Assembly (NCBI GenBank): GCA_016213785.1 | Contig: JACQZQ010000057.1 | Span: forward strand, 1 to 45,749 | DNA from: Acidobacteriota bacterium | GTDB lineage: Bacteria; Acidobacteriota; Blastocatellia; Chloracidobacteriales; JADJPF01 | Direction of reading: 5' to 3' | DNA: 45,749 nucleotides | In this document: piece after piece, positions 1 through 45,749 of the stretch | How positions within the stretch are numbered: the stretch's first letter is position 1 | How the letters are laid out: each line of letters begins with the position of its first letter | Notes under the pieces: generated by a model | Told to the model about the DNA's origin: nothing | Database searches by the model: none | The model's input: the letters and a program-made list of their open reading frames with translations, nothing else | Position numbers and translations under genes: made by a program

Positions 1-93
1 CTGCAAAAAAAGCTATCCAAGACAGTTTTTCTAGCTTCTCTTCTCAGTTAAATACTTCTAGAGATTGGATTTCTCGTTTTTTTAACCCTATTT

Positions 94-1035
94 TCAATAA
101 TTTTTCAAATTCTCATCTTTTTGGTTAAATACTATAATTTGCTGACATAATAAATCTAATGCAGCTTTAAGTGATTTTTGACCAGCCTCAATTAGCTTAT
201 CTGAGAAGTTACGCATTGCATTAATAAACTTTCGGTTATCATTTTTGTATGCTTCTCCCAGTTTCTGAATACGTTTACCAATACCATCTCCATCAATATG
301 AACAACAGCTAAATAACTTTGGTCGCCAAAACTTCTTCCTAGGTCATCAAAATCACTTGGATAAATAAACGCTTCAGGCGGTGGAATAATTTCTGCTAAC
401 CTTTGATTTGCTAAACTTGGTTTACCCGAATCGCTATCAGCATAAAATCTTTTAGCAAGTATTTCTGCTGATGCAGGGTATCCATCGCTATCACCTATTG
501 GCCTAGTAATTCCTACAGATGGGAAAGCTGTTGAACTACACTCTAGCGTGACTGATAATCCTAGCATTGGTACAGATCTAGAGTAGCTCTGTTTTTGTTC
601 CGCTAGTTGACTAAAAGTTTTATCAAAGATTTTTTTTAGTGAATCTGTCCAAGAAAATTCTACTGATTCTTGGATTAAAATCCTTAAATTAGGTGCCTTT
701 TTCATCACTTTACGTGAGAGAATGCGAGTAAATTCTCTTACATGTTCTATTTCTTGAAATATAACTAGGAAATTTCCTCCACCAGTATAAACAACTTCTG
801 CTGCAAGGGAGTTTGTTGTGTTTTCAATAGAAAGGCTTAGATCAAGTGCATCTTTATTAAGGTTTTTTCTAGTATCTTTAATATTATTTTTAGGGGTTAC
901 TTGTTGTACAGCTTTCATTGCCCATTGCCCAGTAGCTAGAGTTACTAGATGAGAAGCTCCAATATTTTCTCTTAACCGGTTACTAGAAAATATGTAGGGC
1001 TGAATTTGCGTAGTATCTACAATAACCAAGTACAT
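94..1035 (-). CDS. Cas10-like palm-domain protein, C-terminally truncated
   Basis: The 313-residue product resembles the Cas10/Cmr2 polymerase-cyclase family that makes cyclic oligoadenylates in type III CRISPR systems. It starts directly with a first-palm-like segment (IQPYIFSSNRLRENIGAS, residues 11-28) and has no HD nuclease domain. A YTGGGNFLVIF strand lies at 83-93. A second-palm metal-binding motif, VVHIDGDGIGK, lies at 244-254 with Asp248 and Asp250. Family members continue for a few hundred residues to a GGDD-type motif; this frame stops about 60 residues after DGDG, and I find no GGDD in any frame before the window edge. Similarity to the family seems to fade after about residue 296. 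The start is an ATG with an AAGGA ribosome site 6 nt upstream. It follows the CARF nuclease gene by 9 nt, so they are one operon. It is probably catalytically dead as written, or an assembly-edge fragment. Confidence 0.6.
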   Translation of the reverse strand: MYLVIVDTTQIQPYIFSSNRLRENIGASHLVTLATGQWAMKAVQQVTPKNNIKDTRKNLNKDALDLSLSIENTTNSLAAEVVYTGGGNFLVIFQEIEHVREFTRILSRKVMKKAPNLRILIQESVEFSWTDSLKKIFDKTFSQLAEQKQSYSRSVPMLGLSVTLECSSTAFPSVGITRPIGDSDGYPASAEILAKRFYADSDSGKPSLANQRLAEIIPPPEAFIYPSDFDDLGRSFGDQSYLAVVHIDGDGIGKRIQKLGEAYKNDNRKFINAMRNFSDKLIEAGQKSLKAALDLLCQQIIVFNQKDENLKNY

Positions 1036-1044
1036 ATTTAATCC

Positions 1045-2352
1045 TTACTTTATCCATTGTTCTAATTTTTGGCTTAACTGAGGGATATCTCTAGCGCTAA
1101 ACACTTTAATTCTGCCTAATCCAGGCATAAGGCTGTAAGCAGTGTCTTCTATATTTTGAGGGCTATCACTATAACAAACTAATGCTACTCTGGCCGCATC
1201 ACCACCAAGCTGACGAGCGCGAGTTATTATCTCAAAAAGTTTACGTTTTAATATTGCTCGTCCCCCAGGGTCTTGCCCACCTCCTTTAGATGTTGAACAG
1301 GAAATAGCAAAAAGCTGGTAGCCCTGCATTGCAACAACATCCAACTCAAAATCATCTAGAGAGTTTGTTCCTGTATCTGTTTCAGGCTTAAAATTCATCC
1401 TTATATCTTTCAATTGATAGCTTGGATTTGATTGACTTATTCTTGACTGGCAATCTCGTAATGCTTGTAAAGTAAAAGACTCTAACCATTTTCCGTCTAG
1501 CCAGTAAAAAAACTCTTCAGATTCTTTACCAGCAACAGCAGAAGCAGAAAAGTTTAATTGTCTTGCCGCATCCCCTAAAACAAAACTTGTGTTTCTAGTT
1601 TGTAACTCGTTTTGCAAAGCGGTCACAAAAGGCACTAAATTTCTATGAGTAGGTAAGTCGATGCTAACAGCGTCCAGATCAGCCATATCTAATAGCCTAC
1701 CCCTATACTTGCATTTTCTATTAAGCGCATCAGATATCCAAGACTTCCATTCCCTATAATTAAACTCACAAACTTTAGCAATGCTTTGTGCAACATTAAG
1801 CAAAATAGGTTGAGTAATTGGGTTTTCTTTTATTCTCCAACCATGTAAATCTATAAGTTCTTGTAGGGTTAGGTTAAAAACATTTCTAGTACTTAGTACT
1901 TTGCTCTGTTCTATGCCATCAAGAGCTTTTGGATCAAAGACCATATTTAGATTACGAGCATCTAAGTAACTAAATGATAAAGAGTTGATGCGTTTATTTG
2001 TTGCCCAATCTTTGATAGTTCGATATGTATGTACTGCCATAGTTTTAGTACCACCAGTATAATTAAGCCCTATAGATTCCAACTTTTCATTTCCTATTAA
2101 AGCTTCTTGTACGACTTTAATAATAGAAGAGGGATCTGTATCATCCATTTCTTTTAGTGTTGTAGGTATTTTTATTTCTTTTAATTTCTTCTCTAGTTTT
2201 TCGGCAATCTTTTCTGTTTCTTTTGTGTGTAGTAATGTAATTGCTCCGTTGGGGTTGACTAGTAATTTTCCAGCTACAAAATTAGGTAAAGGATTGCTTC
2301 CAACTAAAAGAAATAGGCGATCAACACGATAATCCGCAAAGCTATCAGGCAT
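1045..2352 (-). CDS. CARF-domain nuclease effector (DUF1887, Can2/Card1-like)
   Basis: The 435-residue product looks like a CRISPR ancillary effector: an N-terminal CARF sensor (about 1-150) followed by a PD-(D/E)xK nuclease fold (about 275-435). The CARF part contains FLLVGSN (14-20) and the diagnostic NYTGGTKTMAV (98-108), which binds cyclic oligoadenylate in relatives. The nuclease part has GKWLE (287-291), ELD (336-338), FAISCSTSK (348-356) and a KLFEIITRARQLGGD helix (371-385). The position usually held by the catalytic Lys of ECK reads Ser (SCS), so the active-site Lys may be Lys356 or one further on. The start is an ATG with AAGGAG 8 nt upstream. It is the first gene of the pair with the Cas10-like gene. 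Known relatives cut DNA or RNA when activated; the signal here is inferred. Confidence 0.72.
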   Translation of the reverse strand: MPDSFADYRVDRLFLLVGSNPLPNFVAGKLLVNPNGAITLLHTKETEKIAEKLEKKLKEIKIPTTLKEMDDTDPSSIIKVVQEALIGNEKLESIGLNYTGGTKTMAVHTYRTIKDWATNKRINSLSFSYLDARNLNMVFDPKALDGIEQSKVLSTRNVFNLTLQELIDLHGWRIKENPITQPILLNVAQSIAKVCEFNYREWKSWISDALNRKCKYRGRLLDMADLDAVSIDLPTHRNLVPFVTALQNELQTRNTSFVLGDAARQLNFSASAVAGKESEEFFYWLDGKWLESFTLQALRDCQSRISQSNPSYQLKDIRMNFKPETDTGTNSLDDFELDVVAMQGYQLFAISCSTSKGGGQDPGGRAILKRKLFEIITRARQLGGDAARVALVCYSDSPQNIEDTAYSLMPGLGRIKVFSARDIPQLSQKLEQWIK

Positions 2353-2725
2353 AGTATATTCTCCTTGGTAATACGTATTGATAGGAATGTATAGAGCACT
2401 TAGTTATATTATAAATATACTAAGTAATATGGCTGTTTTTACGCTTACAAATAATACTCTAGGATATTTTGCAGGTTAAGCAATTAATATAAGTTTTTTG
2501 CTACTGTAAATAAGATTAAGATTAGTTAGTTTATTAGTTCATTCTTCTTTTTTAGGCAAGACTTGAATTGCGCGAGGCCGAAAATCTGAAAATATTGCTA
2601 AAATTCCTGATTTACCTAAAGCTAGAGCCATAACCTATTTGCTCTCTAAAAGTATTTGCCTTGGCTAGTAACAGACTGTTATCTTACATCTTATTTATTT
2701 ACAATTACTAGCAAACTTTACAAAT
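2353..2725. other. Intergenic region between divergent CARF operon and yheT-like gene
   Basis: This 373-base gap holds no convincing gene. A palindrome at 2398-2425 overlaps a possible minus-strand -10 (TATAAT at 2408-2413) for the CARF operon. A 30-codon minus-strand open frame (2539-2631, ATG to TGA) with a more GC-rich middle encodes a peptide ending VLPKKEE. It could be a gene relic, but I do not recognise it. No ribosome site precedes the plus-strand gene at 2726. Confidence 0.4.
2398..2425. promoter_or_regulatory. AT-rich palindrome over a putative -10, possible operator
   Basis: ACTTAGT and ACTAAGT arms flank an AT-rich core. On the minus strand a TATAAT box (2413 to 2408) sits inside it, about 55 nt upstream of the CARF gene start. 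No good -35 is visible. A repressor site is one reading; a simple hairpin is another. Confidence 0.3.
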
Positions 2726-3784
2726 ATGTCAAAAGAAAACCAATCCTTAAAAGTTGAAACTAAAAGAACTTTAACTGAGACTGAAAGACAGGCTTTAAGC
2801 TTAATGCTTAAATGCAAGTTTATCCCTCGTCCAGGGCTTAGTAATAGACACATTATGACAATGGCGGGACATTTTATTTCGCGCCAGTTTCCTGGAATAG
2901 AAAAAATAAGCCAAGAACGGCTTTTTCAAGTAACTAATGAGGCTCAAATGCTCACCCATTGTGGGTGGCAGACACAAAAAGAGAAAAGTCCCTTAGTTAT
3001 TGTAGTTCATGGGCTAGAAGGCTCAAGTGAATCTAAATATGCCCTAGGAACAGCACTTAAAGCTTACCAATCTGGTTTTAATGTACTTAGAGTTAATCAA
3101 CGAGGTTGTAATAACACTTTTCATCTCTCGCCTACGCCTTATCATGCTGGCTTAACTAATGACCTACGTACAATAATTGACGAAGTAGCTAGTAAAGACG
3201 GGATTTCATCTATTTATTTAGTAGGTTTTTCCCTTGGTGGCAATCAGTCGCTTAAATTAGCAGGTGAATATGGAGAAAAGCCACATAAGGCATTAAAAGG
3301 AGTTTGTGCTATTTCTGTACCGATAGATTTAGCTGATTGTGCTGATTCGCTACATTGGGCGGAAAATTGGGTTTATGAATGGAATTTTTTACTTTCACTT
3401 TATAAAAGCTATAAACAACGTAAGAAATTAAACCCTAGTCGATATAGTTTACCTCCTTTTTGGAAAGTCTTAACAATGCGTAAGTTTGATGACTTAATAG
3501 CTGGGCCTTGTAATGGTTTTCATGATGCTAATGATTACTATAATCAAAATAGCTCTGCACAATTCTTAAAAAACATTACTGTTCCAACTTTAATTATTCA
3601 AGCTAAAGATGACCCATTTATTCCATTTACATCTTTTGAAAAAACTCCACGTTCTGAGATGGTAGCACTTTTAGCTACGGAGACTGGTGGGCATGTAGGC
3701 TATGTTGGAATTAGTCAACCTAGTGAAGATCCTTTTTGGATAGAAAATCGTGCAGTAGAGTTTTTTAAGCTTCTTTCAAGCTAA
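2726..3784 (+). CDS. YheT-family alpha/beta hydrolase
   Basis: This is a 352-residue alpha/beta hydrolase of the YheT/UPF0017 group (esterase-like; substrate unknown in bacteria). The family signature VVHGLEGSSESKYALG begins at residue 93. The nucleophile elbow is GFSLG with Ser169. The acid is in AKDDPF (Asp295/296) and the catalytic His in GGHVGYVG (His323). Length and motif order fit intact members. There is no signal peptide, so the protein is probably cytosolic. It stands alone, divergent from the CARF operon, and ends at a good intrinsic terminator. No Shine-Dalgarno is visible before the ATG, so the exact start is less certain than the family. Confidence 0.85.
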   Translation: MSKENQSLKVETKRTLTETERQALSLMLKCKFIPRPGLSNRHIMTMAGHFISRQFPGIEKISQERLFQVTNEAQMLTHCGWQTQKEKSPLVIVVHGLEGSSESKYALGTALKAYQSGFNVLRVNQRGCNNTFHLSPTPYHAGLTNDLRTIIDEVASKDGISSIYLVGFSLGGNQSLKLAGEYGEKPHKALKGVCAISVPIDLADCADSLHWAENWVYEWNFLLSLYKSYKQRKKLNPSRYSLPPFWKVLTMRKFDDLIAGPCNGFHDANDYYNQNSSAQFLKNITVPTLIIQAKDDPFIPFTSFEKTPRSEMVALLATETGGHVGYVGISQPSEDPFWIENRAVEFFKLLSS

Positions 3785-3791
3785 AAAGAAT

Positions 3792-3821
3792 AAGGTAAGC
3801 AGTTGCTTACCTTTTCTTTTT
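3792..3821 (+). terminator. Intrinsic terminator after yheT-like gene
   Basis: A 9-bp stem (AAGGTAAGC with GCTTACCTT) around a 4-nt loop is followed by a T-rich run with one C. It lies 8 nt past the stop codon. Confidence 0.75.
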
Positions 3822-3848
3822 AATTTACTTAATTTACTTAATTTACTT
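3822..3848. repeat. Three tandem copies of AATTTACTT
   Basis: A 9-base unit is repeated three times exactly, between the terminator and the convergent end of trxB. It is a short microsatellite-like array with no evident role. Confidence 0.8.
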
Positions 3849-3866
3849 TGCTTAAAATAAATTTGC

Positions 3867-4823
3867 TTAAGAAGAGATTTTTTGCTCTTCTAGCCAGCGT
3901 TCGGCTGAAATAGCAGCCATACAACCATAGCCAGCCGCAGTAATAGCTTGTCTGTAATGTTTATCATGAACATCACCAGCGGCAAATACACCTTCTATAT
4001 TAGTCTCAATATTATGTTTAGTAACAATATAACCTTGTTCATCTAATTCAATAACGCCTTTAATAAAGTCTGTGCTAGGCTTATGGCCGATTGCAACAAA
4101 TACACCACCAATAGGTTTAATAGTTTCTTGACCTGTAACTAAGTTTTTTAATCTAACTTCTTCTACATGGTTTTCGCCTAAGTATTCAACTAAAGCTGTA
4201 TTCCAGAGAAATTCTATTTTAGGATTAGTTAAAGCACGTTGTTGCATAACTTGGCTAGCACGCAATTTATCACGACGATGTACCATAGTTACCTTGGTAG
4301 CAAACTTAGTTAAAAATACTGCTTCTTCAACAGCCGTATCACCACCACCAACAACTATTAATTCCTTTCCACGAAAGAAAAACCCATCACAAGTTGCACA
4401 AGCAGAAACCCCACCACCAGAAGTTCTTAATTTATATTCACCAGCCACATTTAACCATTGAGCAGTAGCACCCATTGCTAAGATCACTGCTTTAGCGCTA
4501 TACCATTCTTTACCGATTAATAGACGAAATGGGCCTTTATTCTTAAACTCTACTTGGGTAACGTTTTCTTTTATTACTTCGGTGCCAAACCTTTCGGCTT
4601 GTGCAAAAAATTTTGCCATCATTTCCTGTCCATCAATACCTTCAGGAAATCCAGGATAGTTTTCTACTTCAGAAGTAAGCATTAGTTGACCGCCTGGTAG
4701 ATTAATACCTACAGGTTCTCCTGCTGCTACTAGAGGTTTTAGATTAGCTCTTGCAGCATAAATAGCTGCTGTTAAACCTGCGGGACCTGAACCAATAATT
4801 ATTATATCTCGCTCTTTTTCCAT
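3867..4823 (-). CDS. trxB: Thioredoxin reductase (NADPH)
   Basis: This 318-residue flavoenzyme transfers electrons from NADPH through FAD to thioredoxin in the cytosol. The FAD-binding GSGPAG is at residues 11-16. The redox-active CATC (Cys142, Cys145) lies in SACATCDGFFF. The NADPH Rossmann motif GGGDTAVEEA follows, and a C-terminal GVFAAGDVHD completes the FAD site. Length and motif order are those of low-molecular-weight bacterial TrxB. It is transcribed alone on the minus strand. No ribosome site is obvious before the ATG, but the protein begins at the normal point relative to the FAD motif. Confidence 0.95.
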   Translation of the reverse strand: MEKERDIIIIGSGPAGLTAAIYAARANLKPLVAAGEPVGINLPGGQLMLTSEVENYPGFPEGIDGQEMMAKFFAQAERFGTEVIKENVTQVEFKNKGPFRLLIGKEWYSAKAVILAMGATAQWLNVAGEYKLRTSGGGVSACATCDGFFFRGKELIVVGGGDTAVEEAVFLTKFATKVTMVHRRDKLRASQVMQQRALTNPKIEFLWNTALVEYLGENHVEEVRLKNLVTGQETIKPIGGVFVAIGHKPSTDFIKGVIELDEQGYIVTKHNIETNIEGVFAAGDVHDKHYRQAITAAGYGCMAAISAERWLEEQKISS

Positions 4824-4969
4824 TAATAATTTTTCCCCATTTCATCAGATTTATTTTTAGAAAGTTTGTAAATATTATGTAGGATTAAACAGGCTATTTT
4901 AGAGCAGCAGAATAGGAAAATCGAGGCTAGCTAGCAGATTACTAGATAATCTACTGTAAAATAAAAGGT

Positions 4970-5365
4970 TTAGTCTTCAGACTTATTTTTATTAAGGAAT
5001 TTTTGTAGACGTTCTGACTCTTTATCTTCATTCATATATTCAGACATGCCTTGACGAAATATTGCTCTAACATCCATTAGTGCAATAAAAACAAGTAGAG
5101 GGGCAAGTAAAATGCAGGTAGTCCAATAAATCCCAAAAAACCAAGGCCGATTAATAAACATTTCTTTATAAGTATAACCAAAGTAAGTCATTGCTAAAAA
5201 TAAGGTTAAAATCCCTGTCCCAATCATACGACGGGTAAAGCGCCGTCTAACCGCATCCGTTACAGTCCCAGCAATACGAGCATCACTGTAACGGCTAATT
5301 TCATGCCGAGACAGCAAAATGGCAACAACTATAGCTAAGAAAAAAAGAATATTTATTGTCCACAT
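4970..5365 (-). CDS. Small three-segment membrane protein, function unknown
   Basis: The 131-residue protein has three predicted membrane segments (about 3-19, 47-66 and 75-97). A basic stretch between the first two contains the RRRFTRR run. The C-terminal tail is charged and ends in KNKSED. I do not recognise a family. It lies upstream of trxB on the same strand with a 146-nt gap, so co-transcription is possible but not required. An imperfect stem at about 4936-4950 in the gap lacks a clear T tract. No ribosome site is obvious before the start. Confidence 0.6.
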   Translation of the reverse strand: MWTINILFFLAIVVAILLSRHEISRYSDARIAGTVTDAVRRRFTRRMIGTGILTLFLAMTYFGYTYKEMFINRPWFFGIYWTTCILLAPLLVFIALMDVRAIFRQGMSEYMNEDKESERLQKFLNKNKSED

Positions 5366-5402
5366 TTGGCAAAAAGTATAACCAAATTTAACTTAACTGT
5401 CA

Positions 5403-5426
5403 TTGAAAAAGTCTTTGAAAAAGTCT
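5403..5426. repeat. Tandem 12-base direct repeat
   Basis: TTGAAAAAGTCT occurs twice in tandem in the 275-base gap between two divergent genes. No other feature in that gap is supported beyond an AGGA ribosome site just before 5641. Confidence 0.6.
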
Positions 5427-5640
5427 TTTTTAATAAACCAAATCTCCTAATATAATTCTTAAAGCTAGATTTGTTATTTAAACAAGGCAAAAATCTAAAA
5501 TGTTTTTGGGCATTTATTGCATTTACTTATGAGTTTGCCTACAATTTAGCCCAAAATTAAATCTCTTTCTAAATAGTTATAATTATCATATTTCTTTTCT
5601 TAGCATTCAAAATCTAGGTTATTTATTTTAGGATTAATTT

Positions 5641-7191
5641 ATGAAAATAGAATTTCCAGAAAAATTTAATATGGCAACATATTTTCTTGATAATAATATT
5701 GAAGCCGGACGAGGTGATAAAGTCTGTCTTTATTATCGTAATCAAACCTATACTTACCAACAAATTGTTAATGAAACTAACCAGGTAGGTAATGTCTTAC
5801 TCTCTCTTGGCGTAGAGATGGAAAGCCGTGTGTTAATGGTACTCCCAGATTGCCCAGAGTTTGTTACTAGCTGGTTTGCTATTGCTAAAATAGGCGGTAT
5901 TATAACAATGGTAAACCCACTACTTCCTGCTAGTGACTATGAGTATTACTTAGAGTATACAAGAGCTAAAGTTGCAATTATTGATATAAGTACATTAGAT
6001 AAATTTGAATCTATATTATCTAACGCTCGCTATCTTAAGCATTTATTTGTAGTAGGTTGGGGAAATCATTCACATTCAAGCTACCATGAGTTAGTATCAA
6101 AAGCCTCAACAGTTTTAGAGACAGCACCAACATCTAAAGATGATATAGCAATTTGGCTTTTTACTTCTGGCTCAACAGGTCATCCAAAAGCAGCAGTACA
6201 TTTTCATCACGACCTACCTTATAACACAGAGTGTTATGCAAAACAGGTGTTACAAATTAGGGAAGATGATATTTGCTTAGGTGTACCAAAACTCTTTTTT
6301 GGTTATGCAACAGGCACAAACTTGCTTTTCCCTTTTGCTGTAGGCGGAGCATCAGCAATTTTTTCTGAGCGATCAACAGCAGAAACTATGTTTGAAATGA
6401 TTACAAAATATCGCCCTAGTATACTAACTAGTGTTCCAACAATGATAAATGCAATGCTTCAAATTGAAGATGCAAAGAAAAAATATGACCTAAGCAGTCT
6501 ACGCCTTTGTTTATCGGCAGGTGAGGCACTGCCCGAAGAACTTTATCACCGTTGGACTTCTGCCTATAACCTAGAGATTTTAGATGGAATTGGTAGCGCA
6601 GAAATGTTTCATATCTATATTTCTAATTATCCTGGAGATGTTAAACCAGGTAGTCTAGGCAGGGTTGTTCCAGGGTATGAAGCACGAATTATTAATGCTG
6701 ATGGGGTAGAAGTCCCTACTGGAGAAATGGGAACACTTCAAGTTAAAGGTGATAGTGCAGCACTTTGTTATTGGCAAGCTCATGAAAAATCAAAAGTAAC
6801 TTTTGCTGGTGATTGGATGACTTCAAATGATCAATTTCGCCGTGATGAAAATGGCTATTTTTGGTACTGTGGCCGTACAGATGATATGTTAAAAGTAGGC
6901 GGAATTTTTGTATCACCAGGAGAGGTAGAAAATTGCCTCCTACAACATAAAGCAGTTGCAGAGTGTGCTGTTATTGGAGTTAGAGACGAACAAAATCTAA
7001 TTAAATCAAAAGCTTTTATTGTTCTACGATCAGGTTTTGAAGCTAGTGGAGATTTAGAAAAAGAACTCCAGGAATTTGTTAAACAAATTCTTGCACCCTA
7101 TAAATACCCGCGTATGGTTGAATTTGTAGAAGACTTGCCAAAAAATGATCGTGGGAAAATAGATAAAAAACGACTTAAACAGAGTAATTAA
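5641..7191 (+). CDS. Benzoate-CoA-ligase-like acyl-CoA synthetase
   Basis: This 516-residue ANL-superfamily ligase activates a carboxylic acid as an adenylate and then transfers it to CoA. Its opening (FNMATYFLDNNI, then RGDKV) and its general pattern match the benzoate-CoA ligase subfamily. The P-loop LFTSGSTGHPK is at 173-183. GRTDDMLKVGG marks the hinge and C-terminal domain, and the catalytic Lys is in GKIDK (Lys506). No ring-reduction or beta-oxidation genes lie nearby, so the substrate may be benzoate, a hydroxybenzoate or another acid. The start is an ATG with AGGA 7 nt upstream. It is monocistronic and convergent with the next gene. Confidence 0.78.
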   Translation: MKIEFPEKFNMATYFLDNNIEAGRGDKVCLYYRNQTYTYQQIVNETNQVGNVLLSLGVEMESRVLMVLPDCPEFVTSWFAIAKIGGIITMVNPLLPASDYEYYLEYTRAKVAIIDISTLDKFESILSNARYLKHLFVVGWGNHSHSSYHELVSKASTVLETAPTSKDDIAIWLFTSGSTGHPKAAVHFHHDLPYNTECYAKQVLQIREDDICLGVPKLFFGYATGTNLLFPFAVGGASAIFSERSTAETMFEMITKYRPSILTSVPTMINAMLQIEDAKKKYDLSSLRLCLSAGEALPEELYHRWTSAYNLEILDGIGSAEMFHIYISNYPGDVKPGSLGRVVPGYEARIINADGVEVPTGEMGTLQVKGDSAALCYWQAHEKSKVTFAGDWMTSNDQFRRDENGYFWYCGRTDDMLKVGGIFVSPGEVENCLLQHKAVAECAVIGVRDEQNLIKSKAFIVLRSGFEASGDLEKELQEFVKQILAPYKYPRMVEFVEDLPKNDRGKIDKKRLKQSN

Positions 7192-7211
7192 TTTTTACTA
7201 TTTTAAGGTTT

Positions 7212-9923
7212 TTAGAGAATAATTTTTTGGTGCTTTTTTAGTATTGCTAAGCCATCTTTTATTATTCTACTATGGTCAAAAGCTAAATTAGAAGGTAGGG
7301 AAGAGACTCTTATCCATTCTGCATCACAAGCATCATCAGCACCAGCAATAGGCAAACTACTTAATTTATCGGGTAGATGTAATGCAAAAACTGTTGATCT
7401 GCTCCAGGCTTGAGGTGTGTCTCTAGGGTCACGTCCTTCACCCTCATAGCTACCAACAAAAATTAACTCAGACTCAAAATTCCTTAAATCTAAACTAGTT
7501 TCTTCAAGTAGCTCGCGAATACAAGCTTCGCGAGCCGTTTCTTTATCTGCTTGCCAATATGTACCGCGAGGTGCATCTGTGTGCTGAAACCCTCCAGGTA
7601 GTGCTAGTTTACTAGCTTCAGCCAAAGAATCATGTTCTCGCCGAATTAGTAGTATTTCTAGCTCTTTAGTTTTTGGATTATTACGGGTTAAAACAATATC
7701 TACTGTGGGATTTGCTCCTAAATGCCAGTAAGGCTCATTTGTTGAATTCCACGCTCTACTGTGTTGGAGTAGTTCTAAAACCTTTTTGGCACTAGTAAAA
7801 GTTTGATTTGGGTGTTGTTTAGCGTGTAAAGTGCTTGCGCCCTCAGGCCCGTCCATAAGTAAATAATTTAGCCTTAAATTGTCAGCAACTTGAATTTCAT
7901 CACTAACAATATTTCCTCCTCCAATAAATAAACATAATCCATTATATTCTTTTACTAGCTGATATAGACCTGCGGCTTTATCATAAAGATCTTCTCCCAC
8001 TAAACAAGTATAAGAAACGCTTTCTCTTTCTAGCCATAGCGGTGGAGTATCATTTACAAGTGTCGCTAAAACCTTGAGTTTAAGCATTATAGCTCTTTTT
8101 TGAACAACATTTGCAATTCCAAAACTTGTACCTCCAGTAATAATAACTACTTCATTTATATTAAGCTTAGGCAATAGTTCATCTAAAAATAAATATATTT
8201 TTTCTTTTTGCTCAAAAGAAATTTTTTCCCAACTTTTATACCAAGCCCCTGAAAATGAGATAACTTGTTTTCCTTTTAGTAAGTTATTTACTTCTTCTCT
8301 ATTAAGTAAAGGGATATTTATTTCTTTTAGCCTATCTAATAGGGCTTGATTACGTTTTTCCCTTTTAGCTTGCTTACGTGCTAATACTTCAGGAGTATAA
8401 TATTTATGTTCTAAGTCTTCAGAAACAATAAAATTTAAAGGTTTTTGTTTATCAAAAATTTCTCGACTCGCTAAATAATTTAATTCTGTTTTAGAAATTG
8501 CTTCAAAATCTTGCTTAGTTATTCCGCTAAGTAGCGCTGCTTGAGCTTCTATTTTTGTCGATGTTTGATAAATCCCATAACCATCTGTTCCTAAAACTAC
8601 TTGAACTCCTTTGTCTAAATAACGCTTTAACGGGACTTCTTGAGAGGTTTGAATATTATTTAAGGCTAAATTGGAGTTTAAGTTAAATTCTACAATTACT
8701 TTTGCTTTTTTAAGCTTTTCTAATGTTTCATCATCAACCCCAAATAGACCATGCCCTATCCTTATCTGAATCTGATAAGATTTAAGTATTTCTAAGACAG
8801 CACGGATATTTTCAGGATGAGCAGGATTTTCACCTGCATGGACACGAATCACAAAGCCAGGATAGCTTTTATCAGCCCAAGAAGCGACTTCTTGAAGTTG
8901 GCGAGTAAAAGCATAAGTTGAGTTGGTTTCATGGCCTAGAAAATCTACTCCTGCTATATAACGGCTTGCTGTTACTTGCTTAAGTTTTTCAATATAATCG
9001 AGATCCCATTCTAAATCATCGCTACGACCAATTGCTGATAGAAACCGAATTGTTAAGCCTGTTTCTAGTTCTATTTTAGGAATTTCACTCTCTATTAAGT
9101 TTAAGTAATTAGCATAAACACTATTAGCAAAAGAAAGCTCTATATATTTAGCTCCCATTGCTTTGTAATCCATCGCAATTTGACGACAAAGGGCAGTAAA
9201 GCAGTTGATATTTTTAGTAATAGGTGAGCGAAGCCGATAAATCTTTTCCATTCCAACAAATGGCACTCGTCTATCAAGAGGAATACAAAGGCTTTGTTCT
9301 AGAATTTTTTTTAGCTCTAAGGAAAGACTTGATAATGGAACAAGAGTATTTTCTTGAAAACGAATTCCTGCTAATTCTAGTATTTCACTTGGATAAGAGA
9401 CGTTATTTTCTATTCCAATTTGAATTAAATTTTTAGCTGAAACACAGCCAGCAAAATGAGTATGAAGATCTGTTAAGAGTAAGGGTAAACCTTCTAATAA
9501 ACCTTCTAAATTAGTTTCTGTAATTGGATGAGGGAAACCATTTTGTGCTAAAAACCTTGTCTCAAAAGGCGACAAAGTATAGTTAGACTCTAAGACCAGC
9601 CTATCATTAATTATTTTAACAGTAGCAAGTCTAATTAACTCATATTTACCTAACACAATTTCTATTATGCTATTGGCTGAATTGGCTAAATTAGCTAAAT
9701 TAGCTAATTTAGCTAAATCTAAAATTATTTGGTCTTCTATATTAGAAAAATAATAATCTTGGGCAAGTAGCTTAAAAAACAAATTATGTTTAAGAGCGTT
9801 ATGTAGCGTCGAACGGCGATCAGACAAAGAATGAGACAATTTAGCTATTAAAGAGTTTTGTTCTAAGGAAAATAATAAATAGTGCTGTGAGTTTTTATCT
9901 AAAGGCACTGTTATGTTTTTCAT
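7212..9923 (-). CDS. Adenosine deaminase-SLOG-Nudix fusion protein
   Basis: The 903-residue protein appears to join three nucleotide-handling domains. Residues about 145-480 are adenosine-deaminase-like: metal ligands LHTH (153-156), HAGE (362-365), RIGHG (388-392) and GTDG (445-448). The residue after the metal-binding Asp446 is Gly rather than the Asp seen in classical enzymes (TDDP). Residues about 552-715 look like a Rossmann SLOG/LOG nucleotide-binding domain, with FSGAW, ITGGTSFG (595-602) and FIGGGN (666-671). Residues about 735-900 are a Nudix hydrolase with LPGGF, then an extended loop and the box E795...RELLEE (803-808). The first 145 residues are unassigned and include LAN repeats (73-85). 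The gene starts 8 nt after the stop of the upstream repeat membrane protein, so they are probably co-transcribed after ymdB. Degradation or sensing of an adenine dinucleotide or ADP-ribose-type compound is inference. Confidence 0.75.
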   Translation of the reverse strand: MKNITVPLDKNSQHYLLFSLEQNSLIAKLSHSLSDRRSTLHNALKHNLFFKLLAQDYYFSNIEDQIILDLAKLANLANLANSANSIIEIVLGKYELIRLATVKIINDRLVLESNYTLSPFETRFLAQNGFPHPITETNLEGLLEGLPLLLTDLHTHFAGCVSAKNLIQIGIENNVSYPSEILELAGIRFQENTLVPLSSLSLELKKILEQSLCIPLDRRVPFVGMEKIYRLRSPITKNINCFTALCRQIAMDYKAMGAKYIELSFANSVYANYLNLIESEIPKIELETGLTIRFLSAIGRSDDLEWDLDYIEKLKQVTASRYIAGVDFLGHETNSTYAFTRQLQEVASWADKSYPGFVIRVHAGENPAHPENIRAVLEILKSYQIQIRIGHGLFGVDDETLEKLKKAKVIVEFNLNSNLALNNIQTSQEVPLKRYLDKGVQVVLGTDGYGIYQTSTKIEAQAALLSGITKQDFEAISKTELNYLASREIFDKQKPLNFIVSEDLEHKYYTPEVLARKQAKREKRNQALLDRLKEINIPLLNREEVNNLLKGKQVISFSGAWYKSWEKISFEQKEKIYLFLDELLPKLNINEVVIITGGTSFGIANVVQKRAIMLKLKVLATLVNDTPPLWLERESVSYTCLVGEDLYDKAAGLYQLVKEYNGLCLFIGGGNIVSDEIQVADNLRLNYLLMDGPEGASTLHAKQHPNQTFTSAKKVLELLQHSRAWNSTNEPYWHLGANPTVDIVLTRNNPKTKELEILLIRREHDSLAEASKLALPGGFQHTDAPRGTYWQADKETAREACIRELLEETSLDLRNFESELIFVGSYEGEGRDPRDTPQAWSRSTVFALHLPDKLSSLPIAGADDACDAEWIRVSSLPSNLAFDHSRIIKDGLAILKKHQKIIL
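9671..9718. repeat. In-frame 9-base repeats coding LAN/LAK units
   Basis: Degenerate tandem units related to GCTAAATTA lie inside the 5' part of the ADA-SLOG-Nudix gene. They encode residues 69-85, rich in Leu-Ala-Asn. The unit length keeps frame, so copy-number change would not break the gene. Confidence 0.6.
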
Positions 9924-9931
9924 AAAGAATT

Positions 9932-10888
9932 CTATTTGTTTAAGGAATCTATATGCTTTTCTGCCATCTCACCAATATAAGGTAATTTCCATTGTTCACC
10001 CTTATAAGCTCTATACATTGCCATTAACCAAGCACCAAAAAGAAATAGAAATACTAGGTTAGAAAATACAGTAAAGAGTTTTAGGAATATTGGTAGGCCA
10101 ATAATTGCAAAAAATGCACTAAAGGCAAAATAGACTATATGACTAGCAAGATAAAACACAAACCATGCAGCAGAAAAAAAGATTGATTGCATAGCATGAA
10201 AACGCACCAGACGATTTTCTTTTTCTGTAGTAAAGAGAAAATAAAGCCCTGAAACAAAAAATAATAAATAGCATAGAGGTGAGGCTAGAGTAGGCTCAAA
10301 ATTGACCTTTAATTGATTTAAGTCAATACCTTGTCGTATAGGTTGTTGATTTGCATCATATTGCTGATAGCCTTGTTGGTTAGGATCATAGTATTGTTGA
10401 TTAGGGTTATAAGCCTGTTGATTAGGGTCATAATACTGCTGATTTTGTTGATAGCCTTGTTGGTTAGGGTCATAGTATTGTTGATTAGGGTTATAAGCCT
10501 GTTGGTTAGGGTCATAGTACTGTTGATTAGGGTTATAAGTCTGTTGGTTAGGGTCATAATATTGTTGTGGTTGGCTGTAGGGTTGATTAGGGTCATAGTA
10601 TTGTTGATTAGGAGGGTAGTATTGTTGTGGAGGTTGTTGAAAGGATTGATTGTAGGGCTGTTGATGATGATGTTGTTGAAAGGGTTGTTGATGTTGTTGA
10701 TGTTGTTGAGGGGCTAGGTTTGGAGGATGGTTCATAGGCTGTGTAGGCATTTCATTAGTTTGATAAGGGTTATAAGGCACATTATTATATTGGGGGTTTG
10801 TTTGAGGAGATTTTGTTGAATTAGGAGGTTGTGTGGATTGTGGATTAGGTTGTTTAGGATCTTGTTGATTTGGCGGTTGATTAGCCAT
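9932..10888 (-). CDS. DUF4870/Tic20-like membrane protein with YYDPNQQ repeats
   Basis: The 318-residue protein has two parts. Residues 1-185 are low-complexity, rich in Pro, Gln, Asn and Tyr. They include at least five units close to 14 residues long with the core QQYYDPNQQ. Residues about 200-318 form a membrane domain with segments near 203-220, 235-258 and 275-293. Its RLVRFHAMQSIFFS and YRAYKGEQWKLPYIGE patterns match DUF4870/Tic20-like proteins. There is no signal peptide, so the repeat tail is probably cytoplasmic and could act as an interaction or condensate-forming tether. An AGGAGG ribosome site precedes the ATG. It sits between ymdB (23 nt upstream) and the ADA-SLOG-Nudix gene (8 nt downstream). 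The function is unknown. Confidence 0.75.
   Translation of the reverse strand: MANQPPNQQDPKQPNPQSTQPPNSTKSPQTNPQYNNVPYNPYQTNEMPTQPMNHPPNLAPQQHQQHQQPFQQHHHQQPYNQSFQQPPQQYYPPNQQYYDPNQPYSQPQQYYDPNQQTYNPNQQYYDPNQQAYNPNQQYYDPNQQGYQQNQQYYDPNQQAYNPNQQYYDPNQQGYQQYDANQQPIRQGIDLNQLKVNFEPTLASPLCYLLFFVSGLYFLFTTEKENRLVRFHAMQSIFFSAAWFVFYLASHIVYFAFSAFFAIIGLPIFLKLFTVFSNLVFLFLFGAWLMAMYRAYKGEQWKLPYIGEMAEKHIDSLNK
10349..10633. repeat. Coding tandem repeats, unit about 42 bases
   Basis: Near-identical units of about 42 bases encode the YYDPNQQ-type 14-residue repeats (residues 86-180 of the membrane protein). Several neighbouring units differ by only one or two bases, which suggests recent duplication or recombination. 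Confidence 0.8.
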
Positions 10889-10911
10889 AAAACCTCCTAG
10901 TGAAATAAAAA

Positions 10912-11694
10912 TTAATCGTAAGGCACTCTTAACCTAACGATTGATTTAGCCTGACCTGTTTGTGAATTAATATCAATAATTACACCACATAATGAACAAT
11001 CACGCTCACCTATTTCTAGTTTACGTGAAAACCCTAGTAAAAATTTTTCTATAACAGTATTTTTATCAATTCCAATCACACTATCATAAGGCCCAGTCAT
11101 TCCTAAGTCTGTAATATAAGCTGTACCACTAGTTAGAATTCTTTCGTCTGCTGTTGGAACATGGGTATGTGTTCCTACTACAGCGCTAACTCGGCCATCT
11201 AAATACCAACCCATAGCTGCTTTTTCGCTGGTTGCTTCAGCATGGTGATCAACTAAAATTACTCTAATTTTTTTATCTAAATTGCTAAGAATTTTATCTA
11301 CTGCATGAAAAGGGCAATCATTAGGAGCCATAAAGGTACGCCCTTGTAAATTAATTACTGCAATAGGAATATCTTGGCTACTTTTTCCTGTCCAAAGGCC
11401 TGAGCCAGGCAATTCTTGAGCATAATTTGCTGGTCTTAATAAACGAGGTTGATCTTTAATATAATCAAGTATATCTCTTTTATCAAAAATATGATTACCT
11501 GAGGTCATTACATCAATACCAGCAGAAAGAAATTCTTCTGCCATATAAGGTAACATACCAAATCCACCAGCGGCATTTTCAACATTAGCAACTACAAAAT
11601 CTATTTTATAATCTCGCTTAATATTCTTAAGCTGTTCCATTACTACGGCACGTCCAACACGCCCAACAATATCACCTATCATTAATACTTTCAT
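10912..11694 (-). CDS. ymdB: YmdB-family metallophosphoesterase
   Basis: The 260-residue protein belongs to the TIGR00282/YmdB family of dinuclear metallophosphoesterases. The Bacillus subtilis member hydrolyses 2',3'-cyclic nucleotides in vitro and influences biofilm and motility decisions. Metal-binding positions are visible in order: GDIVGRVGR near the start (Asp8), NVENAAGGFG (37-46), TSGNHIFDKRDIL (Asn67), VDHHAEATSEK and GTHTHVPTADERIL. Length matches the family. It begins the downstream part of the minus-strand block, after 6S RNA, and is followed at 23 nt by the repeat membrane protein. It could share a transcript with it and with the ADA-SLOG-Nudix gene. Confidence 0.9.
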   Translation of the reverse strand: MKVLMIGDIVGRVGRAVVMEQLKNIKRDYKIDFVVANVENAAGGFGMLPYMAEEFLSAGIDVMTSGNHIFDKRDILDYIKDQPRLLRPANYAQELPGSGLWTGKSSQDIPIAVINLQGRTFMAPNDCPFHAVDKILSNLDKKIRVILVDHHAEATSEKAAMGWYLDGRVSAVVGTHTHVPTADERILTSGTAYITDLGMTGPYDSVIGIDKNTVIEKFLLGFSRKLEIGERDCSLCGVIIDINSQTGQAKSIVRLRVPYD

Positions 11695-11849
11695 TAAGTT
11701 AACGCTTTCTTTACCTTATATCTCACACTATCTTATAGTTTTAATATATTTCTATTAATAGAAGAATTTAGTATTAACCCAATAATTTATTTTTAAATGG
11801 GTTGGGTTGATACATAATAGTTAAAACCAAGGTATTAAGGTGAGTTGGG

Positions 11850-12045
11850 GTTTAGCTCTCCACTTGGCCGTGAAGCAACCTCACTTGAACCTGCCTAAAC
11901 AGGTGGGTGGCCTAGCTCCAATACAGACTATAATCCGTAACTTTGACGGATTGCTGCAATTAAGGATGCACACCAGCCTCCCAAACAAATGACGTTGGTT
12001 CAAAAATTAGTTGCCAACACTAACTTCGCAGAGAGCTTAAAACTT
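11850..12045 (-). ncRNA. ssrS: 6S RNA
   Basis: I assign this 196-nt stretch to 6S RNA, the RNA that mimics an open promoter and sequesters the housekeeping RNA polymerase. Three things support it. Its position right after zapA is the usual one. It contains GCTGGTGTGCATCC (11964-11977), which matches the conserved segment of gamma-proteobacterial 6S RNAs. Its ends can pair: GTTT and AGCTCTC near the 5' end with GAGAGCT and AAAC near the 3' end. A GGTTCAAG element near the 3' part also resembles known 6S. It has its own promoter, TTGACC-17-TATAGT. The exact ends are estimated from the promoter and the closing stem. Confidence 0.82.
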
Positions 12046-12051
12046 TGATTT

Positions 12052-12080
12052 ACTATAGCTTGCCAACTTTCTTAGGTCAA
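12052..12080 (-). promoter_or_regulatory. Sigma-70-type promoter of 6S RNA
   Basis: The -35 TTGACC (12080 to 12075) and -10 TATAGT (12057 to 12052) are separated by 17 nt on the minus strand. Transcription should start near 12045. The -35 lies in a small palindrome (12076-12090, GTCAA and TTGAC arms) that offers a second -35-like copy. Confidence 0.7.
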
Positions 12081-12120
12081 GCTTATTGACGGGAATCTTG
12101 GTGAGCCTAGAGAAAACTAT

Positions 12121-12423
12121 TTATTTAGCTTTTTTTAATAAACTATCTAAAAGTTGGGAAAACTCTGTGCTACGTTCATTTATTGTATTATCAATTTGCT
12201 CGATTTTGCGGCGCATTTTATAAAGTTCATCTGCAATATTAAGTGCTGCTAAAATTGCAACTCTTAGTGAATCAGCTGTCATTGTTCCAGCCGCTACTTC
12301 TTTCATTCTAAGGTCTACGTAAGCAGCTAACTGTTCAATATATTCTGTATCACCTTCACCTCTAATATAGTAGGTCTGGTTGTAAATTTTTACTTCGACC
12401 ACTTGTGTAGGGTTTGGTTCCAT
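12121..12423 (-). CDS. zapA: Cell division protein ZapA
   Basis: This is a 100-residue ZapA, which binds and bundles FtsZ at the division ring. The N-terminal half (VEVKIYNQTYYIRGEGDTEY) is the ZapA globular head. The conserved segment SLRVAILAALNIADELYK leads into a C-terminal coiled coil. The length is normal. It lies 28 nt after the ZapB-like gene and is followed by 6S RNA, the widespread zapA-ssrS order. The ATG start has an AAAGGCGAG ribosome site. Confidence 0.9.
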   Translation of the reverse strand: MEPNPTQVVEVKIYNQTYYIRGEGDTEYIEQLAAYVDLRMKEVAAGTMTADSLRVAILAALNIADELYKMRRKIEQIDNTINERSTEFSQLLDSLLKKAK

Positions 12424-12451
12424 AAAGCTCGCCTTTTGTTAGCTTTGCTGG

Positions 12452-12730
12452 TTATTCTATGGATTCGCTTATGTCTGAATCAATAAATGCTATGGCTTCT
12501 AACATACTTTCTATTTTTGCTCTAATTTCTTGACGTTCAATATCTAATTTTTGTATTTGTTCTGTTAAAATGCTGTTTTCGCTTGAAAGACCAGCTATTT
12601 GCTCTTTTAGCTTATTATTTTCTTGTTGTAATGCTTCAGATTGCTGCATTAGAGTCTTACAAAGCTCAATGGTTCGATAAAGCTTATCTTCTAAATGTGA
12701 GAATTTTTCTAGCCCTGGTAAATTTGTCAC
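12452..12730 (-). CDS. zapB: ZapB-like coiled-coil cell division protein
   Basis: The 92-residue protein is almost entirely coiled coil from about residue 8 to 75, with regular Leu/Ile heptads (LMQQSEALQQENNKLKEQI). Small coiled-coil proteins before zapA are usually annotated ZapB, a Z-ring stabiliser. The symbol rests on size, heptads and position rather than a strict motif. The start is a GTG with GAGG about 10 nt upstream. It is 38 nt after pheT and 28 nt before zapA, in one transcript. Confidence 0.65.
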   Translation of the reverse strand: MTNLPGLEKFSHLEDKLYRTIELCKTLMQQSEALQQENNKLKEQIAGLSSENSILTEQIQKLDIERQEIRAKIESMLEAIAFIDSDISESIE

Positions 12731-12768
12731 AAGCGAATTACCTCATTTCCCACAAAATATCCATTAAT

Positions 12769-14817
12769 TTAACGACGTAATTGAGCGTTAAATGTTGACA
12801 CTAAAAGCGCAATAATTTTCTCATCTAACTCATTAATTTGTTGATCTGTCATAGACTCTAAGTTTGGTTGATAACGTAAACTTATTGATAGGGAACGATG
12901 ACTTGCAGGAAGGTTTTTTCCTGCATAAATATCAAAGAGTTTAATGTTTACAAGCTCTTTAATTCCTAAACCTATTATGGCTTTTTGTATTTCTTCATAG
13001 CTGACTTTTTCAGGTAATAAGAAAGAAATATCCCGATTAACAGCCTGGAGTTTAGGGAGCGGTGTATATTTTACCTCTGAATTTGGTAAAGACAAAAGCA
13101 AATCTATAGCAAGTTCTGCAACAAATATTTGTTGCTTAAACTTAAACTCATCTCTTAGAGAAGGGCTAAGCTGTCCAAAATGCCCAAGAGTTTTTTCTCC
13201 TACTTTTATTTGTGCTGCTTGCCCAGAATGTAAGTAAGTGGCATTAGAACGCTCTATTTTATAGTCTTTTAAGCCACAGTTTTCTACTAGAGCCTCAACA
13301 GTCCCTTTTATATCATAAAAATCAACCATATCTTGTTGATGCTGCCAATCGCTTTCATTACGTTGTCCTGTTATTGCAAAAGCGATTTGCTCATATTCAG
13401 AAGGGCGTTCTACTCCTTGCTGAAAGCATTTACCTACTTCAAATAACTTAATATTTCTATTACCAAAATTAAAATTACGAGTAAGAGACTCAATTAGTCC
13501 TGGTAATAAAGAAGTACGCATTTGAGGGCGTTCTTCATCTATTGAGTTTTTAAGCATTACTACGCCTGTTTCTTTTGAGCGGAAATGTGCGTCAAGCTCA
13601 GCCCTTACCCAGCTAAAAGAAATAGTCTCACCATAACCTAAACCAATTAGAGTATCACGCATTTGACGGCGGCGTTCTTCACCAGGAAGATAAGACCCTG
13701 CACCATTCCAAGTTGGAAGTGTAAGAGGAATTTGATCATAACCAATATGACGAGCAATTTCTTCTACTAAATCCTCTTCAATATTAATATCACCTCGAAA
13801 ACTTGGTGCAACTAGTCTCCAATGTTTACCAGCTACTAAGGTAGTTACTTGAAATCCCAAATCATTAAGTAGTATTTCTATTTTGCTGGGTTCAACTTCT
13901 AGGCCGGTTAAAGCTGCAATTCTTGGGTAATGTAGCTCAATAATTTTTGGTGAAATAACTTGAGGATAAGCATCAATTACATTTTTAAGGAGTGTTCCTC
14001 CAGCAATTTCACAAACTAGCTGAGCACATCTATTAATTGCTCTTACACAGCCATCATAGTCGGCTCCTCTTTCAAAACGATAAGAGGCTTCAGTTTTCAT
14101 ATCTAAAACGCGAGCAGTTCGGCGAACTGATGAAGGAGCAAAATAAGCGCATTCTAAGAGTACATCAGTGGTTTCTAAAGAGATTTCGCTATATTCTCCA
14201 CCCATTATTCCACCTAATGCTGTAGGTTTTTCACCATCAGCAATTATAAGCATATCCTCTCGCAATTTTCTTTCAATGCCATCTAAAGTTTTTAGCGTTT
14301 CTCCTGCTCTAGCTGTTCTTACTACAATTCTATGGCCTGCTAATTTATTGAAATCAAAAGCATGTAGGGGCTGACCTTGTTCAAGTAGGACAAAATTAGT
14401 TATATCAGCAATATTATTAATACTTCGCTGCCCAACAGACTCTAGGCGTTTAACAAGCCATTCTGGAGATGGTGCAACTTTTACACCTTTAATTACTCTT
14501 GCTGTATAACGTGGGCAAAGTTCTGGATTAAGAATCTCTACTGAGGTTACATTAGATGTAAGTTCGCTACCTTCTGCTAAATCAACTTTGGGTAAACGCG
14601 CTTTAACTCCTGAAATAGCTGCAAGCTCTCTTGCCATACCATAATGGGAAAGCGAGTCTGAACGATTGGAAGTAATATCAAACTCAATTAAGTAATCATC
14701 TGTTTGATTTGTAACACTTTCGGCTGTAAGCCCAACCATAGTAAGCTTTTCAGCTACTTCTTGGGGCGAATAACTTACATCAATATAGGTTTTTAACCAG
14801 TTATAGCTAATCTTCAT
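12769..14817 (-). CDS. pheT: Phenylalanine-tRNA ligase beta subunit, lacking the tRNA-binding insert
   Basis: With PheS this forms the heterotetramer that charges tRNA-Phe. At 682 residues it is about 100 shorter than the common form. The start MKISYNWLKTYID is normal, but after MVGLTAESV (27-35) the chain goes almost directly to LIEFDITSNRSDSLS. The usual EMAP/OB-type tRNA-binding insert (roughly 40-150 in standard PheT) is therefore absent. The B3/B4 editing domain, B5 domain, catalytic-like core and C-terminal ferredoxin-like anticodon-binding domain (LQAVNRDISFLLPE) are all present. It starts 20 nt after pheS. I believe this short form occurs in Acidobacteriota, which supports that placement, but I cannot confirm it here. 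Confidence 0.93.
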   Translation of the reverse strand: MKISYNWLKTYIDVSYSPQEVAEKLTMVGLTAESVTNQTDDYLIEFDITSNRSDSLSHYGMARELAAISGVKARLPKVDLAEGSELTSNVTSVEILNPELCPRYTARVIKGVKVAPSPEWLVKRLESVGQRSINNIADITNFVLLEQGQPLHAFDFNKLAGHRIVVRTARAGETLKTLDGIERKLREDMLIIADGEKPTALGGIMGGEYSEISLETTDVLLECAYFAPSSVRRTARVLDMKTEASYRFERGADYDGCVRAINRCAQLVCEIAGGTLLKNVIDAYPQVISPKIIELHYPRIAALTGLEVEPSKIEILLNDLGFQVTTLVAGKHWRLVAPSFRGDINIEEDLVEEIARHIGYDQIPLTLPTWNGAGSYLPGEERRRQMRDTLIGLGYGETISFSWVRAELDAHFRSKETGVVMLKNSIDEERPQMRTSLLPGLIESLTRNFNFGNRNIKLFEVGKCFQQGVERPSEYEQIAFAITGQRNESDWQHQQDMVDFYDIKGTVEALVENCGLKDYKIERSNATYLHSGQAAQIKVGEKTLGHFGQLSPSLRDEFKFKQQIFVAELAIDLLLSLPNSEVKYTPLPKLQAVNRDISFLLPEKVSYEEIQKAIIGLGIKELVNIKLFDIYAGKNLPASHRSLSISLRYQPNLESMTDQQINELDEKIIALLVSTFNAQLRR

Positions 14818-14837
14818 AAAAATTGTAACAAGTTGGT

Positions 14838-15869
14838 TTATCTAAATTGGGTTAGGAAACGTAAATCACCAGCAAAGAAATGGCGAATATCATCTATACC
14901 ATAAAGCATAGCCGTCATTCGGTCGATACCAAAACCAAAAGCAAACCCTGAATATTCTTGAGGGTCAATATTACAGGCTTGTAAAACATTAGGGTGTACC
15001 ATACCGCTACCGCCTAGTTCAATCCAACCTGTGCCTTTACAAACACGGCAACCAGAGTTTTTACTAGCACATAGGTAACAGCTAAAATCGGTTTCTGCTC
15101 CTGGTTCAACAAAAGGGAAATAGCTAGGGCGAAAACGCAATGTTATTGCACGGTTAAATAGCTTTTCTAAAAAGGTTTGTAATGTCCCTTTTAAGTCTCC
15201 CATTGTAATATTTTTACCTACTGTAAGACCTTCTACTTGAAAAAACATAGGGTTATGTGTAGGGTCTGGAGTATCACGACGAAAAACCTTTCCTGGAGCA
15301 ATAACTCTAAAAGGAGGTTTGCGGCGCTGCATTGCATGAATTTGCACATTAGAAGTTTGTGATCTTAGTGCTAATTCATCATTAATATAAAAAGTATCTT
15401 GGGATTCGCGTGCTGGATGACCTTGAGGAATATTGAGGGCATCAAAATTATAAAAAGTCGTGTCAATTTCTGGCCCATCTTCTACTGAATAGCCCATTGA
15501 CACAAAAATATCTTCAATTCTTTGGCGTGCGCGAACAATTGGATGAGGACTACCTAACGCAGGACGATGGCCTGGAATAGAAATATCTACACGCTCGCGT
15601 TCCAGAGCTAAGCTTTCTGCACGGCGTTTAAGCTCTTCTTGACGTGAATCTAGCTCCTGCTCAGCAAAATTCTTAAAATCATTAATTAACTTACCTGCAT
15701 CACGGCGTTCTTCAGGTGAGAGCTTTCCTAATTCTTTCATCAATAGAGTTACTTGACCATTTTTGCGGGAAAAATATTGATCGCGAACTCGTTGAAAGTC
15801 CGTTGCTTCTAGAATGGTTTCTAAATCAGCACAAAATTGTTTATGTAACTCAGAGATAGTGTCTTTCAT
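14838..15869 (-). CDS. pheS: Phenylalanine-tRNA ligase alpha subunit
   Basis: This 343-residue class II synthetase subunit carries the Phe activation site. The N-terminal arm (1-90) is a coiled coil. Motif 2 is in RVIAPGKVFRRDTPD. A CYLCASKNSGCRVCKGTGW stretch is the cysteine-rich loop seen in many bacterial PheS. Motif 3 is GFAFGFGIDRMTAMLYGIDDIR. The length is typical. It lies between rplT (88-nt gap with a large hairpin) and pheT (20 nt). The ATG has only a weak AGAG ribosome site. Confidence 0.96.
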   Translation of the reverse strand: MKDTISELHKQFCADLETILEATDFQRVRDQYFSRKNGQVTLLMKELGKLSPEERRDAGKLINDFKNFAEQELDSRQEELKRRAESLALERERVDISIPGHRPALGSPHPIVRARQRIEDIFVSMGYSVEDGPEIDTTFYNFDALNIPQGHPARESQDTFYINDELALRSQTSNVQIHAMQRRKPPFRVIAPGKVFRRDTPDPTHNPMFFQVEGLTVGKNITMGDLKGTLQTFLEKLFNRAITLRFRPSYFPFVEPGAETDFSCYLCASKNSGCRVCKGTGWIELGGSGMVHPNVLQACNIDPQEYSGFAFGFGIDRMTAMLYGIDDIRHFFAGDLRFLTQFR

Positions 15870-15891
15870 TTTTTTCTCTAAAATAGAAAGA

Positions 15892-15945
15892 CTAAGTTAC
15901 TTACTAAATTGCTAATAAAACAATTTACTCTAGTAAGCAACTTAG
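15892..15945 (-). promoter_or_regulatory. Large hairpin in the rplT-pheS gap
   Basis: Outer arms of 7 bp (CTAAGTT with AACTTAG), a 1x1 mismatch, 7 more bp (CTTACTA with TAGTAAG), a 5-nt bulge and 5 inner bp surround a 9-nt loop. It ends 22 nt before the pheS start. No strict T run follows on the minus strand. It may be an attenuator, a processing site or a partial terminator that sets PheS levels against ribosomal proteins. Confidence 0.5.
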
Positions 15946-15957
15946 CTTTGTTTCTTA

Positions 15958-16410
15958 TTATCGTTTGCTGAGCTTAAGAGTGCTATAACGACCTTTTTTA
16001 TTACCACCTTCAGCTACTCTAAGTGCTTGAACTTTTTTCAAGACTTCTTGTTGCTTTTCCAAAGCAGTTTTGGCTGTTGAAACAAGCTCTGTAAAAGTTG
16101 GTGTGTCGTTAAGTGCTAAATCAGCTAGCATTTTACGATCTAAATTAATATTAGAAAGTTTTAAACCATACATAAAACGGCTATAGCTTAAGCCTTGTGC
16201 TTTAGTAGCTGCACCAATACGGACAATCCATAAACTACGGAAGTCACGTTTTTTAAGTTTTCTTCCTACATAAGCAAACTTTAATGCACGTTCAATTGAT
16301 TCTTTAGCCTGACGATAGAGTTTGCTTTTTGTAAGCATAAAACCTTTAGCTAAAGATAAAATCTTTTTACGCTTTTGTAGGCGTTTATTTCCACGTTTTG
16401 CCCGAGGCAT
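15958..16410 (-). CDS. rplT: Ribosomal protein L20, C-terminally extended
   Basis: This is the large-subunit protein L20, which binds 23S rRNA early in assembly. The canonical body ([18 protein letters not shown] to about residue 117) is complete, with [20 protein letters not shown] in the middle. About 30 extra basic residues ([16 protein letters not shown] at the end) exceed the common length of near 117-120. A GGAGG ribosome site lies 4-5 nt before the ATG. L20 in several bacteria represses its own operon by binding the leader. The hairpin just upstream (16430-16450) is a candidate element here. Confidence 0.96.
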
Positions 16411-16429
16411 AGTCCCTCCAAAAAATTCA

Positions 16430-16450
16430 GTTTACTTACATTAAGTAAAC
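16430..16450 (-). promoter_or_regulatory. Perfect 8-bp hairpin between rpmI and rplT
   Basis: GTTTACTT and AAGTAAAC arms flank a 5-nt loop, ending about 20 nt before the rplT start and close to its ribosome site. It could serve translational control by L20 or mRNA processing. The function is not shown by the sequence alone. Confidence 0.45.
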
Positions 16451-16472
16451 CGTATAAGTTATAATATGTTAA

Positions 16473-16676
16473 TTATTTACGTCCATAGGGAAGCATTGCT
16501 TCAACTTTAGCTTGGTCAGCTTCTGAAACATATACATCTATATCTAAGCTACGTTTACGTTTAGTGGTTTTTTTGGTCAAAATATGACGAGCATGAGAAT
16601 GACCACGCTTAATTTTTCCTGAAGCAGTAGAACGAAAACGCTTTGCTGCTCCTTTATGTGTTTTTAGTTTTGGCAT
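16473..16676 (-). CDS. rpmI: Ribosomal protein L35
   Basis: This is a 67-residue L35 of the large subunit. I choose the ATG that gives the standard start [14 protein letters not shown], because a GAGGAG ribosome site lies just before it. A longer reading from an upstream TTG would run through that site. The basic body ([19 protein letters not shown]) is typical. It follows thrS by 43 nt with no infC between them, and precedes rplT by 62 nt. Confidence 0.96.
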
Positions 16677-16719
16677 TTTATCTCTCCTCAAAAAGAGTTT
16701 TTAATTTAAGTTTTTAATA

Positions 16720-18651
16720 TTAAAACTGATCGCTATTTAAGGCTCGTGTTTTTATTAGAGCTTTAGCACGAGTAACAAACTCATCAACACTCATAACCCC
16801 AATATCACCACGACCTCGCTCACGAACGGCTACTTGACCAGTTTGAGCTTCACGTTCACCTATAACAAGCATAAAAGAAACACGTTCTAGTTGAGCATTA
16901 CGAATCTTAGCCCCTATTTTTTCTCCAGCAAAATCCCCATCTACTCTTAAACCAGCATCAATTAACTGTTTAAGGACTTTTTCACCATATTCGCTTTGTT
17001 TATCGGTAATTGGCATTACACGAACTTGAAGAGGTGAAAGCCAGAAAGGAAACTTTCCTTCAAAATGCTCAATTAAAATACCAAAGAAGCGCTCAACACT
17101 ACCTAGTAGCGCACGATGAAGCATAATTGGGCGGTGTGGGTGGTTATCTGAGCCAATATATTCTAGCTTAAAGCGTTCTGGTAAGTTGAAATCAACTTGT
17201 ATTGTAGATAGTTGCCAGAGTCTACCAATAGCATCAACTACCTTAAAATCTATTTTAGGGCCGTAGAATGCAGCTTCACCCTCTATTCTTTCATAAGGCA
17301 TATTTTCTTCTGCTAATGCCGCTACAAGGGTTTCTTCTGCTAATTGCCAATTTTCATCACTACCAATATATTTTTTACTTGTATCCTCGCCACGAACTGA
17401 GAGTTCAACCTTAAATTTAGTAAACCCAAATGTTTCATAAACATGACGGGTAAAATCAATACAAGCGCGAACTTCTTGACGGACATTTTGAGGAGTGCAA
17501 AAAAGATGGGCATCATCTTGAGTAAAACCTCTAACGCGTAAAAGTCCGTGTAATGCTCCAGCTAATTCATAACGGTAAACTGTTCCAAATTCGCCATAAC
17601 GTAAGGGTAGATCTCTGTAAGAACGTTGAGAAGACTTATAAATTCCAATATGAAAAGGACAATTCATAGGTCTAATACGAAAATCTACATTATCCATTTC
17701 CATAGGAGCATACATTGAGTCTGCATAGTTTTCTTCGTGTCCAGATACTCGCCAAAGGTCACGTTTAGCAACTTGAGGGGTAAAAACTAAACCATAACCG
17801 CGTCTTACAAGTTGCTCTCTTAGAAAGTCTTCTATTTCTTTGCGGATCATTCCGCCTTTAGGGTGCCAGAAAATCAGTCCAGGCCCATATTCATCTTGAA
17901 TGCTAAATAAATCTAATTCGCGTCCTAAACGGCGATGGTCACGGCGTTCAGCTTCTTCTCGTTGTTTTAGCCAAGCATCTAGTTCTTCTTGGCTAAAGAA
18001 AGAAATTCCATAAATACGTTGCATTTGTGGGCGCTCATTATCGCCTAACCAATAAGCACCAGCTAAGGAAAGTAACTTAAATGCTTTAATTCTACCTGTT
18101 GCATGTAGGTGTGGGCCTAAGCAAAAATCAATAAAAGTATTGCCTAAAGTATAGCAGCTAACCATATCACTACCTTTATCTGAAATTAGCTCGCATTTTA
18201 GGTCTTCGCCCATACCATTAAATTTTTCTAAGGCTTCACTTTTAGGGATTGTTACACGACGATAAGGCAAGTTTTGTTTAACAAGCTCTTTCATCTTTTT
18301 TTCAATTTTTTGTAAGTCTTCAGGAGTAAAGCGCTCATCACGTTGAAAATCATAGAAAAACCCTCCCTTAGGATCATCTAAGAGAGCAGGCCCAATTCCA
18401 AGTCTTGTACCAGGAAAAAGCTCTAGGACAGCAGCAGCAAGCAAATGAGCACTAGAATGGCGATAAACTTCTAGGCCATCGCGAGACTCTGGCATTATTG
18501 CTTCTACTGTGTCGGTTTCTTTAACAGGAGTATTTAAGTCTACTAGTTCACCATTAAGGCGGGCTACAACAGAACGTTTAGCTATTTCTTTATCTTGTTC
18601 TTTTAGAACATCAAAAGCAGTACGTGTGGCGGATAGTTCTATATTAGTCAT
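16720..18651 (-). CDS. thrS: Threonine-tRNA ligase
   Basis: This class II synthetase charges tRNA-Thr and edits mischarged serine. From the Met at 18651 ([13 protein letters not shown]) the protein has 643 residues. Upstream TTG and ATG codons would add up to 20 residues, but that part does not look like a TGS domain start. Order: a short TGS domain, editing domain with [10 protein letters not shown] and [10 protein letters not shown], motif 2 [12 protein letters not shown], motif 3 [13 protein letters not shown], and an anticodon-binding domain at the C terminus. No strong ribosome site marks any candidate start. It leads the rpmI-rplT-pheST block and lies downstream of tRNA-Val. Confidence 0.94.
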
Positions 18652-18854
18652 ACTAATTCTACTAAATGTATATAACCCAAGAGACATAAACTTTAAGTTT
18701 AATAATGCCAAGCTAAAAGTTTAGTTATTAAACGACGTTAAATTACTAAGTTTAGCGTTTGGGTTAGTGTGTTTATTAGGTAAGATCTTATGTAAGCGTC
18801 TAGGGTTTTACTTAAACCACATTAGAACTTCAGGAGCTTGCATAAAATAAAAAA

Positions 18855-18926
<72 letters not shown>

Positions 18927-18957
18927 TTGTTAAAAATTTAATTTTTTCGAAAAACCG

Positions 18958-18987
18958 AGAATACAAGACAAAAACTAGTGTTGTCAA
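18958..18987 (-). promoter_or_regulatory. Promoter of tRNA-Val
   Basis: A consensus -35 TTGACA (18987 to 18982) is followed after 18 nt by -10 TATTCT (18963 to 18958) on the minus strand, about 30 nt upstream of the tRNA 5' end. Confidence 0.6.
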
Positions 18988-19326
18988 GCCTTTCAGCCAA
19001 AAAAATTGCTGATTTTAAGTACAAATATTGGTAAATAAAAGTAAAAGATAGAGTAATAAGGTTTAATAATTTTTTAGAGCCTTAAAAATAAGACCAATTA
19101 TTTGATTTAATCATCTGATCAGAGAGAATGGAATTACTTATTAAAGGCTTATTTAATTGATACTATTAATGTTCTCGAAAGTGATAAATAGCTGTCCCAG
19201 AAGCGGGCACCACTAAGCTCTTTTTATTATAGCCCAATTAGTTAAATGCGATAATCTAAGAAGTTAAGTAGTTAGGCGAAATTGGCATAGAAGTTTCTTT
19301 ACCATCTAGCTGTTGGAGGGCTTACG

Positions 19327-20580
19327 ATGGACATTGCACGCAAAAATGTTGTTAGGAATAGAAAAATCCGCAACTTTATTTATAGCTTAGTAGCAATAGC
19401 GTTAGTAGTTTCAATTACAGTAGGTCTATCTCGCCTTAAACCAGCTGCTCCTACTGTTGATCGTGCTTCTATATGGGTTGATAAAGTCAAACGAGGTTCA
19501 ATGCTTCGTCAAGTAAGAGGGCTTGGAACTTTGGTTCCAGAAGATATACTTTTTATTCCAGCCAACACTCAAGGCCGTGTTGAAAAAATCCTTGTTCGCC
19601 CTGGCGCAGAAGTGACTAAGGAAACTCTATTAATAATATTAAATAATCCAGAACTAGAACAAGCAGTGCAAGACGTGGATTTGCAAGTTAAAGGCGCAAA
19701 AGCTGATTATGCAAACTTACGAGTTAAATTAGAAAGCCAAAAATTAGACCAACGTGCTATAGCTGCTAGCGTTCAGGCTGATTTTAACCAAGCAAAACTA
19801 CAGGCTGAGGCAAATGAAGAATTATATAAAAAAGGTTTGCTTTCAGAACTACAATATAAATTAGCTAAAAATAAGGCTGAAGAATTATCAACTCGTTGTG
19901 ATATTGAGGAAAAACGTATTGCAATAAGCTCTGAATCTATTGAAGCCCAACTCTCAGCCCAACAAGCTAAAATCGACCAATTACAAGCACTCTACCAATT
20001 AAAAAGAAACCAGCTTGACTCTCTTAACGTTCGAGCAGGAAGTGAAGGAGTTCTTCAACAACTCTCTGTTGAAGTAGGCCAACAGGTTAATCCAGGCACA
20101 AATCTAGCACGTGTAGCAAACCCTAACCGCTTAAAAGCAGAACTAAAAATTGCTGAAACTCAGGCTAAAGATATTTTAGTAGGGCAAAACGCTAGCATTG
20201 ATACACGTAATGGAATTATTACAGGGAAAGTTAGCAGGATTGACCCAGCAGTTTCACAAGGGACAGTTACAGTAGATGTAGTTCTTACTAGTGAACTGCC
20301 TAAAGGTGCAAGGCCAGATTTAAGCGTAGATGGGACAATAGAGCTAGAAAATTTAATAGATATTCTTTATGTTGGCCGCCCTGTACATGGTCAGGCTAAT
20401 AGCACCATAGGAATATTTAAGTTAGATAGCTCAGGAAAAGAAGCCTATAGAATAACAGTAAAATTAGGCCGTAGTTCTGTTAATACAATTGAGGTTTTAG
20501 AAGGATTATCTGTAGATGATCAAGTAATTCTTTCTGATATGACATCGTGGGATATTTATAGTCGTATTAGACTTAACTAA
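19327..20580 (+). CDS. HlyD/MacA-family periplasmic adaptor subunit
   Basis: The 417-residue membrane-fusion protein links an inner-membrane exporter to the outer envelope. One N-terminal membrane anchor lies at about 17-36. A lipoyl/barrel half follows (PANTQGRVEKILVRPGAEVTKE splits the motif), then a long coiled-coil hairpin at about 115-240 rich in Gln, Ala, Lys and Leu. The second lipoyl half is near 245-270 (AGSEGVLQQLSVEVGQQV), with beta-barrel and membrane-proximal domains after it. GGAGGG lies 5 nt before the ATG. It leads a plus-strand group with two ABC ATPases (44 nt to the next) and an NtrC-like regulator. The cargo is unknown. Confidence 0.87.
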   Translation: MDIARKNVVRNRKIRNFIYSLVAIALVVSITVGLSRLKPAAPTVDRASIWVDKVKRGSMLRQVRGLGTLVPEDILFIPANTQGRVEKILVRPGAEVTKETLLIILNNPELEQAVQDVDLQVKGAKADYANLRVKLESQKLDQRAIAASVQADFNQAKLQAEANEELYKKGLLSELQYKLAKNKAEELSTRCDIEEKRIAISSESIEAQLSAQQAKIDQLQALYQLKRNQLDSLNVRAGSEGVLQQLSVEVGQQVNPGTNLARVANPNRLKAELKIAETQAKDILVGQNASIDTRNGIITGKVSRIDPAVSQGTVTVDVVLTSELPKGARPDLSVDGTIELENLIDILYVGRPVHGQANSTIGIFKLDSSGKEAYRITVKLGRSSVNTIEVLEGLSVDDQVILSDMTSWDIYSRIRLN

Positions 20581-20624
20581 TTGATAATATAGCTGATAAA
20601 TAATAAATTCTAAGGAGAATAACC

Positions 20625-21329
20625 ATGGCTAAATCTGATCAACCTTTGATTCGGTTAGAAGGCGTAACAAAAGTTTTTTATACAGATGAAGTAGAAACTC
20701 ATGCATTGTCTGGTATTGAGCTAGAAATTAGATCTGGCGAATATGTTTCAATTGCTGGGCCTTCGGGCTGTGGTAAATCTACGCTGCTCTCAATCTTAGG
20801 CTTACTTGATAGCCCAAGTAATGGTAGCTACTCATTAAATGGTAAACCTGTTGAGAAATTAAGCTTACCTGAACGCGCAAGAATACGTAATCAAGAGATA
20901 GGATTTATTTTTCAAAGTTTTAACCTAATAGGTGATTTAACTGTTTATGAAAATGTAGAGTTACCACTTACTTACCGAGGAATGCCAGCCTCAGAACGTC
21001 GTAAGCTAGTTAATGAGGCTTTAGAAAAAGTAGGAATGGGTCATCGTGCTAAACACCTTCCAAGTCAGCTATCTGGCGGTCAACAACAACGTGTAGCAGT
21101 TGCTAGAGCTATTGCTGGTCAACCCTTAATTCTAATGGCTGATGAACCTACGGGAAATTTAGACTCAAAAAATGGTGAAGCTGTAATGGAACTACTTAGG
21201 GATTTACATAGAGGTGGTGCTACTATCTGTATGGTGACTCATGATCAACGTTTTGCACGTCATGCCGACCGTACAATTCACTTATTTGATGGCCGAATTG
21301 TTGAAGAACGTATGAGCGTAAATGCTTAA
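20625..21329 (+). CDS. ABC transporter ATP-binding protein (MacB/LolD type)
   Basis: The 234-residue ATPase powers a MacB/LolD-like ABC system. Walker A is GPSGCGKST, the Q-loop FIFQSFNL, the signature LSGGQQQRVAVARA, Walker B LILMADEP followed by the TGNLDS D-loop, and the switch His is in MVTHDQRFA. It has no membrane segments, so it needs a separate permease. None lies next to it; the MacB-like permease at 24980-26239 on the other strand is the nearest. AAGGAG lies 7 nt before the ATG. It sits 44 nt after the adaptor and 64 nt before a second ATPase. Confidence 0.92.
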   Translation: MAKSDQPLIRLEGVTKVFYTDEVETHALSGIELEIRSGEYVSIAGPSGCGKSTLLSILGLLDSPSNGSYSLNGKPVEKLSLPERARIRNQEIGFIFQSFNLIGDLTVYENVELPLTYRGMPASERRKLVNEALEKVGMGHRAKHLPSQLSGGQQQRVAVARAIAGQPLILMADEPTGNLDSKNGEAVMELLRDLHRGGATICMVTHDQRFARHADRTIHLFDGRIVEERMSVNA

Positions 21330-21393
21330 TGAAAGACAGTTTAGAGTATGATTAACTATAACTCTACTTTCAGACTTAGACTTAGGGGGAGTT

Positions 21394-22053
21394 ATGATAT
21401 CTCTACGAGATATAGATAAAACCTATGCTCATGGCATAAGTAAAACTTATGTGCTAAGAAAAGTAAATTTTTATGTTGCTGAAGGTGAATTTGTATCAAT
21501 TATGGGGCCATCTGGGGCTGGTAAATCTACTCTACTTCATTTGCTAGGAATGCATGACAGCGCTTGGACAGGAGAATATTATTTTCTAAATCATGCTGTA
21601 CATAAATTTAGTAAAAAAGAGAGAGCAGATTTACATAAAAAATATATTGGATTTGTTTTTCAAAGCTATCAGCTTTTAGATAATTTAACAGTATATGAAA
21701 ATCTAGAAGTCCCTCTTTCTTATCGTGATATTAAACGAAATGAGCGCCATAGTTTAGTTTGTGATATTTTAGACAGGTTTCAAATCGTTGGAAAAAAAGA
21801 TCTTTACCCTAATCAACTCTCTGGTGGTCAGCAACAACTTGTAGCCATTGCAAGGGCTATTATTGCTGGCCCAAAGCTAATTTTAGCTGATGAGCCTACA
21901 GGTAATCTTCATTCAGATCAGGGTAGAGAGATTATGGAAATGTTTCGTATGTTAAATCAAATGGGAACAACTATAATCCAAGTCACTCACTCAGAACAAA
22001 ATGCTGGTTATGGTAATCGTATTATTAGACTGCGCGATGGTTGGGTTGTTTAA
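21394..22053 (+). CDS. Second ABC transporter ATP-binding protein
   Basis: The 219-residue ATPase belongs to the same subfamily as its upstream neighbour but is clearly diverged. Walker A is GPSGAGKST and Walker B LILADEPTGNLHS. The signature reads LSGGQQQLVAIARA, with Leu where Arg is usual after the Gln run. The switch region is VTHSEQNAGYGNR. A GGGGGAG ribosome site lies only a few bases before the ATG. Two ATPases in a row suggest either two half-systems or an asymmetric pair sharing one permease set. Which permease it serves is not clear. Confidence 0.9.
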   Translation: MISLRDIDKTYAHGISKTYVLRKVNFYVAEGEFVSIMGPSGAGKSTLLHLLGMHDSAWTGEYYFLNHAVHKFSKKERADLHKKYIGFVFQSYQLLDNLTVYENLEVPLSYRDIKRNERHSLVCDILDRFQIVGKKDLYPNQLSGGQQQLVAIARAIIAGPKLILADEPTGNLHSDQGREIMEMFRMLNQMGTTIIQVTHSEQNAGYGNRIIRLRDGWVV

Positions 22054-22070
22054 GTGAGTCTAATTAAGTT

Positions 22071-22101
22071 AATCAAGTTAATCAAATTAATTAACTTGAT
22101 T
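22071..22101. other. 12-bp inverted repeat before the NtrC-like gene
   Basis: AATCAAGTTAAT and ATTAACTTGATT arms flank a 7-nt loop. No T run follows, so it is a poor terminator. It might be an operator for the regulator gene at 22143 or an mRNA structure. Confidence 0.4.
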
Positions 22102-22142
22102 GTAATTATATAGCAAATCTTTATTTTACTAAGGTTTAGAAA

Positions 22143-23504
22143 ATGGCATTCCCAAAAATTTTAATTGCAGATGATCAGCCTCATATTTTAGAAGCATTAC
22201 GTTTATTGCTTAAAAGTGAAGGTTTTCAAATAGAAACCGCTACATCTCCAGCTAGTGTATTAAGTTCAATAAACACAAAAGACTTTGATGCATTACTGAT
22301 GGACTTAAATTACGCTAGAGACACAACTTCTGGTCAAGAAGGCTTAGACTTACTTTCTCGCCTTCAAGCCATAGATGCAACTCTACCAATAGTAGTTATG
22401 ACAGCTTGGGGTAGCGTTGAACTAGCCGTAGAGGCAATGCGGCGCGGAGCAAGGGATTTTGTTCAAAAACCTTGGGAAAATGAAAGACTTGTTAGCATTC
22501 TAAGAAATCAAATTGAGCTTGGACAAGCCTTACGTAAAGGACAACGCTTAGAAGCAGAAAACCAACTCCTTAGAAATGAAGGTCAAAGTCTTCCAAACTT
22601 AATTGCTGAGTCTGCGGCAATGAAACCTATTTTGCAAATGATTGCAAGGGTTGGCCCTTCAGATGCTAATGTCTTAATCACTGGTGAAAACGGCACAGGA
22701 AAAGGCGTTGTAGCCCAAGCTTTACATGCAGTTTCTATTCGCTCAGCAAAATCTTTAGTAACGGTTAATGCTGGTGGGCTTTCAGAAGGAGTTTTTGAAT
22801 CAGAACTTTTTGGTCATGTAAAAGGAGCTTTTACAGACGCTAAAGCAGAGCGTGTTGGACGATTTGAACTAGCTGATACAGGAACATTATTTTTAGATGA
22901 AATAGCAAACATGCCGCTTAATCTTCAAGCTAAACTACTTAGAGTTTTGGAAACAGGCGAGTTTGAACGTGTAGGGTCATCTCGTACACGTAAAGCAGAT
23001 GTTAGAATAATTTCTGCAACTAATGCAGACCTTAATGAAGAAGTTAATGCTAATCGTTTTCGTCAGGATTTACTTTTTCGCTTAAACACTATTGAGATTA
23101 GACTCCCTCCCTTACGCAATCGACGGGAAGATATCCCATTACTAGCAGCCCATTTCTTGCGCCAACATTCGCAGCGTTATCGAAAAAAAATTATTGGTAT
23201 TGATGATAATGCTATGCAAGAACTCTTACATCATTCTTGGCCTGGAAATGTTCGTGAGTTAGACCATTCTTTAGAAAGAGCCGTGTTAATGGCTCAAAGT
23301 AACACTATTAAGTCAGCAGACTTAGGCTTAAGAGCAGGCCGTGAGAGTGCTCCAAGGCTTGAAGATATGAGTTTAGAAGATGTAGAGTGTTTATTAATTA
23401 AAAAAGCCCTAGCTCGTTATGAAGGAAATGTAAGTCGTGCTGCCGAAGCACTAGGTTTAAGTCGCAGCGCACTTTATAGACGGCTGCAACGCTATCAACT
23501 ATAG
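22143..23504 (+). CDS. NtrC-family sigma-54-dependent response regulator
   Basis: The 453-residue protein has the three NtrC domains. The receiver (1-120) has DD at 10-11, the phosphorylation site Asp54, Thr87 and Lys109. The AAA+ domain (about 150-385) has Walker A GENGTGKG (181-188), Walker B LFLDEI (249-254), and a sigma-54 contact loop that reads GAFTDA (229-234 region) instead of GAFTGA. A Fis-type helix-turn-helix ends the protein (SRAAEALGLSRSALYRRLQ). It probably activates the adjacent exporter genes. The matching kinase may be the NtrY-like sensor at 41923-43308, 18 kb away. An AAGG ribosome site lies 8 nt before the ATG. Confidence 0.92.
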   Translation: MAFPKILIADDQPHILEALRLLLKSEGFQIETATSPASVLSSINTKDFDALLMDLNYARDTTSGQEGLDLLSRLQAIDATLPIVVMTAWGSVELAVEAMRRGARDFVQKPWENERLVSILRNQIELGQALRKGQRLEAENQLLRNEGQSLPNLIAESAAMKPILQMIARVGPSDANVLITGENGTGKGVVAQALHAVSIRSAKSLVTVNAGGLSEGVFESELFGHVKGAFTDAKAERVGRFELADTGTLFLDEIANMPLNLQAKLLRVLETGEFERVGSSRTRKADVRIISATNADLNEEVNANRFRQDLLFRLNTIEIRLPPLRNRREDIPLLAAHFLRQHSQRYRKKIIGIDDNAMQELLHHSWPGNVRELDHSLERAVLMAQSNTIKSADLGLRAGRESAPRLEDMSLEDVECLLIKKALARYEGNVSRAAEALGLSRSALYRRLQRYQL

Positions 23505-23532
23505 AATAGCCCAACTTTCTTATAGCGTATTC

Positions 23533-24879
23533 CTACCAGTCAAAACGAATATTTAGCCCACAGGATGGACAGTAATCATCTGTAGGTTTTATAGTTGTTC
23601 CGCAGTTACGACAGCGAGGTTTATTATCTGGTTTAGGCAGTGGTTGTGATTGCTGGGTAGCGCTTGATTGTGGCGCTTGTGGTTGTTGTCCTTGATTAAT
23701 TGCCGAAGAAGGCGGAGTTTGTTGAGCCTCAGAACCCTTTTCCATAACAGCAATTGAGCCAACAATAGTTGAACCACAAATATGACAGAATGTTGCTTTT
23801 GCTTCAACTGTAGCATTGCAATTTGGGCAAGTTGTTGAAGCATAAGCGCTAGGAGCAACATTTCCTTGAGAAAACCCGCTTGGTGAATATCTCCCTCCAC
23901 CTGATGGAGGACGGTAAGTTGGTGGAGGATAATCTGATGGGGTATAGCCTGGTGATGGTGGTGGTTGATAGCCTCTATAATTATAACCTTCTGAATTAGA
24001 ATAATAAGGCTGCATATCTAAACGAGGGTAAATTCCATTAAGTATGTTGAAATATTCAGTAGATTTTGCCCACTCATTTATTTCTTTTGCTCTTAAAACA
24101 GGAAAAGGATGTGTTCGATTAACTACTTGTAAGAACTTATAGAATTGATTTAAGGTGCTATGGTCAAGTTCTTGGTAGTTTTCTGCTTGGCGCAAAAATT
24201 CATCACGGTCAAGTTGTGCTGCTACTTTGCTACAACCACCTGCTAATTTCATAAGCGTAGAGATTACTACATTGGGATTTTGTATTCCTAAGAGTCCTGC
24301 ACGGTCTGCTGATAGTTCTGCTTTACGATCCCATTCATAAAAAGCTACCATAATTGGGCCAGTAATTAGACTACCTAAGCCAAATGTTTTATCTGCAATA
24401 TATTCAACAATAATGCTTAAGAAACGAGCAACCATTTTATAGAGAACATGGCCGCATTTAATATGGCCTATTTCATGACAAATAACGGTAAAAAGCTCAT
24501 CGTCTGTCATAAGGTCAACAAGCCCTGATTGGAGTACAACAAAGGGTTTTTCTGAGCCAAAAGTATAGGCATTAGCTACAGGGTTTTGATCAACGTAAAA
24601 TTCTGGTACATCTACATCTAGGATATCACAAGCGTCTAGAAGCATATCATTTAGTAAAGGGCATTGTCTTGATGTAACTCTAATACTATCAGCAATATTA
24701 GTGATATAGTAGTAACGTTCAAAAGCAAACTCTATTACTTTACGTATTAGGAAATCTACGCCAGAAATGCTTTTTACTGCTTCTAAGGCTTTTAAGTCCA
24801 TTGGGTGTTGAAAAGCTGCTGGGGAAATTTTAGGAAAAGTTCTAGATGCTTTACGTTGCCAACGCTTTGTTTCTGTCAT
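23533..24879 (-). CDS. M48-family metalloprotease with two C-terminal zinc ribbons
   Basis: This 448-residue protein is a gluzincin-type peptidase. The zinc site is HEIGH (His135, Glu136, His139), with a third ligand in RKAELSADRAG (Glu188). A hydrophobic stretch at about 150-180 may associate with the membrane. After about 300 the chain is Pro/Tyr/Gly-rich, then carries two CxxC...CxxC ribbons: CPNCNATVEAKATFCHICG and CRNCGTTIKPTDDYCPSCG. Family proteases (HtpX/Ste24-like) act in membrane protein quality control. The ribbons suggest a binding role or partner recruitment. It converges with the NtrC-like gene and precedes nothing obvious. The role here is unknown. Confidence 0.85.
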   Translation of the reverse strand: MTETKRWQRKASRTFPKISPAAFQHPMDLKALEAVKSISGVDFLIRKVIEFAFERYYYITNIADSIRVTSRQCPLLNDMLLDACDILDVDVPEFYVDQNPVANAYTFGSEKPFVVLQSGLVDLMTDDELFTVICHEIGHIKCGHVLYKMVARFLSIIVEYIADKTFGLGSLITGPIMVAFYEWDRKAELSADRAGLLGIQNPNVVISTLMKLAGGCSKVAAQLDRDEFLRQAENYQELDHSTLNQFYKFLQVVNRTHPFPVLRAKEINEWAKSTEYFNILNGIYPRLDMQPYYSNSEGYNYRGYQPPPSPGYTPSDYPPPTYRPPSGGGRYSPSGFSQGNVAPSAYASTTCPNCNATVEAKATFCHICGSTIVGSIAVMEKGSEAQQTPPSSAINQGQQPQAPQSSATQQSQPLPKPDNKPRCRNCGTTIKPTDDYCPSCGLNIRFDW

Positions 24880-24979
24880 AATTTTATTGATTCCTTAAGA
24901 AAAATAGTTTTCTAAAGCTTTTAATATTAACTTAAATAGTCTATTAAAGAATAGTTTATTAATAGCTACTCTAATAGCT

Positions 24980-26239
24980 TTACTCATAGCGCAAAGTTTC
25001 AATAGGGTCTAGGCGAGCGGCTTTCCAAGCAGGCCAAAGCCCAAAAAGAATGCCTAAGCCAACAGAAACAAGAAACCCAAAAATAGGTGCCCAAAGAGGG
25101 ATAAAAGTAGGAACAAATAGTTTTACAAGCTCTGCTGCACCCCATCCAAGTAAAATACCAATTATTCCACCTAAGCCGGTTAATGTAGCTGCTTCGACTA
25201 AAAACTGTAAAATAATATCACGTCGTCTTGCTCCAAGAGCTTTACGTATACCTATTTCCTTAGTTCGTTCTGTAACAGATACTAACATAATATTCATTAC
25301 GCCAATACCTCCTATCAGCAATCCAACGCTAGAGATAGCAACCATCATTATTGCTATACCGCCTGTAATAGCATTAAATTGGGTGACGATTTGATCAGCT
25401 GTAGAAACACCAAAATTATCTTTCTCTGTAAATTTAACACCACGTTGGCGGCGCAAAACTTGACGGATTTCATCAACAGCTTTTTCTAACTGTCCAGGCT
25501 TAGCTTGTACCATAACAAAATGGTCTTTTATTTGAGGATATATTTTTCTTATTGTTAAATAAGGCATATAAACAGATTTGTTTTCATTATTAGGATCTTC
25601 ATCACCTACTAAGAAAGTATCTCGTTTTTCTAAAACTCCAATTATTCTAAAACTACGGCCATCTATTAGTAGGTTTTTATCTAGAGCAGATAAATTAGGG
25701 AAAAGAGCATTAGCTACATCTTGGCCTATTACAATAACATCAGCGCGATGGTCATTTTCTGCTTCAGTAAAAAAGCGGCCTTCATCTATTCCAATTGTTC
25801 CCATACGAAAATAAGAAGGTAGGCAGCTAGTTACAGTAGCATTAAGCATTTCTTTATCTTGATAACGAACAGGGATTCTTGGAACAAGCGGCCCAGCATC
25901 AAAAGGTACTGGTGAGAGGAAAATAGTTGATTCGCTAAGGGCTTCACACTCACGAGCAATAGCTTGATATTCAGCATATCCAATAGGTTTACGCATTCTT
26001 TCTTCACGTGATATATCAAAATTAAAGCCAGGTTCAAATTTATAAATATAAATAGAATTAGTACCAAAGGATTCTATTTCTTTTTTTACCCTTGTTTCAA
26101 TTCCAGAAACAAAAGCGGAAATAACAATAACTGTCATTGTTCCTACAACTACACCTAAAATGGTTAGGAGTGAGCGTAATTTATGTTGTTGAATATTATC
26201 AAATGCCATCCAAACATCTTCTAAAGTAACTCGTTGCAT
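24980..26239 (-). CDS. MacB-like ABC transporter permease
   Basis: The 419-residue permease has the MacB/FtsX plan. One N-terminal membrane helix (LTILGVVVGTMTVIVISAFV) is followed by a large periplasmic domain (about 45-270) and three C-terminal helices. The conserved ERTKEIGIRKALGARRRDI loop and the end PIETLRYE match the family. It has no ATPase domain of its own. It lies on the minus strand 3.7 kb from the HlyD-like adaptor and two ATPases, its most likely partners. The start MQRVTLEDVWMAFDNIQQHK is typical. It may export a peptide, lipid or antibiotic. Confidence 0.9.
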   Translation of the reverse strand: MQRVTLEDVWMAFDNIQQHKLRSLLTILGVVVGTMTVIVISAFVSGIETRVKKEIESFGTNSIYIYKFEPGFNFDISREERMRKPIGYAEYQAIARECEALSESTIFLSPVPFDAGPLVPRIPVRYQDKEMLNATVTSCLPSYFRMGTIGIDEGRFFTEAENDHRADVIVIGQDVANALFPNLSALDKNLLIDGRSFRIIGVLEKRDTFLVGDEDPNNENKSVYMPYLTIRKIYPQIKDHFVMVQAKPGQLEKAVDEIRQVLRRQRGVKFTEKDNFGVSTADQIVTQFNAITGGIAIMMVAISSVGLLIGGIGVMNIMLVSVTERTKEIGIRKALGARRRDIILQFLVEAATLTGLGGIIGILLGWGAAELVKLFVPTFIPLWAPIFGFLVSVGLGILFGLWPAWKAARLDPIETLRYE

Positions 26240-26487
26240 ATAGGGTTTTACTCCTAAGAATGAATAAATTAAGTTTTTATAGGTTAGCTTATTTTAAGAT
26301 AGCTAAGGAAAAGGAACGTTTTATTTTTGCCCATAGTTTCTATTTTACCCTAGAAATTAATCAAACAAAGCTTAATTGCCTAGAGAAAAGGAAAAATATT
26401 ATGTTAAAGGTTGATATTAATGGTTTGGATCTTAAAGGTAGATAGTGTAGAAGAGTTTAACTAAAATGGAGTTAGAGAATAATTAAA

Positions 26488-28662
26488 TTAAGACTTTAAG
26501 AGAGATTTAATTTTTTGATAAAGTTTAGCTGCCCGACTTTCATCTAACTCATAGAGAATATCGTATTGTTTTTTTACATTATCTTTGTCTTGTTTCTTAA
26601 AATAACATAGGGCTAAATTAACTCTAGCTAAAACAAATTGAGGCTCTAGAGTGATTGCTTTTTCAAAATACTCTATAGCAAGCTCTAAGGAGTTTGTCTT
26701 AAAGTAACATAACCCTACGTTGTTGTAAGCTTCAGCATAATTAGGTCTTAAGGCTAAAGCTTTTTTATATTCATTAATTGCTTCTGAATAATCACCTCGT
26801 TCACCATAAAGTAACCCCATAGTGTTATGGTTTTCTGGTAAATTAGGATCAAGCGCAATGGCTTTATAACAGGCTGCTTCGGCTTCATCAAGATTTCCTT
26901 GAGAGCGATAATTTAGAGCTAAATAATTGTAAGCAATGGAATAGTCTGGTTTAAGTTTGATTGCTTGTTTAAGAGCTTGTTGAGCATCGGCTAGCTGTTT
27001 TTTGGCTCTAAAACTTTGACCTAATAAACAAAATGCTTGGTAATAATCAGGACGGCTTTTAATAGCTTTTCTACAAGATACAATGGCATCATCAACCCTA
27101 CCACCACGAAATTGTATATTAGCTAATCCTAAATGAGCTTCTGGGCAATCGGGCTTAAGTTTTATAGCACGAGAAAAGGCTTCAAAGGCATTAGCATAAT
27201 CACCCATTTCCATTAATGCATGTCCAATTGTATAAAAAGCTGAGGGGTTAACTTGTTCTACACTTATTGCTTCTTTAGCAAGTTTAGCTGCTTCTTCATA
27301 GCGACCTGAGAGTAAATAAGCTTGGCTTAAATCTGCATAGACTTCTCCAAATGTCGGCTGCATTTGGATGGCTTTTTCAAATGCTTCAACAGCTTGAGTA
27401 TTTTCGCCTAAGGATAAAAAAAGCTGTCCCATAAACTGATAAACTTCTGGTAGGTGTGGGTCTAAACGTAAGGCTCGTTCACACTCATCTAGTGCTAATT
27501 TGTTTCTGCCTTCTTTGGCTAGGGCTTGAGCAGAAAGAAGTAGAGTATAACCTGGAGAAAAAGTTTTATTTAGCATTTGAAATGCATTTGTTAGAGTAGG
27601 TTTATTTTGGGAGACTTGAGCTTCTTTAGGTTCTTGGGCTTTATTAGGGGGAATAAGTGGCCCTTGTCTTTGTGCATGTGGTAGCTCAATTTTAATAGCA
27701 CTTGAGGTTTTTTCTAATGGTCTTAAAGGAGCCGAAATAGGAGAAACAGAAGCCATATTAGGGGATACTATAGATTTTGGCTGCTCTAACTCTAATGACT
27801 GATTAATTCCCATTTCTGATGATAAATCAGAAACAGTTGGATTATCAGGTTTAGTTTTAGGTTTACGCACTTTGTTAGCAGATGGCGCTTCACTAGCAAT
27901 TTTATCCATAGAAACATAAGCTGTTGCCACTGGTTGAGGAGTTAAGCTTTTATCTTCATTTAACCCTGATGAATCAGGATGAATTAATGCTCCACAAGAA
28001 CCACAAAACTTAGGATCTCCTGTTAATTTACTCCCACAAACAGCACAGCCTCTAAATACTGGAGATAAAGCAGCTGATTCTATAATTCGTTTTCTTTCTT
28101 GTGCTTCACGTTCTTCTTTAGACATTGGTGCCATAGTAATATCAGGAGCAGCATTGTCATAAATAGAAAGATCTATATTAGGAAGTAGTGCACAACCACA
28201 GCGCCTACAAAATTTAGCATCAAAGCTACATTTTGCTTCACAAGAAGGACAAGTTATTTTAGGGCTATCATCTAATACTTGTGAAAGTGGAGGCTCAACT
28301 TTAGGAACAGGTTTAGTTTTAGAAGCTTTAGCCGGTTTAGATTTATAATTAAGATCAAAATCAAATTGAACTATCGGCCCTTCAACACCAAATTGAATAA
28401 AACTACCTCGGGTAATGGCTATTTTTCCTTGAACTTGTATAGCATCAACAAAAGTCCCATTACGGCTTTTATTATCTTCTAAATAAAATATTCCTTCTTC
28501 AAATGAAATTGCTGCATGTATACGAGATACTCCAGGCTCTTCAATACTATTAAAAATAAGCTGGCAGTCTTTTGGATCGCGTCCAACACGCACAATAGGG
28601 CTATCATATTCTGATTTAGTACCATTTCGAGAACCCTGGATGTGAGTGAGAATTATCTTCAT
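26488..28662 (-). CDS. FHA, double zinc-ribbon and TPR protein
   Basis: The 724-residue protein starts with a forkhead-associated domain (about 20-95: VGRDP, SRIHA at 46-50, NKSRNGT at 64-70), which binds phosphothreonine. Two zinc ribbons follow (CPSCEAKCSFDAKFCRRCG from 138 and CAVCGSKLTGDPKFCGSCG from 206). A Pro/Ser-rich linker comes next, then about ten TPR units from about 365 to 715 (motifs such as PNYAEAYNNVGLCYF). There is no signal peptide or membrane segment. It is probably a scaffold that docks Ser/Thr-phosphorylated partners. No kinase or phosphatase gene is nearby. It lies 139 nt downstream of the MFS gene. Confidence 0.88.
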   Translation of the reverse strand: MKIILTHIQGSRNGTKSEYDSPIVRVGRDPKDCQLIFNSIEEPGVSRIHAAISFEEGIFYLEDNKSRNGTFVDAIQVQGKIAITRGSFIQFGVEGPIVQFDFDLNYKSKPAKASKTKPVPKVEPPLSQVLDDSPKITCPSCEAKCSFDAKFCRRCGCALLPNIDLSIYDNAAPDITMAPMSKEEREAQERKRIIESAALSPVFRGCAVCGSKLTGDPKFCGSCGALIHPDSSGLNEDKSLTPQPVATAYVSMDKIASEAPSANKVRKPKTKPDNPTVSDLSSEMGINQSLELEQPKSIVSPNMASVSPISAPLRPLEKTSSAIKIELPHAQRQGPLIPPNKAQEPKEAQVSQNKPTLTNAFQMLNKTFSPGYTLLLSAQALAKEGRNKLALDECERALRLDPHLPEVYQFMGQLFLSLGENTQAVEAFEKAIQMQPTFGEVYADLSQAYLLSGRYEEAAKLAKEAISVEQVNPSAFYTIGHALMEMGDYANAFEAFSRAIKLKPDCPEAHLGLANIQFRGGRVDDAIVSCRKAIKSRPDYYQAFCLLGQSFRAKKQLADAQQALKQAIKLKPDYSIAYNYLALNYRSQGNLDEAEAACYKAIALDPNLPENHNTMGLLYGERGDYSEAINEYKKALALRPNYAEAYNNVGLCYFKTNSLELAIEYFEKAITLEPQFVLARVNLALCYFKKQDKDNVKKQYDILYELDESRAAKLYQKIKSLLKS

Positions 28663-28737
28663 TAATTTTCCTTTTTGTGCTAGCAGCTTTTGAGTTCAGA
28701 TAGATCAAATATTTTACAATCTTGAGCCTGGCTTGCA

Positions 28738-28764
28738 AAAGAGATTTTATTTCTAAATCTCTTT
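28738..28764 (-). terminator. Probable terminator between MFS and FHA-TPR genes
   Basis: A 10-bp perfect stem (AAAGAGATTT with AAATCTCTTT) around a 7-nt loop is followed by only a short T run on the minus strand. It lies about 38 nt past the MFS stop. Confidence 0.45.
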
Positions 28765-28801
28765 CTAAAAGTCATAGAAAATTAAGCTTCAGAAAATTTA
28801 A

Positions 28802-30064
28802 TTAAGCTGTTTTTGATGCATCTAAAGGCTTACCTCTGCCAATTCCTAAAGTTACTACTAAAATTGATAGTACTATTACACCTGCTATATTAAGGAATGC
28901 ATCGGCAAATAATGCTCCTCTAGGTGCAGTAGCTTGACCGTAGGCAGCTTGCCACCAAGTATATCCATAACCCTCAAGTTTTACTACATAAGCAATAGCA
29001 AAATTACCAGCAGCAGTAAATAAAACATATTGTGTAGAGGCCGTAGCTCCAGCGTTACCAATAATTTCTAGTACAGCTGCTGTAAATGCTGCATAGCAAA
29101 GACCTGTTACTAATAAGTAAGTTAATGCGCCGACAATATAAGTAGTTTGATTCATTGGTGCAAGTGCCATTAGAGAGGCACAAATTGCAGTAGCCGTTCC
29201 AGCAAGTAAATAGGCTATCCGTCTATTCATTCGGTCACATAAATACCCGCTAAGAATACAGGAAACTCCTGTGATAACTCCACCAGCATAACCATTAACA
29301 ATCGCTACAACGCTTTCGCTAGCTTTATAGTCGTTAGAGTAGCTAGTAAAGAGTTGCATTGCCGCAGCCGTTCCTACAGGAGAAATACAAAAAAGCATTC
29401 CACTCCAACCTGTTCTTGATTTAGCCGTAGTCCAAACATCTCTTAACATAGTACGAAATAGCTCTAAGGCTTTACGTTTAATAGGTTTAAGCTCAGGAAT
29501 TGCTAAAGCTATTAAACCAGGAGCCATTAACATAAGACCTGTAGCAATACTTACAACAGGTAAGGAATAGTATTGATATAAAGAAAGCGAAATACCAGCA
29601 CCAATTGCACCAGCGCCAATATTACCTGCATTAGAAAACCCCGAAGCCTTTCCCCTTACATCATCAGGTAGGGTTGTAGCCATTAAACCACCGATACAAG
29701 GGCCGGTTAAATTAATAAAAACCTGTGAAGCCAGCACCATATAAATAAAAAGATTAATATTATTGGCTACATCTATTAAAGCTGTTGAAGCCATTGTTAG
29801 CCCACCTAAAACACACAAAATTATAAACCAAGTTCGTCGCCTAAAACCTATGTCTACAGTTGGTGTCCATAAAAATTGAAAAGTCGCTATTAAAAGAGAG
29901 AATGCTACTGCGCTAGCAATTTTATCCTTATCTACATTGTTTTTTTGCAAAATTGCTCCAAGTGTTGCACTAGCAAAAGACCCAGAAATACCATAAGGTA
30001 AGTATAAAAGACCAAATATCCAAACAGGAGGATGCTTGGCTTTGCTTTCAGTTTTAGTTTCCAT
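28802..30064 (-). CDS. MFS transporter (AmpG/PAT-like)
   Basis: The 420-residue protein has about 12 hydrophobic segments. The start (WIFGLLYLPYGISGSFASATLG) and the DIGFRRRTW loop after helix 2 resemble AmpG/PAT-type major facilitator proteins, which move muropeptides or acetyl-CoA. The family is supported, but the substrate cannot be read from the sequence. The short cytoplasmic loop CDRMNRRIAYLLAG is the repeat of the first-half motif. It is 31 nt downstream of the Uma2-like gene. Confidence 0.78.
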   Translation of the reverse strand: METKTESKAKHPPVWIFGLLYLPYGISGSFASATLGAILQKNNVDKDKIASAVAFSLLIATFQFLWTPTVDIGFRRRTWFIILCVLGGLTMASTALIDVANNINLFIYMVLASQVFINLTGPCIGGLMATTLPDDVRGKASGFSNAGNIGAGAIGAGISLSLYQYYSLPVVSIATGLMLMAPGLIALAIPELKPIKRKALELFRTMLRDVWTTAKSRTGWSGMLFCISPVGTAAAMQLFTSYSNDYKASESVVAIVNGYAGGVITGVSCILSGYLCDRMNRRIAYLLAGTATAICASLMALAPMNQTTYIVGALTYLLVTGLCYAAFTAAVLEIIGNAGATASTQYVLFTAAGNFAIAYVVKLEGYGYTWWQAAYGQATAPRGALFADAFLNIAGVIVLSILVVTLGIGRGKPLDASKTA

Positions 30065-30095
30065 TTAATTAAATGTGCTCCTGATTTAATTTCTC

Positions 30096-30650
30096 TTAGG
30101 GGAGGTTTCTAAATATTTCTTGACTTAGGCAATAAAATCCTGGCAATAAAGCACTAGATAAAATTTCTCTTCCTTGTAGGATTTTTATTAAATCTAACTT
30201 AGGTACACGGTATATTTCAATATTATGATTTTCAGGGGAAATAATCCAATATTCTTTTACTCCATATTTTTCATAAAGCTGTCGTTTTACACGTCTATCC
30301 CTAAGGTCACTTTCTATCTCACTATTAAGTATTTCTATGACTAGATCAGGCGATTTTATAAGCTGGTCGTGGGCTATTACTTTATCTTGTTGTGATTTTG
30401 GAATAAAAACAATATCTGGGACTAGACAGTTAAAATCACTTAATATTAATGCAGGGCTAGAAATAACTTCTCCAATAGGGTTTTGTTCTAGATACTTTCC
30501 TAAAAGAAATAGCATGTTAAACATTACCCTTTGGTGTATTAAACTTGGAATGAGAGACATAATAAATTCTCCTTCTATAAGCTGATATTGACGGTCATCT
30601 GAGGGTAAAATACTTAAGTCTAAAATAGTTAGAAAAGGGTTTATAAACAT
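30096..30650 (-). CDS. Uma2-family (DUF820) restriction-endonuclease-fold protein
   Basis: The 184-residue protein has the Uma2/DUF820 pattern, common in cyanobacteria and Acidobacteriota: YQLIEGEFIM near the start, then PDIVFIPK, SPDLVIEILN with the acidic residues of a PD-(D/E)xK fold, and RQLYEKYGVKEYWIISPE. The role of the family is unknown; it often comes in many copies and may be mobile. No ribosome site is visible. A relic of another copy lies at 36413-36502. Confidence 0.82.
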   Translation of the reverse strand: MFINPFLTILDLSILPSDDRQYQLIEGEFIMSLIPSLIHQRVMFNMLFLLGKYLEQNPIGEVISSPALILSDFNCLVPDIVFIPKSQQDKVIAHDQLIKSPDLVIEILNSEIESDLRDRRVKRQLYEKYGVKEYWIISPENHNIEIYRVPKLDLIKILQGREILSSALLPGFYCLSQEIFRNLP

Positions 30651-30888
30651 AGTGGTTTTTAATTAAATAAATGTAGTTTTTAAGTAGAGTAGATGGGTTT
30701 AAGAAGAATTTTTGTCATATGTTTAACTGGTATTTAGTCTTTATTTGCAGGTTTTCAAGAAATTGCACCCAATTAGCTAATGTAGTATCTTTAAGCCAAA
30801 ATTTTTAATCCATTAATAAAATAATTAAAATGGTTTTCTATCTTAAAGAACTACCGGAAATAAGATGTTTTTAAGGAGCAGATAAAAA

Positions 30889-31611
30889 TTGAGCACAACA
30901 AAACATAAAACTCTAGCAAATGGATTTCGTGCAGTTCGTGAGTTAATGGGAATGCCTCAAACAAGTTATGCAAGGCTTTTTGATGCTGAGCGTGCATTTG
31001 TTCAAGAGTTAGAAGAAGGCCGACTTCCTGCCATACTAGATCAACGTTTACTTAAGTTTATGCTGCTTAGCTTTACACTTAATCGAGAACCAAAGTTTAT
31101 TTCTGACCTACTTCAACAAATAAATAATTTTTATGGGTTAGACCATGTTTTTAACCAAGAATTTCCTCTTCTAGCTCTTTATGAACAAACCCTTGGTAAG
31201 GAAATGGCTAAATGGCCTTGGATTATTGATTCTGCACGCTTTAGATGTAAGGCTATTGAAAAAAAACGCTTAGGTAGCTTTTTAATGTTATGGGGCCAAA
31301 AAGGAGAAATTCATAACTCTTTAATTCTAAATTTTCCCCAACAAGCTCAAGCCTTTATTAGCTTTGTTGATGGCCGTACTATAATTGTTATCCCATCAAT
31401 TTACCTATTCTTAGACCTTAATACTACTAGCTCAAGTAACCCTATAGTAAAAGACTTAGAGCTAAAGTTAGAAAAACGTGAAACCATTGGCCTTGCAATA
31501 CCTAAAGAAACCCCAGATCTTCAAAATTTAGATACAATAATTTGGGAAAAATTACGCCTCTTTTCCTACTCTCAAGATAATAATATGCTTCGTGAAGCGG
31601 CTTTTCGTTAA
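30889..31611 (+). CDS. XRE-like helix-turn-helix protein, unknown role
   Basis: The 240-residue protein begins with a region that reads like a lambda-repressor-type helix-turn-helix: AVRELMGMPQTSYARLFDAE, then QELEEGRLP (about 14-48). The remaining 190 residues match no family I know, with a possible alpha-beta part (IIVIPSIYLFLDL). The start is a TTG with a strong AAGGAG 10 nt upstream. An ATG start further in would lose part of the HTH. It is 86 nt upstream of nth, which has its own promoter, so it may be a separate unit or an upstream partner. Confidence 0.6.
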   Translation: MSTTKHKTLANGFRAVRELMGMPQTSYARLFDAERAFVQELEEGRLPAILDQRLLKFMLLSFTLNREPKFISDLLQQINNFYGLDHVFNQEFPLLALYEQTLGKEMAKWPWIIDSARFRCKAIEKKRLGSFLMLWGQKGEIHNSLILNFPQQAQAFISFVDGRTIIVIPSIYLFLDLNTTSSSNPIVKDLELKLEKRETIGLAIPKETPDLQNLDTIIWEKLRLFSYSQDNNMLREAAFR

Positions 31612-31640
31612 ATATAATCGAAGGAACTGATTATTTTAAG

Positions 31641-31669
31641 TTGCTATTTTGCCGTAATTTCGCTATATT
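31641..31669 (+). promoter_or_regulatory. Putative promoter of nth-ung
   Basis: -35 TTGCTA (31641-31646) and -10 TATATT (31664-31669) are 17 nt apart. The expected start near 31676 puts the AGGAGG ribosome site close to the 5' end of the mRNA. It lies 30-57 nt before the nth ATG. Confidence 0.5.
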
Positions 31670-31697
31670 CCTTTTCTAGGAGGACAATTTTCTAACT

Positions 31698-32324
31698 ATG
31701 GATATAAATAAACTAATAGAAATATTAAAAGAAAAATACCCTAATGCCCGCTATGAGCTTGATTGGGACAATCCCTTACAACTACTGATAGGAACAATTC
31801 TAGCTGCTCAATGTACTGATGAAAGAGTTAATAAAGTAACAAAAATATTGTTTCCTAAATATCCAAATGCCCAAGCTGTTGCTGATGCTGATATAGGAGA
31901 ACTAGAAGAAGTACTTAAGCCCACAGGATTTTACAAAAAGAAAGCAAAACAAATTCAAGATGTTTGTAGAGCTTTACTAGAAAACTTTGCTGGGGAAGTT
32001 CCTAAAACAATGGCAGAACTAACCACTTTACCAGGTGTTGCTCGTAAAAGCGCTAATGTTGTGTTAAACAACGCTTTTAGAATACCTTCTGGTATTATTG
32101 TTGATACTCATGTACATAGAATTAGCCCTAGAATGGGGCTTACTAAAGAAGGTAATCCTGAGGCTATAGAAAGAGCATTAATGAAAATAGTTCCTCAAGA
32201 TGAATGGGTACAATTTGGCCCTGCAATGGTTTTACATGGTCGTTATGTTTGTACTGCAAAAAAACCTAAATGCTCAGAATGTGTATTAAAAGATATCTGT
32301 CCAAAAATAGGAGTAGAAAACTAA
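31698..32324 (+). CDS. nth: Endonuclease III (DNA glycosylase/AP lyase)
   Basis: This 208-residue base-excision repair enzyme removes oxidised pyrimidines and nicks abasic sites. The helix-hairpin-helix LPGVARKSANVV carries catalytic Lys117. Asp136 is in VDTHVHR. The iron-sulfur loop is Cys185-x6-Cys192-x2-Cys195-x5-Cys201. Length and motifs are canonical. An AGGAGG ribosome site sits 14 nt before the ATG, longer than ideal. ung starts directly after its stop codon, so the two are translationally linked. Confidence 0.96.
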   Translation: MDINKLIEILKEKYPNARYELDWDNPLQLLIGTILAAQCTDERVNKVTKILFPKYPNAQAVADADIGELEEVLKPTGFYKKKAKQIQDVCRALLENFAGEVPKTMAELTTLPGVARKSANVVLNNAFRIPSGIIVDTHVHRISPRMGLTKEGNPEAIERALMKIVPQDEWVQFGPAMVLHGRYVCTAKKPKCSECVLKDICPKIGVEN

Positions 32325-33005
32325 ATGACAAACCCTAAGCTTCCTGCCTCTTGGCAAAATGTTCTAGCAGATGAATTTGAAAAACCTTATTTCAAACAAT
32401 TACAAGCCTTTGTAGAAGATGAAAGAAAAAATCATACCATTTTTCCTCCTGAGGAGGATGTTTTTTCTGCTTTTACTTTAACTCCTTATGATGAAGTAAA
32501 TGTACTATTACTTGGTCAAGATCCCTACCATGATGATAACCAAGCTCATGGACTATGTTTTTCTGTACGTCCAGGCATTAAACCGCCACCATCTTTAGTT
32601 AATATGTATAAAGAATTAAAAGAAGATATATCCTTTAAGATCCCAAGTCATGGTTACTTAATTGATTGGGCAAAACAAGGCATGTTAATGATTAATGCAG
32701 TCTTAACAGTCCGTGCTCATACCCCTAATTCGCATAAAGACAAGGGTTGGGAAAAATTTACAGATGCAGTAATTGGTAAAGTAAATGAAAAAAGAGATCC
32801 AGTAGTATTTGTACTTTGGGGAGGATATGCACAAAAGAAAGAAAAATTAATTGATGATTCCCATCACACCATTATTAAATGTGCCCATCCATCGCCATTA
32901 TCAGCTAGAAGCGGCTTTTTTGGTAGCAAAGTGTTTTCAAAAATTAACCAAGCTTTAGAAAATAATGGCAAAAAAATGATTAACTGGCAATTAGGCGATA
33001 TATAG
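32325..33005 (+). CDS. ung: Uracil-DNA glycosylase
   Basis: This 226-residue family 1 UDG removes uracil from DNA. The water-activating motif GQDPYH holds Asp66. The second motif HPSPLSARSGFFG holds His188. VLWGGYAQKK and the motif LINAVLTVRAHTPNSH agree with the family. Its ATG follows the nth stop with no gap, so nth and ung form a repair operon. It ends near an intrinsic terminator. The length is normal for bacterial Ung. Confidence 0.96.
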   Translation: MTNPKLPASWQNVLADEFEKPYFKQLQAFVEDERKNHTIFPPEEDVFSAFTLTPYDEVNVLLLGQDPYHDDNQAHGLCFSVRPGIKPPPSLVNMYKELKEDISFKIPSHGYLIDWAKQGMLMINAVLTVRAHTPNSHKDKGWEKFTDAVIGKVNEKRDPVVFVLWGGYAQKKEKLIDDSHHTIIKCAHPSPLSARSGFFGSKVFSKINQALENNGKKMINWQLGDI

Positions 33006-33049
33006 GATTGATGATTTAGATATATATAAGGTCATAGGAATTTTTCTGT

Positions 33050-33090
33050 AAGGATTTTGTTGCTTTAGCAATGGGATCCTTCAGTTTTTT
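33050..33090 (+). terminator. Intrinsic terminator of nth-ung
   Basis: Arms AAGGAT and ATCCTT enclose an inner TTGC/GCAA stem-loop, followed by CAG and a run of six T. It lies 45 nt after the ung stop. Confidence 0.7.
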
Positions 33091-33186
33091 CTTACTAAGT
33101 GATAGAATGGAGGCCATTTCACGTACCACCAAATTTTACTAAAGCAACCCAAGTGCGGTTAGCAAATACAGAAAGGCAAAAATTTT

Positions 33187-34254
33187 ATGATAGAAACCAT
33201 TGAGCAATATCTTGGAGATGACGCAAAAAATTTATTAGAGCATCAATCAAAAGGTATACCTAAAGAATCCTTACATTTACCTGGCCCCGATTTTGTTGAT
33301 CGTATTTTTATACAAACCGATCGTTCTCCTCAAGTATTACGAAGTTTGCAAGCCCTATTTAGCACTGGACGTTTAGCTAATACTGGTTATATGTCTATAT
33401 TGCCTGTAGACCAAGGAATTGAGCATTCAGGTGGCTCTTCATTTGCCCCTAACCCAATGTATTTTGATGGTGAAAATATTGTTAAACTAGCAGTTGAAGG
33501 TGGTTGTAATGCGGTTGCTTCTACCTATGGTGTACTTGGCTCCTGCGCCCGTAAATATGCTCATAAAATACCCTTTATTGTTAAAATCAACCATAATGAG
33601 TTTTTAACCTATCCTAACAAATTTGACCAAATTATGTTTGGAACTATTGAGCAAGCTTGGAATATGGGTGCTGTTGCTGTAGGTGCAACTATCTACTTTG
33701 GCTCTCCTGAATCTAGCCGTCAAATTATTGAAGTTAGCCAAGCTTTTCAGCGTGCACATGAACTAGGTATGGCAACAATTCTTTGGTGCTATTTACGTAA
33801 TAATGCATTTAAGACTGGTGGCATAGATTACCACGTAGCCGCAGACTTAACAGGACAAGCTAATCATCTTGGTGTAACTATTGAAGCCGATATTATTAAG
33901 CAAAAACTTCCAGAAAATAATGGCGGTTATAATGTTTTATCTACTAAAGAAAGTCCTTACGGTAAAACTAATAAGAAAATTTATACAGAACTTTCTGGCG
34001 ACCATCCAATAGACCTTACACGTTATCAAGTTGCTAATTGTTATATGGGTCGTCAAGGCTTAATTAACTCAGGTGGTGCTTCTGGCGATAATGATTTTGC
34101 TGAAGCTGTACGTACAGCAGTAATTAATAAACGTGCAGGTGGTACAGGCTTAATCTCTGGCCGTAAAGCCTTCCAACGCCCAATGGATCAAGGTATTAAG
34201 TTACTTAACTCAATACAAGATGTTTATCTCTGTAAAGATGTTACAGTTGCCTAA
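33187..34254 (+). CDS. fbaB: Class I fructose-bisphosphate aldolase, FbaB type
   Basis: This 355-residue Schiff-base aldolase interconverts fructose 1,6-bisphosphate and the two triose phosphates. It matches the archaeal/FbaB type, not the metal-dependent FbaA type. The Schiff-base Lys238 is in [15 protein letters not shown], nearly identical to the E. coli FbaB segment. [20 protein letters not shown] and [13 protein letters not shown] are further matches. It has a 181-nt leader and precedes the class III FBPase gene. Together they favour gluconeogenic flux. Confidence 0.93.
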
Positions 34255-34313
34255 ATTACTAAAATAGTAACTCTTTTATTTTTTCTTAGCTTTGCTAGGA
34301 ATAATTAACAATA

Positions 34314-34335
34314 GCCCAGTACTAGAGTGCTGGGC
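34314..34335 (+). terminator. Hairpin between aldolase and FBPase genes
   Basis: A 9-bp GC-rich stem (GCCCAGTAC with GTGCTGGGC, one G-T pair) and a 4-nt loop lie 60 nt after the aldolase stop. The following T run is broken (ATTATTGGTTTT), so read-through into fbp is possible. Confidence 0.5.
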
Positions 34336-34363
34336 ATTATTGGTTTTAATAGGAGATTTTTTT

Positions 34364-36352
34364 ATGAGTACTGCTAAAACTCAACTTGAAGCGCAAAACT
34401 CCTCATCAACTGCTTTTACAGAGGAAACCTTGACCCAATTAAGATTTTTAAGCAAACTCTACCCAACTACAGATGCAGCCTTAGCACAAATTGCACATCT
34501 AAAATCTGTTCTAACTCTACCTAAAGGAACAATTCATATTGTTAGCGATGTTCATGGAGAGTTTAAAAAATTAAAACATATTATTAATAATGCTTCTGGC
34601 TCACTACGCCCTTTAGTAGAAGAAACTTTTGGAGATAAATTAAGCACAGAGGAAAAATTAAACCTTCTTAACTTAATTTATTATCCTAGAGAAACTTTTG
34701 CTAATCTTACCGCAGAGCTTTCCACACTTGAAGCTAGAAGTAGTTTCCTTCGTCGTACTATTAGACTTGAGTTTGAGCTTTTAAGAAAACTAGCTTGTGA
34801 ATATAGCCAAAAAACCTTAGAAAAATTCTTTCCCGACCCTTATAAAATCCTCTTTCGAGAACTTTTATTTGAACCAATAATGAATCGTAAAGAGGAATAT
34901 TTTAATGCAATTTTTGATGAACTTGTTGCACATAGTAAAGACCTAGATATTTTAAGACTTGCAGCACACGTTATTCGTAACTTGTTAGTTTCAGAACTAA
35001 TTGTAGCAGGTGATTTAGGTGATCGTGGCCCACGTATTGACCGAGTAATAGACTACATTATGCGTCAACCTACAGTAGCAATTACTTGGGGTAATCATGA
35101 TGTTTCTTGGATGGGCGCTTGTCTCGGGCAAGAGGCTTGTATTGCAACTGTAATGCGGGTTTCTTTACGTTATCGCCGACTTTCTCAACTAGAAGAAGGT
35201 TATGGAATTCCTGCTGCACCACTTGAAAAGCTTGCTCGCACTGTTTATGGAGATGATCCTGTCACTCGTTTTAGCTGTAAAGGTGAAGGATTAAGAGATC
35301 CTCAACTAATGGCAAGAATGCAAAAAGCCATGTCGATTATTCAATTTAAGCTTGAAGGTCAAACTGTTAATCGTAATCCTGAATATAAAATGGAGCATCG
35401 TAATCTACTCCATCGTATTAGCCCAATAGAAAAAACTCTAGAGATAGATGGTAAGACTTATCCCTTACTAGATGACCATTTCCCAACAATAGATTGGAAT
35501 GACCCTTATAAATTGTCTTTAGAAGAACAAGCTTGTATTGATAGATTAAAACAATCTTTCCTACTTAGCCCTATGTTATGGAAACAAATGAGTTATGTTG
35601 CTCAGCACGGCGCAATGTACTTAAGGCGTGACCATAATTTAATTTTTCATGGTGCTGTTCCTGTAGATGATGAAGGTAACTATTTAAATATGCCTGTAGA
35701 TGGGGTTGAGTACAAAGGAAAAGCCCTTTTTGAAGCCCTTAATGTTGTTGTTCAAAGAGCTTTTCGCAATAAAATGCAAAAAGATGTAGATATGTTGTGG
35801 TATTTATGGACAGGCCCGCTTTCTCCTTTATTTGGTAAGGATAAAATGGCAACATTTGAAACTTATTTTGTGGCTGATAAAGCTACACATAAGGAAACAA
35901 AAAATCCTTACTTTAAACTAATTCATACTAAAGAGTTCTGTGAAAATATTTTTAATGAATTTGGAATTTCTCCTGAAGATGGCTTAATTGTTAATGGACA
36001 TGTTCCTGTTAAATTAGAACAAGGAGAAAATCCTCTTAAAAACAGTGGTAAAGCTATTACTATAGATGGTGCCTTTTCAGAAGCTTATGGTGATAAAGGG
36101 TATACGCTTATTTTGGACGCTAAACGTACTTTTTTAGCCCAACACCATCACTTTGAATCTGTAACAGAAGCTATTACTCAAGGCTCAGATATTATTCCAA
36201 CTATCCAAGATGTAAGAATTTATGAATCATATCGTAGAGTAGGAGATACTGAAAAAGGCGAAGAAATTCGTAGAGAACTTGAATCAATAGACCTTCTAAT
36301 TAAAGCTTATAAGGAAAATGCTATTACTGAACAACAACCTATTAGGAATTAA
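34364..36352 (+). CDS. fbp: Fructose-1,6-bisphosphatase class III
   Basis: This enzyme dephosphorylates fructose 1,6-bisphosphate in gluconeogenesis. Class III enzymes are large metallophosphoesterase-fold proteins; this one has 662 residues from the ATG at 34364. That start is preferred because AGGAGA lies 7 nt before it and the next 24 upstream codons run through the aldolase hairpin. Motifs: [39 protein letters not shown] and [15 protein letters not shown] good terminator follows. It sits beside the FbaB aldolase, which supplies its substrate. Confidence 0.94.
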
Positions 36353-36380
36353 ACTTAGTAGGCTCTAAAATAATCTGAAT

Positions 36381-36410
36381 AAAAAGCACTAGCTCTGTCT
36401 AGTGTTTTTT
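36381..36410 (+). terminator. Intrinsic terminator of fbp
   Basis: Stem CACTAG with CTAGTG, a 6-nt loop and a run of six T; flanking A residues extend the stem. It lies about 30 nt after the fbp stop. Confidence 0.8.
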
Positions 36411-36412
36411 AT

Positions 36413-36502
36413 TTATAACTCACTAGGGGCAACAGCTAAAGCGCGTAGTTTCTCAGCCAATTTTCTAGCTCTTAATTCTGCTTCCTCATCCCGTTTACAA
36501 AG
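36413..36502 (-). pseudogene. Relic of a Uma2-family gene (C-terminal tail)
   Basis: On the minus strand an open frame of about 30 codons ends in TAA at 36413-36415. Its product (RDEEAELRARKLAEKL, then PSEL) is the charged Ala/Leu/Glu/Arg tail that closes many Uma2/DUF820 proteins, such as cyanobacterial ones ending in KLRELGINPDEL-like tails. The frame closes upstream near 36530 and no body of the protein remains. It may be what a deletion or old insertion left, since Uma2 genes are often gained and lost. The short length makes this uncertain. Confidence 0.45.
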
Positions 36503-36609
36503 GTTTTTGCTAATTTTAACTAAAAGTTATAAAACTAACTAACTAAATTTGACCCTAAGCATTTAGATCGCTATTCTTATGGGTTTACTAAACTTTTTAG
36601 GAGAAATCA

Positions 36610-37737
36610 GTGAAAGATTTACTTAATAAAGCTGAGGCTCGACTACCTCAAATGATTGAAGACTTAAAAACCTTGGTGGAAATAGAGTCACCTTCAGACT
36701 CTCCAAATGCTGTTAATAATCTAGCTACTTATCTTAGCAATCGTCTTGATAAATTAGGTGTTAAAGCTAAAGAAATTCCTGTTGAAAATGGTGGAAATGT
36801 AGTTGTAGGCCGCTATGGTGGCGAAGGTAAGGCTATAATGGTTTTAGGCCATATGGATACGGTTTGGCCCCTTGGTACTCTTGCTATGCGTCCTATAAGA
36901 ATTGAGGGTGATAAGCTTTTTGGCCCAGGTAGCTATGATATGAAAGCAGGTTTAGTTGTAGCAATACATACTTTAGAGCTTTTACAAGCATTAGATAAAA
37001 ACCCAAGTCATCCTTTAACTTTTTTCTTTAGTTCACTTGAGGAAACTGATTGCGAACCTTACCAAGGAGTATTAGAACAAGAAGCGCTTAATTGTGATTA
37101 CGTATTAGACCTAGAACCAGCTTGGCCTGGTGGAGCAGTGAAAACAGAGCGCAAAGGTTGTGCCAATTATGTTCTAAATATTCGAGGTCGCGCCTCTCAT
37201 GCTGGTGCTGATCTTCGTAAAGGAATTAGTGCAATTACTGAACTTGCACACCAAATAGAAATCCTTAATAGTTTTACTGATTATGAGAGGGGAACTACAG
37301 TAAATGTTGGTGTTATAAGTGGAGGAATTCGCCCTAATGTTGTTGCTGATAGTGCTAGAGCAGAAATAGATGTAAGGTTTTGTCGTTTAACTGATGGCCG
37401 TGCTATAGACTCTAAAATAAAGGCTTTAGAGCCTCACCTAAGAGGAGCAGAGCTAGAAATAGCTGGTAAAATAGGCATGCCTCCTTTAGAACGTACTGAA
37501 AAAGTTATTTCTCTTTATCAAAAAGCTAGAGAAGTTGCTTCTAAATTAGGTTTTGAACTTGGCGAAGTTTCAACAGGTGGAGTAAGCGAGGCTTGCATTA
37601 CCTCAGCTTTAGGTATTCCTACATTAGATGGTTTAGGTGCTGATGGAGATGGGGCACATGCTGAATATGAACATGTTCTACTTCCATCTTTAGCAACGCG
37701 AACTGCTTTACTTGCAGGTTTATTACTAGAATTGTGA
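36610..37737 (+). CDS. M20-family metallopeptidase (carboxypeptidase G2-like)
   Basis: This 375-residue dinuclear zinc amidohydrolase/peptidase resembles glutamate carboxypeptidase. Metal ligands: GHMDTVW (His81, Asp83), PGSYDMKAG (Asp110), SSLEETD (Glu144/145), Asp/Glu in VLDLEPAWPGG, and His in GAHAEYEHVLLPS. A dimerisation domain with ASHAGAD lies at about 185-295. The substrate is unknown. The start is a GTG with AGGAG 8 nt upstream. It overlaps the following acyltransferase gene by 4 nt, so the two are co-translated. There is no signal peptide. Confidence 0.88.
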   Translation: MKDLLNKAEARLPQMIEDLKTLVEIESPSDSPNAVNNLATYLSNRLDKLGVKAKEIPVENGGNVVVGRYGGEGKAIMVLGHMDTVWPLGTLAMRPIRIEGDKLFGPGSYDMKAGLVVAIHTLELLQALDKNPSHPLTFFFSSLEETDCEPYQGVLEQEALNCDYVLDLEPAWPGGAVKTERKGCANYVLNIRGRASHAGADLRKGISAITELAHQIEILNSFTDYERGTTVNVGVISGGIRPNVVADSARAEIDVRFCRLTDGRAIDSKIKALEPHLRGAELEIAGKIGMPPLERTEKVISLYQKAREVASKLGFELGEVSTGGVSEACITSALGIPTLDGLGADGDGAHAEYEHVLLPSLATRTALLAGLLLEL

Positions 37738-38648
37738 AATCAAGAAACGCACAAAGTTATTTAGAGTATGTTTTGGTTAGCACTATTTTAAGGGCACTGG
37801 CAATTTTACCTAGACCAATCCGCCTTAAAATAGCCTATTTCTTTGGTTATTTAGGATACTTACTAGCAAAGCGCTTACGTCTTACTGCTAGGAAAAATCT
37901 AGAAATGGCTTTGCCTAATTTATCTAGTCAAGAGCATGAAAAAATTATTAAAGGAGTTTTTCGTAATTTTGGCCGACTTTTAGCTGAATTTAGCTATTTC
38001 CCTAAATTTACTTGCTCAGAAATTGAAAAAATAGTTGTTTATGAAGGGCTAGAACATTACCTTAATGCAATAAATAAAGGTCGTGGAGTACTTTTTCTTA
38101 CAGGACATGTAGGAGCTTGGGAACTCTCATCATTTGCACATGCTAGTTATGGATATCCTCATAATATTTTAGTTCGGCAAATAGATAACCCTTATATTGA
38201 TAGGCTTGTAGATTATTACAGGAGTTGTAAAGGCAATAAAGCAATTGATAAAAACAATTCAGTAAAAGCAATTCTTTCAGCCTTAAAACGAGGTGAAGCA
38301 GTAGGAATTTTAATTGACTTAAATACAGTAAGAAATCAAGGGGTTTTTTGTGATTTTTTTGGTATTCCTGCTTGTTCCACTACTGGGCTTGCTACCCTAG
38401 CACTACGTACTAGGGCAGCAGTTGTACCTGGTTTTTTATTATGGGATGAAGCTTTGGGTAAACATAAACTTCATTTTGAACCCGAAGTAGAATTAATTAT
38501 TACAGGCGATCAAAAAGAAGATATTTATCAAAACACAGCGCAATTTAATAAAGTAGTAGAAAAAATTGTTAAACTCTACCCTGATCAATGGATGTGGGTT
38601 CATCGTCGTTGGAAAACTAGACCTGAGGGTGAATCAGGGTTCTACTAG
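37734..38648 (+). CDS. Lipid A acyltransferase family protein (LpxL/HtrB-like)
   Basis: The 304-residue protein is an inner-membrane acyltransferase that adds a secondary acyl chain to lipid A or a related lipid. The catalytic HX4E motif is TGHVGAWE (His125, Glu130). An N-terminal hydrophobic segment (about 13-43) anchors it. The block LIDLNTVRNQGVFCDFFG and the end QWMWVHRRWKTRPEG are family hallmarks. It starts with GTG inside the last codon of the M20 peptidase gene. It supports a lipid-A-type outer membrane. I cannot tell which acyl position it serves. Confidence 0.87.
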   Translation: MKSRNAQSYLEYVLVSTILRALAILPRPIRLKIAYFFGYLGYLLAKRLRLTARKNLEMALPNLSSQEHEKIIKGVFRNFGRLLAEFSYFPKFTCSEIEKIVVYEGLEHYLNAINKGRGVLFLTGHVGAWELSSFAHASYGYPHNILVRQIDNPYIDRLVDYYRSCKGNKAIDKNNSVKAILSALKRGEAVGILIDLNTVRNQGVFCDFFGIPACSTTGLATLALRTRAAVVPGFLLWDEALGKHKLHFEPEVELIITGDQKEDIYQNTAQFNKVVEKIVKLYPDQWMWVHRRWKTRPEGESGFY

Positions 38649-38654
38649 AACTGA

Positions 38655-39086
38655 CTAGGTATTTCTATTATAGTCATCTTCTAGACGAACAATATCATCT
38701 TCTCCAACATAAGAGCCATACTGAACTTCAATAACAATAACAGGTTCTAGACCAATATTTTCTATTCTGTGTATTGCTTTAAGGGGGATATAGACTGTTT
38801 GACCGGCTTCTACTTCAAAAACTTCATTATCTCTAGTAACCAAAGCCTTACCAGCTACAATAGTCCAGTTTTCTGAACGTTTATTATGATATTGCAAACT
38901 TAAGCGATGTTTAGGTAAAACCACGAATTTCTTGACTTTATAGTTTTGCCCTTCATCGAGCACTGTGAAAGTACCCCAAGGGCGTTCTTCTGTAGCGGGT
39001 TTTAGGATGGATACATAATCGAAAGTAGATGGCAAATTATTCCTCTTTTTCCTACTAATAGTAACTTTTGAAAATAGTCTTACCAT
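38655..39086 (-). CDS. Cupin of the mannose-6-phosphate isomerase type II group
   Basis: This 143-residue protein is a single cupin barrel like the C-terminal isomerase half of type II phosphomannose isomerase/GDP-mannose pyrophosphorylase, but without the nucleotidyltransferase half. Signatures: EERPWGTFTVLDEG, KKFVVLPKHRLSLQYHNKRSENW and YIPLKAIHRIENIG, holding the His/Glu metal ligands. It may supply mannose 6-phosphate or act on a related sugar phosphate for envelope polysaccharide. It lies in a minus-strand group with a methyltransferase. The start could be internal, because the first 25 residues are not family-like and the AAAGGAG site sits 12 nt from the ATG. Confidence 0.82.
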   Translation of the reverse strand: MVRLFSKVTISRKKRNNLPSTFDYVSILKPATEERPWGTFTVLDEGQNYKVKKFVVLPKHRLSLQYHNKRSENWTIVAGKALVTRDNEVFEVEAGQTVYIPLKAIHRIENIGLEPVIVIEVQYGSYVGEDDIVRLEDDYNRNT

Positions 39087-39213
39087 AATAATAAAATACT
39101 CCTTTAAGCTTCAAGCTTTTTTAATTGGTAGCTAGTAATTTGTTGCTAGAGGAACGTAATCTTAAATATAAACTTGCACTATAGACTTACAGAGTTATTT
39201 ACAGGTTTTATTT

Positions 39214-39987
39214 TTAAGAGGTAAAACTAGAGCTAGTTAACTCTTTATTATTTCTAGGTTTACGAGCAATACAGACTATAGAAACACCAAAGGGTAAGTT
39301 AATAAAATGCAAAAGCCATTGTTCAAAGGCAAGTACGGCTATTAGTAATTGATTAATTAATTTAGGGAGTTCAATATGTGATGTTTTAGGATGTGTTGAG
39401 TTCTTAAAAATACTTTGTAGTATTCTTATGAATAAAATAGGGAAAAAAAAGAATGTTATAAAATAAGTGCAACGCTCTACATTAAATCCCGCTAGGGATA
39501 GTTTATTACGTAGCTCATAAGCTGCATAGCGGCGACGATGGTGTAGTGCCTCATCATGCTCGCTCCATAAAAAACCATAAGCAGGTACAGTTACTAAAAG
39601 CGTCCCTCCAACTTTACATACTCTATAAAGTTCTTTCATTGCAGCAATATCATCATCAATATGTTCAAGTACATCTAGGGCTGTAATAATACTAAAACTT
39701 TCTGAAAGATAGGCTAAAGATTCAACTTTAGAGATTACTAAATTAGTTAGCCCACGAGAACGGCAAAACTTTATTGCTGAGGTTGCCATATCGATACCAA
39801 AACTTTTACCATACTCGCTAAAAGCCGCTAAATTAGCTCCTGTGCCACACCCAACATCAAAAATCTTAGGGTCATCAAATTGTGCAGCTTCTTTTTTAAC
39901 AATTTCTTGTACCAATCGACGACGAGCTACAAACCACCAATAATCGTTTTCTAGCTCAAACATTGTGCTATATTCTTGTTCTTCCAT
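39214..39987 (-). CDS. Class I SAM-dependent methyltransferase
   Basis: The 257-residue protein has the SAM-binding motif I IFDVGCGTGANL, an acidic motif II, ITALDVLEHIDDD, and motif III LLVTVPAYGFLW. After the catalytic domain, a hydrophobic stretch (CTYFITFFFFPILFIR, about 188-205) suggests membrane association. The start EEQEYSTMFELENDYWWFVARRR is common in methyltransferases near polysaccharide or glycolipid genes. The substrate is unknown. It begins 15 nt after the multi-spanning membrane protein on the same strand, so the two are probably co-transcribed. Confidence 0.85.
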   Translation of the reverse strand: MEEQEYSTMFELENDYWWFVARRRLVQEIVKKEAAQFDDPKIFDVGCGTGANLAAFSEYGKSFGIDMATSAIKFCRSRGLTNLVISKVESLAYLSESFSIITALDVLEHIDDDIAAMKELYRVCKVGGTLLVTVPAYGFLWSEHDEALHHRRRYAAYELRNKLSLAGFNVERCTYFITFFFFPILFIRILQSIFKNSTHPKTSHIELPKLINQLLIAVLAFEQWLLHFINLPFGVSIVCIARKPRNNKELTSSSFTS

Positions 39988-40002
39988 AAACCTACAATTC
40001 TA

Positions 40003-41028
40003 TTAGCTTTCTTCGTATTTTGAGAAAATATTTTCTGTCTCTCCAAGTAGATTACGTGCTTTTAAGTATAAAAAAAATGTAGCAATAACTAAAACTGGAT
40101 AAATAAAAATATTAATTATTGCAGAAATAAATAAGGAAAACTGTTTACCAATAGAAATATTAAGTAAAATATCTTCTAATATACCATTTAACCCTAATAT
40201 TTTAGTAAAGATAAGCGTATTTATAAGATTAACTAAATAAGGAATAAGTAATGCTAGGAAAAAGAATTTTTTAGCTATATCATTTACTTCAGCAAATAGA
40301 TTTTTAGAATTATTTAATGGAACTAATTGAGAAAGATTTTCTACTATAATTATTGGAATATAAAAATAATATTGTTTAGTAAATATAATGGCTATTACCA
40401 TTGAAATAAATTCTGTAAAATAATAAATATTAGGATATAAATTACTAATTATTTGTTGTAAATTAATACTATTTATTTTTTCTATAACACTTTCTGAAAA
40501 TAGCAAAACCTCAATATTTACAGACTCTTTTATTGTATTAAATGAAAGTGGTATTAATAAAACTAGTTGAGTCATTTGCTGGATTGTAATAAAAAAAAGA
40601 AAAAATATTATTGCAGTTTTAATAAAATTATTTAACCTTTTATGAAATACTATTTTAATATTTTGGTAGTCTATTGTTTCTTGCCTAATAAGTGATATTA
40701 ATAGAATAGTTAATACTAAATAAACAGTTGGTTCAATGGCTAAATTTATAATAGGAGTTACTAGGCTTAATATTGTGGCAAAAATATCTAAAATTAAAAA
40801 AGAAAAAATTTTTTCTTTTTTTAAGAAATAAATAGCTATTTGTAAAAAAGTTAATATTAAAAGAGGTAAATAAATAATTATACTAAACTTAGTAAACTTT
40901 ATAAAATTACTTCTATAATAGTTTAGAGCTTTTTTTAGTAATGAGCTAAGGCTATTTAGGTCTGATAATTTTAGGTAATCCACAAAGTAAGCCTTTGTAA
41001 AGCCGGACAAAATTTTATTAAAAATCAA
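40003..41028 (-). CDS. Polytopic membrane protein, function unknown
   Basis: The 341-residue protein has about six to eight hydrophobic segments, with long Ile/Leu/Phe-rich runs, and few charged residues. It matches no family I know. Its reading frame is even more AT-rich than its neighbours, which may simply reflect Ile, Phe and Asn codons. It lies just upstream of the methyltransferase gene and is divergent from the glutaminyl cyclase gene with only about 55 nt between starts. A role in membrane lipid or polysaccharide handling is only a guess from context. Confidence 0.6.
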   Translation of the reverse strand: MIFNKILSGFTKAYFVDYLKLSDLNSLSSLLKKALNYYRSNFIKFTKFSIIIYLPLLILTFLQIAIYFLKKEKIFSFLILDIFATILSLVTPIINLAIEPTVYLVLTILLISLIRQETIDYQNIKIVFHKRLNNFIKTAIIFFLFFITIQQMTQLVLLIPLSFNTIKESVNIEVLLFSESVIEKINSINLQQIISNLYPNIYYFTEFISMVIAIIFTKQYYFYIPIIIVENLSQLVPLNNSKNLFAEVNDIAKKFFFLALLIPYLVNLINTLIFTKILGLNGILEDILLNISIGKQFSLFISAIINIFIYPVLVIATFFLYLKARNLLGETENIFSKYEES

Positions 41029-41083
41029 GTTTAACTTGTTATAATCCTAATCTAATTTTATTGCAAACTTGGACTTTAAGAAA

Positions 41084-41908
41084 ATGTCAAAATCCATATA
41101 TTCAGCAACTTTAATTTTATTAAGTACTCTTTCTTTATTTTTTATTGCTTGCACACAAACTGAGCAAGCTCAAAGCCAAAATAACCAAATAGCTTTATTG
41201 GATGCAAATATGAAAGGCAACTACACTTATGAAGTAGTTAAAACTCTACCTCATGATACAAGTGCTTTTACACAAGGACTGGTTTTTTATCAAGGATCTT
41301 TTTATGAAAGCACTGGATTACAAGGTCAATCTAGTTTGCGCCTTGTAGAGGTTGATACAGGCAAGGTAGCAAAAAAAGTGAGCGTTCCAGCAGAATATTT
41401 TGCCGAAGGAATGACTATTTTTCAAGGTAAAATTTTTCAACTCACTTGGCTAAATCAAAAAGGCTTTGTCTATGATTTGGGGAGTCTTCAAAAAGAAAAA
41501 GACTTTTCATATTATGGCGAGGGTTGGGGACTAACAAATGATGAGAAAAACTTAATCCTTAGCGATGGAACAAATAAGATTCGTTTTATTGATCCTTTTA
41601 GTTTTGAAGTATTAAAAACTATTTCTGTCTCAGAAAATGGTCAACCTATAGCTAATCTTAATGAACTTGAATATATTAAGGGACAGATTTTTGCTAATGT
41701 TTGGCAGACTAATAGAATTATAGTTATAGATCCTTCTAGTGGAAATGTTACTGCCTCAATAGATCTTACAGGAATATTAAAGCCTGAAGATGTAACTACT
41801 CAAGTAGATGTATTAAATGGAATTGCTTATGATTTGTCTAAAGACAGACTTTTTGTTACTGGTAAGCTTTGGCCTAAGATATTTGAGATTAAGCTAAAGA
41901 AAAAATAA
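41084..41908 (+). CDS. Glutaminyl-peptide cyclotransferase, lipoprotein
   Basis: This 274-residue glutamine cyclotransferase converts N-terminal glutamine to pyroglutamate. It has a bacterial lipoprotein signal: MSKSIYSATLILLSTLSLFF, then the lipobox IAC, so it is likely exported and lipid-anchored. The beta-propeller body includes LPHDTSAFTQGLVF, FYESTGLQGQSSLR, AEGMTIFQGKIFQLTW and NVWQTNRIIVID, which match the plant/bacterial type. I start at the ATG that opens the signal peptide, not the TTG five codons earlier. It converges with the kinase gene downstream (14 nt). Confidence 0.88.
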   Translation: MSKSIYSATLILLSTLSLFFIACTQTEQAQSQNNQIALLDANMKGNYTYEVVKTLPHDTSAFTQGLVFYQGSFYESTGLQGQSSLRLVEVDTGKVAKKVSVPAEYFAEGMTIFQGKIFQLTWLNQKGFVYDLGSLQKEKDFSYYGEGWGLTNDEKNLILSDGTNKIRFIDPFSFEVLKTISVSENGQPIANLNELEYIKGQIFANVWQTNRIIVIDPSSGNVTASIDLTGILKPEDVTTQVDVLNGIAYDLSKDRLFVTGKLWPKIFEIKLKKK

Positions 41909-41922
41909 GCAACCTACAATGG

Positions 41923-43308
41923 TTACATAGCAGAACTACTAAATTCAGAAGGTAAAGGTATTCTTAGTCTAGCCTCGCAGCCTTGGATATTAAGTCGATT
42001 TTGTAGTGTTAGAGTTCCTCCATGAGCTTCAGCAATTTGGCGAGATAAAACAAGCCCAATACCTGAGCCTTGAGGCTTAGTAGTAAAAAATGGGACAAAA
42101 AGATTAGATGTATTTGCTAGTCCCATTCCTTCATCTTCTATAATAATTTCTAGATAATTATTAGCAGTAATCCAACAAACTGTTACCCCTCCATTAGTTT
42201 CAATTGCTGCATCAACGGCGTTACGAAGTAGATTTATTAAAACCTGATCAAGTTGATCACCATCAGCTTCTAAAGTTAAATCCGGCCCAGGGCATAACCC
42301 AATATTTAAACGGGTTTCAAGCCTCACAACCCTTTTTATCCATTCACTAACATCTAGAGATTGAAATTTAGGCTGAGGAAGACGAGCCAACCGTGCATAT
42401 GAACCCATAAAACGATTTAGCGCTTCAGCACGTCCAGCAATTACAGAAAGACCATGTTTAATATCTTCTTCCCAATCAGGAGTTTTACGAGTAAGCATGT
42501 TTTCTAGACTGCCAGCAATTGATTTAATTGGTGCAAGAGAATTGTTTAGCTCATGTCCTAAAACTCTAACTAAACGTTGCCAAGCTTGACGCTCTTCTTC
42601 ACGTAGAGCACGACTTAAGTCTGTTAAAACTAAGAGTTGGCTGGAGATACCTTTTTCACGGAAGATGCTTCGGCGTATTTCCCAGCGTCCAGCCCTACCT
42701 CCTGGAAATGTTCGGCTTAAAGTAAAACTTGTTTCACCCTCTAAACAATCATTTAAGCTTAATTCCTGAGCAGTGCGGCCTAGTAGCCTTTCCATAGGCT
42801 GAGCAAGAAGTTTTTCCCCTGCACGGTTAACAAGTTGCAATCGTTGCTCACTATCAAAAGTAAAAATTGCTACATCGATTTCTACCATAACTTTGCGTAA
42901 TAAAGCATTAGCCTCTAATGCTCCTAAACGCTGTTCTCTTAGGGTTTCAGCCATAGCATTAACTTCTAGCATTAACTCGCCAAGTATATCACCTCGGCCA
43001 ACACTACGAGCACGAATAGAGTAATCCCCTTCACGTAAAGCAGCTAGCAAATTAGTAACAGTTTGTAAGTTAAAAACTACACGTCTACTTACAGAAAATG
43101 AAAAACCTAGCCAGCAAGTTATAGCCACTAAGCTAAGTGTCCAAAATACTTTAGGGCTATACATCCCTAGCCAAAGCAAAACAATTGATATAATTACGCC
43201 TGGAAACCCTGCAAGTAGGGTAAATAATAAAATCCGATTTTGAAAAGTTAAGAGAGGTTTTCCTGTCATTTCTTGTGTGTTCATAGTTTTATATTTTGAC
43301 ACAAACAC
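41923..43308 (-). CDS. NtrY-like sensor histidine kinase
   Basis: The 461-residue sensor kinase has two membrane segments near 28-50 and 55-74, then a HAMP-like region (75-128) and a PAS domain (about 138-235). The histidine box GHELNNSLAPIK has His252. The ATPase part has NLLRNAVDAA, EDEGMGL and GSGIGLVLSRQIAEAHGG. The start may be a GTG at 43308 or a downstream ATG (43284). It is a likely partner for the NtrC-like regulator at 22143, because no regulator gene adjoins it. Confidence 0.9.
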   Translation of the reverse strand: MFVSKYKTMNTQEMTGKPLLTFQNRILLFTLLAGFPGVIISIVLLWLGMYSPKVFWTLSLVAITCWLGFSFSVSRRVVFNLQTVTNLLAALREGDYSIRARSVGRGDILGELMLEVNAMAETLREQRLGALEANALLRKVMVEIDVAIFTFDSEQRLQLVNRAGEKLLAQPMERLLGRTAQELSLNDCLEGETSFTLSRTFPGGRAGRWEIRRSIFREKGISSQLLVLTDLSRALREEERQAWQRLVRVLGHELNNSLAPIKSIAGSLENMLTRKTPDWEEDIKHGLSVIAGRAEALNRFMGSYARLARLPQPKFQSLDVSEWIKRVVRLETRLNIGLCPGPDLTLEADGDQLDQVLINLLRNAVDAAIETNGGVTVCWITANNYLEIIIEDEGMGLANTSNLFVPFFTTKPQGSGIGLVLSRQIAEAHGGTLTLQNRLNIQGCEARLRIPLPSEFSSSAM

Positions 43309-43330
43309 AGGTTTTAATTGTAGGGCTAAG

Positions 43331-45514
43331 TTAAAAATCTAAGGATACTAATTCTGGCTTCCCTGTACGTAAACTTTCTAGAGCACAAAAAGTTGTTAAA
43401 GTTGTAAGTACTAAAGACTGCATTGAAATAGGCGCAGCCCCATTTTTTTGTAAAGAGGAGATAAAGCTCTCTACTTCGTTGCGATGCCCTTTATCCTGAC
43501 CAGCAGAGGCAAATTTACTAGTGTTTCCATTACGAGTAAAAGTTGCTGTCTTAAAATCGTCTAGTACTGCTACTGAGCCTGCACCAAAAACTTCTAAACG
43601 CTCTTTAGGAAAGGATTTATCCCCAATAGCTAAATAATGGACTGTACCTATTGAGCCGTCAGAAAAAGAAATATTTATCATTATTGAATCTTCATCTGTT
43701 TCTTTGTCTGAGCCAGATTTAACGGATTGAGCAAAAACTTGAATTGGTTGAGCATCAGTAAAAAATTGCATTAAATCAATAAAATGACAAACTTCCCCAA
43801 TAATTCTTCCCCCACCTTGGAGCGGGTCTTGTATCCAGTTATCTTTAGGTATAAAGCCTGCATTAACACGATAAATCATTGAATAAGGAGAGTTTTTAAG
43901 CCCAAAAGCTTGTTTAAGCTGAATTGCTAGAGGGGAAAACCTACGATTAAACCCAACTAAGACGGCTTTTTCTGATTCTTTTTGAGCTTCAATAATATCT
44001 TTTAGTTCTTTTTGGTTTAAGCAAAGAGGTTTTTCTACAAAAACAGAGCGACCTTTTCTTAGAGCTTCTTTAACCAGTTCTCCATGAGTAGAATGGCGAG
44101 TGGCAATAAAAACACAGTTAGTATTAGGGTCATTAATTACTTCTTTGGCATCTGTGCTAGAAAAAGCAAAACGAAATCTCTCAGCAGTATTTTTTGAAGA
44201 AACCCCTGTAGAATTTGCTACGCCTGTAAGTCTAACTCCTTTAGCATTACGTAAATGAGGAAGTAGGCTAGCTGTAGCAAAATTTCCTGCTCCAATAAAA
44301 CCTACAGCCAAGTCATTTTGCCCTGAGCTACTAGACTTATCTGCATATCGTGTAGGAATTTTACTTATAACTTTACCATCTTTTGGGTATTCTAAAAGAA
44401 CTCCACAACAGCGTTCCCCAGTTTTACCTAAAATTAAATCATATGCATCAGAGGCTTTTTCCACTGCAAAACGATGTGTAGTTAGGAGGTCTAGGTTGAC
44501 ATATTTTTCTGAAACCAAACGCAAAAACTCTTCCATATTGCGTTTTTCTGTCCATCGAACATACCCTATAGGGTAATCTTGTCCATATTCTTCATAATCA
44601 GGATCATAGCGACCTGGGCCATAAGAGCGAGAAAGGCATAATTCAAGCTCTTTCATATAATAATGCTCTCGTGGAATATCCATTTTTACTGCACCAACAA
44701 CTACAACTCGACCGCGATCGCGGGCAATTTCTCCGGCTAATTTTACAGGGTCATTACTATTTGTACTGGCAGTAAGAATTACACTATCAGCACCTCGACC
44801 TTGGGTAAAAGCATCTACAATCTTGTGAACATCTTCTGATCGATTAATAGCTTGATGAGCACCACTTTTTATTGCTAAATCAACTACAGCTTGATCTAGG
44901 TCAATGCCTAAAATACGACAACCAGCGGCTTTTAGCATTTGAATAGTTAGCTGTCCAATTAGTCCTAATCCTATGACTACAACATTTTCACCTAATCTAA
45001 CATGGGCTTGGCGGATTCCTTGCATTGCAATAGCACCTAGAGTCGTATAAGCGGCTTCGGCAAGAGAAATATTTTCAGGTAACAATGTACAAAGGTTAGT
45101 AGGGACAAAATTTATTTCTGCATGAGAGGCATAGCCAACGCCAGCACAAGCAACGCGATCACCTACGCGAAAACCGCTTACTCCTTCACCTACTTCAATT
45201 ACAGTCCCAGCAGCGCTATAACCTAAAGCTTTAACGGTTTCTAGGCGAGCCATTACTTTTTCATAAGTATTTACCAGCCCTTCGCGACGGACACTATCTA
45301 GGACTTGTTTAACTAAATCAGGGCGTTGACGGGCTTTGCCAATAAGAGAGCTTTGGGCTGTAGCAACGGTTGTGCGCTCAGTTCCAGCGCTAATTAAAGA
45401 ATAAGCTGTACGAACTAACATTCCACCTGTTCGCAAGACTGGAGGTGGGAGTTCTTCGACTTTTAATTCACCGGTTTTAAAATTTTGGACGACTTGTTTC
45501 ATAAGGTCGAGCAT
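43331..45514 (-). CDS. Two-domain dehydrogenase: zinc-type MDR plus Gfo/Idh/MocA
   Basis: The 727-residue protein fuses a medium-chain zinc-type dehydrogenase (about 1-370; GYASHAEINFVP and VVVIGLGLIGQLTIQML) to a Gfo/Idh/MocA oxidoreductase (about 400-720; AVGFIGAGNFATASLL and VFVEKPLCLN). Such bi-domain oxidoreductases usually sit in polysaccharide or sugar-nucleotide clusters. The start MKQVVQNFKTGELKVEELPPP at an ATG four codons in (45502) is the family-like one; a slightly earlier ATG (45514) is possible. No ribosome site is clear for either. It lies directly downstream of a terminator-like hairpin and the IS end. Confidence 0.9.
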   Translation of the reverse strand: MLDLMKQVVQNFKTGELKVEELPPPVLRTGGMLVRTAYSLISAGTERTTVATAQSSLIGKARQRPDLVKQVLDSVRREGLVNTYEKVMARLETVKALGYSAAGTVIEVGEGVSGFRVGDRVACAGVGYASHAEINFVPTNLCTLLPENISLAEAAYTTLGAIAMQGIRQAHVRLGENVVVIGLGLIGQLTIQMLKAAGCRILGIDLDQAVVDLAIKSGAHQAINRSEDVHKIVDAFTQGRGADSVILTASTNSNDPVKLAGEIARDRGRVVVVGAVKMDIPREHYYMKELELCLSRSYGPGRYDPDYEEYGQDYPIGYVRWTEKRNMEEFLRLVSEKYVNLDLLTTHRFAVEKASDAYDLILGKTGERCCGVLLEYPKDGKVISKIPTRYADKSSSSGQNDLAVGFIGAGNFATASLLPHLRNAKGVRLTGVANSTGVSSKNTAERFRFAFSSTDAKEVINDPNTNCVFIATRHSTHGELVKEALRKGRSVFVEKPLCLNQKELKDIIEAQKESEKAVLVGFNRRFSPLAIQLKQAFGLKNSPYSMIYRVNAGFIPKDNWIQDPLQGGGRIIGEVCHFIDLMQFFTDAQPIQVFAQSVKSGSDKETDEDSIMINISFSDGSIGTVHYLAIGDKSFPKERLEVFGAGSVAVLDDFKTATFTRNGNTSKFASAGQDKGHRNEVESFISSLQKNGAAPISMQSLVLTTLTTFCALESLRTGKPELVSLDF

Positions 45515-45564
45515 TTTATCACAGTAAGAGACTTAACTTGCAAGCTTAGCAAGCAAAAACAAAA

Positions 45565-45592
45565 AATCCCTATACAGTTTTGTATAGGGATT
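45565..45592 (-). terminator. Terminator-like hairpin beside the IS end
   Basis: A perfect 12-bp stem (AATCCCTATACA with TGTATAGGGATT) around a 4-nt loop is followed on the minus strand by a T-rich run (TTTTTTGTTTTT). It would end a minus-strand transcript that came from the right, where the IS now sits. Confidence 0.7.
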
Positions 45593-45611
45593 AAAAAGTA
45601 GAAACAAAAAA

Positions 45612-45749
45612 GGGCTCTTCCGTAATTGGCGTGGAGGCCACAAGATGTAGTATAAAGAAAAAAAACAAAAATTTGACAAGGGAATAGAGAAAAATGAGTA
45701 AAATAGAGATACCGCTAGATATAAAAGGGGTAAGAGTGCTAGAAACAAG
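45612..45749 (+). mobile_element. ISL3-family insertion sequence, left end (partial)
   Basis: The sequence beginning GGGCTCTTCCGTAATTG at 45612 resembles the terminal inverted repeats of ISL3-family elements, which often begin GGGTCTTCCG or GGCTCTT. A transposase gene starts 82 nt inward. The other end, the target duplication and most of the element are outside the window. The window break inside it fits a repeated element breaking an assembly. Confidence 0.6.
45694..45749 (+). CDS. ISL3-family transposase, N-terminal fragment
   Basis: Only 18 codons are visible (start MSKIEIPLDIKGVRVLET). They resemble the first residues of ISL3 transposases, in which a similar LxxxVxV segment precedes the zinc-ribbon CxxC region. 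The length is too short for proof; the match to the terminal-repeat-like sequence upstream raises confidence. The frame is open to the window end. Confidence 0.5.
   Translation, partial: MSKIEIPLDIKGVRVLET

Follow-up and report, generated by a model that had tools for sequence, protein, structure and literature searches.

A bacterial protein with adenosine deaminase-superfamily, SLOG and Nudix domains in a single chain

The window, the whole stretch of 45,749 nucleotides of Acidobacteriota DNA that was analysed, carries on its reverse strand an intact open reading frame at 7212..9923, which starts with ATG, has no internal stops and encodes a protein of 903 residues. As defined from the reading frame, Pfam and the AlphaFold2 model, the complete gene codes for an N-terminal domain followed by an adenosine deaminase (ADA)-superfamily domain, a SLOG domain and a Nudix domain. 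The full-length AlphaFold2 model, for which 19 aligned relatives served as input, has a pLDDT of 87.4 and a pTM of 0.87, with residues 511-534 forming a long helical linker between the ADA and SLOG domains. In a Pfam scan of the whole protein A_deaminase and NUDIX scored above their cut-offs and LSDAT_prok below; a match to Radical_SAM (E 0.005), below cut-off, was taken as spurious.

The gene is stand-alone and chromosomal. It lies downstream of pheST-zapBA, following ymdB and a gene for a DUF4870 protein with a Gln/Asn-rich repeat (9932..10888, reverse strand), which is 8 bp from the start of the fusion gene and is probably co-transcribed with it. The repeat of the DUF4870 protein is long and of the (Y/N)NPNQQYYDPNQQ type. 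The YmdB-like phosphodiesterase (10912..11694, reverse strand; PF13277, 1.2e-106) is encoded further upstream, at a distance of 23 bp from the DUF4870 gene. In another genome of the same genus zapA-ymdB is kept and the fusion gene is absent from the 8 kb read, and in a genome of the same family pheST-zapBA-ymdB-DUF4870 is kept, again with the fusion gene absent, so the gene has been gained or lost at this site. Positions 94-2352 (reverse strand), about 5 kb from the fusion gene, hold a Card1/Can2-type CARF-PDDEXK nuclease and then the front part of a Cas10, which is III-D-like and interrupted close to the end of the contig; the C-terminal part of this Cas10 is on contig C40 of the same genome. 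Beside that part, C40 has type III CRISPR (RAMP)-like genes and a reverse-transcriptase-like ORF.

In 162 genomes of the class and in genomes sampled from the phylum, the only relatives found were separate ADA or Nudix proteins, and single-protein searches of genomes and viral contigs gave no match, the peptides chosen for them not being the conserved ones. A search steered to the catalytic motifs (peptides TDLHTHFA and GTDGYGIY) recovered 26 related loci, a lower bound from the scanning of two peptides. These come from Actinomycetota, Planctomycetota, Myxococcota (Archangium, Hyalangium), Verrucomicrobia, Alphaproteobacteria, Bacilli/Clostridia, Saccharibacteria and Gastranaerophilales, the labels being mostly those of MAGs, of which single ones may be wrong. 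Searches with SLOG profiles added eight genomes, six myxobacterial and two from divergent Clostridia, and in the myxobacterial order a SLOG profile matched in 10 of 145 genomes. Searched by itself against 396 genomes of the same phylum, the SLOG segment matched nothing significantly (best E 0.02), and it had no match in plasmids. No full-length relative was found in plasmids or phages, nor when viral sequences were scanned with the family alignment, nor in viral contigs by the motif-steered search (rows masked with X).

Because the architecture recurs at the 26 related loci, several of them aligning end to end, the fusion is on the sequence evidence neither an assembly artefact nor a chance event. 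All three domains are present at nine of the 26 loci and in the five of the added myxobacterial genes that were read over their whole length. Homologues without the middle domain, which the earlier note had named, in a plain purine salvage context, as one case that would count against it, did not appear: each of the relatives found has the SLOG region, and it is the Nudix that some lack instead. The three-domain members are environmental (Planctomycetota, Myxococcota, Verrucomicrobia and others). Members from gut and rumen are without the Nudix, often with a PGDYG-like gene adjacent or fused, and the 16 Nudix-less rows form a single clade in the ADA-domain tree (100/100). For congeneric myxobacterial or Archangium pairs dN/dS is 0.10-0.25 in the ADA, 0.05-0.17 in the SLOG and 0.10-0.24 in the Nudix domain; all three are under purifying selection and thus maintained. 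The gene occupies one chromosomal site, with shared neighbours, in four related myxobacteria, where its inheritance is vertical. The family, as far as its sequences can be sampled, is scattered yet conserved across several phyla.

The PGDYG-like module (PF14083, below cut-off) was seen at L080 (7100-7633), L084 (7129-7632) and L081 (4849-5493). Regions related to it by sequence similarity only are found at L087 (10318-11034) and L088 (7253-7957), both without a Pfam match, and in fused form at the C-termini of L089 and L091 and the N-terminus of L083. Homologues also occur in jumbo phages, in one of five of which (XacN1) the gene is clustered with DUF1768 (NADAR) and NAD-salvage genes; from this single phage no link of the module to NAD salvage was drawn.

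The ADA-superfamily amidohydrolase domain (residues 146-500; 8424..9488, reverse strand) was delimited by Pfam and VIA. A_deaminase (PF00962) matches residues 236-478 with an E value of 2.8e-20 and 73.1 bits against a cut-off of 27, and the barrel of the AlphaFold2 model gives VIA Z scores of ~30 to ADA, ADAL, Cad1 and ADA2. All 19 aligned members, without exception, have H154, H156, H362, E365, H391 and D447. The first two make up the HxH metal-ligand motif (9456..9464), whose invariance was partly imposed by the search peptide TDLHTHFA; the catalytic H362 and E365 belong to the HAGE motif (8829..8840), and the metal ligand H391 of RIGHG is encoded at 8751..8753, all on the reverse strand. 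With the profile, the TIM-barrel fold and the metal and catalytic residues all present, the protein falls within the ADA superfamily.

In the TDG motif (residues 446-448; 8580..8588, reverse strand) the metal-ligand Asp447 is kept and the second canonical aspartate is replaced with Gly448 in 19 of 19 members. The canonical ADAs of the class with a readable motif have [ST]DDP, including a separate one that the genome of the fusion protein encodes at another place. Inspection of the alignment indicates that the glycine is not a search artefact, because position 449 is free to vary in members found through the other search peptide and because members found by SLOG profile alone (L102, L114-L118) also have DG. 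In murine ADA (D295/D296) it is the second aspartate that contacts the purine N7. Since this residue is a glycine in all members, base recognition should, by analogy, differ from that of classical ADA. The protein was not placed among the canonical adenosine deaminases, as it scores 76 bits against the TIGR01430 equivalog cut-off of 216.55 and its DD pair is missing the second Asp; the ADA-domain tree sets the family apart, at 100/100, from the 14 canonical ADAs sampled.

The SLOG domain (residues 545-722; 7758..8291, reverse strand) was assigned from family profiles, AlphaFold2, Foldseek and VIA. LSDAT_prok matched the whole protein with an E value of 0.12 and the excised segment with about 0.002-0.004, at 17.8 bits against a cut-off of 25.4, so that of the three folds named in the earlier note only the deaminase and the Nudix pass their Pfam models. 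Among 18 family SLOG segments, LSDAT_prok matched 11, LSDAT_euk six, YAcAr four (best 4.7e-7) and LDcluster4 three. The AlphaFold2 model of the segment has a pLDDT of 91.9 and its best Foldseek and VIA matches are LOG-like proteins, a Moco carrier, the SLOG of TRPM2/4 and DprA (VIA Z of 17.4 for TM1055, 16.7 for the Moco carrier, 15.9 for the TRPM2 chanzyme, ~15 for LOG and 14.8 for DprA); the SLOG-type fold on which the earlier note had staked its reading is therefore borne out by the model. As a predicted fold the assignment, weak from the single sequence alone, is secured by the family profiles and AlphaFold2. A GGTxxG motif (residues 597-602; 8118..8135, reverse strand) has G598 and T599 in 18 of 19 members and G602 in all 19. 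The alignment columns further show GGGxIVxDE (residues 668-676; 7896..7922, reverse strand) in place of the LOG motif PGGxGTxxE, which is absent from all aligned members (columns 667-677). Membership of the LOG phosphoribohydrolases was rejected on this ground, and the missing motif suggests a binding or sensing role for the domain.

The Nudix domain (residues 735-895; 7239..7721, reverse strand) is matched by Pfam NUDIX (E 2e-8, residues 739-889, above cut-off), by phrog_1198 (6e-9) and, in Foldseek, by NMNAT/ADP-ribose pyrophosphatase (2e-9). RELLEE (residues 803-808; 7500..7517, reverse strand) is the catalytic core of the Nudix box, with E807 and E808 in 10 of 10 Nudix-bearing aligned members; the window protein and its closest relatives have an insertion of ~12 residues inside the box. 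The REUXEE box with its catalytic glutamate pair and the Pfam score identify the domain as a predicted Nudix hydrolase. It appears closest to the ADP-ribose pyrophosphatase types, and hydrolysis of ADP-ribose is a prediction; related Nudix enzymes act on many dinucleotides, and the substrate is not readable from sequence. A Nudix gene with 37% identity to the Nudix of the window (E 2e-22) was noticed in an uncultured 635-kb phage (LR745206.1; L023, 3589-4501), directly behind a small DUF1937/SLOG-like-looking gene, a possible split SLOG and Nudix pair in a megaphage.

The N-terminal domain (residues 1-140; 9504..9923, reverse strand) is beta-rich by the secondary structure of the AlphaFold2 model, with mostly high pLDDT. 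Its ~140 residues align in nearly all members, being short or missing in L095, and it is the fastest-evolving part, yet with a dN/dS of 0.23-0.36. Residues 1-145 have no confident Pfam match and no PADLOC model match; the VIA scores of the full-length model apply to residues 133-493. A short in-frame repeat, LANLANLANSANS, was seen at approximately 9660-9720 (~residues 73-85), where the model has a loop of low confidence. The earlier note had proposed a chain of deaminase, SLOG and Nudix at 7212-9923. That architecture stands, with an intact frame, ADA and Nudix above the Pfam cut-offs and SLOG from family profiles and AlphaFold2; to be corrected are the glycine at the N7-binding aspartate, the absence of the LOG motif and the extra ~140-residue N-terminal domain.

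The protein belongs to the ADA, SLOG and Nudix superfamilies and is not a canonical ADA, LOG or Cad1. In the open-access literature (the 2015 SLOG survey falling outside this scope) and the curated family models with which it was compared, no description of its architecture was found. Like TRPM2 (SLOG MHR1/2 ... NUDT9-H) and the related chanzymes it combines SLOG and an ADP-ribose-type Nudix in one chain, with the SLOG fold close by VIA; TRPM2, however, has an ion channel between the two, whereas the fusion protein is soluble and has an N-terminal deaminase. Cad1, a CARF-ADA protein, is a type III CRISPR effector (PMC11645235). The fusion protein resembles it in joining a nucleotide-binding Rossmann-like domain to an ADA fold, but SLOG replaces CARF and sits C-terminally, a Nudix is added, the motif is TDG and no consistent link of the family to CRISPR was noticed among the neighbours surveyed. 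Cad1 membership was rejected, there being no CARF domain N-terminal to the ADA and the PADLOC CARF_ADA match (4.6e-16, profile positions 251-565) covering the ADA part only. With the ADA and ADAL (MAPDA) deaminases the protein shares fold and metal ligands; it differs in the glycine, the N-terminal domain, the SLOG and Nudix domains and its position in the tree. The LOG phosphoribohydrolases are similar in SLOG fold and distinct in their motif. The bifunctional NMN adenylyltransferase/ADP-ribose pyrophosphatases, NUDIX (RDPR...FDH type), correspond in the Nudix by profile and fold, but have other partner domains and differ from the window protein and its closest relatives by the Nudix-box insertion. 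PADLOC PDC-S07 also matched two members weakly, and the literature on PDC-S07 makes no statement on mechanism.

In function the family probably either processes or senses a molecule that contains adenine, perhaps one derived from NAD, and the suggestion of the earlier note that the protein degrades, edits or senses such a signal stays plausible. Our preferred reading, with a probability of about 0.4, is a stand-alone, nucleotide-ligand-regulated, metal-dependent adenine-nucleotide deaminase whose Nudix partner would act on a ligand of the ADP-ribose type. In TRPM2 and ThsA the SLOG domains bind an adenine nucleotide or ADP-ribose-like ligand, and the SLOG here may do the same; once ligand-bound it would control or feed the ADA-superfamily domain, which would deaminate a phosphorylated or modified adenine compound and not plain adenosine. 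In the environmental lineages the Nudix would hydrolyse the diphosphate of the ADP-ribose-type ligand, so making or removing substrate or signal, while the gut lineages would have dropped it, often in the company of a PGDYG-like protein. We infer this substrate, the sensing role and the cooperation of the domains; consistent with them are the invariant ADA residues, TDG alongside a separate canonical ADA, a TRPM2/LOG-like SLOG without PGGxGTxxE, an intact Nudix box, dN/dS of 0.05-0.25 in the three domains, vertical inheritance and the lack of any SLOG-less member. Against it, the SLOG might, its motif having diverged, be a catalytic domain after all, or it might be purely structural; the Nudix is not essential, as Nudix-less members exist; and the neighbourhoods give no consistent pathway, nor does sequence give the Nudix substrate.

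A salvage or clean-up chain would dispense with sensing: the Nudix would yield AMP from ADP-ribose or a dinucleotide, the ADA would turn AMP into IMP, and a LOG-like SLOG would give base and ribose-5-phosphate. These activities are chemically consecutive and the chromosomal contexts are of a housekeeping kind, and an IMPDH gene lies 224 bp downstream of the ADA-SLOG gene on the same strand at L096 (2506-6703), with an IMPDH/GMP-reductase-family gene ~4 kb away at L080. Purine-gene neighbours are, however, found at just two of 13 loci scanned, no member has the LOG motif and a Nudix-less clade exists, and we regard the chain as possible but rather doubtful. LOG enzymes act on N6-modified AMP, and by structure the N6-methyl-AMP deaminases (human ADAL, Arabidopsis MAPDA) rank with the best matches, which would fit disposal of N6-modified adenine nucleotides, the Nudix releasing modified AMP, an ADAL/MAPDA-like deaminase taking off the N6 group to make IMP and the SLOG binding or cleaving the nucleotide. 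Canonical ADA, Cad1 and ADA2 match equally well, though, and the context gives no evidence for such a route, which seems distinctly unlikely.

An anti-phage effector like Cad1 or RADAR, in which the SLOG would perceive infection and the deaminase drain ATP or another pool, is brought to mind by the type III CRISPR genes of the window, the CARF_ADA match and defence-like neighbours at a few gut loci. That model also matches ordinary ADAs, including those of E. coli and other control genomes, the protein has no CARF domain, and its inheritance in myxobacteria is vertical and syntenic. The earlier note had looked to shared TIR or CARF neighbours for support of a signalling role; Card1 and Cas10 are indeed present in the window. 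For the relatives, a survey of 138 neighbours at 13 gut loci (the 25 commonest of 103 matching families) and of high-GC flanks by eye brought no gene for CARF, Cas10 or TIR to notice, which is not proof of absence. We consider a defence role quite improbable. A plain adenosine deaminase with two vestigial domains, for which the intact metal site might be cited, is already disfavoured and highly improbable, given purifying selection on SLOG and Nudix, the kept Nudix box, the lost N7-binding Asp and the canonical ADA elsewhere in the genome.

Alongside the preferred ligand-regulated deaminase stands the unlikely, more speculative idea of receptor, effector and eraser of an NAD-derived signal in one chain, where the SLOG would sense an ADP-ribose-type ligand, the deaminase would alter the nucleotide pool or the ligand and the Nudix would destroy the ligand; if true, this would be a soluble bacterial counterpart of TRPM2/Cad1 logic. 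The family connects the deamination of purines to the biology of SLOG and Nudix domains, and provides a set of proteins suited to asking whether a metabolic enzyme is gated by a bacterial SLOG and which compound a TDG-type ADA deaminates.
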